Below are positions 1 to 64,000 of a stretch of 64,000 bases of DNA, one piece after another. Positions within the stretch are counted from its first letter, which is position 1. Each line of letters starts with the position of its first letter. The stretch spans positions 10,664,501 to 10,728,500 of the forward strand of contig NC_135566.1 in assembly GCF_964340395.1 (NCBI RefSeq), read 5' to 3'. This DNA comes from Glandiceps talaboti. Its lineage: Eukaryota; Hemichordata; Enteropneusta; Spengelidae. The position numbers and the translations under genes were made by a program. Below the pieces are notes generated by a model. The model ran no database searches, was not told the origin of the DNA, and saw only the letters and a program-made list of their open reading frames with translations.

Positions 1-581
1 GAGAATCATAACACTGTCAATACACTGGGATAATGTCAGCTGTTGGTAAAAGAGACAACAGTTACCCTACAATAGAGTTTTCAAGGTTTCAAATAAAAAG
101 GTTTTAAATATAAATATGCTGATATTCATATGTGCAACAGATATTCATATGTGCAACATTATAAAATTCACTGCGGCCATGTAATAACTAGGCCACTGGT
201 CTTTCCGATACACAATTACAATTAAAACTTTTGATTTTTTTTTTAATTTGAATTTACACTTTTACATTTTTAAGCTTGAATACATTTTAATAATAGAGGT
301 GAGAAAAAAATAGAACAATGAGGAGAATTTTATGATGTTGTGAGTCCCCTTCTTTTCAAACTACGAAAAATGTACTTTGCAAGTCCCAAGATTTCATTCA
401 TACTTTGTGTTTGCATTAAAAAGTATACAGTTTTGATATGTAGCGTTTGATGTATAATGTTGAGGAACATATTGTGATCTATAGTCAGATGTGAAAATGC
501 AAACTATTACAAAATGATATTCGTCATCTACCAAATTACATGAACAGAATATGTGCAAGATGATGTTACTATGACACTCAC

Positions 582-1096
582 ATCATTTTCATCTTTAAGT
601 CTTCTCTGTCCCCACCACACTGGATTGACATCTAGTATAACAACTAGTGAACTGGTTTCTTCATCTAAAACAGATAAAAAGAAATCAAATTAAATTAAAT
701 CATATTAAATTCATATCAAAAATGTCAATGCATAAAGATTATAAAATGTGAATGTAAAAAGTTGATAAAAGATACCATGGTTTTGACGATTTGGTCAGAG
801 TCAACTCAATTCTCAATTACTTCATTAATTTACTGTTTATGTATATCGCAAAATGATCAAGTGGAATAGTTTCATAGTTGGTTCTTTTTTACTAAAATGT
901 CACATTGTAAACCACAGTCACTTGTAGTTGTGATTTAGCCGAGATCAAGACACTTGACAAACTTGCTTGACACAAAAGTCTATTTGTGAGTCAATCTAAG
1001 GCTGTGTGTCAAGTATTATCACCAGGACGACCACGAAAGGACGATTTGTTCCAGTTGTTCTTCACCAGTATTTTTGCTAAAGGCGGTATCATCACC

Positions 1097-1160
<64 letters not shown>

Positions 1161-1522
1161 ACTTGAAAGCATCATATTACTGAAAAGAATTTGTTCCGAG
1201 GAAGATCATGAGAAGTCAGCATTTTGGGGAAGGTCTCTGACCAACAGTACCCCTTCAGATATAACCCTGTTGCTGATCCTAATGGGGTATAATTTATAAA
1301 GAAGGGCTTCCGTCGAGTAAATCTTGCCTTCTTTGTACTTAGCTAGCTGCAGCTGTCATATTACGTCAAGTCTGTGCAAGCGCATTGAGATATATTGTCG
1401 GACAACTTTTTCTCTCAACATTTAGTCCGTCCGCGCTCCTTTAACGCTGCCCTGAAGCGCCTTCACGTGTAAACATGAACATTGATGAAGCAACATTGCG
1501 TTTTCAACTTACCAGCAGCCAT
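582..1522 (-). CDS. GTF2H3: TFIIH subunit p34 (GTF2H3), N-terminal exons only
   Basis: Partial gene; the rest lies left of the window. Two coding exons read on the minus strand: exon 1 at 1522-1513 (Met-Ala-Ala plus one base, donor gtaagt) and exon 2 at 664-582 (acceptor ttttag, donor gtgagt). The phases join to give MAADEETSSLVVILDVNPVW followed by WGQRRLKDEND. This matches the start of vertebrate GTF2H3/Tfb4, where the VWA-like domain opens with LLVIVVDANPIWWG. From family knowledge, p34 is a core TFIIH subunit that pairs with p44 and acts in transcription initiation and nucleotide excision repair in the nucleus. Only about 31 residues are visible, so the identity rests on this short block and on synteny: GTF2H3 and EIF2B1 are also divergent neighbours in human. 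Positions 1-581 hold intron sequence in which I see no further exon. Confidence 0.85.
1082..1160. repeat. (CAT)n microsatellite
   Basis: About 24 near-perfect CAT/TCA triplets with a few CAC interruptions, inside GTF2H3 intron 1. It produces a false open frame with a poly-isoleucine run on the plus strand. Confidence 0.95.
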
Positions 1523-1722
1523 TTTCATTCACATGGTCAACAAAGGGTGAGTAGGTTGTAACACAGTGTCTGATTGGAGGTGTCGTCATCGCTGTCCAAT
1601 CATAAAGCGTTTTACATTATCAGTATTTCATCAGCTGTTATCGCGAGAGGGCTTCCACGGCCACACGAGTGAAGAAGTAAATTAGCACGGTGTCGGTGGT
1701 TTTTTTTTCGAAGATAAGCAAT
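1523..1722. promoter_or_regulatory. Bidirectional promoter between GTF2H3 and EIF2B1
   Basis: Two hundred bases separate the start codons of the two divergent genes, so one region must hold both 5' UTRs and both promoters. It contains a CCAAT box on the plus strand (1596-1600) and another on the minus strand (ATTGG at 1573-1577), about 20 bp apart, and no convincing TATA box. Opposed CCAAT boxes without TATA are typical of housekeeping bidirectional promoters. Transcription start sites cannot be placed from sequence alone. Confidence 0.7.
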
Positions 1723-3584
1723 ATGGACAAGGAAGGTTAGTTTTATTGATAACAAAAATGAACAGACAAGACAAATTTACGTTCTTAAAGAAGGAATGAT
1801 CTGCACTACTTGCCAAATATTCTGTTTGTAGCGGAAATAGCCAAATGACGTTTGTGTTATATTTTGATCACTAGCCAGGTATATTATTACATCATGGAGT
1901 GCAACACTTGATATTATATTTGAATGTAACTCCAGATTTACACTTTTCCCATAAAAAAGAAAACATTGCCTTTATGAAGTTGAGGAAAACCTGTCAATTA
2001 ATCTATAGTTTTTTTAATTACCATACTGCATAGACCTTGGAGTTAACCGATCACAGGGGATCAGGCTCATTTAGTTTTGTTTACGAAAACAAACAAACAA
2101 ACAAACAAACACACACATAAATAAATAAATAAATAAATAAATACTGACAAACATCAACAATAGAGTAATAAAAAAATCGGTATCAACAATAATGAATGTT
2201 TCGCAGTATCAAGAATTAGTGAGTGTGTGTTTTCCTATATGCACATACTCCGCAATTGTGACTATTTTGCATATAGGAAAACATATACTAATTCGTCTTA
2301 CTGTGAAATATTCATTATTGTTGATACTGATTTGTGATTACTCTGTTGTTGATGATTGTCGGCATTTTATTTATGTGTTTGTTTGATTGATTGATTGTTT
2401 GTTTGTTTGTTTGTTTTCGTAAACAAAAACTAACTGAGCCTGAGTCTCCTGTGAATTGCTTTTAGTCAATGAATTGATATAAGTACTGTCTCTGACAGTC
2501 CGAGGACGCTCTGACTTGAGTACAGCATCAGATACATTTGGTCGGTGTGAGAATGGAGTCATACCAACCAAATATATTTGACTCCGTTCTCAAGTCGGAG
2601 CCTCCTCAGACTATGCCACTGACAAAAATAAAGTTTGATCTAAAAATATGCTTTTGAATGTCTATTTGTTTTCATATACAGAGGTTGTGGCACACTTCAT
2701 GAGATGTATGGAGGAGGACCCAGACAAGTCATCAGCTGTTGCTGCTATTCATACATTGATTGATTTCCTGAAAGTCAATACAGGTATGTTTGTTTTGTGT
2801 TTTAAATCAATGACAGTCTTCATTTCAAGAATAAGAGATATGTGAAGTAATGTGGTTGATCTGTATGTAAGATATTCATTTCACTGTTAAAACTTGAAAT
2901 CGTAGGGGAGTGATTGGATAATCTTACCCAAGACTTGCCCAAAATCATAAACTTACCAAAGTGGAAATGCACCATGTTTTACTACATTGACTCATTTGTA
3001 GTGCTTACTATGGTCGAATACTATATCTAAACATATTCCATGATATTCTTCTTGTGTTATAGCTGAGACACTGTCAGGATTGAGAGCCCAGTTAAAAGAC
3101 TGCATAGATTGGTTAACACACACAGATAGTATGGTTACATCTATATCATCGGGGTGTGAACTCTTTCTGAGGTTCATCACGTTGGCTTCCTTGGAACATT
3201 CTGTAAGTATTCTCATTCATATTTTTTTCACTGTACTCCCTTGCAGTAATTAGTCCTAGCAACTAGTAACTACTGTATGCTAAGCAACCACCGTAGTCCT
3301 AGCAACCTCGTCATCCCATGAACCCCTGTAGCCCTCACAACCACTGTTGGCCAAGCATCCATTGTAGTCTTAGCAATCACTGTCGGCCTAGCAACCTGTA
3401 CTTTGCAGGACTAAATGGCAAAAGAAATCTTCTATTCCATCCAGTGTAATACACTTTAGATGTTATTTTGTAATGCTAATTATTGTTGCTTGGTTCTGTT
3501 CCCATAATGTCCTGTAATTTATTTTGTAACAATGTCTCTAATCTTTCACATGGTATAGATTTGTTGTCTGCCAAACCTAATTGC

Positions 3585-3618
<34 letters not shown>

Positions 3619-6600
3619 ATGATCACAATAACTTTCACATCTGTGAGGTTCAAGTTGTTTATTCTGCAAACATGGCCATAAATAGGCTAACATAACATCA
3701 AATGTTGAAAGGAGTATTGTTTACATAAGTTTCACGAATTTTCAGAATTCTTTCATGTATTTTTTTTTTATTTTCTAGAACTTTCAAGAATGTAAGAAAA
3801 TCCTGATTGAGAGAGGACAACTGTTTCTGAACAAAGTTGCCAAAGCAAGACAGAAGATTGCTAGGCTAGGGAGTCCATTTATACAGGATGGCTGTGTGAG
3901 TTGCCATTTCCAGTTAGTGTTGAGAATCATTATTATACAGAGTTCAAAGGTCACGATATACTCCTATTCAACTACTACCTTTGCTTTCCAATATAAAAAG
4001 ACAGCAAAGTTACATCTGCAAGAAAATTGTGTAATAAATCAAATTGTATATGTTTTCTTCTTATATTGTAACCATACTCAAAGATCAGTTGTGAACTTGC
4101 CTGCATTGTGGGCATTGGAAGTATTAGCTGTAACTGTGAATAAACCAAATACCACAGATTTGCTTGGCTGCAACAAATGTTTGTGGCTGGAAAGAAATTA
4201 AACCGATTCAATGCATACACTTGATGTTGATGAAATGAGTGAATTTCAACAAATCCATCAAAAATTCAATATGCCTCCTCCAATGGGTTTCACACAACAC
4301 AGTTTAAAATTAATTCCCGCAAAGTGCTGCATATTTCAGCAAAAGATTTTAACTTTGAGTGTTGCTACATATTGAGTTATGTTGTATACAGTGAAAACAG
4401 TCAATTGCGGGTTACTTAGTCTGTTGGGTATGCTGTGACAGGGCGCCCTCACACATCTGTCAATCCTATTGAGGGCGGAGTGACACAACATATTTTAGTC
4501 TATATACTACTGCGAGACTGCCGTTTAACGTAGTTGTAATTTTATGAAAACTTCAGTGTTTGATTCAAATCTACACGATACTCACAACATAGACAATTCA
4601 GCTTGTAAGTTTTATCTGTTTTGTTTGTTTGTTTGTGCTTACAGACAATCTTGACACATTCCTACTCAAGAGTTGTCCTGACAATACTCCAAGAAGCAGC
4701 AGCTTGCAAGAAGAGGTTCAATGTGTACGTCACGGAATCATGTCCAGATAAATCAGGGTAGGACAATAGACCATTATTACGTTTAGTGCCCTCTAGTGTT
4801 CCCTAGGGTCATGTCCAGATAAATTGGGGTAGGACAATAGACCATCATTATGTGTAGTGCCCTCTAGTGTTCCCTAGGGTCATGTCCAGATAAATCAGGG
4901 TAGGACAATAGACCATCATCATGTTTAGTGCCCTCTAGTGTTACCTAGGGTCATGTCCATATAAATGAGGGTAGGACAACAGACCATTATTACGTTTAGT
5001 GCCCTCTAGTGTTCCCTAGGGTCATGTCCAGATAAATTGGGGTAGGACAATAGACCATCATTATGTTTAGTGCCCTCTAGTGTTCCATAGGGTCATGTCC
5101 TGATAAATGAGGGCAGGACAATAAACCATCATTATGATTAGCACCTTGTAGTTTTCCTTCCTGTCCAGAAATGTCAGGATAAGACAAAACCCTTTGTATT
5201 TTTAGTATCCCCAATATTCCGTAGAGTCTTGCCCAGATTTCAGTGTAGGACAACATACCCTTTGTATGTTTAGCATCCTCTAGTGTTGAGTTAAGTAAGG
5301 TTATCATAATAACTCATTTGTATAAACAACGCCCTCTGGTGTTTATTGGCATCTTGTCCACTTAAGTTGATAGGACAGTGCTGGTAAATGTCATCCTCCA
5401 TAGTATTTGTGTTAGATACCTATCTAGATTATTTTAATACAGGGAATACTCCATTTTAGTCACGTACTAGTAATGATTATTTAAGGTTAGACTTGTGCAA
5501 TTTTTGTTCAATCTGTACATTTGTTTTCACATTCCAGGTACGTTATGGCGAATAAATTGCGAGAAGTCGGTATTCCTGTTACAGTGATTCTGGATTCAGC
5601 AGCAGGGTAAGATAAATACTGACTGTAAATCACTTTAGATTCTTCTGCATCATATCCAATATCTATAACCATGAGATCTACCTTTCAACTAAAGAATCAA
5701 TTACAAGATTGGACAATAATTCAGAATCTGTCCTCTGAATATATACCTTAACCTCTCAAACATGATGATTAGAAAATGTTAAAATATTGCCTCATCAAAT
5801 TTTTGCTCCCTTTCACAGAAATCCACACAGAAGAGAAGATGTTTTTCATATACCAGTAAATGGTGCTTCTCTTTGTAACACATATAAAGTAACACCTATT
5901 CTTTCTTGTGCACAATATATAAACATGTGTTTTGACTCAACATATTTAATTCATACTCATTTTCTGTTGCAAGAACACAAAGAGAACTTTTCCAAGATAT
6001 GATTTATGTATCCATAAATGTCAAAGGCAATAAGATAATAAACTTCTTCCTTCATATTTGAAAATGATTGATATAGAGAGATTTGGCCTGTCCATCATCC
6101 ATCCACTTTCACTAAGTATTATTGCTGTGCACTAATCTGTACTGAAAGTGATACTTAAAAAGAGTCTGATCTTGCACGATGTTGTCTTCCAAATCAGGTA
6201 TATTATGGAGAAAGTTGACATGGTGATAGTAGGTGCTGAAGGAGTGGTTGAAAGTGGAGGTATTATCAACAAAGTAAGCTATATCCTATATCCTATATCA
6301 TTATTTTACCTGCCCTTGTATGCCAGTATGATGTTGTGATGCTAACTATTAAACCTGCGTGACATTATGACTGAAAGTAACCTATAGCTTGACAGTATGA
6401 CCTCAAGTAACATATAGCCTGACATTGTGACCAGCCTTGTGAACCTACAATCTGTGCACGGACTTTTAATCATATTGCTGCATGTCTTGCACTAAAAACT
6501 TTGACACTGTTTATGTCTTTGTTGCCAACAGATTGGTACTTATCAGTTAGGAGTATGTACCAAAGCTGCTAACAAACCACTGTATGTAGTTGCCGAGAGT

Positions 6601-7428
6601 TTCAAATTTGTAAGGTTTTACCCACTCAATCAACAAGATGTACCAAATGAATACAGGGTAAGTGGACAGTTTTAACATTCCATTGTAACTTGGTATATCG
6701 CACACACAAGTTCAACAAGTCAGTGGCAAACTGAAACCTTTACTATAAAGATGACATTATGAGAGATGTGTAAAAAGAAGAATAGGGAACTTGCAATCCA
6801 GACTGAGCATGCTCAGACACAAAGCACTATGGGATTATCTGTGGTTATCGTAATACCTCATCTAGAGCTACTGATAAAATTAACCTCCCTCAATTGTCAG
6901 GGTAACTATGGATTGATTATTTGTGGTTACAAACAATGTATCAACATTGTTTACAATACTAATTGATTAGTATTTAGTATTACATTTCCCATGATGCAAC
7001 ATTCAACATGGTGGGTTTGCAAGTTCCCTATTACCAACTACCGAGAAGTGTCACTTGTTCTTTTCCTGGTGGTCTTAACTTCTATATACATCAGGGTATA
7101 CCTCTACATATGACAATACTGTGCTTCATTCCTACACAGTAATAACTGTATATAAGATGAACATACTGTTATAGTTAATTTACTTTGTATGGTGCATCCA
7201 GTTTTGATACTAATAGCATTTTACAAGCTGAGCACACTCTGATATGCTTTTTTTTTTCATTTATTGTTTCAGTACCGTGCCTCCACTCTAAAGAGCAAGA
7301 GTGATTTACAAGATGAGCACCCCCTGACAGATTATACACCACCAGCTTTTATCACACTAATCTTCACAGACCTAGGAGTTCTTACACCAACTGCTATCAG
7401 TGATGAACTCATCAAGTTATATCTTTGA
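1723..7428 (+). CDS. EIF2B1: Translation initiation factor eIF2B subunit alpha
   Basis: Nine coding exons: 1723-1735, 2682-2783, 3063-3202, 3779-3895, 4645-4757, 5538-5606, 6198-6273, 6532-6657 and 7273-7428. They total 912 nt, giving 303 aa against 305 in human. All introns are GT/AG and the phases close. The product belongs to the eIF2B alpha/beta/delta family: an N-terminal helical domain (about residues 1-120), then a Rossmann-like domain with recognisable blocks [49 protein letters not shown] and TDLGVLTP, ending ELIKLYL as in vertebrates. eIF2B is the cytosolic GDP/GTP exchange factor for eIF2; the alpha dimer joins the two halves of the decamer and takes part in sensing phosphorylated eIF2 in the integrated stress response. 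It is divergent with GTF2H3. The end of exon 5 belongs to a 71-bp tandem repeat that continues into the intron. AATAAA at 7651-7656 is a plausible poly(A) signal. Confidence 0.96.
2049..2459. mobile_element. Long foldback (inverted-repeat) element in EIF2B1 intron 1
   Basis: The left arm (about 2049-2245) and right arm (about 2265-2459) are imperfect reverse complements over most of their length. Matching blocks include GTTTACGAAAACAAACAAAC at 2089 onward against its complement near 2405-2425, TATCAACAATAATGAAT against ATTCATTATTGTTGATA, and TTTTCCTATATGCA against TGCATATAGGAAAA at the centre. Small (AAAC)n and (AAAT)n runs lie in both arms. It has the structure of a MITE-like foldback transposon. 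The segment TAGTT..GTTTACGAAAACAAACA recurs at 56763-56800, so it is a dispersed family. No coding capacity. Confidence 0.75.
3245..3415. repeat. Degenerate minisatellite in EIF2B1 intron 3
   Basis: Diverged tandem units built on 'GTCCTAGCAACCACTGTA', with about six to eight recognisable copies of 'agcaacc' or 'agcaatc' followed by 'actgt'. No coding content. Confidence 0.6.
3590..3618. repeat. (CAGA)n microsatellite
   Basis: Short tetranucleotide run in EIF2B1 intron 3. Confidence 0.9.
4738..5163 (+). repeat. 71-bp minisatellite spanning the exon 5 donor of EIF2B1
   Basis: Units start with TCATGTCCAGATAAAT at 4738, 4809, 4880, 4951, 5022 and 5093, exactly 71 bp apart. More degenerate copies continue to about 5400. 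The first unit begins inside exon 5: its first 20 bases encode the exon end and are followed by the real donor at 4758. Each of the next copies therefore carries a duplicate of the exon tail, and most also keep a GGGTAGGA donor-like site. Confidence 0.95.
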
Positions 7429-8441
7429 CATAAACCTAAGGATGCCACTTCTGCTTCATGCTCTCAATAGTTCTGACATTGTCTAATATTTGATATTGCA
7501 CAGACATATACTTGCTCATACCATGTACATTCAAAATGCAAAAAAAAGAGGAAATAATACTTTTCGGCAGTATTCAATACAATGAGAAGAGCTGAAGAAA
7601 TCATGTTTACTTGACATACATCTGGCTTGGAATTCATGCTTATATTTATCAATAAACGCCCTGCCAGCAAATAGTATATCTTTCACCATTTCTTCATTGC
7701 TGTGTTTGTCAGCAATGATTCTCTGGTTCAAATGTTACCATAAACACACTAAGAATATAGTGCTTAATTATCCACCGACCCCACTAACAAAGAAAGAACT
7801 ACCGGGGGGTAGGCAGTGAATGGAAGGGAGTGACAGACATATTTTGAGCGTATTAGATACTGCTTTACAATATGTTTCTTGGGTATTCACAGCATGGATT
7901 TCAGGTAGTAACACTGTTGATTAAACCCTTTTTGAACTCAATACTTTACATGTAAAGGTTGTTGCTGGGTTAGGATTGGAACTCAGGTTAGCTGTCTGTC
8001 AGAGTTATAGAAAAAGTTGGTCCTGTACAAAAGTATGCTGACATCTAATCCTTATGGCTTCACTGATATGATACTGCTAATATGAAAAACTGGGATTGAA
8101 TCATGGGCCTTTAACAAATTGTCAATTTCACCCATAAAACTTGTATGGTGGAAATATTTAATGTAGTTTGTGACTCGTACATGCATACCTCAAGATTGGA
8201 ACCATGTCCATTTCAATACACTTCAGGTTCCTCTATGGGCTCACAATTTGTGCCTACATGTGTTACATGGCTTCAACTGTAAATACAAGTACAGATTTCA
8301 ATTACACAAATAAACACAATGTTGATGTATATGGTCATGATGTATACATTCAGTTAGCTTTAATATAGACCCTAAAAAAGTACTCAATGGTTAGGTAGGC
8401 AGCTTATCAGTTTGAAAGTCATAAAGATAACTGAGGGATCG

Positions 8442-8598
8442 AAATTAGCAGTAGTCCACAGCAAAGACTACTAAACATTGCATCTAGACTTACAAATTAG
8501 CAGTAGTCCAGGCCATATAGACTACCAAATATTGTATCTGGACTACCAAATTAGCAGTAGTCCAGGGCACAGACTACTAAACATTGTATCTAGACCTT
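8442..8598. repeat. Three tandem copies of a 52-54 bp unit
   Basis: The units start with AAATTAGCAGTAGTCCA at 8442, 8494 and 8548 and share 'gactac(t/c)aaa(c/t)attg(c/t)atct'. They lie downstream of EIF2B1. Confidence 0.85.
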
Positions 8599-9297
8599 TA
8601 CCTCATGTCACATGTCTGTATTTATTAATGCACAAGTGTTTTGTCTACAGTACAGTAAGCAGTGTGAAATTCATTTATCTACATGTACCCTCAGCTAAGT
8701 TTAGTTCCATACAAGACCTCACATTGTGCTTTGAATGGCTGTCTAAAAAAGCCAAATGACCATATTCAGCAGAATATGGATACCAAACTACTCTACACCT
8801 GAAAATGTGGCATCCACAATTTTACTAATTTGATAGAATTAAAAAACTTTGGACTGATGTGCCAAAACCAGAAAGATTTAAACAGACTACATACTAGGAG
8901 GACGCTTTAAACTTTGTTATTTTCCTTGAAAATGTTATAATTTTCAATTTAAAATAATTAGGTATGTATTTCTAGGAACAGATTGATTGCAAAATTATTT
9001 GAAATTTTTTACCCCAGTTTACAAGTGTGAAAATGACATCTGTTCTTCCAATGTACAAATTTTAGAATGTTACTATTGTTGTTTTGGAGATTTTTGTTTT
9101 CAGGGAAGAATTTATTTGTTAGTGCTTTTGTTTGCTATTTTTTTTTTACATTTGAATGTTTCCTTGAAGTGAAATGCCGCAATTTTTTTCATGATAGTAC
9201 AAGATATTTCCTGACCATTTACACATAATGATTTGTGCTAGCATTAGTCTTTAATGTTTGTCAGTGGAGAATATATTGTTCATGGTTCCAAGAATTC

Positions 9298-9468
9298 ATA
9301 GGACAGTAAAACATAGTTACTTTGGAATGATAAATTGGAAATGAATACGATGTTTCGATCCATCTACTACAGACCTTGATCATGCAAAATCTGTAGTAGA
9401 CAGATCAAAACGTCGCATTCATTTCCAATTTATCATTCCAAAGTAAATATATTTTACTCTGTGTCCTG
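9298..9468. mobile_element. MITE-like foldback element
   Basis: An inverted repeat with arms of about 75 bp. TTACTTTGGAATGATAAATT on the left (near 9317) is matched by its reverse complement near 9425-9447, and 'tctactacagac' by 'tctgtagtagac' nearer the centre. The ends resemble each other as GGACA..GTAAAA against TTTTAC..TGTCC. A related half-copy with 'acgttttgatccat...tactacggacct' lies at about 46230-46300. Confidence 0.7.
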
Positions 9469-10769
9469 TTTGTCAAGTTGTTAAAAGTCATACATTCTAA
9501 AGTCATGCAGTTAAGCATAGTCTATGAGTTAAGTCACTGATGAAACCCAGCCAGACAGGTATAGCTGCTTTTTAACTCATACCAACTCTCTTCATTACAG
9601 AATTGAACACATTTAACCACTACCCAATAGTCGTCACTCAGATTGCAACTACTGTAAACCCCCCCCCCCCCCATACATAGATGCAAATCTGTCATTGGTT
9701 GATTTGAGTCTTCTGTACAGTGTCTACACCCCCAACAGTTAGATTCTAGATGGTTTACAGAGTGAATTGAGGCTGTGATTTCCTTTAGGAATAGCTAAGG
9801 ACTGGGAGAGCTATTTAATACCACATTAGGATGTAGGTGTGCCTCTACTCTCGGTAGTTTTGCTTCTCAATCTTACCTTTATGAGTACATCACGACTATT
9901 TGTGGACAGAGAACCACAGAGGGAAAGTCAATAGTTTCCATTCAAACTCTTGCCCCATACCCAACCAATAAATACATGAATCGGGATATTAAACAGAGTT
10001 GTCACATTATTAGATCAGGCTGAAATATTAGAAGCAGCATTTCCATGGCCATACATAACTGAGTCTACAAGAAAATGTGATATTAATACAGCTAAAAAGA
10101 GCTGCATAAACACTTTTTTTTATTGTAAATAGTCTATACACATCAATAAAAATGTTGCTGTCAAACTTCATCAGTGCATTGCTTTGTATGTCTTCTACTT
10201 TCAACAGTACATACATAAACAATACTTGCATGCTACTGGCATTTGGAGAAGTACAGCTACATGTACTGCTTTACAAGGTTGTTTCTTCAGCGATCACATT
10301 TGCACTTCGATGCACATACAAGGAAATCAAGTATATTACACAAAATAGATAGTTCAGTGTAACAATGTCCATCATGACAATGTCCTTGCTATAAATACTC
10401 AACAATGAATAACATTCTTCAGCACATAAAGAGGTCCCAACTTGCATCAGTGACTACAATGATTGTCGTGCCACTGCAGTCACAGAGCTGTGTTGACAAT
10501 ATCAGTCAGTATACTAAAGTCTGCACTGACGAGTTTTTGAACCAGACATCCATCAGAGAAATATGGAGATTCCATTCAGAGGGCAACTTTTGACATGATC
10601 TTTAGGCAAAATGTTGAAATCAATTTCTAAACATGACTTATTTCTATGACTTCAGTTTTGAATTAAATCAAGATGAGCCAACATTTTACCACAAAGAGAA
10701 TACTTGTTTTAACATTTTTGTTAGAAAATGGGTTTGTACTGAAAGGGTTATGGCATCAATTCACTTTTA

Positions 10770-13026
10770 CTACCAGTTGATTTTCAGATTCTTGGGTAAA
10801 TCCTGGTGACTAAGTTCATCAAATGCTGTTGTGTCCTTAACCTCTGTTTGATAGAAAGCAAGTACGTCATTCACACTTTTCAAATCATTCAACTGATAAC
10901 TTGTTGGCGCATGCCTAAATGCTTCTATACATTCTGTGAGAATCTGGGGAAAAAGTACAAAAAAAGAAATTTCTTACTAATATTCTGTAGAGAGAATTGA
11001 TTCTGACATTTAACATTTGTATGTAATGTCTAATCATTTGCTAAAGAATATTTCACTGCTCAAATTCTGTCCTTTTCAAGGTGAATATATAACTCCTTAG
11101 AGTTCTAGCAGTAGCAGCTCTGATTTGTCTAGGAACGTAACATTCAATTATCCATTCAGATTGAGAAGTCATTCAATCAATTTGATCAACAGATGGTAGT
11201 GTAAATATATACTAGAAGCACCTCATGTTTACCTTATATTTTAGGAGTGGGTCAGTCAATCCAACATTCCTCCAGTCATCAGTGTCTGGATGTAAAGATT
11301 TTGTTATAGATTCTAATTGATCGTGTACATCTCCTGATGGTTTATACACCTTCTTCACTACCTTCGGCCTAAAAAAAGAGATGTAACTTCATCAGTTGTA
11401 TCATATATCCCATTTTATGTTTATTCAAATCATTGAGTTGGGTGCAATGTTGTCAAATGCAGAAGAATTGACAAGTAGTTGTACCAGGTAATATTAGCAT
11501 TGATTGATTCTGTACAATTACTTACAGGGATATATTACTGATCAAGCATTGTTAGATTTGCGAGAAAACCTACAAAATATATTTGCAATGTTCAATGTGC
11601 ATGCAGGATGCAATGTGAATGCTGTATTTCTATGCACATCCATATAATAGCCCTCAAAATAGACATATTACCTGGCAATTATGAATGGTTTCTCCTGTAC
11701 ACCTGGAATGGCCATATACTTGGCCTCCACCACCTCAGGATCAGTTTCATCAACATCATCACTAGCAGGAGCACTTCCATACATTAATTTTTTTAACCAT
11801 GATCGTTCACGATGATCTATATTATCTGCATAATGCCTAATTATTGGTTGTGAGGTAAGCACCTGATTAGCCAAAGGGAGAAAAAAAAAGCACATAAGTG
11901 AAAGTTGTTCCATCACTTGGCATTAAGTAAATGCGTGAATGTGATGTTGAAGTTCCCAAAAAACTACCATATGTTTCACAGTTTGTAGCATGTATTCCAT
12001 GTCGTCCAAGTACCACTGACTGTATCCATGTAAGTCGTTTAAGTGAGAACGGGGTAGGACCAACTCGGCCCATTGCCAACTCGTCCCATCGCCAACTCGG
12101 CCCACGTGATTGCCAACTCGGCCCATTCACATGCCAACTCGGCCCATTTACATGCCAACTCGGCCCACGCACGTCATGACGAAAATGTTTGTGTCATTTA
12201 AAGCCAGGGTCTTGAGTCGATGACGTGATAATATCAAATACTAGTAATATTCATATAATCAGAGAAAAAATCCCTTGCTCCAAGCACCGACATCGGTATA
12301 CTACTATACTACTTGTAAAGACACTATGGATTTACATACTAGTACATATACAATGTAGATCGCATGAATTTACTGAAGGACTAAATATCTATAGTCAAGT
12401 TGGCAGAGAGTGGGCCGAGTTGGCAGAGAGTGGGCCGAGTTGGTGGGCCGAGTTGGCAGACGGTGGGCCGAGTTGGTGGGCCGAGTTGGAAATGGGCCGA
12501 GTTGGACGTGCACCGTGAGAACACTATACTGTACCTGTTTACCCACAAAGCTATCAATACCTATCACATATAAAATGTCTGCCCCAGTAAAATGGACGGC
12601 TGTTCGGTGTATAACTCTTTTTTTTTTTTAAATTTATTTATTGTAATATCTATACTTCTGTATCTGATCGGTTTTTTTAAAAAATGTATTCTAATTTCTT
12701 GTATATATTCATTTTTCTTTTCTTTCTATATAATACTTTAACAGTATAGAATCGAAGAGAATACCATAAACGATGCAATGCACTGCAGCCTGCAGGCGTG
12801 GAGTAATACATAGTTTCCAAACTGCAATATTACAATGTAGTTCTTGTCTAGGAATAGTTACATCCCCCGGAATACATGAAGCCCCACCCCATCATATTAC
12901 ATGTGAAAGAAGGAATTCCGTTTACTTTTAATGTTGTACGTGATATCTTACCCGGTATGAATTATTTAGAATGCAACGGGAATTTCTAGCAAAGGATCTC
13001 TGCAGCGCACACATGGAGGCAGCCAT
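10770..13026 (-). CDS. MRPL50: Mitochondrial ribosomal protein mL50
   Basis: Four exons on the minus strand: 13026-12952, 11862-11672, 11368-11233 and 10943-10770. They total 576 nt, giving 191 aa with closed phases and GT/AG junctions. The best conserved part is the C-terminal half: VYKPSGDVHDQLESITKSL followed by a Trp-containing segment, then DPLLKYKILTECIEAF and VNDVLAFYQTEV, ending NLKINW. Human MRPL50 has [45 protein letters not shown] and NLKITWSY at the same places. The first 25 residues start MAASMCALQRSFARNSRC, basic and Ser/Ala-rich, as expected for a mitochondrial import signal. It is a component of the mitoribosome large subunit with an acyl-carrier-like fold. It is divergent with DGCR8, and intron 1 carries two opposed minisatellite arrays. 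Confidence 0.92.
12058..12170. repeat. Minisatellite array A in MRPL50 intron 1
   Basis: Five to six copies of CCAACTCGGCCCA (one variant, CCAACTCGTCCCA) with short spacers of varying length, ending ..GGCCCACGCACGTC. It is GC-rich against an AT-rich background. The same unit occurs in opposite orientation about 230 bp to the right. Confidence 0.9.
12397..12510. repeat. Minisatellite array B, reverse complement of array A
   Basis: Six copies of TGGGCCGAGTTGG, the exact reverse complement of the array A unit, ending in GGACGTGCAC, which mirrors the GCACGTC flank of array A. The pair could fold into a long hairpin within the MRPL50 pre-mRNA. Confidence 0.9.
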
Positions 13027-14613
13027 CTTGCGTGTTAAAGCCTCGGTATGACGTAATGTCAAAGGTTATGAGAATATTCCAAATACTTGGGAATTAATGA
13101 TTACTTTGAAATGTTTGGTTCGGCAGATCACATTCTCACTTTGGGTAAAAATGGTTACAAATCTATTTTTCGAATGAAAAAGTTAAATGCAAAATGTGCA
13201 CTCGTTTTCTTTAATACAAGTTATAGTTATGGGTTTCCTTCGATATCGTGACCACCCCTGTCTGGTGTGTCGAATAAACCATGTCCTTGAAACCCCCACA
13301 AACCATCCGAAGAGCAGTGCAGTGTCTCTCCTCACGTTCTAATGTAATTTCGAATCTTGGTAACAGTTTTTTTTTAATGAAATTCAGCAGCTTAAGGTAA
13401 TTTAGACAACAATTGTAGTGGGTATATGAAAACATCGACCGTATCACGTCACATTTCGGTAGTCTGTTGGAGGATTGTATGACCCAAATAATATGATTTG
13501 CATTTGGACCCTGCACTGAACGTCGGCGAAGCTGAAACAAGGACTCTCGTAAACCGCTTGCACAAGCAATCCTTCAAATCGTCGTGGCGGCCAGGTAGTA
13601 AGTAGATGTAGACAAGCAAACGCCCAACCTACCTTCACTTCTTTGTTTCGATATTTTGCTAATTTATTTTTGTGTTAAAATAATTTCGGCTTTTCACACG
13701 TTGCCAGGAAACGCCCTGGCATTACATATATATAATATATCCATGGATATATTGCACTCCTGATCCTATGCCTGACACACACACACACACACACACACAC
13801 AGTCTCTTCGGTATTGAGAGCATGCAAAGCATGGATTTTTTCAATTAACTATTGTAGTTTTCAAAATGTAAACAAAGGAGTTTCATAAAAATCATCTTAA
13901 AAGTTAATAACTTATATATAATTACTTACAGTCACGTGTGATTCTAATATTATCTATTAAAGAGCACAAAACAGGGTGGTTTTTATTGAGGTCACACAAA
14001 TGTAAATGTGGTATATAAATGGGTGTTAGGTCGTTATGTATATGTAATTGCACATAATACCAGCAACCTTACAGCTCTGTTTACCCATGTTTTATTTGGA
14101 TTTTATTTGCTTACCTTCTTCAAACAAGTAGCTTTGAAGTGACGTGTAATAAAAGCGACTGACTGTACTGTTGTTTCCAGTAGTGAAGACAGAGTTTGAT
14201 GTATTGCATCTGTCTTTGTTAATGAAAAGCGCAGTACAATCAGCCGTAGTCATCGAACGAACGAACGAACACGATCATCGAAGGAGATACAAGGTCACTG
14301 GATTTTTGCATTTTCATTTGGTACCCCATTTCAACATTTATACTGTTGGTAAGATCTTAATGGTATGACTTTTTACTTTATCACAGATAATCACTTGTAC
14401 TTGTAGCCACTATCATCCTTAAACAGACACACAGTTCTGCTGTCAGTAAACCGAGTGTTCCTGTGAGTGAATGTCCGTCGTGTCAGATCTTCTTGTTTTT
14501 CTTATGCTGGTAAACAGTGTTAAACATTACAGAAATTTATTAAATGTTCTAAATGCACGCTGTAAATAGTACATATCAAGAAAGAGCAAAATTTGCATGG
14601 TGAAATAACAATT
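13027..14613. promoter_or_regulatory. Divergent intergenic region, MRPL50 to DGCR8
   Basis: Must hold both promoters and both 5' UTRs. A (CA)n microsatellite lies at 13772-13800. A non-coding first DGCR8 exon could lie here, since the ATG at 14614 is far from MRPL50, but I cannot place it. Open frames at 13211-13638 on the minus strand look like nothing I recognise. Confidence 0.5.
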
Positions 14614-23328
<8,715 letters not shown>

Positions 23329-24829
23329 AGACACAAGTACTTCTGTCCAGTCAATTTCTGCAAGTGCAATGTATGAAGTGTTTTTGAGTGATAATTGAGT
23401 CTATAGAAACTTAACTCCAACGTTGTCCTTTCTTATATACTTACATTTACTGAAGGCCTTCAAAATGTATTGCAGTCATTATGTCTAGAATTTACCAAAG
23501 TCAAGGTTACATCGACAACCTCAATTTTGTTTGATTTCGTTTGTTGTTCAAGTGAATGCCGTGAAACAGATGATATCAGTCAATTTAATCAATTTTTGCA
23601 AACATATCAACAAAGTTTATGGCATTATTTGTGTCCATGTACATGTACTTTGTGAAAGTGTACATTCAAGCCATTGGATACCCTTCACCAGTATGCACTC
23701 TAAGCCATCACAACTCACTATTCACACACAAAGACATTTCTTGATGACCCACCAACATTTAACAGTCACTTTTAAAATGTGGGGATTCAGAGCAAAATCC
23801 AATTTTTATGATGTTAACCCTTAAAATATTTTGTCATTTGAGGACACACTGCCCCTCACTAAGAGTAACCCTCAAGATATCAAGGTCTTCTGACGGACCT
23901 TATTGATCCCCCACCCCCTTGACTTAGTGAAGGGCCAGCTGTGTTTTCAATTGCCTACCCAGCAACAATACTGTAAACGGAAGATTGACATAAAATAGAT
24001 CAGTATTATTTAGATGTGGTAACCAACTCATAATACTGTTTATCTATGTAATGTTACAATCTACATGTAACAAATATTTGAAAATTTTACATTTGATGCA
24101 TGTCATATCTTATCATAAACATGCACAGATTGTTTTTGAAAGATGTAGAAATTATTTTTAAAAATACACTGTACATTGTATACATGTTTAGTCAGGAGTG
24201 ATAACAACAGAGAGCCCTTGTACAGAGTTAGACAATTATACAAATAATACTTGTGTGTGTGTATAAACACAAACAAATACAATCTGAGGTCTTATCAGGA
24301 AAGAAAAAAACGCACAAATTACATGATTGAAAAGATATTTTATGAAGAAAGTATCCAGGAATTCTGAATATATTCCCAGCTACTTTTGCCAAAATATTAA
24401 CCAATAGATTCATTGAAGGAGCACAAAGTGAGTTTGCAAACATTTTAATTTAAATGAAAATACTTAGTTTAAACTGTGATTAAACTATTTTAGTATAATG
24501 TTAATCTTGATGCATGCCTAAAATGGCATTAAAAACATCTAGTGTTGTTAGCACGGTAGACAATAATCATGAAGTATGTGGGTTATACTTCCACGGCATA
24601 ATAGCAGTTTCCTTGACATTTCAGTATAGATACGATAAATAATGAGTAATGTCATTGTATTGTTAATGTATTATGCTTAAATATATCAGGTGTTAATTCT
24701 GTCAGTAGCAAGTAATGGTTAACTATGGCTTTAATAGTTACTAGAAAACTACTACTAATCTTCATTTGTCCAAGTAAATTTGGAAATTTGTTGAATGGTC
24801 GCCACAAGAGCAGTGCCCTAGTTTTGAAG

Positions 24830-24875
24830 AAACAGGAGGAAACCGGAGTACCCGGGGAAAACCTGCATTGTTTGG
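24830..24875. repeat. Dispersed motif GAAACCGGAGTACCCGG
   Basis: The block around 24837-24853, followed by ggaaaacctgc, is a motif I recall as recurring in many marine invertebrate genomes, probably as part of a short interspersed repeat. Only one copy is seen here, so its element boundaries cannot be set. Confidence 0.4.
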
Positions 24876-25845
24876 CAGGGTCAAACTATGGATACCTTTA
24901 AATATGATATTAACAGGTACCAGGTTGTCAAGAATTACCTGCAGCAAACATTTAATATACCCCCTTTACAGTTGCAATGCATATAATTCATCATTTGACT
25001 TCTCTGTCTACTTCTGTCTGTTCTCCAGCTGTTTAGAATAAGTGATGAAATCACTAAGTAGTTTTGTCATCAGTAATTCTTGAGTCTGTACTCATCCAAT
25101 ATTATCACAAAAAATACATTATTTATGAATGTTTGGTATAGGATAAATAAATTCTGAAGTTATGTCTTACCTGAAATTTTGTAACCTTTCCATCTGTGTT
25201 TCATATGTATTTGTAATATGCTAATAGTTAGAATTTTTTCCCTAAAGTGGCAGAGTCTGTAACCACAGTCCCTCTATCACTGAGGCCCAATTTGTGTCCA
25301 AACTCTGTGCATGTAAATTAAAATGCACTTATTTCGTACAGATTTACATCACACAGATTAATACAGTTATGTAGAAGTAAATGTAAATCTGCACAGCATG
25401 TGAGAGGTGATTTATTATAAGCAACAATGCTTGGTAATTAAGAATGGTGTTTACAAATAGCTTGATAACAGTGAGTTACATTGTCCATGTATCTGAATTC
25501 CGAATGATATCGCTCAATAATTACACACTATTCAGGATATTGTTACGGTTGATATTAATAACACAACTATCAAAATAAAACAACCGGTAACCGGTGAAAA
25601 CCATAAAGTTACAGACTGTGCCCCTTTAATGAAGCAATATTGATGAAATAAACCAAGGATTAGACTACCTGAAAGTAACATTTTGCCTTTTCTACTTGAA
25701 GTGCTTTGTCAAACTGTCCATTCACTTGCCATTACTACTATGTAGTGTTATTATCAGCTTATACAACACATACGTTGTTGTGAAATCAGAATTTCATTAT
25801 ACCAGGTTTTACTGTCTAGATGAATATTTCCAAGGAAAGTGATGA

Positions 25846-26138
25846 TTAAAGTGGCTGCCATATGGATGAGGATTTGGTATTTATTTTGGATTTTTAATTT
25901 AGAAAACGATGTTATACATCCTGCTTGACTAATAAATATGTAAAATGTTTGTTATTGTACATACAATAACAGACTTTTACACACTTTTTGGCTTTTTGCA
26001 ATGTATTGAGTTACAATCACCGACTTGGTCTATGTTCTTTCACATTGAGTTTTCAAGTAGGAAGCTGTGACAAAATTGTTTTATCAATTAAAAAATCCAA
26101 AATAAATACCCAATCCCTCATCCATATGGCCACTTTAA
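25846..26138. mobile_element. TTAA-flanked foldback MITE, copy 1
   Basis: Flanked by TTAA on both sides (25846-25849 and 26135-26138). It starts AGTGGCtgCCATATGGATGAGG and ends in the reverse complement (..CATCCATATGGCCACT). The arms pair over most of the element and the centre is the palindrome GTTATTGTACATACAATAAC. TTAA target sites are typical of piggyBac-type elements. No coding capacity, so it would depend on a transposase supplied elsewhere. Confidence 0.8.
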
Positions 26139-29100
26139 GGATTTTAGATTTTGTAATGTAAATTTAGAAATATTTCTTTACATGACAAAGAAGTTATTTT
26201 GAAGCTAGTACTAGAAGCAGAAAGTAATGAATATTAATAGCTGATAAGTGATTTTTTGTATATTTTTCATTTTAATAGAGCCATATGTTGTATGTTGTCA
26301 GGAGCATGTGTTGGAATTATTGTGAGTATAACTCAGAGTATTTCCCTACAACAGTACTCAGTTCTGAAGCACATTTTTTTAATGATTTATGACCTGAATT
26401 TGTTGAAGTAAGTGGTGTTTGTTCATATGTGATGGCTTTGATGAAGTGAAATCCCGACTTTATATTTACCTGATATTTTATCATAGATTTGAAATTACAT
26501 AGGATTGGAAATGGTTTGTATTTGAAGTCTTCGTCCAATAAGCAATATTTTAGTTTTTACCAAATATACATGTATCCCACAATAATCATTATAGTTATTA
26601 AAGTTATTTGAAACTCAAATGTCAATGGGTTGCTATTCCTCACATTCCAAAAAATTAAAGAAGCATGGTCAGCAACTCCAAACAACTGAGTGTTTTTCAT
26701 CATTTTTGTTTCCAAATAAGGGTTTACTTATATTTAGCATTTGCTGTTCCTTGTCCAAGGGCTGATGGCCACTGGCAGGACTACTACCCTATGAACTGCT
26801 GTGAAGCTGTGGTATAATATGCAAGAATAAAATGGTGTCATTTTATTCATATAATATGGGAATACTGTGTCACAGTGGTTTGTATGGTGGGAGTTTTGCC
26901 AGTGACTGCTGGTCATTGAAAAAGTGGCTGTGAAGGGTAAAATGTGAGTAATTTTTTGTTTGGAAACAAAAATTACAAAAAATACTTACAAGTTGCAGCC
27001 CATGTCCCTTTAAACTATGACGTTTTTTCTTTTCAAACGAAAATGATATAATATTATGTAATACTTTGACCACAAAGTTTGAGAGTAAAATTAAAAATGA
27101 TACATATTTCACAAATTTTGCTCCATATATACACATCTCAATACTACCACACCTTCACTCAATATTTTATACTATTGAAGTATTATAAGCAAAGGAAAGA
27201 TGACTCAAATTGCAGTACTGCATTCCGAATAATTACTTTTGAAGAGTACATCAATATGCACTCTAAAGTGTCACAATAAATTGTGTTAGAATTCTTATCT
27301 CAGAAAGCTAACATGTGTAAATATGTACTTCTCAGTATTTTAAGTAATAGAAAGTGTGCAAACATATTAATTTTAGCTATGTATTGCAGTCTTCATTGAT
27401 GTAACACTATTTATGTAGACATAAATTGGCTTATGAATACAAAATTCATCTAGCTACAAACTAGCTTTTTGCTTAACTAACAAGTCAATAAAAATGTACA
27501 CCACACTTGTACTTGCATGTCATGGAGTTCTGTCTTATTATCCAAGAGTACCAATTTATGCATATTGTAATTTTATTGAGGCTTCCAGTGCATCTTGATA
27601 TGCTTAAACTTAATTTTATGCAAGTTATGTTATTTTTGAGATTAGCATGTACGTGTTTTGTACCCATTCAGTAATTCCAATCAGCTTGTTTTTTACATAT
27701 CTTTGTAGACTACTAAATACAATACTTCATCATGTTCATGAATTTGTATCCCGGAGTGATGCAACATGAGTGATTCAATTTTGAATTGAATGAACTTATT
27801 ACTATCAATTTCACTATTATATAGATATTTGTCTTATCAGAACAAGACAAGTAGCGACAAAGGCTTAGGTCACAAGTATTTTCTGGCGAAATGAAGAAAA
27901 ATATTGGAGAATAACATAGCAGCGCCAGTAATATCAAAGAAAAATTGGGGAAAGTAATGGCAATGTTGAACGTTTTGACTCATATTTCAAACACAGCAGA
28001 ACCAGTGATGTAGACACGTGATGTAGTGACATAGACACACATTGTTGTGAAGTAGAACAACCAGAGTATATATTCCATTTTTTTTCAACTTGGCTTGTGC
28101 ATGGGATAATTACAACTTGTTTTGAACGTGCCTGAAATATGGACACTTCCAAGCCAGGTTAACTAGCCACCACTGATGTAAGAGTATTCTGAAAACAGGT
28201 ATCTGTGGTGAAATTGGTATTAATACTAGTAGGAAGAGTGGAATAGTAACCCTGAATGTGGTCAGAGTCAGTATTTACAGTTCAATGATATCCAGAAATA
28301 GAGTACAAAGATAGAAGGTTTTAGTAATGCGATATTTGACAATTGTTGCCATGCAATAATTTATTTGTGACTTGTATGTATGTAGTAGGGTGTGTTGTAG
28401 AGTTGTAATCTAAATGTACAGATAGGATTGTAATAAACTACTTTAGAAAACCTCACATGTGGTACCAATGCTTTGCGTGAGTGACTCATGAATTCTGTCG
28501 TCGTCCCCCCCCCCCCCATGTTAGATAACCCTTCTTTAACACCTTGAATAATTAATATGGCTACCACATTATCTTTGCCATCATCTCTTGAACTCTTTTC
28601 TTTTAGAGTTGTACATGTTAGCATACCCCATACCAGTTGACTTGGATGGCTGCCATGTATGCTGTTATTGTGTTTACTGGTTTAAAAAAATTGCTGTCAG
28701 GCCTTTAAAAAATTGTTTGGTTCCAGTTACCTGATCGCACCTAGCTTTTCACTTCCGACCCTAATTTGTTTTTATGCATAACACAATATGAGAAAGAAAT
28801 AATAAAATCTCAAAAAATTGTGAAGTATGTGTCACAAGAAATAGTGGATGCGGAAACTTACATCAGCTGAAAAAGACAAAATAAAACTGTTCTTCCAATC
28901 TGTAATGGCTGTACATCAGACAGGAAAAAATAAACAACACAGTACAGAGACTATTTGGAAAACAATGGAAAACCTAAAACTAGACACTCACACAGAAGAA
29001 AAAAATCTATCTACCCAACCTATTCTAAATTGAACGTAAATCGGAACCGCGCAATTTATTTTATCATGGTGCTTGGGTGGTTGAAAAAAAAAATGTCCAA

Positions 29101-29142
29101 ATCATCCAGCCCGACCACGACCCTCGAAATCAAATGGTTTAC

Positions 29143-29178
29143 ACATAGACCCTACACCAACGTTGGTGTAGGGTCTAT
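29143..29178. promoter_or_regulatory. 36-bp perfect palindrome just upstream of CHFR
   Basis: CATAGACCCTACACCAAC followed at once by its exact reverse complement, with no loop, ending 160 bp before the CHFR ATG. Near copies with a small loop (ccatagacc..ggtggaGGGTCTATGG) occur at 53748-53776 and 60550-60578, and a half copy at 30090-30104. It may be the ends of a short transposon family, or a cruciform or dimer-binding site. Confidence 0.6.
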
Positions 29179-29338
29179 GGTTTACCTCAGCAAAATCGGT
29201 ACTGATGACATCACTGGAGAAAATAATGAATGACTCACGACGAACAAACTTGTCCATACAAGTCTTCAACTTTGACCTCTTGTATGTTTTGAGCATTGAA
29301 TTTTTGAGCAGACTCCGTCACTTGTAAATATCTACAAA

Positions 29339-32300
29339 ATGAGCACGACAGGTGATGCCTGGGCACAGCTGATATCTTCGTTAGACTTCGACTTCCCCCC
29401 AGTTCTGATCACCAATGATGAATTCACTATTGGTCGCGCGAAAGGTAATGTAACGTTACTAATGGTACTTTAATACAATTTACAATACAGGAAACAAAAT
29501 CAAGGCGGGTGTAGTGGGGTTTGGTTTAAATAAACTTTACGGGGGGGGGGGGGGTTAACAACGCATGGATGTGTATAATTGTGTATATTATAAGTACGTC
29601 TGATGTGTTTACTGTCGGAAAGCCCATAATCTAAGCTGACACCACCAAGCAAGTGATCAGAGATCAAAGACAATAATAGCAATCTCTATAGTGGTCTGGA
29701 TGTATTAGTGCCCTCAGACATCCATGTTACATTCTGCCACTGGTACTATTAGTATTACTAGTATAAAGACATTACATACATGTAAACATTGTACATTAGT
29801 TAGAGGAATAGAATAGTGATATATTAAACCTTGTAAATATGATAATGTATGTCATAAACATAACATGTCTACAATGAACTATTATTTTCTATTATATATT
29901 TATTTTGAATCCAGCCTGTGACTTATCCATTGATGATAACAAAATGGTGTCGGGCAAACATTGCAAAGTGATACGGGATAGGGATTCCAAGAAAGTGTGG
30001 CTGGAAGATTCAAGGTATTAAGTTTAATATTAAAGTTAGGCCAAATAAAAAAAAATAGTCTGTGTCCTAGTTTAAGCAGTGGAGGGTCTATGGTTTAAGC
30101 CGCCGACCCTAAAAACTTTTTACGTGCAAAAAGGTAAAATTATGACAATTACTTCTATTTCCCAGTAAATTTTCTTGCCAAAGTACCTTTGGTCATTTTT
30201 TTTAAAATCACATTCCAGACAGAAACGATGTCATTTCAGTCTATAACAGTACAGTCTGTATATTGTGTTTGTCTACTTCTGAATCACATAATTATCTTCA
30301 TTTACTTCTTCTACACCTCATCAACTGTTACAAAAGTATTGTGCAACCAATGAGTATCTTGTCATTGGGTCAATCAAAGTAATTTTTAAAAAATGTAACT
30401 TGAAATCCCAACCTACCTAGTCATGTTATCAGAAACAAACGTTTTTTTGGGGTTTTTTTGCTATATGACTCAGGCCATCAAATAACGTTTTGAGAACATA
30501 TATTGTAGAGGTCATGAGTTACTGAGTATATAACATAATATGTGTATAGAATACACAGTCTAGCCTACATGTATAACATAATTAGCTCAATGGAACATAT
30601 TGTTAATTTTTTCAAGCCCAAGCACCATGTAAGACTCACCTTTAGTAAGCAGAATTGCCGGAGGGTCTGGTAGACTACTGTACATTACAAACTATACTGA
30701 TTATGTTAATAAATGTACATCTTAGGAACACAAGGCCCAGGAATACTTAATGTGTACATTTCATGAATTTTTACATTTTTAAATATTATTCAGAACCATA
30801 CAATTCTAGCCAAGTTACAGACAGAATCTTAGTGTAAAGTTACCACTTATATCATGGTGCACATAGAATGATGACCATGTTCTATGCCCTGAACCACAGT
30901 AATGATTAAACTCTGTATATGACCTTTGTTTATCTTTTCTGTCACTTCAATTTACAGCACAAATGGAACAATTATTAACATGAAGACTAAAGTTTCCAAG
31001 GGCCAGGTAATAATAGTATAGTCTCGCTGCCAAACTTTTGACTATCATCCCTTTAGCTTTGTAAGGCACACGAAGTGCGCCCTGAGTGGTGCAGCTGCAA
31101 GAAGTGAGGTACCCTCTCTTCTCGCAGCTAAGCCACTCGGCATACATACAAAGATTAGGGACGATAGTCATGAGTCTGGCAGAGAGACTAATAATAGTAT
31201 TCATTTCCACCATTATCATAAGCTGGCAAAGAGTAATTATAAATATTGTTTCATCAAGATTTCCCCAAATTTACCTACAAATATTGAAATCCTTAATACA
31301 TCTGTTCACTAAAGTTATTTTCTCTTAATATTTACCTTTGAAATATGTTTCTGTCTGCTCTGCAGAACTCCAGTTTACATATTTTACAAGTTTCATGTTC
31401 AACCCAGCATTGCGGTTGCTGTCTACAGATAGATTCCCGTTTAAAATTAAACATAATATGTGCTGCAGTCATTTGTAAATTACCCTCTATATATGTAAAT
31501 TATCCTCTGTATATGTGAATTACATCTATATATGCAAATTAGCCTTTCTATATGTAAATTATCCTTTTTATACAAAGTATCATCTATATATGTAAATTAC
31601 CCTCTATATATATGCAAGTATACTTAAAACAAGCAAATGTGTATACACATGGTTTTACTAACTTGATAATTATCATCCAGCAACATTTTGATTTTTTTTC
31701 ATTTCAGAGAGTAGAAATACATCATGGTGATGAACTACACATTGTATTCCGCAAGGATCAGGAAGAATCAAGTAAGGAGAACCTATATTCCAATTCAGAA
31801 TGAGTAAATTAGTATGCAGTTAGAATGAACTTTTGCCCAAAATGTGCACATGACATGAAAATATCTTTATTTGTGTATGTTATGCCTACGAGAAAAACAA
31901 TGTATATGCATGACATTATACAAAGATGTTACAACAATATGACAAACTGAACTCTAAATATGCAATGATAGACTGAGTAGAAATATTCCTATAGACCCAG
32001 GAGTTCACATCAGGGTCTGTACATACCTGAGCATTTAAAAGATTATTCTTAAAATAGTGTGTAATTAAATCATTGAAGCTTGAACCCTTCTGTGTTATTC
32101 AACCACTTCGTTATTCTTCTTCTTCCAGATGTAGCTTTTTTATTTCAAGACATGGCCATCCTTGAGAATGAAATGTCAGAGGAGACATTGGAATACAGTG
32201 ATATTGAAAAGTCAGGTGTGTTAACGAAATGACAATGATTTGATAGTGATATATACTGTCAGGTTATTTTACCTTTGATGTGTTATATTAAACATCACCA

Positions 32301-35300
32301 TTGTATCGACATTAAAGTGGCCATATGGATGAGAATTTGGTATTTATTTTGGATTTTTATTTAATAAAACAGCTTCACTATGTTTTTCTACTTGAAAAAA
32401 TAACGTGAAATAACATATACTAAGTCCGTGTTCACATCTCAATAAATGGCAAAACATTAAAGAATGTGTAAAATGTTTGTTATTGTACGTACAATAACAA
32501 ACTTTTTACACTTTTTGCATCTTTTTGCAATGTATTGAGTTATGAACATGGACTTGGTATATGTTCTTTCGCATTATTTTTTCAAGTAGAAAAACATAGT
32601 GAAGCTGTTTTATCACATAAAAATCCAAAATAAATACCAAATTCTCATCCATATGGCCACTTTAAAGATACAGCCTTCCTTTGTATTCATACTTTTCACA
32701 CCTTAGCACTTAATGAAATTGTAGTAATGTGGTGTGGTGGATGCTGGTACTATGTTAATTCAATATTTATCAGAATTTTGAAACTAACAGGAAGTAATAT
32801 GAAAATACCTTTTATCAACAAAAAAACTTCAATTATTGTCTCAAAGATAATGTGAAAAAAAATATGTGGGAAATTCTGAATGGTCAGTTATTACCTGATT
32901 TTTCTGAAATTCAGCCCCAGGTGACTATTTGGAAATAGGGAAATTCAGTATATCAGATTTCAATAAATGTATAAAATGGGTGTGTACAGCATGTTATATG
33001 TGATATTTGAAATAAAAATTGGAAAAGTAAAAAAGAATGGCTGTTTCTTATCTTCGTATGTTTGTATCATAGGGGATGAGACCCAAGAATACGAAGCAGT
33101 AGAGTCTGTGGAGGAGTTCACTACACTGAAAAGATCTCTTTCTAAAGTAGGTAACCTTCATACCATGTATGCAAATAGAGAATCATTGACAAAAGTTTTT
33201 TAAGAAAGGACACAAGAATTTCATCTTATGAAATCTTTTCTGTTTTAAATTGTTATGATGAATGTTACACCATATCATGACGTCTCATCTCATCTGTTAG
33301 ATCATAGTGCTATTTTTTAGTGACAATAATAAATATGATCTAACATATGGCATGTCATGATATGGTTTGCCACACCATATCATATATCACACCAAGCCAC
33401 ACCATGTCATGCCATGCTATGCAACACCATGTCATATCACACCAAGCCACACCATACCATGCCATGCTATGCAACACCATGTCATATCACACCAAGCCAT
33501 GCCATGCCACACCATGTCACATCACATCACACCAATATCATATCACACCACCCATACCACATCAAGCCAAGCGGAAACACACAACAACACACTACACCAT
33601 GCAATGACACACCATGCCAAAACAATGCCATAGCACGCCATGCCACAATATGTCACACCACACCTCATTATTACTATAGTGTATCATTCATATACCATGC
33701 ACCACTATACTATATCCAAATTATACACAATCACATAATACCCAACATTCAGTCTTATAACATACATCTGATCATGTCATTCATCTCATTATATTGAATT
33801 ACCTTTCAATAAATCACAGGTTATTATTTTAAACTAAATACAGCAAGGCATATACATTAGAACCTGTTCCATTTTGTACTGTCACACCCCTTTCTGTTCG
33901 TGATGACTTGCTACATCCTCATCTCTTATTTTCACAATTAAACTTGCATTCACATTCAAATCAGGTCACAGTGGTCGGTCGTCATGGTACCATGATATTA
34001 TACTATCTATGATAATGTTGATTTGATGATAATGATTGTAATCATCATAATCATTGACAGGATCAAGATACTACTGATGAGCCAGCAGCCAAGAAAACTA
34101 AGTCTATCACGAAAGTAGAACAAGAAACATCAGAATCACCACAAGGGAAAGATACTTCACCAAAGCAAGCAGCAGATTGTACAGACAGTGCAGAAGGCAA
34201 GAAAGTAAAAGATGTTGGTCAAAAAACAGGTATATGCTTGAACCAGATTCATATTATTAACCTCAAATTGAATATATATGTTATAACTAGGTGAATTTCA
34301 TAGTTTTGTGCCAGCATGGTTTGCAGTATGTGTGTGTCAAAGGTCATTGAAAATGTATGGGCCATGGACAAGACTAGTTCTGCTGAACTATTTCCATGGT
34401 CAACATCAGATAACAATTATGTATTTCTTTTGTATTCATTTTGTATATTTGTATCATATGCATGTTCTTTGAAAGTGTTGCTTATTTCTGTTATCTGGTG
34501 AAATAAATTTCATTCATTTGTTTGTTCATTCATTCATTCATTCATTCATTCATTCATTCATAGTAGATGACTAACTTCTAAAGCAGACATAGATTTGAAG
34601 TAAATTGCCTGGGAGTAAACAGAAGAGTGTTAATTAAAATGACAGTCTTTTCCCACACAGAGTCATCCAAGGAAGATAGTCGTAACAGTTCTACAAAATT
34701 AGAGGAAACAGAAAAGGAGACAAAATTGCCAGCAGAAATTCCAAAAACTGATGAAGCAAAAGAGTGTAAAGAGACAACAAAGGTATCAGATACTGGTGTA
34801 CTTAAGGAAATGAAAAGTGGAAGTACGAAAGGTGATGGTGATGGAAAAGATACCGTGGCAAAGGATGATGGCAAAGATACCATGGCAAAGGATGAAATGG
34901 AGGAAGCATTGCTATGTGGAATTTGTCAAGATATCTTGCATGATTGTATCAGGTAATTATCAAAATACATGTATGAAAGTGTTTGATTTATTTAGGAACA
35001 ACAGAACTGAGGATCAATACTTTGATTTGTTGTACAATGGTAGCAATGATCCAAGGTGTGTCCAAATCACCACATCAGTGTTATGCAATTTAGAAGGCTC
35101 AAATGAGATTTGCGGTCAAAGACTGAAAGCTGGGATAAATTATAGAGTATCATAGTACTCAGCTAAGACTCTCTGGGCTTTTATCATTCATTATTTTAAT
35201 AAGATATATTTTCAAACAAAAAACCACACAACTGTGTTCTTTGTGTGAAATGAACTTGGCAGACTGACTGACTGACTGACTGACTGACTGACTGATCGTA

Positions 35301-38300
35301 AAACAGTCAAATGAACATGTATACTCCTTGGGAGACTACTAGTAACTGGTAAATATGTTTTTTTTTAAAGTTGAAGACATTTTCCTTTACAACACTAGAA
35401 ATGAATGATAAATTCCAAACATTTGAAGATAGTGAGACTTAAAAAAAAAAATCTCTCAAGGGACTGGTGCCAGTCATAATTCAGTTTTCCTACAATGTCA
35501 TTGTACTATTTAACAGAAATGGGTACTTGGTTAAAGTCTGTGCAATGTAACTGTACTCACATTATTTTGAGACCATTTTCAATATTCATAATTTCTCTTT
35601 ATTTGATAGTTTACAGCCTTGTATGCATTCATTCTGTGCATCATGCTACTCACCGTGGATGGAACGAGCTAATGATTGTCCTTCTGTAAGTTTTTACTTT
35701 TAATGTGTTTTTATTAATTCTTGTACACCTATCTCACAACTTGTTGCTGCCATTTCATCAAAAGAGAAGTCATGTGCATTGAATGCCCTCTCCTCATTTC
35801 CATTAAAAGTTATCAAAATCCTTGACATTTGGCTACATAGTAACAAGCATTGCAATCTAGTGGGAATAAATATGCATATATTAGCATACATTATACTATT
35901 CATCATTACATGTTGAGTTGCTTTACTACTACAAGTACACTCTCAAACATCTGAAATTAGCATATCTTACCACTATGCAAATGATATGCAAATGAGTATT
36001 TCACTGTTAGCAAGAAATCCAAAATGGCGGACATGACATTTCAGTTGTATGAATATATGCCCATCACCAGCCATTTCCTTTGTTCTGTGTTACCAGATTT
36101 GGGGCTTCAGACTGAATGATTCATCATTATCAACACTGTCAATCAACCCCATTTATGCTACAATTGCTTCCCATTTGAAAGAGCGCCCTCAGTAACATTT
36201 GTTGTCTATTGGGAATAATGATTAGTCTCTGTGAATTTATTCTCTAAATAGTGGAAAAGTTTGTGAGATCTGTCTGCAATATTTTTTAGATTGTATCATT
36301 GTAAGAAAAATTTCTTGCATTTACATATTTTGTTGCATCCTGTATAAGATTATATTAACAGAGTTAGTTTGGTATTCATCTTCAGTATCTTACCTTACAC
36401 TGTCTGTCTTTTATCCACAGTGTCGTAATAAAGTGGCACGGATTAGTCGCAATCATATCATTAATAATTTGATAGAAGCTTACTTGAAAGAACATCCGGG
36501 TAAGTTGATGATAGAAATACCCTGCCCTCCTCCCCCATGCCCCCCCCCCCATGCCCCCCCCCCTCCTCTAAGGCTAACTGTTTGTAAAAGTACCACAGCA
36601 GGAACATTTCACAATCCTGACTTACCACTCACTGATTGTCGGTACTATTATATCAAGTATAAAGTTTCAGTTCGTGAATTTAGAAATCTAATTTTTACTG
36701 TTTCTACACTTTTTGTAGCCTGCTTGGTTACTGCACTATTGACATACGTTGTTACCTGGACATACCTCCTAGCCTTATAGCCTGTTTACTGCACTGTTGA
36801 GATACATCATTAGTTGGTCGTACCTCCTAGCCCTCGTATTCTCTGCTTGTCTTGATTACATTGTCAAAACTGATAATAAATTATTTGAATTTTTTCACCC
36901 AATAGCCTGGCCGATGACATTGGGCAGTTCCAACAGCCATGACAACTCATCAGACTATTATTCATGAGCAAATTATGCAAATGTACGTCATGCATTCCTA
37001 AGTGTAGGCAAAGCAATATTATGGACATGTAGTGGACATGTGATAATTTACATGTTATTTACATATGATTATGTAAATTTAACATACCGATTTTGGTAAT
37101 GACTTTTGGCTCGGGGTGTGGCTATATTAACTTTGAAAGCGTAGTCAAGACAAGTGAAAAGTTCATTAATCTCTGACCTCATATACTAAATGATGGATCC
37201 ATGTTATACAATATGTGATTATAATTTATTTTTTTAGAAAAGAAAAGAAGTGATGAAGAAATCAAAGAACTTAATTCAAAAAATAAAATTACAGATGACA
37301 TGGTGAGTCAAATGTGGCATAATTTGAAATAATAAGTGATAATTTATTAGATAATTACCCGTGATTACTTGCACTGGTGTGCATGTATACTAGTGGTATT
37401 TGCATTAGAGTGCAATATCGATAATGTTATATGCACACCTGTTTACAAATGATATGCAAAGGGGTGCACAATCGTTCCTCGTACATGAAATCATGCAATC
37501 ACACAGTGTGATTTTTACAGAAATCTACTCTTTCGGATAAACGTATATATGTAATGATAACAGAACCCCCATGCCATGATAGTTCCAGTGTGGGTACCCA
37601 GGGGTATTTGCACTCATGCTTGCATTGTTATCTGCTACACTTTCACTCACTATACTAGTGAAAGTACGGGTGCAGAGAATACTGCAAGCACACATGCAAA
37701 TACCCCTAGTATGCCACACTTGCACTCATACATCATAGTGTTCTGTCATAGTATATCTATGAACAGTACCAGTTATTAGATTATTAACTTGGGTTTTGAT
37801 GTTTCATTTAATATCCAATCTTAACTTACGGCGAAAATAAAACAAAACAAAAAATAGACACACAGGTTTCAGTTTGATTGCATCAGATTTGTTATAAATA
37901 GATGACGATAGCCACTTGAAAAGTGACAGCATGTTGAATTTACCATATTCTAAATAGTTCAGTTTGTGATGGCTGTGTTTGTATGTATTTTCTACAGATA
38001 CAGCCGAAAGTAAGGCGTCGATATTCAGATGAGTGGGACAGTGATGAGGAAGAAGAGGAGGAAGAGGATGATGATGATGATGGTGAAGATGGCTGTCGAG
38101 TTGACGTGTAAGTAATTGCAACCCCCCCCCCCCCACCCTCACCTCCAAAAAGAAGGAAAAAAGTGTGTGTGTGTGGGGGGGGGGGTTCCAATCTATTGAA
38201 AACTTTCATAGCAGATTAGGATTACAAAATCAAATTTGAGTGAGATAAAAAGTTTTGAGACCAGCAGTTGGTCCTTTACAACTCCACTGATATGATAGCT

Positions 38301-41300
38301 ATATCTAATGTGAGAACCATGGACTGAATCATGGGCCTTTAAATACATGGAAGCTATAACAAGCCATGAGAAGTAAATATTAGTTAGAAGGAACAAGGCG
38401 ATACTGGTTTTGGTATTAGCTACACTTCATTATGCTTATATAGGGGACCTTATATAGGGGACCAAGAAAAGTCATTTCCACTGACCCTGAAACACCCTGC
38501 TTGTCTATTGAAAATAGAGTTATATAATTGCCAAATCTTGCTTAGATGTGGAATTGGTGACAATGACTGCTGGGTTCCTATAAAGCATAACATAATGATG
38601 CTAAGATAAAATCAACCTTGCTTTGCATGAGAGAGGTGGTAAGTAACCACAAAACAAACCACTAGACTTTCAGTTCAAGACAAAGTAACCACCAGTAATA
38701 TAATATATTGTGAATTGGAATTTTACAGACCTGCATTTGGGTTTGGAGCCAGAGTGATTAATGCTGTAGGGGGACTGTTTGGATTGGGTATGGTCAGGTA
38801 ATGTATAATAATCATATAATCCAGTATAGTCACAAAATAACAAAATTTGCTCTGACTAAATGCAAGAATTAGACAGTATCATGTCTAAAGGAAAGAGATG
38901 TGAGAACAAAATTGAAAATTTTCCAAGAGACATCTGTAGAGACTCTTAAGTAAGGAGAGGACCAGGGCATATATGCATTTATATTGTCATTAGCCCAGTC
39001 TTAGGTAGAAGGTTTATTTGTACAAGAAAGAGTATGTCTCAGCTAACAGTTTGTGTATATCTGTATAGACCACCACAAACAATATGCAGACAGTGTCCAG
39101 GCAATGTTGCCAAGGTAACTAGCACCTCGACACCAACCATAACAACATCAACTACTACAGTTAGTTTGGCAGCGACAACAACCACTGCAGCTGCAACAAT
39201 ACCAACAACACAATCCAAAACTACAGCACCAGAGAGAGGCAAAGATGAAACATCAACTGCTGCAGCCAGTACAACAATGCCAGCTGCAACAGCTGACAAG
39301 TCGAAAGATGTAGAAATTCAACCGTCTTCATCAGCAGGACCATCTACGTCTACAGCTGGTGATGATGCAAAACCATCTACGTCTGATGGTGGTTCTGGAA
39401 CTACCCCAGCTGCTGAAAATACTAGAACTACTCCAGATGGTATTGTAGTTAGAATGCCAGTACCACTACAGTATGTATGCGCTCAGAATCAAGTTCATTT
39501 GATGTGTCTGTGTTGTAAGCAGGCCATGCCAGATAGGAGAACTGAAGCCACTACCAACCCAGAAATTCCTGCACAACAATGTGAGTGTTTTAATACATAA
39601 AGCCCAACATTAGTCTGTTTAATCTCAAAGCCTCCAAATCCTATGTAAAATATAGTTATCATTTCAGGTAATGTTCCATCTTCAACTAAATGTCAAACAG
39701 AATGAAATTAAGTTTTTAAGATGATTTCAGTATTTAGGTTGTTTATGTAAAAAAAAATGAATTCTGTTGTTTGAATGTGCTATAAATCTTTGCAGCTTTT
39801 CAGTCTAACTAAAAATATTGCTGGTAACTTTGGCCTTTTCATTTGTTCCATTTTTTTTTTGTTCCATATATTGTATTTATTGACATAAGAAAGTATAATT
39901 TTAAATTTATGTGTTACTTTCGGTCAAATTCACATAAAATATATGGAAATATCAAAATCTATATCAAGTTGACAGAAGACATTGGTTCTGTGGTGCTCGA
40001 AAAAATGAGTTAAAATGTTCCAAATTATTATTTTTTACCCAAGTTTTTCATAAATTATGAAATATGAGATACAATTGTATTATTACCCAACATTTTATTC
40101 ATTGGCCGGAAAATACTTGTGACTTCACTTGAGGGTTTTGTCATTGCTTGTCTTGCAACTCGTAGTAACAAGACCCCTTAGGTCACTCATTTTTTCCTTG
40201 GCTGAATGAAGAAATATATTGGGGAGTAATATCTAATTGTAGAATCTTTCCTAAGGGGGAATTTAATTTATTTTTTCTGTTCCTTGCAGGTGATATTTGT
40301 TATAGAGGTTACTGTCACATGTACTGGGGATGTAAACGTGTAGACTGCTATGGTTGTTTGAATCATTTTAGAGGTACGATTTATACTCGAATGTTTGTTT
40401 TTTTCACTCTCAACCACTTTGCTGTATTAAAGTCAAAGTGATAAAAAAAGACACCCTCAAAGGCTGAATTGCAATGACTTCATTAACTTTATCAGTAAAA
40501 ATTTGTGTTTGGAACATCTTATTCAAATCATAGATCTTTATAAACTGTCCTGATAAATCATGAAATGTGCTGATTTGTGTAGTTTACTTCTAGTTCTACA
40601 CTGTGTTCATTTTAGTTTTAAATTTCTGATTTTTGTCACGTTTTCATTTGTTTGTATAAAAAATATTTCTTGTTTTTTTCAACTTTGTATTTGAATATCT
40701 TTTATTGCTTTACATGGATGGAAATTACCATTCCATAAAATGTTTATACAATATATGTATTTCAAAGTACATAGTGTACTCTAATTCACTACTTTTAACA
40801 ACATCAGTCTTATAACCTGTGCAATGGCAATCCATCACCAATCAATCCATACTTGTGCAAGCTCAGGCGAGGGCCTGTTGTCATTGTTTACATGGCTACC
40901 ATAACTGTTTATTCATTCATTCATTCATTCATTCATTCATTCATTCATTCATTCATTCATGATCCATCCATTCACTCACTCATTCATTCATTCATGATCC
41001 ATCTGTTCGTTCATGATCCATCCATTCACTCATTCATTCATTCATTCATTCATTCATTCATGATCCATTCATTCATTCATTGATCCATCCATCCAGCCAT
41101 TCGTTCATTCATTTCTTCGTTGTTTCATCCATCCATTCAATCAATCAATCATTCATCCATCCATCCATTCATTCATTCATTTATTCATTCATTCATCCAT
41201 CCATCCATCCATCCATCCATTCATCCATTCAGATTAATTATACATTCAGCCAATAGAGGGCAGTCTTCGTGGAGCAACATGCATGGTATATTCAACATTT

Positions 41301-44300
41301 TGTTCAACAATATAATCTGTACAAGCCAATTGTAAACACTTGAGAAATCAAATTAGCTTAGTGTGAAGAAATTATTGAACAATATTAATATTATCATATA
41401 ATTGTTGATCTTCAGAGGATATATGACGTGACTAAATTAGCATATAGATGTCAAACTCAAGTTGTAATTTTGTTTGATTTTTCTAGATATGAACTTTGGA
41501 AAAAAAAGTTTAGTAAACATAATAAATGATAATCATTTTGAATCAGAAATATTTCGGGTAAGTACTTTATTTGATTTGTTGCAATCTCATTCATCTGAAT
41601 TACTCTTATAAATGACTGTATATTTGTTAATGGCATATAAATTGTACACACCGATTAGTACAGAAAACCATCTTTCAGCCACCAACAATCTAATGAAAAA
41701 ATTATACAATTTTGGTCTTCAGTACATCAATGGGTTCTGTAGTGAAAGTACAATACATTGTATTCCGATGATGTGTAAGCTAAAAATATGTACATTCATA
41801 CTTCAGACATGTTTTGAGATGGTCTTGTAACAAGACCTGGGATCTGTGCTAGGAAGGTTGCTGAACAAAAGTTGAGGATGACAGTACCACTGGGCAAGTC
41901 CTGACAGCACCTTTGGTGCTATGTGACCTGTGGTCAGCCACTTTGAAAGTTAACAGAATTGCCTGTAGGTCTAGCAGCTACTCTAGTTTTAGATAACTAT
42001 ACAAATACATGTTTATTTCCTTTTATTTCGTCTTAAATATACATTATTTTAATTGCTTTTTTTTTTCCTTTTTTTGTAATTCCACTAGAACTACATGGAA
42101 GACCAAAAATTGACAGTGACAGATGTTTTAACAGAATGTCTTGCCAGACTAGATAGGGGAGAATACGTTAGCACAGGTAGATTATGGTTTAATGATAACT
42201 ATTATCAGAATGTGTTGGGAATATATCATTATTGTCATTGTATGGCATCCAATGTATCACAACCACAACAACAACCATTAGTCATCATCATGAATATCAC
42301 CATGACTACCACTAATACAGCAGAAATGCATTCAGATTCCATGATTTGATAAGAGCCAATTTCAAATGAACCAGCCCCAGGTATATGATATAGATCTGGT
42401 TGCACCCATCCACTGTAAAGTATTACTTACACTAGTTTGATAGATGTTGGATAATTATCTTAGTTTTTGTTGATGTGTCTTTGTGAATGTGATTCTTTTC
42501 AAACATGTTTGATCATTGAAACTAAACACAATTATAATTTCTGCTGTAATTACTGTAATAATTTATCAAACGTGGCCATTTATTTTCAAAAAATCAATCG
42601 ATAAATTCTTGACAAAATTAGAGCATACAGTACATAGCATGACATTAATCTTTACAGTTTCGTGACAGTTTATTGCACCTTGTTTTTTTCAGATGCTCAC
42701 AACTTCAGAGGCAGGAAGGGTTCAGATGTGAGAATATGTTATCCATGTGGTCTACGGAACTTGAAAGAACTAGCTTATCAATTCAGAAGAGATATCCCAA
42801 GAACTGAACTTCCAGGTAAGTGTAACCACAGTATATGTGTAACACAAACATACAGCCATAGTAATCGTATCTATTAAGAATTTCTGTACCATAAAGTAGA
42901 CTTGACATTTTTGTCTTAGTGTCTACGTCGTGCCGAGTTTGAACTTGAACAATGATCCATACACAAGTTCCCATCATAGATTGAGAATTCAACATGTTTT
43001 TGAACAAATCACTTGTCCTTCTTCAGTGTGTAACTGAATCTGACAGAATGATCCAAATTTGCTGAAGGTCAGTGTTTAGTGCTTCCATGATGAACATACA
43101 CACAATACTGATCTCTTCAAAATAGTACCATGTCACATGATGTGTGTTTACTACGCTGACCTCTGTCAAAACAAATTTCAACTACTGGTATTTGGGAATG
43201 TTACATGTATTAACAGCAAGTGTGTTAAAGGTCATTACACAGAACAGAAATAATGATTAAAGAAAGGTATCATAAATTAGAGCTATGGTATATGGTTTAT
43301 GAAATGAATTCAGAGGTCTGTAATATGAAAAACAGTAAAAAGTATTTGAAATCTACATATTTTTTGCATTTTTATTTTGGTAAATAAAAACTAAAATTTC
43401 CAGTTGCCTTCACACAAAATGAAGTGCTAAAACAAGCAGTTTCCTATCAGTATATATTGTACTTTGTGTCACTCTAATTTAACAAAATTCATTTATATAT
43501 CTTATAGTAATATTCATTGATATATATTTTCAGGTACCGTTACTTCAAGACCTGATTGTTACTGGGGTAAGAACTGCAGGACACAGAGGAATAGGCCACA
43601 CCATGCTGCGTAAGTTGACTGAAAATAGTTGAGTTTTGAACTCAGTCAAATGGTTCCAAGAAACTAGTACAGAAATCATGCTATACTAAAACTAGGATGA
43701 ACACAGACTAAAAGTACATGTTGATGTAAGCTATCAATAGACATTAATGTTATTACACTCATAGTAGGGTGGTGTCTCTAATAGTAAGCTTTCCTCAAAT
43801 GGCTGACGCCATTCAGCCTCATTCAGTGTTTATACTATGTCAATTACAGGGTAATTATATCCACATAACCATAACACACTGTCGGCTATCACCCACTTGT
43901 GTAAATTTACCATACCTGCAAGTAAATTACAACTAGAAAGTGTTTTCATGAATCTAAGCCCTATTAATTAAATCTCAGAAGTCAAATAAATTTCAAGTCT
44001 GGTGTGTTTGTTTTGATGGATATGTACAGTAGGAATGTAGAATTGCATTCAGTAACTGCAACAATGGGATCTCATTTGTAATTCAAGATTGTCATTTTCT
44101 ATGACAACACATCAATACCTCCCCCCCCCCCACCCCCACCCCCCACCCCCCAACCATTAGTATTTACATTGAAATCTTTTGAAAGCAACATCATTTCAGA
44201 CCACTTTTGTGTATGGGATTACTTGACTAATCGCTTCCTTGATGCATATCAGATGAAATGTAAGAAACCTTTATATAAGAAAACAGCAACTTGAATGAAA

Positions 44301-44420
44301 AATAGCTGGACTTTTAATAACTTCAACAGTTATGGCCATGATTAACATGTCATATAATTTCTTTGTTTTTTTTTGGTTTTCAGACGCTTCAATCATGTTT
44401 GTGACCAGATTAGGACATAA
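29339..44420 (+). CDS. CHFR: E3 ubiquitin ligase CHFR (checkpoint with FHA and RING)
   Basis: Twenty coding exons: 29339-29444, 29915-30014, 30958-31006, 31708-31771, 32129-32215, 33073-33146, 34061-34229, 34661-34952, 35610-35685, 36421-36499, 37238-37302, 37998-38107, 38729-38797, 39069-39580, 40290-40373, 41487-41557, 42089-42176, 42693-42815, 43534-43609 and 44384-44420. They total 2331 nt, giving 776 aa (human 664), all in phase. FHA domain at about 25-95 with GR at 32-33, SGKH at 48-51 and a TNGT motif. RING C3HC4 with Cys302, 305, 318, His320, Cys323, 326, 337 and 340. Then NKITDDMIQPKVRR, an acidic run (exon 12), a Thr/Ala/Ser-rich insert (exon 14), the Cys-rich block around CHMYWGCKRVDCYGC, and a C-terminal PBZ finger with Cys748, Cys754, His763 and His769. 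In vertebrates CHFR delays mitotic entry under spindle stress and binds poly(ADP-ribose) through PBZ. The extra length lies in the low-complexity linkers. Confidence 0.96.
31020..31189. mobile_element. 170-bp TIR element with 11-bp target duplication
   Basis: Starts AGTCTCGCTGCCAAAC and ends in the inverted TCTGGCAGAGAGACT; the arms pair for about 60 bp. It is flanked on both sides by AATAATAGTAT (31009-31019 and 31190-31200), a perfect 11-bp duplication. That length fits Mutator-like transposition (9-11 bp). It lies in CHFR intron 3, with the duplicated site starting at intron position +3, so the donor was preserved. Non-coding. Confidence 0.88.
32312..32665. mobile_element. TTAA-flanked foldback MITE, copy 2
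   Basis: Same family as 25846-26138. TTAA stands at both borders (32312-32315 and 32662-32665), with AGTGGCCATATGGATGAGAA at the left, its complement at the right, and central GTTATTGTACGTACAATAAC. It is the longest copy and lies in CHFR intron 5. Confidence 0.85.
33340..33670. repeat. 50-bp minisatellite in CHFR intron 6
   Basis: Units with ATATCACACCAAGCC start at 33383, 33434 and 33484, each followed by variants of 'caccatgtcatgccatgctatgcaacaccatgt'. The array decays to the right. Several His/Cys-rich false open frames run through it. Confidence 0.85.
34529..34561. repeat. (CATT)n microsatellite
   Basis: About eight tetranucleotide units in CHFR intron 7. Confidence 0.95.
35259..35296. 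repeat. (GACT)n microsatellite
   Basis: About nine units in CHFR intron 8. Confidence 0.95.
36716..36835 (+). repeat. Tandem duplication of about 60 bp in CHFR intron 10
   Basis: Two adjacent diverged copies: tagcctgcttggttactgc..tacctcctagcc and tagcctgtttactgc..tacctcctagccc. Confidence 0.75.
37554..37750. mobile_element. Foldback element in CHFR intron 11
   Basis: Inverted arms: GGGGTATTTGCACTCATGC (near 37600) pairs with GCACACATGCAAATACCCC (near 37688), and the outer ends tgataacagaac and gttctgtca also pair. About 190 bp and non-coding. Confidence 0.65.
40908..41232. repeat. (CATT)n/(CCAT)n satellite tract in CHFR intron 15
   Basis: About 325 bases of ATTC, CCAT and CAAT tetranucleotides with insertions of 'gatccatc'. 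It reads as poly(Ile-His-Ser-Phe) in false open frames. Confidence 0.95.
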
Positions 44421-44674
44421 AGATATAATCATCTTATCTTCAGACAGTGACTGAACTGTGGTCCACAATCTCAAGTTTATTATCCACCCAGAATTATGAA
44501 TTAAATTTTATTCATATAACATTTTGTGAAAATTGTGATCAGCAAAGAAGGTGTTATATACTTTACATTGTATATTATATTTTCTGTTATTGGTAACCAT
44601 CATTTTATAAACAAAACTAAATATTGGATGATCGAAGAAGACATTCTAAGGCATTTTATGTAGTATTTGCTAAC

Positions 44675-45078
44675 TATGTATGTATGTATGTATGTATGTA
44701 TGTATGTATGTATGTATGTATGTATGTATGTATGTATGTATGTATGTATGTATGTATGTATGTATGTATGTATGTATGTATGTATGTATATAATGTATGT
44801 ATGTATGTATGTATGTATGTATGTATGTATGTATGTATGTATGTATGTATATAATGTATGTATGTATGTATGTTGTATGTATGTATGTATGTATGTATGT
44901 ATGTATGTATGTATGTATGTATATAATGTATGTATGTATGTATGTATGTATGTATGTATGTATGTATGTATGTATGTATGTATGTATGTATGTATGTATG
45001 TATGTATGTATGTGTGTGTGAGTATGTGTGTGTATGTATGTCTGTATGTATGTATGTATGTATGTATGTATGTATGTA

Positions 45079-45113
<35 letters not shown>

Positions 45114-45370
45114 ATGTATGTATGTATGCATGCATGCATGTATGTATGTATGTATGTGTTTGTGTGTGTGTGCATGCATGCATGCTTGTATGTATGTATG
45201 TATGTATGTATGTATGTATGTATGTATGTATGTATGTATGTATACGTGTGTGTGTGTATGTATATGTGTATGTACGTACATACATGTGTGTGTATGTATG
45301 TATGTATGTATGTATGTACGTACGTACATACGTACGTACGTGTACGTGTGTGTGTGTGTATCTATGTATG
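44675..45370. repeat. (TATG)n microsatellite, about 700 bp
   Basis: Long tetranucleotide tract with small interruptions (tataatg, ttg) and a right part mixed with (TG)n, (TGCA)n and TACG. It begins about 250 bp after the CHFR stop codon. It creates open frames of up to 242 codons on both strands that are not genes. Confidence 0.98.
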
Positions 45371-46109
45371 TATTGACATCACATATTTTAGTTGATTAGA
45401 TGGAAATTTATTTGATGGAGGATTTGTTTTGCAGATTTGTGTTGATTTGATTTAATTTGATTTGATTTGATATTTGTGACCTGGAACACACTCTTAGAGT
45501 TGCAGTTCATGTTTCAAGATCCATACTTTTGAAATGTCAGTTGATGTCAAATTCTTCTTCCTTATAAAGACACCTATGCTGCACATTCTGCACAGTACTA
45601 CTTAGAGCAGTAAATTGTCCTTATATCATTTACAATGCAAGTATAGCTGAATTTGCTAATTAAAAATAAATACAATATTGACTATTTTGTTTTGAAATGA
45701 TGTTTTGTGTTTTTGCTAAGGTTTTAAAACTCTCAGTAACAGAAAAGGGTAGATCCAGTAAAATGTGTATAGATTTCCATACCTTGTTATACAATAAGTT
45801 TGTAGGGGAACCCTGGTAAAATACTAATACCCGGAGTAGATTTCTCCTAGTTAACACTCTTAATTAAAAAATACTAGTACTCTGACATTACTAGTGTATA
45901 AATTGAGGATCATACCAAATATTATGAAGCACTGATGATAGTTGAATTACTCTTTTAATCCCGTTATTGGTAGAATGTGCTTGGGGAACAAATTTTCCTG
46001 AAAATCAAAGGTCTTAATATCCCTCCAAACTTTGACATGTGTAAGCTTTGTTTGTTGTCATTTACACAGTATTCGATGGCCATATTGGATTCTAAGATGT
46101 CTTCATTTT

Positions 46110-46111
<2 letters not shown>

Positions 46112-46146
<35 letters not shown>

Positions 46147-46169
46147 AGGGAGGGAGGGAGGGAGGGAGG

Positions 46170-46206
<37 letters not shown>
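46112..46206. repeat. (GA)n-(GGGA)n-(GA)n tract
   Basis: Purine-only tract of about 95 bases with a central GGGA/GGAG block. Confidence 0.97.
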
Positions 46207-46207
<1 letters not shown>

Positions 46208-46491
46208 ACTAAGACAGTACAATGTAATTATTTTGGAACAGTAAATTTGAAACGAATGAGACGTTTTGATCCATTTAATACTACGGACCTTGGTCACGCA
46301 ATGATTTAATTAGTCATTGTCAATGTTTCTCTCAGAACTATATTTTACTGTCCTATTGATTCTTAGTACCAGGAACAATATATTGTCCATATTGAGCATT
46401 GTTCTCCTTTATATATATATATATGTGTCTGATGATCGCAATATGCGTGAAACTCCGAGTTACACCCAAGAAAGAGTTCCAGTACTACCAA

Positions 46492-46611
<120 letters not shown>

Positions 46612-47162
46612 CTACTGATGAATACGAGAATATGATAGGTTGTTCTGGGCTTACTCTTTTAAATATCATGAATATGTATTACTTCTACGAAGACCTGTTG
46701 ATTCTAGGAAATCCAACCGTACCTAATGAATAGATAGTCATACTATAGCAGTATCCGAGTCTGCGCAGTCATGTACTCAATTAGGCTAAATGCATATATA
46801 CAGGCAGCCTGTAAGCCATAATCAACTAGTCGTTACACCAGATCATACAATTTATGGAAATATTTGCACATCGGAGTATAATGTCGACATTTCTGATGTG
46901 CGCTGCATGCCGTATTACAGTTAAACTGGCATATTCAGGTTCTCTCAGTGTATGTAAATGACGCGTCGACAGTACGACCTATATAACATAAAACGACTTC
47001 TCTTGATGTAGGCCTACAAATTATAATACAACGCCCCACTTACGATTCTTGATCAAATTAACGTAAAACATTAATTATATTGTTCTATGAAAGGCGTAGC
47101 CGATAAAAATGTAAATTTAATATACGACAAACTCTCGAACGTGTTTTCCATTTTGATGGTGT

Positions 47163-47246
47163 GGGGTTTTCCCAACTACAAGATGACTCATTGTTATGTG
47201 TGGTTGACGTGACGGTTCTAGTTCTATCTATAGCATTTTCTCTTTC
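47163..47246. promoter_or_regulatory. kappaB-like and IRF-element-like motifs ahead of zinc-finger OAS
   Basis: GGGGTTTTCC at 47163-47172 fits the kappaB consensus GGGRNNYYCC. TTTCTCTTTC at 47237-47246 is the reverse complement of GAAAGAGAAA, which fits the IRF element GAAANNGAAA. Both lie within about 110 bp of the start codon. The paralogue has similar but imperfect versions at matching positions. Function is inferred only. Confidence 0.4.
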
Positions 47247-47270
47247 GTTGTGTGATCGACCATTTCCACC

Positions 47271-49057
47271 ATGGCGTCCTCCTGGGCATATAATACTAGT
47301 ACAACAGGTACGTACTCTACGGTTGCAATTGTCTTTTTTAAATTATTTCTCAGCCGTCAGGTAGAGAAATTATAATAAACGTTACAGTACATTCAGCATA
47401 CGTTCACCTGGGAAGATTGAATTCTTAAAGCACACAGTACAGACTCTGGCTGAAAAGAAGGCGTCATTTTGTTCATAAAATAAGAACAGGGTTATTTTAC
47501 ATAGTATTTTGGGTTTAACGAAATTATCGAGAACATTTTTTCAAAATCATATATAATTTTGAACAAAGATAGGGGTATGTGACTCGTATGTATTATATCA
47601 AAGTTTATATTTTTTGTTGCCTGATACTTGTTTATAGGAGGAGGGAGAATTATATTTACGCCCACATTTCAGCAATGTAGAAATGTTCGATGTTATTGTT
47701 AGAATGGCAGTGAAACACTAAGTCTACTTTGATTTCATATACATATCGATAATTATGAATAATCATGTAGAATGATACTTGTCAGTACCTAGAAATCTTG
47801 AACACCGTGTGTATATTGAATGATTATCTGGCCCATGTATTTTACAAAGATTACTGTTGAATCTATTTTTATGCTAGTGTCACAGATGACATATTTATAT
47901 TTTCAGTAAACTTAATATTTTAACAACATCGCATGTCCTAGTTTGACTGAAAGGTCAATAGACTGTCTCAAGGATATCGGATTTAGACCACACAGGATTC
48001 CAAGCATACTCGAATACATGAGACGACGGTCTGCATTTCATAAATATCTAGGATTCATAGTGATCATTCATCAATGTTTTAAAATTACTTTTAGGGCATT
48101 ATAACGCCCGTGAAAACTCTATATGGAGTGCATTAATTATTTGGCCATTGGCCATGCGTTATGTATATTTAGACTTTAAGGAGGTCACAATAAAGCACAC
48201 TGGGGACGGACAGGCACTTCAGATTTGGCAAGAGGACTTGGCTTCGCGGGAAGTCAATGAACGAGGCACTATGCTGGGTGCTTGCCTTGTTTTCGAGTGT
48301 AGATTTACACACAAACTGTGTAGTCTGAGCTAATTCCCTTTAAAGTTCAAGTGTGATCCTGGTACGTACATACAGAAGTTGAGTCAGATATGAGATATGA
48401 GAGTGATTCGGGTGTTATTACTTGGTCTATCAGCTGTGTGCGAAGATCAGTAGTAATACTAGCAAAGTATGCATGATATCGCTCCTTTCATTTCATTTCG
48501 CTTTAATTTCTGCTTCATTGCTCGCCTCCATTTGTCAACAACCAGTACATGAGTAGGGTCAGTATTTACATTATTGTAAACATCATAGCAATTCTGGGCA
48601 CAGCCTGTTTACGGCACTTACAGTATATTCAGTGTAATAACCCTCTCCCCCCCCCCCCCACCACCACCACTTGAGTATGGGTTCGTAGAATATACCATCG
48701 CCATAACAGGCTATTCCGGGTACAGAAATGAGTCCACTGAACTTTGATGTGATACAGGTCCCCATCCGTACTGTGTGATTAGTGTACGATTTTCTCTAAA
48801 GAAAACCCGTCATATACATGTATCCATAGGCAGCTGCAGTGGATAAGAAATTAGCTGATATAAATCTACTATCTTGACAAAAAATCGATTTTAAAGCAAA
48901 ATCTCAGGTTAACGCGGAATAAGCTTACCGTGTTTGAAAAAATCACAAGCACAGTGGTTTTGAGTGGCAAAAAGTCAAAATTTTGAGTTCGCCCGATAAG
49001 CTTATTTCCCTCACACGCAAAGACAGGTTTGAAAAATCAATGTAATTTCAATTCTAG

Positions 49058-49092
<35 letters not shown>

Positions 49093-52000
49093 TAAAGATA
49101 AAGGGAGATTTTGCGGAATCCGCTCAATTTCTCTTTTATTCGAAAACTGTTTTCAACTATCACCGAAATGTAAATTCTACATCTAAAATTAGAGTAATTA
49201 TGTGAATTTTCGTCTGCAGCTTGTGAATGTACATGTCCAACCTGTAACAAAGTGTTAAAGAGCCGACAAGGAGTGCGAGACCACAGTCATGTCAAACACA
49301 ATGTGTGCAGATTGTGTGACACAAAGTGTTCTCCACCTATGGATCTGCATTTGCAAAATTGTCACTCGGTCTATTTTGCTGCTCTGCCTCTGGAAAAGAG
49401 AAGGTAGGGAATATAACTCACAATATGGTGACACGAGAGATCACAATACACGGAATATGCAGTCTCCATTTGACCGCACCATTTACTAGTAACATTATAT
49501 GACACCGACAATGCTATATTTTGCCCTCTTGCTCAATGCCTTGAAATGACACTATTCATTGACAAATGACATTTTTGAAGTTAACCTACATAACAGATAC
49601 ATTTTAGGTCCTCTGAAGGGAGACTATTACAATGGGCTCCGTCCGTCCTTGCATGTGTAACTCGCCGTATAAATACGTCATTTCTCAGATATGTAATGTC
49701 CGATTTCTTTCAAACCTAGCACAAATGTGGCATGTCATGTGGGTTATATGCATGTCACTTACTCAAAAACGTCAGTAAAAAGAGATCCCAATCAAGTGTC
49801 TCTCACATATCATTTGATGTATACTTACTTTTGAGACATTGACTTTTCACCTTGACTTTGACCTTCGGGGTAAACTATCGAAATCCAGCCATTTGCTGTT
49901 GTATGTCACCGACACTTTGCAGTATTTGTTTTGCCACTAATTTCTTTTAAGTGATGTCACCATTCAGTCACATATAGAAGCAAAGTATTTGAGGGGACTG
50001 TGTCTTCTACAAAGAGTTGTTCTATGATACCACAATGTCTCTAGTAGAGTATATAATCTTTTGAAATTGTAGAGATGACACCGGTTATCTAATGATTTTG
50101 ACTGTCTACCAATATCATCCAACTAAATTGTAAGCAATTATGTATCCAAAATATTGTTGATGTGTTTTGAGTAACTTGGTTTATTCTGCTGGTTGCACTG
50201 AATGAATAGTCTATTCAATGGGTTGTAAATATTCAGTGACAAGAGCATGTTGTCATTCTCAGGCTCAGGAGAAGAAGAAAGTCAAAGAAGAATATAATTA
50301 GACCTATAGCTCTATCATGTAAAAATCAAAGAACCCACCCTTGTCCTATCACGGATTGTAGTAAGGTATGCAGAGGAGCTAAAGGGTTGCTGGACCATAC
50401 ACGAGATAAACATAATGGGAGTTCACCTCCTGCACGCCAGAGTCCTCTATTTTATTTTCCACCGGCATTACAAACCAGTATAGCAGCAGAACAATGGGAA
50501 GGAACAGGTACAAAGACCTATCACTTATTTTTTTAACAGTTTGTAGTTGATACATTTTGCTGACCATCAGTAAATCAGAATGGAGAGTCTTTTGTGGGTT
50601 GGGGCTAAATTTCGAAAGAATTTTAGGACAATTCAAACGTTGTACATTTAAGAGTTGATTATAAATGAATTGGCTTGCATGACGTCCGCAAGTTTGACGG
50701 TTCAAACGTTATTTTACAGGACATTCAAAATTAACTCGTCACAAATTTTCCATAACTTTATCGATATTCAACTCTGTATTATACTCGACCCACAACACTA
50801 CATCACATCAAGTCTGATGGTAATTTAGATAATTAATTCTTTGACTAATTGTGTTCTAGGTTTTACTGCAGACTTTCTTCAAGGAAATCCCAATTCATTG
50901 GAAAGTTTTGTTGTCGAAGAACTTCAACCAACGGAAGAAACCAACCGTCAAGCCCAGGACTGTGTTCAACGTTTAGTAACCCTCCTTCAACACAATGTTG
51001 ATTATAGTGTGAAACGTGTCGTTAAGGTAAATTTTGTAAAGCCTAGTCACATATTTTATTCAAGTAAATCACGAAGTTGAACAACAGAACTGTTACATGA
51101 CTAGACACGTGTACATGTGAGAGCTAACGACATCACTCTACTGTGAATTCCAAGTGTCCATTGATAAATAAATGTCAATTTGTCAAAGTAATGGCTTTGC
51201 CATGTCTGTCTTAGCTTGTTGAATAAACCTGGCCACTGTAATATTAATAATAATATCAATGTATATAATTTGGAAACATATTGTAAGTCTATACAAACGC
51301 GATTTATCGCTGTGTGTAAAGTTCCTGGAAGATGACACTGTGTTGGTGCAAACTCAAGACCACTAAGTCTTGTAAAAAGTGGTCGGAGGTGCATGTTCAT
51401 CGCCTTGCATATTTTGTTTTCTTACAGTCTGGATCCTTTGGAAAGGGCACCCAGGTGAAAGGATTCGCAGATTTGGACTGTGTAGCCGTCCTCAATAATA
51501 TCAAGGATTTCAGAGAATTGAAAGATAAACGAAAAGACATACTTGACAACTTAGGAAAAAAGATAGAAACCAACTGGCAGGCCACAGTCGAAATCGAGAA
51601 AGAGACCACATTTGCTGTACAGTTCGGAATGACGGTTGGAGGGGAGACAATGAAGGTTGACCTTTTGCCGACTTTTGATGTATTGAGACAAAAAAAAACA
51701 TTGAAAGGTAATGAATCTAACATTCATTTATCAAATTATTTAGTTATTTAGTTATTTATTATACAACATGTCAGAAAAACAAATTCGCAAAAACAGTATC
51801 ACCAATTCGGAATTTTAGCAAACTTCATACATTTGGTAAATCCATGCAATACTACCCTGAGTAAACTCTGAGATAGAGGCATGACATGTCGGCCACTGTA
51901 CTTGACCAGAAACATTTTGTAATATGCATTTCAATGGAATAGTCCAAGTTCACGTGATTCCCCCACCAGTCGTCTGCGTAACTTGAACACTAATCCCTCT

Positions 52001-52923
52001 TGTTTTCCTTTCTAACAACAACAATGCAGAAGTGTATAGAGACATACTGTCGACAACTAGTTCTAATCAACAATTCTATTCTGCCGCACTCTGCCAATAC
52101 CAAATTGAGTTTATCCAAAAACAGCTAACAAGAGTGAAGAATCTAATTCGACTTGTGAAATACTGGAATAAAAAGGTTGTCAAGAAATTGGCACGTCATG
52201 GTGAGAAATATCCGACATCTTACCCAATGGAGCTGATTACAATTCATGTTTGGGAGAAGGCTGGGGAGCCGTCTAGTTTCGACATGGCCATGGCTTTCAA
52301 AGCTGTGTTACATCGCCTTACCAACTATCAAACTATCCGAGCTGTTTGGTATGATAATTATGATGCAGAAATGGCATCAAAAGGAATGATTGGGATGAGA
52401 AGGTGGGTTCGTCACTATTTAAGTTTGTTTGTACCTTTAATTTTTCGTAATATTTGGTCTTTAGTCTGTATATAGCAAACACTTAATAATAATATGCACA
52501 AAATTAACAGCACGTTATACTAATTTTCACTGTTACTTACTAGTATGTCATGGCAAATACTGTTCATTTTCAAAATATACATGTGGAAATATGGACATAT
52601 TTAGTATGGTGGCCCCTATACTAGACTTGAAAGCGGAATGCTTAACAGTAGTCATAAAACCATTAATCGATGATACACGAGTGAATGAATTCGATAGGAG
52701 TTTATTGATAAAATTGATAGCCTTAGCACACCGGTACAATCACTTAATTACAAATCCATTTTCTTTTTCTGACAGCCCTATTCTTCTGGATCCCGCAAAC
52801 CCAACCAACAATGTGTTTTCGGCAAGCACACCAGATGCTCTGGATCATGTTGCAGACATTGCTAGGGAAACGACGAACAAGCCACTGCTACGAGATGTTA
52901 AAGTCTTTTGGCCTTGGATTTAG
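47271..52923 (+). CDS. 2'-5' oligoadenylate synthetase with N-terminal C2H2 zinc fingers
   Basis: Seven exons: 47271-47307, 49220-49403, 50263-50507, 50860-51026, 51428-51707, 52030-52402 and 52776-52923. They total 1434 nt, giving 477 aa, with every junction GT/AG and in phase. Residues 1-155 carry three C2H2 fingers: Cys18/Cys21/His34/His39, Cys42/Cys45/His56/His61 and Cys101/Cys106/His119/His124, with a basic stretch RLRRRRKSKK (74-83) that could be a nuclear signal. Residues 156-477 are an OAS core: LQPTEE start, P-loop-like GSFGKGTQVKG, catalytic Asp226 and Asp228 (FADLD) and Asp289 (KVDLLPTFD), then VKNLIRLVKYWNKK, SYPMELITIHVWE and PILLDPANPTNNV, all counterparts of OAS1 motifs. OAS enzymes, when switched on by dsRNA, polymerise ATP into 2'-5' oligoadenylates; in vertebrates these activate RNase L. 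Fingers ahead of an OAS core are not a family architecture I know. The exon 1 assignment is supported by the matching first exon of the paralogue. Confidence 0.88.
48602..48712. mobile_element. Short TIR element in intron 1 of zinc-finger OAS
   Basis: Begins AGCCTGTTTACGGC..AGTATATTC and ends in the inverted GAATATACCATCGCCATAACAGGCT-type sequence. The interior holds a poly-C and (CAC)n run. The ends match those of the element at 56681-56984. About 111 bp and non-coding. Confidence 0.6.
49058..49088. repeat. (ATCA)n microsatellite
   Basis: About seven units in intron 1 of the zinc-finger OAS gene, 130 bp before the first finger exon. Confidence 0.95.
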
Positions 52924-53045
52924 ATGATGGTGAGGACGACCCAGACACATTTACAAAGTGATATGAAGGAACTATGATTGTTGACTGACTGTCGACTAAC
53001 TACCCATGCATTATAATGACCGAACAAACAAACAAAACCGAACAA

Positions 53046-53047
<2 letters not shown>

Positions 53048-53110
<63 letters not shown>

Positions 53111-53165
53111 TACATACATACATACATACATACATACATACATACATACATACATACATACATAC
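53048..53165. repeat. (CA)n-(CATA)n microsatellite
   Basis: About 57 bases of CA followed by about 60 of CATA, 125 bp after the stop codon of the zinc-finger OAS gene. The paralogue has a shorter (CA)n at the same place (59975-60007). Confidence 0.97.
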
Positions 53166-54598
53166 ACACATACACATACGGTATTTATGCAGAAAGGTGT
53201 GTGAGAAAATACCAGTACACAGTCATTCTAGTAATCTAGTCAAATCAATATGTAAACATGATTTTAAAGTGTCTGGAGGATTTTTACATGAAAATATTTC
53301 CTTTAAATTTATAATCCAAGCACTTGCCCTTGCAAATGAAATACGTTTCTGAAAAATTCAAATTATTGTGTTTGGCCTGAAATCACTGAGAATTTCAGAT
53401 ATCTTCAAGATGCCAACAAAATTTGTGTGTGTTGTTTTACAATTAGGAAGAATCGTGTTATTGGTACTCCTTTCTGAAAAGCAAAGACTATTTAGAATTA
53501 TTCATAAACTTGGTTTTAGCCATTTCATTTCAAATTTCTTATCAGCCAATTTTGCCGTATCTATCATGAGCTGTATTATTTGTGTGGTCAAGAAAGTAGA
53601 TTGACAGATCAGCCGTTGAGGGCGTGGTGTAATCTCCCTTTCCTAGATTAGGGCAGGCTGATAAGCCCTGACTGATGACGTCATTACGGTCTATTAAGAA
53701 AGGTGAATCTAACTTATACAGCAAGCTTTACAAGAAATTGAGTTATACCATAGACCACATTGGTGGAGGGTCTATGGTTATACAAAGTCAACATTCAAGG
53801 ATTTCATATTTGTATAATTTTTATTCAATTTCTGTCAGTGTATCATGCTGTCATTGACAGAACATAGCTCATCTGTACTTTACCATGTGATTTAAAAAGT
53901 AATTTTTCAGTGCCACTAAAGAAGTGTGTAATACTCTCTCTATAAGTTATTGAAACGCTTTTAAACGCAACTAAAATCACTGAATGGCTTACAAATATTC
54001 TAGTAAAAATATCAAAAATATTAAATATATGATTAAACGTATTCGGTTTTTATGAAATGTGATCATTCTGTCATGTAAAGTGAGGGACATTGTAGAACAT
54101 GTAAACCTGTATTAGTTATCTTGCATTGTATTGCTTTAAATTTGATATCAAAAGTTGGCTTGGTACATCCAACTAAGTGGTGGACAAATACATGTACATT
54201 CTTGTAAAAAGCATGTTAGCTGTCACAGTGCAACATGGAGCATCTAAGGAATTCAAAGCAATTTACTGTGTGTCACAATTGTTTACAGCATAGAATTGTA
54301 TAAAATCGTATGTATAGAATAAAGTATAAATGATGAACCAAGAACATGATTGCTCAAAGTATAATCAATATCGGTGAAAAAATATTCGGTATTGAGAACA
54401 AAAGTTCAATTTGTGACAATATAATCAATACTAGTATGTAAATAACGTTATCATCGGAAAGCCACAAAACACTGTCTAAATCTCATGACAAGCTAAATAT
54501 AGTAACAGCTGTGTGATGATACAATTCACTGTCCTCTGTTGCCTTTTCTTTAACTGGCAAATTGAGTACATATTAATATTCAGAAGGGTAGATTTTAA

Positions 54599-54602
<4 letters not shown>

Positions 54603-54668
<66 letters not shown>
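54603..54668. repeat. (CT)n microsatellite
   Basis: About 33 CT dinucleotides without interruption. Confidence 0.97.
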
Positions 54669-54671
<3 letters not shown>

Positions 54672-55152
54672 CACATACATAGAAACTGCTTGGAAAATGT
54701 TGATAGAGCACACAGTACATGTCATTGAACATTATGATAGCATATGGATTTTGTGACATGAAGGCATACACAATACGTTTACCCTTCACAATAGGCATTT
54801 CAAGGCCAATAACCTATCAAAATGTACAGCGTTGTGATGTGATGTCATTTTAACGGCATGCTTTGCTAGATCATATTGAATTAGTTGCCTGTAATATTTT
54901 CGAAATATAAAACCCTACCACCACCAAAGTGAAAAGGCGATGACACTCTCAGACCAGGCTTGATTTCTCCGGCCCACTCCCTTGTGATTACTGAAGCCTC
55001 CCTAAAACACCACTCATGGGATTAGACAATTAGTTTACGTTGATGATAAATGTTATTCGGATATTACGTTCGATAATTATTAATGAAAGACGGTGTCAAT
55101 AAAATGCAAATTTTACCAAAATCTCTAGAACGTTCTTCCGATTTGCTGATGT

Positions 55153-55195
55153 GGGTTTTCCCCATAAAAGACATCGCAGGTTCTATTCTCTTTCC
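55153..55195. promoter_or_regulatory. Motifs ahead of OAS paralogue matching those of its neighbour
   Basis: GGGTTTTCCCC (55153-55163) and ATTCTCTTTCC (55185-55195) stand in the same order as the kappaB-like and IRF-element-like motifs ahead of the first OAS gene. Both copies here deviate by a base or more from the strict consensus. Confidence 0.3.
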
Positions 55196-55198
55196 AAC

Positions 55199-59924
<4,726 letters not shown>

Positions 59925-59972
59925 ATGATGGTGAGGACGAAGATCACTGTACTCAGTTTCAGCCTAGACACC

Positions 59973-60014
<42 letters not shown>

Positions 60015-63000
60015 ATGATGAAAGGTGTGAGGAAATACCAATACACAGTCATTCTAGTAATCTAGCAATATCAACAATATTACCTGGTCAATATGTAAAT
60101 ATGACTTTACATGTAAAAAGTGTCTGAAGGATATAAACAAAATATTTTTCGGAAAAATTCAAATTATTGTGTTTGGCCTGAAATGACTGACAATTTCAGA
60201 TATCTCCAAGATGCCCAAAACATTTGTGTGTGTTGTATTCAAATTAGGAAGAATCAGGTTATTGGTACTCCTTTCTGAAAAGCAAAGACTATTTAGAATC
60301 ATTCATAAACTTGGTTTTAGCCATTTCATTTCAAATTTCTTATTAGCCAATTTTGCCATATCTATCATGAGCTGTATCATTTGTGTGGTCAAGAAAGTAG
60401 ATTGACAGATCAGCCGTTGAGGGCGTGGTCTAATCTCCCTTTCTCCGATTAGGGCAGGCTGATAAGACTGGACTGATGACATCATTACTGTCTATTAAGA
60501 AAGGTGAATCTTACTTATACAGCAAGCTTTACAACAAATTGAGTTATACCATAGACCACATTGGTGGAGGGTCTATGGTTATACAAAGTTAACATGCAAG
60601 GATTTCATGTTTGTATAATCTTTATTCAATTTCTGTCAGAAAGTGTATCATACAGTCATTGGCAGCACATAGCTCATCTTTGATTTACCAAGTAATTTAC
60701 CAGTGCCACTAAGACCTGTGTAATACTCTCTCTTTAAGTTATTAAAACACATTTAAACACAACTTAAATCAAGAAAGTAGACTGAATGACTTACAAATAT
60801 TCTTCTGAATCAAGCAGGGTAGTCATAGTAAATAAACAACACTTCACATCTGATATAAAGCTGACTAATTACTGTAAAGTGCCAAGACTTCAAAGAGAAG
60901 ATGTCAAAAATAATAAATACAAAATTATTTAAAAAATGTAATTGTTATAAGATGTGATCATTTTGTATACTTTGATGTGGTCCCATTGGTAATGTCATGT
61001 AAAGCAAGGGACATTGTAGATCATGTATACCTGTATTTTCTATTTTGCATTGTATTGCTTTAAATTTAATATCAAAGTTGACTTGGTACATCTGAGCAAG
61101 TGGTGAAACAAATCAAATGGTTTCTTGTAAAAAGCCTGTTAGCTGTGAAATACATAACATCCAAGTACAACAGTTTAATTGTGTTACTGTCATTTATAGC
61201 AAACATATCTAGTGTAAAATAACATGGTTTCAATTGCTTTTAATAATCATGAGCCCAGAATATGGTCGCTTTATATTGTAAATGTAATCACTCTTTACGC
61301 AGTATTTACTACCATGGAGATAGCATCATCTTCTTTCTGTCTCCATGGTGTCATTTAAATATGATAAAGATGTCATACAATATTGTCTCGATCTGATGTT
61401 GTGAGGGTCACATACTTGATAAATCAACTGACACATTGCTATTTTACACCTGATATTCACCACTATAAATGAATGTAACACACAGTGGAATTGCTTTTAA
61501 TACTTGAGTGTTAGTTTCCAAGACTTGAAAATAATTGTTTCTTGCCCTTTGACACAAAAATAATAGAAAATGGTGATCTCACTCAAACAAATTTCGTACT
61601 TTGTTTGACAGCAAAGTTGACCATAAAAAGTTCATTAAAAATCCGTTAAAAATAATATAGATTTTGTTATCAGGAAAGAGTATGTTTTGCTAAATGTTTC
61701 TTTTATGTAGAACTATCCGATGAAAACCTTGACTGACCAAAAAGACGGGATCTAGGAAATACCCTGTTTCCTTGTATATGAGAATACAGAACTAGTAATA
61801 TCTTGAAAATAGTGACCTGAAATTTTCAACAGCATACTTCTGTTTTAATTCAAAACAATCTTACTTTGGGTCCAATATGTCACGCTGAACAATCCAGGTT
61901 CCTTCATGACATGCATATACACTGTACATGTCTCATGTCTCTTAGTGTTGAGAGTGTGGATAACAAAGACCAGCGAAGGCATAAAATATGGAATAACCAT
62001 GGATAAAAAGCAAAAGAAACTTGTGGGTAATTTATCTTCATGTGTACTTTCTGTTGAATCCATAGTTTTTTGTTTGTTACAATCTTTTTAAAAACGAAAT
62101 CACTTTACAGTGTTTCAGGCAAGAAGTAACTTTTTTTGTTTGTAGTAGTTCCGAACCTTGTATATTATGACTAAATCGTTCTGCCTTCTCCAGCTGTTAT
62201 TGTGTACAGTGCAATGATGTAAACTTGTCATATGACTGAAGAAATAATTTGTTCAAAGTTGGACTTTACATCATTTAAAATTCCAAGTGACAGAAAAATT
62301 ACATTTCTAAAGAATTCTATGTGGTGTCTTGTGATTTTAAGTGTACTTTATAATCGGGATAAATCGGGAAGGTGGGGATAAAACTGTCATCTGATCATCC
62401 TTAACTAAAATGACTTTTTCTTTAAACTTACAATTTTAAATCCTATGTACATGTATTTTCATATTTACATTGTAAAAATTGAATATTAATAACAGGACCA
62501 TGTAAAACTGAGAGACTCACAATACATAGAACCACAAACTTCGTTATTCAAAACTGACCGATAGCTCAAAATGGTGCATTCCTTTGTTGTAGACTCCAGC
62601 TGATGCTGACAAAATTTGGAATTTGCATTTGAATTTTTGACTGACTAGAAATTTTCATTTGTAACTGAACACAGTATTAAAAGTGGCCACATGGATGAGG
62701 AATGGGTATTTATTTTTAATTTATAAAACAATTTTATCATGGCTTCCTACTTGAAAAATCAATGTGAAACAATGTATGCTAAGTCCTTGTTTGTAACTCA
62801 CTAAATTACGAAGATTACTAAATGTGTAAAACGTTTGATATTGTACATACAATAACAAACTTTTTACGCATTTTTTAGCTTTTAGCAATGTATTGAGTTA
62901 CAAACAAGGACTTAGCGTACTTTGTTTCACATCAATTTTTCAAGTTGGAAGCCATGATAAAATTGTTTTATAAATTGAAAATCCAAAATAAATACCTAAT

Positions 63001-63165
63001 CCTCATCCATATGGCCACTTTAATAAATATTCATTCTCACGTTGCATTCCTTCTTGATCATTTGGATGTGTCTCATCGACTGATGGAAGTTGAACTTTCT
63101 GACTTCTCCTTTCCTAGCAATCAAATAGTCTACCTTGCGACTGCAATGACTCAGCACAATTCTCA
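59925..63165. other. Intergenic region, OAS paralogue to HSCB
   Basis: Contains the duplicated flank 60150-60620, a (CA)n at 59975-60007, the near-palindrome at 60550-60578 and a third TTAA-flanked foldback element at 62677-63023. No coding exon supported on either strand. Confidence 0.6.
62677..63023. mobile_element. TTAA-flanked foldback MITE, copy 3
   Basis: Third copy of the family, with TTAA at 62677-62680 and 63020-63023, AAGTGGCCACATGGATGAGG at the left, CCTCATCCATATGGCCACT at the right, and a central TATTGTACATACAATA palindrome. It lies about 140 bp beyond the HSCB stop codon, in or near its 3' UTR. Confidence 0.82.
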
Positions 63166-63914
63166 TTACAAATGTTTGTAGAAACCAGTTGGCATAAGCT
63201 TTTCTTTAATCTTGTCTTCAATGTTCACAAAATATTTCATCTTCCTAAGAATCTCCTTAGCTTTGACATAGTTATCTGTGAAAGGAAACGATAAGACAGT
63301 GTTCATTTAGAATTTTGTGAGGACAAGAACTTTGACAATCAAATCTGTCATAACTTGTATCAAATCTGTTCAAATTCAAGTTATCATTTTTATTGATTGG
63401 TAAAATTATTGATCTAAATGATCCACTGCTACTAAGGAATGTCTATGTATCAGAATAGTCTCCATCAATTAAAGACTTTGTTTGCTGTCCTTGAATTTCC
63501 CCAAAACCTACCTGGGCATACTGGGAAAAAAGCAAACACAAAAAAACTCCACAATACTAGCATGTCACGTAAAATTCACTTTCCTGTTGATTCATTTTTT
63601 TGTTTGTACCTAAATCTACTACTCTGGTGAAATATCAATATAAATTTGATTTGATTTCAGAAGCAAACTAACACAGAAGAGGTAAAATTGACACCAAATG
63701 AGTCTTTGACTACACTTTATTGTGACATGATAGGGTGTGATACATATCTCCAAATACAAATTCTACATTGCTATTACACTTCGTCATCATTCCAGTTTGC
63801 AATGTTAGTGTGTAAAATGTAGTTGTAGAATTCAATGTAAGATTACAAACAAGTTATAAAACTCACCATTTCGAAAAGCATTTGATAGCGACTGTACAAG
63901 TTGATCTAATCTCC
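63166..63914 (-). CDS. HSCB: Mitochondrial Fe-S cluster co-chaperone HscB, C-terminal exons
   Basis: Partial gene; the start and J domain lie right of the window. Two minus-strand exons: 63914-63867 and 63275-63166. The phases join to read RLDQLVQSLSNAFRNDNYVK and then AKEILRKMKYFVNIEDKIKE, ending at a TAA at 63168-63166. Human HSCB ends with the equivalent FVQKLSCAF..AKEILTKMRYFSNIEEKIK. From the family, HscB is a DnaJ-type co-chaperone that delivers the ISCU scaffold to the mitochondrial Hsp70; this C-terminal three-helix bundle is the ISCU-binding part. The 3' tail here is about eight residues longer than the human one. It is convergent with the OAS genes. Confidence 0.88.
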
Positions 63915-64000
63915 CTGTAAGAGGAATGACAAAAAAGCCTTGAGGAAAGCCTGGATGTACATGTATACGATATGTAAATTCTTTAATGACTCATACCACC

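Follow-up and report, generated by a model that had tools for sequence, protein, structure and literature searches.

An OAS-like gene with N-terminal C2H2-type finger motifs in the acorn worm Glandiceps talaboti

OAS proteins, which are virus-sensing enzymes, consist of one to three OAS units, to which OASL adds ubiquitin-like domains. In vertebrate OAS1 we know of neither fingers nor a basic N-terminal stretch. ZFR has an architecture of zinc fingers and a nucleotidyltransferase-like fold, but the DZF domain of this protein group, to which also ILF3 belongs, is inactive as an enzyme. cGAS and the cGLRs are CD-NTase enzymes that sense nucleic acid, and cGAS carries a zinc-binding insertion, with the zinc site inside the core. 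An OAS that carries fingers was regarded as unknown in the first-pass annotation of the locus described here, and among the literature matches listed there is indeed no published report of one; database entries of such proteins exist.

The gene and its finger module

The window, which is the whole 64-kb stretch of Glandiceps talaboti DNA that was analysed, contains a gene that is spliced in the model from seven exons to a chain of 477 amino acids without internal stop. All exon borders are GT-AG with compatible phases, and a stop codon closes the last exon. The NCBI protein "2'-5'-oligoadenylate synthase 1-like", encoded on a 23.5 Mb contig, is identical to the predicted chain (100% over 477 amino acids), which confirms at the level of the gene model that the gene is real and that fingers and OAS core belong to one gene. 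The exons and those of a tandem paralogue that lacks fingers are:

47271..47307, + strand: exon 1, MASSWAYNTSTT, ends in phase 1; homologous to the paralogue exon 55199-55223
49220..49403, + strand: exon 2, finger 1 (C-x2-C-x12-H-x4-H) and finger 2 (C-x2-C-x10-H-x4-H)
50263..50507, + strand: exon 3, basic stretch KRRLRRRRKSKK (which starts at the end of exon 2) and finger 3 (C-x4-C-x12-H-x4-H)
50860..51026, + strand: exon 4, OAS core
51428..51707, + strand: exon 5, OAS core with GS-KGT motif and D226, D228, D289
52030..52402, + strand: exon 6, OAS core with OAS1_C domain; I330 and Q334 at the OAS1 R195/K199 positions
52776..52923, + strand: exon 7, OAS core and stop
55199..55223, + strand: alternative exon 1 of the paralogue, MASWAATT, phase 1, homologous to exon 1 of the finger gene; presumably used
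56113..59924, + strand: finger-less tandem paralogue, exons 56113-56128, 57452-57612, 58367-58643, 58980-59358 and 59777-59924, exactly as in NCBI isoform X2

The finger exons form a block of 429 nt (184+245) that is in frame and has phase 1 at both ends, and thus the first-pass annotation was right that they lie in phase between exon 1 and the core, the frame being open throughout; its claim that exon 1 is homologous to the first exon of the paralogue is borne out by the match at 55199-55223, although isoform X2 of the paralogue starts from a different first exon (56113-56128). The cores of the tandem pair are 75% identical, and the DNA homology of the two genes ends at 47444 and restarts at 50835, with a 32-bp inverted match as the only one inside this gap. 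Upstream of a third OAS gene (contig C16), no finger exons were found in 9,991 bases that were searched on the + strand with another C2H2 pattern. A scan of the window against Rfam gave no match at the gathering threshold.

Three canonical C2H2 fingers had been claimed, and this holds only in part. Fingers 1 and 3 conform to the spacing C-x2/4-C-x12-H-x3/5-H with its hydrophobic positions, but finger 2 is two residues short and all three stay below the Pfam cut-offs (zf-met 11.0 bits with a cut-off of 21.2, zf-C2H2 8 with a cut-off of 25.2), which is why they are termed C2H2-type motifs here and not certified Pfam members. In the six frames of the window the strict C2H2 pattern has six matches, four of which are the three fingers (finger 1 is matched twice) and two lie in repetitive-looking sequence, which rules out a chance motif; a looser pattern gives 17 matches, including the same four. 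In the predicted model, fingers 1 and 2 mostly have a pLDDT below 50, and finger 3 forms helices at block means of about 55-76. Exon 2 folded by itself has a helix at 21-32 (mean pLDDT 54). The nearest solved chains to both finger exons are zinc-finger proteins, with E-values that are not significant (0.023 for exon 2, 0.67 for exon 3). In the basic patch KRRLRRRRKSKK, 10 of 12 residues are basic.

The origin of the module was sought in the same genome and among proteins. In the genome it matches, besides its own locus, eight places with E-values of 0.09 or worse (10 candidates scored); among proteins nothing else is matched at E up to 10 (89 candidates, with limits on length and words), so that a gene of this genome as recent donor is not borne out. 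Framing by inverted repeats is ruled out as well, as neither of the two short ones found (73-75% complementarity) frames both finger exons. The introns around the finger exons contain repeats.

The OAS core and its groove positions

The core is confidently predicted to have an OAS fold and looks catalytically intact. OAS1_C scores 111 bits against a curated Pfam cut-off of 19.9, the nucleotidyltransferase motif is present with G213, S214, K217, G218 and T219, and the catalytic Asp triad is complete (D226, D228, D289), as had been noted before. From residue 161 onward, every 10-residue block of the predicted model has a mean pLDDT of 85-98. Its best Foldseek match is human OAS1 (4ig8, TM 0.82 by target), and the ten best matches are all chains of OAS1, OAS2, OAS3 or OASL. 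The core fold, Asp triad, GS-KGT motif and OAS1_C domain are thus shared with vertebrate OAS1 (PDB 4ig8, 1px5). Relative to the paralogue, dN/dS of the core is 0.154/0.541 by NG86 and 0.170/0.420 by YN00.

Other families with zinc sites can be set aside. DZF proteins likewise unite fingers and a nucleotidyltransferase-like fold, but unlike DZF the Glandiceps core has an intact triad, and membership in that family is ruled out by a DZF_N score of 17 bits, below the cut-off of 27.1; the NF90-NF45 chains reach a TM of only about 0.5 by target, as compared to 0.82 for OAS1. The zinc site of cGAS differs in position from the N-terminal finger array of the Glandiceps protein, Cv-cGLR1 matches the predicted model with a TM of only 0.56, and cGLR/Mab21 membership is ruled out as the seven Pfam families reported with E-values up to 10 do not include Mab21.

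The positions that contact dsRNA give a mixed picture. K60, K66 and E233 of OAS1 are retained as K211, K217 and E372, but R195 and K199 of the dsRNA groove in vertebrate OAS1 are replaced by I330 and Q334. Activation of OAS1 by dsRNA depends on K199: the K199E variant of the human enzyme is reported to keep 0.4% of its activity when a viral stem-loop RNA is used (PMC3961380). The position equivalent to K199 is basic in all six finger-less hemichordate rows, and in the 34 tree rows it is K or R in 16/16 finger-less and 5/18 finger-bearing proteins (Fisher p 9.8e-6, a value that ignores kinship). In this count the finger-less rows include porcine OAS1, set by hand, and P0017, which is N-terminally cut with a finger end still visible, is excluded. 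In an alignment of 41 rows, the position is basic in 19 of 22 finger-less and 5 of 19 finger-bearing proteins, the finger-less rows without a basic residue being P0006, P0033 and P0039. P0033 is a short isoform, and its Dendronephthya gene has fingers. Only three independent pairs bear on the link; of these 1.8 on average are concordant and none is opposed (sign test p 0.5). It is suggestive, and was noticed post hoc, that finger-bearing OAS sequences often have no basic residue at the K199 equivalent; at the R195 position, only 9 of the 41 alignment rows have a basic residue.

Finger motifs in OAS proteins of other animals

The finger-bearing OAS does not stand alone, contrary to what had been assumed. 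A C2H2-type match upstream of the OAS core is present in 15 of 42 proteins found, Glandiceps included; the others belong to an octocoral and several stony corals among the Cnidaria, and to mussels and an oyster among the bivalves. A further search added two more oyster proteins with the same C2H2-like motif, read by eye. In the corals (Porites, Montipora, Dendronephthya; database entries only) the fingers lie N-terminal to the core as in Glandiceps, with 1 to 5 finger matches per chain, and one of the coral proteins (P0015) is above the Pfam cut-off for the dsRNA-binding JAZ finger. Three of five proteins of the octocoral clade (P0025, P0027, P0029) also have a basic patch after the fingers. 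The bivalve proteins (Crassostrea, Saccostrea, Mytilus) have a single C2H2-like motif ahead of the core, with the spacing C-x2-C-x14-H-x4-H, and the two that were scanned (P0032 and P0044) have no Pfam finger match. Two weak relatives in viral contigs, at 22% identity, were left out of the analysis.

In the tree, the Glandiceps finger gene is the sister of its finger-less paralogue within a hemichordate clade, and therefore its fingers look like a separate gain. A single clade of all finger-bearing OAS is ruled out (AU test p 1.4e-54). By parsimony, the finger label changes six times with the tree labels, in which P0021 is finger-less, and four times with the labels of the tree-row count at position 334, in which it is finger-bearing; its motif does not match the pattern but is C2H2-like by eye, and it was also taken as finger-bearing in the 41-row alignment. 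P0027, with a partial finger that does not match the pattern, was treated as finger-bearing throughout. One finger pair from an octocoral and a stony coral looks homologous (BLASTP E 3e-8, and none of 300 Cys/His-preserving shuffles was as good), so the architecture seems old within Anthozoa. Homology of the coral fingers to those of Glandiceps is not demonstrable by shuffle comparison, and the cores fall into other clades. These sequences suggest that OAS has acquired, more than once in animal evolution, another means of recognising its target or of getting to it.

Possible role and origin of the module

The explanation proposed here, to which we give about an even chance, is an OAS in which the capture of nucleic acid has partly shifted to an N-terminal module of fingers and basic stretch, gained by one tandem copy. 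An OAS-type nucleotidyltransferase of a hemichordate would have acquired, on a phase 1-1 pair of exons, fingers of the C2H2 type together with the strongly basic stretch; in one member of the tandem pair, these exons would have entered the intron that separates exon 1 from the core. 2'-5' oligonucleotides are most likely still the product of the core, and the module most likely supplies or tunes the binding of nucleic acid, probably RNA, or its local concentration, and would thereby share the task that is done in vertebrate OAS1 by the core groove. For the finger-OAS we infer zinc binding, RNA binding and the enzymatic product, as well as the direction, that is, a gain of fingers in one copy rather than a loss from the paralogue. 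An RNase L downstream of it was not found in the genome search: the sole Ribonuc_2-5A match is IRE1 (five candidates scored; an RNase L that is divergent and divided among several exons could escape), and a vertebrate-like RNase L output is therefore unsupported in Glandiceps.

In the first-pass annotation the fingers had been proposed to give the enzyme a new ligand range or a nuclear location. The module could also be a device for targeting or protein docking, with the basic stretch as a putative nuclear localisation signal, fingers that dock partners, and a core groove that still senses dsRNA. The patch KRRLRRRRKSKK is similar to the basic type of classical localisation signal, proteins are frequent ligands of C2H2 fingers, and K60, K66 and E233 of OAS1 are retained, but with I330 and Q334 in place of R195 and K199 the core groove alone looks weaker, and this role is possible but rather doubtful. 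That the fingers are degenerate and contribute little, being a captured exon pair that is translated and functionally near neutral, would fit the sub-threshold Pfam scores, the short finger 2, the low model confidence, the repeats in the surrounding introns, and the lack of fingers in the six other hemichordate OAS of the tree. However, all 12 Cys and His residues of the three motifs and the reading frame are intact, whereas fixed-frame stretches of 183 and 243 nt placed at random in the window (20,000 of each length) are open in only 5.0% and 2.5% of cases, and a similar architecture recurs in two other phyla, which makes near-neutrality distinctly unlikely.

It is very improbable that the fusion is an annotation artefact, in which gene prediction has joined two transcripts. 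In its favour, the genome candidates include no second copy of the finger exons, but the borders and phases all fit, the NCBI chain is identical, the finger exons stop mid-codon (phases 2 and 1) with the frame running on into the core, and similar fusions are found in P0025 and P0031, whose contigs (1578 and 1369 bases) barely exceed the reading frame and are presumably transcript-like. A finger-OAS ancestral to animals that has been lost many times, with the Glandiceps copy as a survivor, is unlikely but deserves more weight. Finger-type motifs are present in Cnidaria, Mollusca and Hemichordata, the apparent finger homology of octocoral and stony coral makes the architecture old within Anthozoa, and with two Porites proteins only 3 and 6 of 300 shuffles do as well as the Glandiceps fingers (36 pairs tried). 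On the other side, more than 15 of 300 shuffles are equally good with the octocoral, Montipora and bivalve stretches, and repeated loss would be required in hemichordates and echinoderms.

Beyond the gain in one tandem copy, it can be proposed only tentatively that there is a recurrent and so far unreported class of finger-OAS nucleic-acid sensors in at least three phyla, with C2H2-type fingers, often with basic patches and of partly independent origin, the cores of which tended to lose the basic groove residue needed for dsRNA sensing in OAS1 because ligand recognition moved to the N-terminus. With a finger module in an acorn worm as well as in corals and bivalves, invertebrate OAS would be seen to have evolved ligand recognition through the capture of domains. 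The Glandiceps genes offer a natural experiment in this respect, as they lie in tandem in one genome and only one has the module, so that what the module does to RNA binding, activation and location is directly testable.

Gene model and synthetase core

The seven exons proposed from the sequence have GT-AG borders and compatible phases throughout, and splicing them in silico gives 477 amino acids with no internal stop, to which a protein database search matched, at full length and 100% identity, the NCBI protein '2'-5'-oligoadenylate synthase 1-like'. The in-frame model of the first-pass annotation is thus borne out, and the NCBI chain is support independent of that annotation, though it may itself be predicted. 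The features are these:

47271..52923, forward strand: finger gene, exons 47271-47307, 49220-49403, 50263-50507, 50860-51026, 51428-51707, 52030-52402, 52776-52923
49220-49403 and 50263-50507, forward strand: exons 2 and 3, the module of three fingers and a basic stretch
finger 1 of the module: C-x2-C-x12-H-x4-H
finger 2: two residues shorter than the spacing of fingers 1 and 3
finger 3: C-x4-C-x12-H-x4-H, usual hydrophobic positions present
55199-55223: homologous first exon of the paralogue, encoding MASWAATT and ending in phase 1
56113..59924, forward strand: finger-less paralogue, exons 56113-56128, 57452-57612, 58367-58643, 58980-59358, 59777-59924, exactly the finger-less NCBI isoform X2

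In a Pfam scan of the protein OAS1_C reaches 111 bits (cut-off 19.9), and SMODS (27.1 vs 26.5) and NTP_transf_2 (21.2 vs 21) barely pass theirs. The closest solved relatives by sequence are OAS2, OAS1, OAS3 and OASL, and the AlphaFold2 model, made from a 41-row alignment and with pLDDT block means between 85 and 98 for residues 161 onward, has human OAS1 (4ig8) as its top Foldseek match (TM 0.82 by target length). The NTase motif G213-S214...K217-G218-T219 is intact, and so, as had been claimed, is the catalytic triad of D226, D228 and D289. As dN lies below dS between finger gene and paralogue (0.154 and 0.541 by NG86, 0.170 and 0.420 by YN00; 318 codons), the pair is on average under purifying selection.

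The finger module and its surroundings

The canonical spacing that the first-pass annotation had read in all three fingers is found in fingers 1 and 3, finger 2 being too short; the hydrophobic positions kept in finger 3 belong to the C2H2 pattern. A six-frame scan of the 64-kb window gives six strict C2H2 matches: four fall on the fingers, one of which is hit twice, and two in repetitive-looking sequence. A looser pattern gives 17, again with four at the fingers. No Pfam finger family passes its cut-off, the best being zf-met at 11.0 bits (21.2), with zf-C2H2 at 8 bits (25.2); by sequence, the fingers are divergent. Against solved chains, exon 2 has 10 matches at E up to 10, none significant, mostly zinc-finger or similar nucleic-acid-binding proteins (the best, a zinc finger protein, at E 0.023), and two are virus capsid proteins, while exon 3 matches ZIC3 non-significantly (E 0.67). 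The predicted structure carries some confidence at finger 3 alone (block-mean pLDDT 68, 76, 55), and exon 2 folded by itself has a mean of 54. Between fingers 2 and 3 lies KRRLRRRRKSKK, with basic residues at 10 of 12 positions, and the N-terminal 155 residues carry a net charge of +16.

The module comprises 429 nt with phase 1 at both outer borders, a symmetry that a shuffled exon block would be expected to show, and it sits in phase between exon 1 and core, as had been noted. The paralogue follows in tandem, starting 2.3 to 3.2 kb downstream, and its first exon at 55199-55223, with the same end phase, is indeed a homologue of exon 1. By blastn, homology of exon 1 and flanks runs from 47263-47444 with 55191-55412, stops, and restarts at 50835 with 57413, just 5' of the first core exon; between 47444 and 50835 there is nothing but one 32-bp inverted match to the paralogue, so that the finger-containing stretch is present in the finger gene and absent from the paralogue. 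Searched in the Glandiceps talaboti assembly (G000, 590 Mb, 47 contigs; the window is on C19), the stretch has, apart from its own locus, no match below E 0.09 among the candidates scored. A protein search with it gave, out of 89 candidates, no other match with an E of 10 or less.

Intron 1 holds a 581-bp repeat (47878-48458) with at least 39 other genomic places at 95-97% identity among the best 40 of 330 candidates; among the matches listed, six pairs of copies lie 3.0-3.3 kb apart and three 7.4-7.5 kb apart. By eye, CTAG flanks it directly on both sides, and the element resembles a solo long terminal repeat. The intron between the finger exons carries an older dispersed repeat (49601-50038; about 70-85% identity, best 40 of 1297 candidates). 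These repeats show mobile-element activity in the stretch and do not indicate the route by which the fingers arrived. Long microsatellites abound in the window (44675-45373, 46495-46609, 53048-53176 and others; 58 partly overlapping rows in the tandem-repeat table). Further open frames are at 14566-16498, with a WW-like stretch (Pfam WW match sub-threshold), which may resemble DGCR8, and at 34582-42874, which may resemble a CHFR-like ubiquitin ligase, for which the Pfam scan gave no support.

Finger-bearing synthetases in other animals

The architecture does not stand alone: a search found C2H2-type or C2H2-like motifs before the OAS core also in corals and bivalves. Of the 42 proteins found with the full chain as query, 15, Glandiceps included, have such a match N-terminal to the core; the core motif could be placed in 41 rows, and in none of them does a match follow it. 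The stony corals are Porites lutea, harrisoni, lobata and evermanni and Montipora capricornis and foliosa; the others are Dendronephthya gigantea (three proteins), Saccostrea, Mytilus galloprovincialis, Mytilus coruscus and two further records. Further proteins, from Saccostrea and Crassostrea virginica, came from a profile search that found 46; by eye they have the same bivalve motif, which is C2H2-like only, given its x14 spacing and the lack of a Pfam finger match in the two bivalve proteins scanned. The Porites protein P0015 is over the cut-offs for zf-C2H2_4 and dsRNA-binding zf-C2H2_jaz, none of the nine others in its scan passes a finger cut-off, and database domain lists give C2H2 families for three of 42, all Porites (P0011, P0014, P0015). 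In Porites harrisoni P0014 the core is preceded by five fingers that resemble one another, hinting at internal duplication, and Porites evermanni P0006 apparently has two OAS units per chain. A single clade of all rows labelled finger-bearing is rejected (p 1.4e-54).

One octocoral finger pair and one from Montipora align over 45 ungapped residues (40% identity, E 3e-8), equalled by none of 300 Cys/His-preserving shuffles, and finger-OAS is thus old within Anthozoa. In 36 pairs compared, the Glandiceps fingers stand out from shuffles against just two Porites proteins, and weakly (3 and 6 of 300 shuffles as good); when they are set against the stretches of the octocoral, Montipora and bivalves, over 15 of 300 shuffles score as well. 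In the maximum-likelihood tree of 35 cores the Glandiceps gene pairs with its finger-less paralogue (100/98), inside a hemichordate clade (100/100) whose six other rows are finger-less. An old ancestry with many losses is rather unlikely, and the simplest reading of these sequences is a gain of fingers in the Glandiceps lineage. Glandiceps has a third, more distant OAS gene (L003, contig C16), with no finger exon found in the 9,991 bases upstream; its NCBI model P0010 looks incomplete N-terminally and omits a first core exon that the DNA contains. Two viral-collection contigs (L014, L015) hold weak core relatives (22% identity).

The dsRNA groove and the proposed role of the module

With a viral stem-loop RNA, human OAS1 drops to 3% of its activity as the R195E mutant and to 0.4% as K199E, and neither shows detectable binding (PMC3961380). 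R195-K199-K205 count as residues of the groove (PMC6019448), charge swaps in it weaken dsRNA binding (K66E) or abolish function in OASL (PMC4446440), and an allosteric link is discussed for K66, R195 and E233 (PMC11359028). Mapped via 4ig8, the finger gene keeps K66 (K217) and E233 (E372) and has I330 for R195 and Q334 for K199. Of 41 rows, only 9 have a basic residue at the R195 position. At the K199 position one is present in 19 of 22 finger-less rows vs 5 of 19 finger-bearing ones, as labelled (16 of 16 vs 5 of 18 among tree rows), and the finger gene is the only one of seven hemichordate rows without a basic residue there. This link was noticed post hoc; it comprises just three independent pairs (on average 1.8 agree, none disagree), and a sign test is unable to reach significance.

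Among the papers listed on OAS with zinc fingers, invertebrates or evolution, out of 5.39 million open papers, no report of a finger-bearing OAS was found, and 'zinc' or 'zinc finger' is absent from the available portions of PMC6307210, PMC10732462, PMC9980059 and PMC8476169. For Aplysia the available text reports no OAS, and its zinc-related passages are unrelated (PMC9334734). Coral cGLRs fused to ankyrin-repeat and death-domain parts are reported (PMC9980059), a parallel from another family.

A search of the genome for Ribonuc_2-5A found a single match, which belongs to IRE1, and an RNase L output is thus not to be assumed. The pattern at the K199 position suggests that the module shares in RNA capture, of which finger and basic stretch would take over a part. 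Both finger and OAS parts are known; joined in a single gene they make a new OAS variant, already visible in databases though unnamed there.
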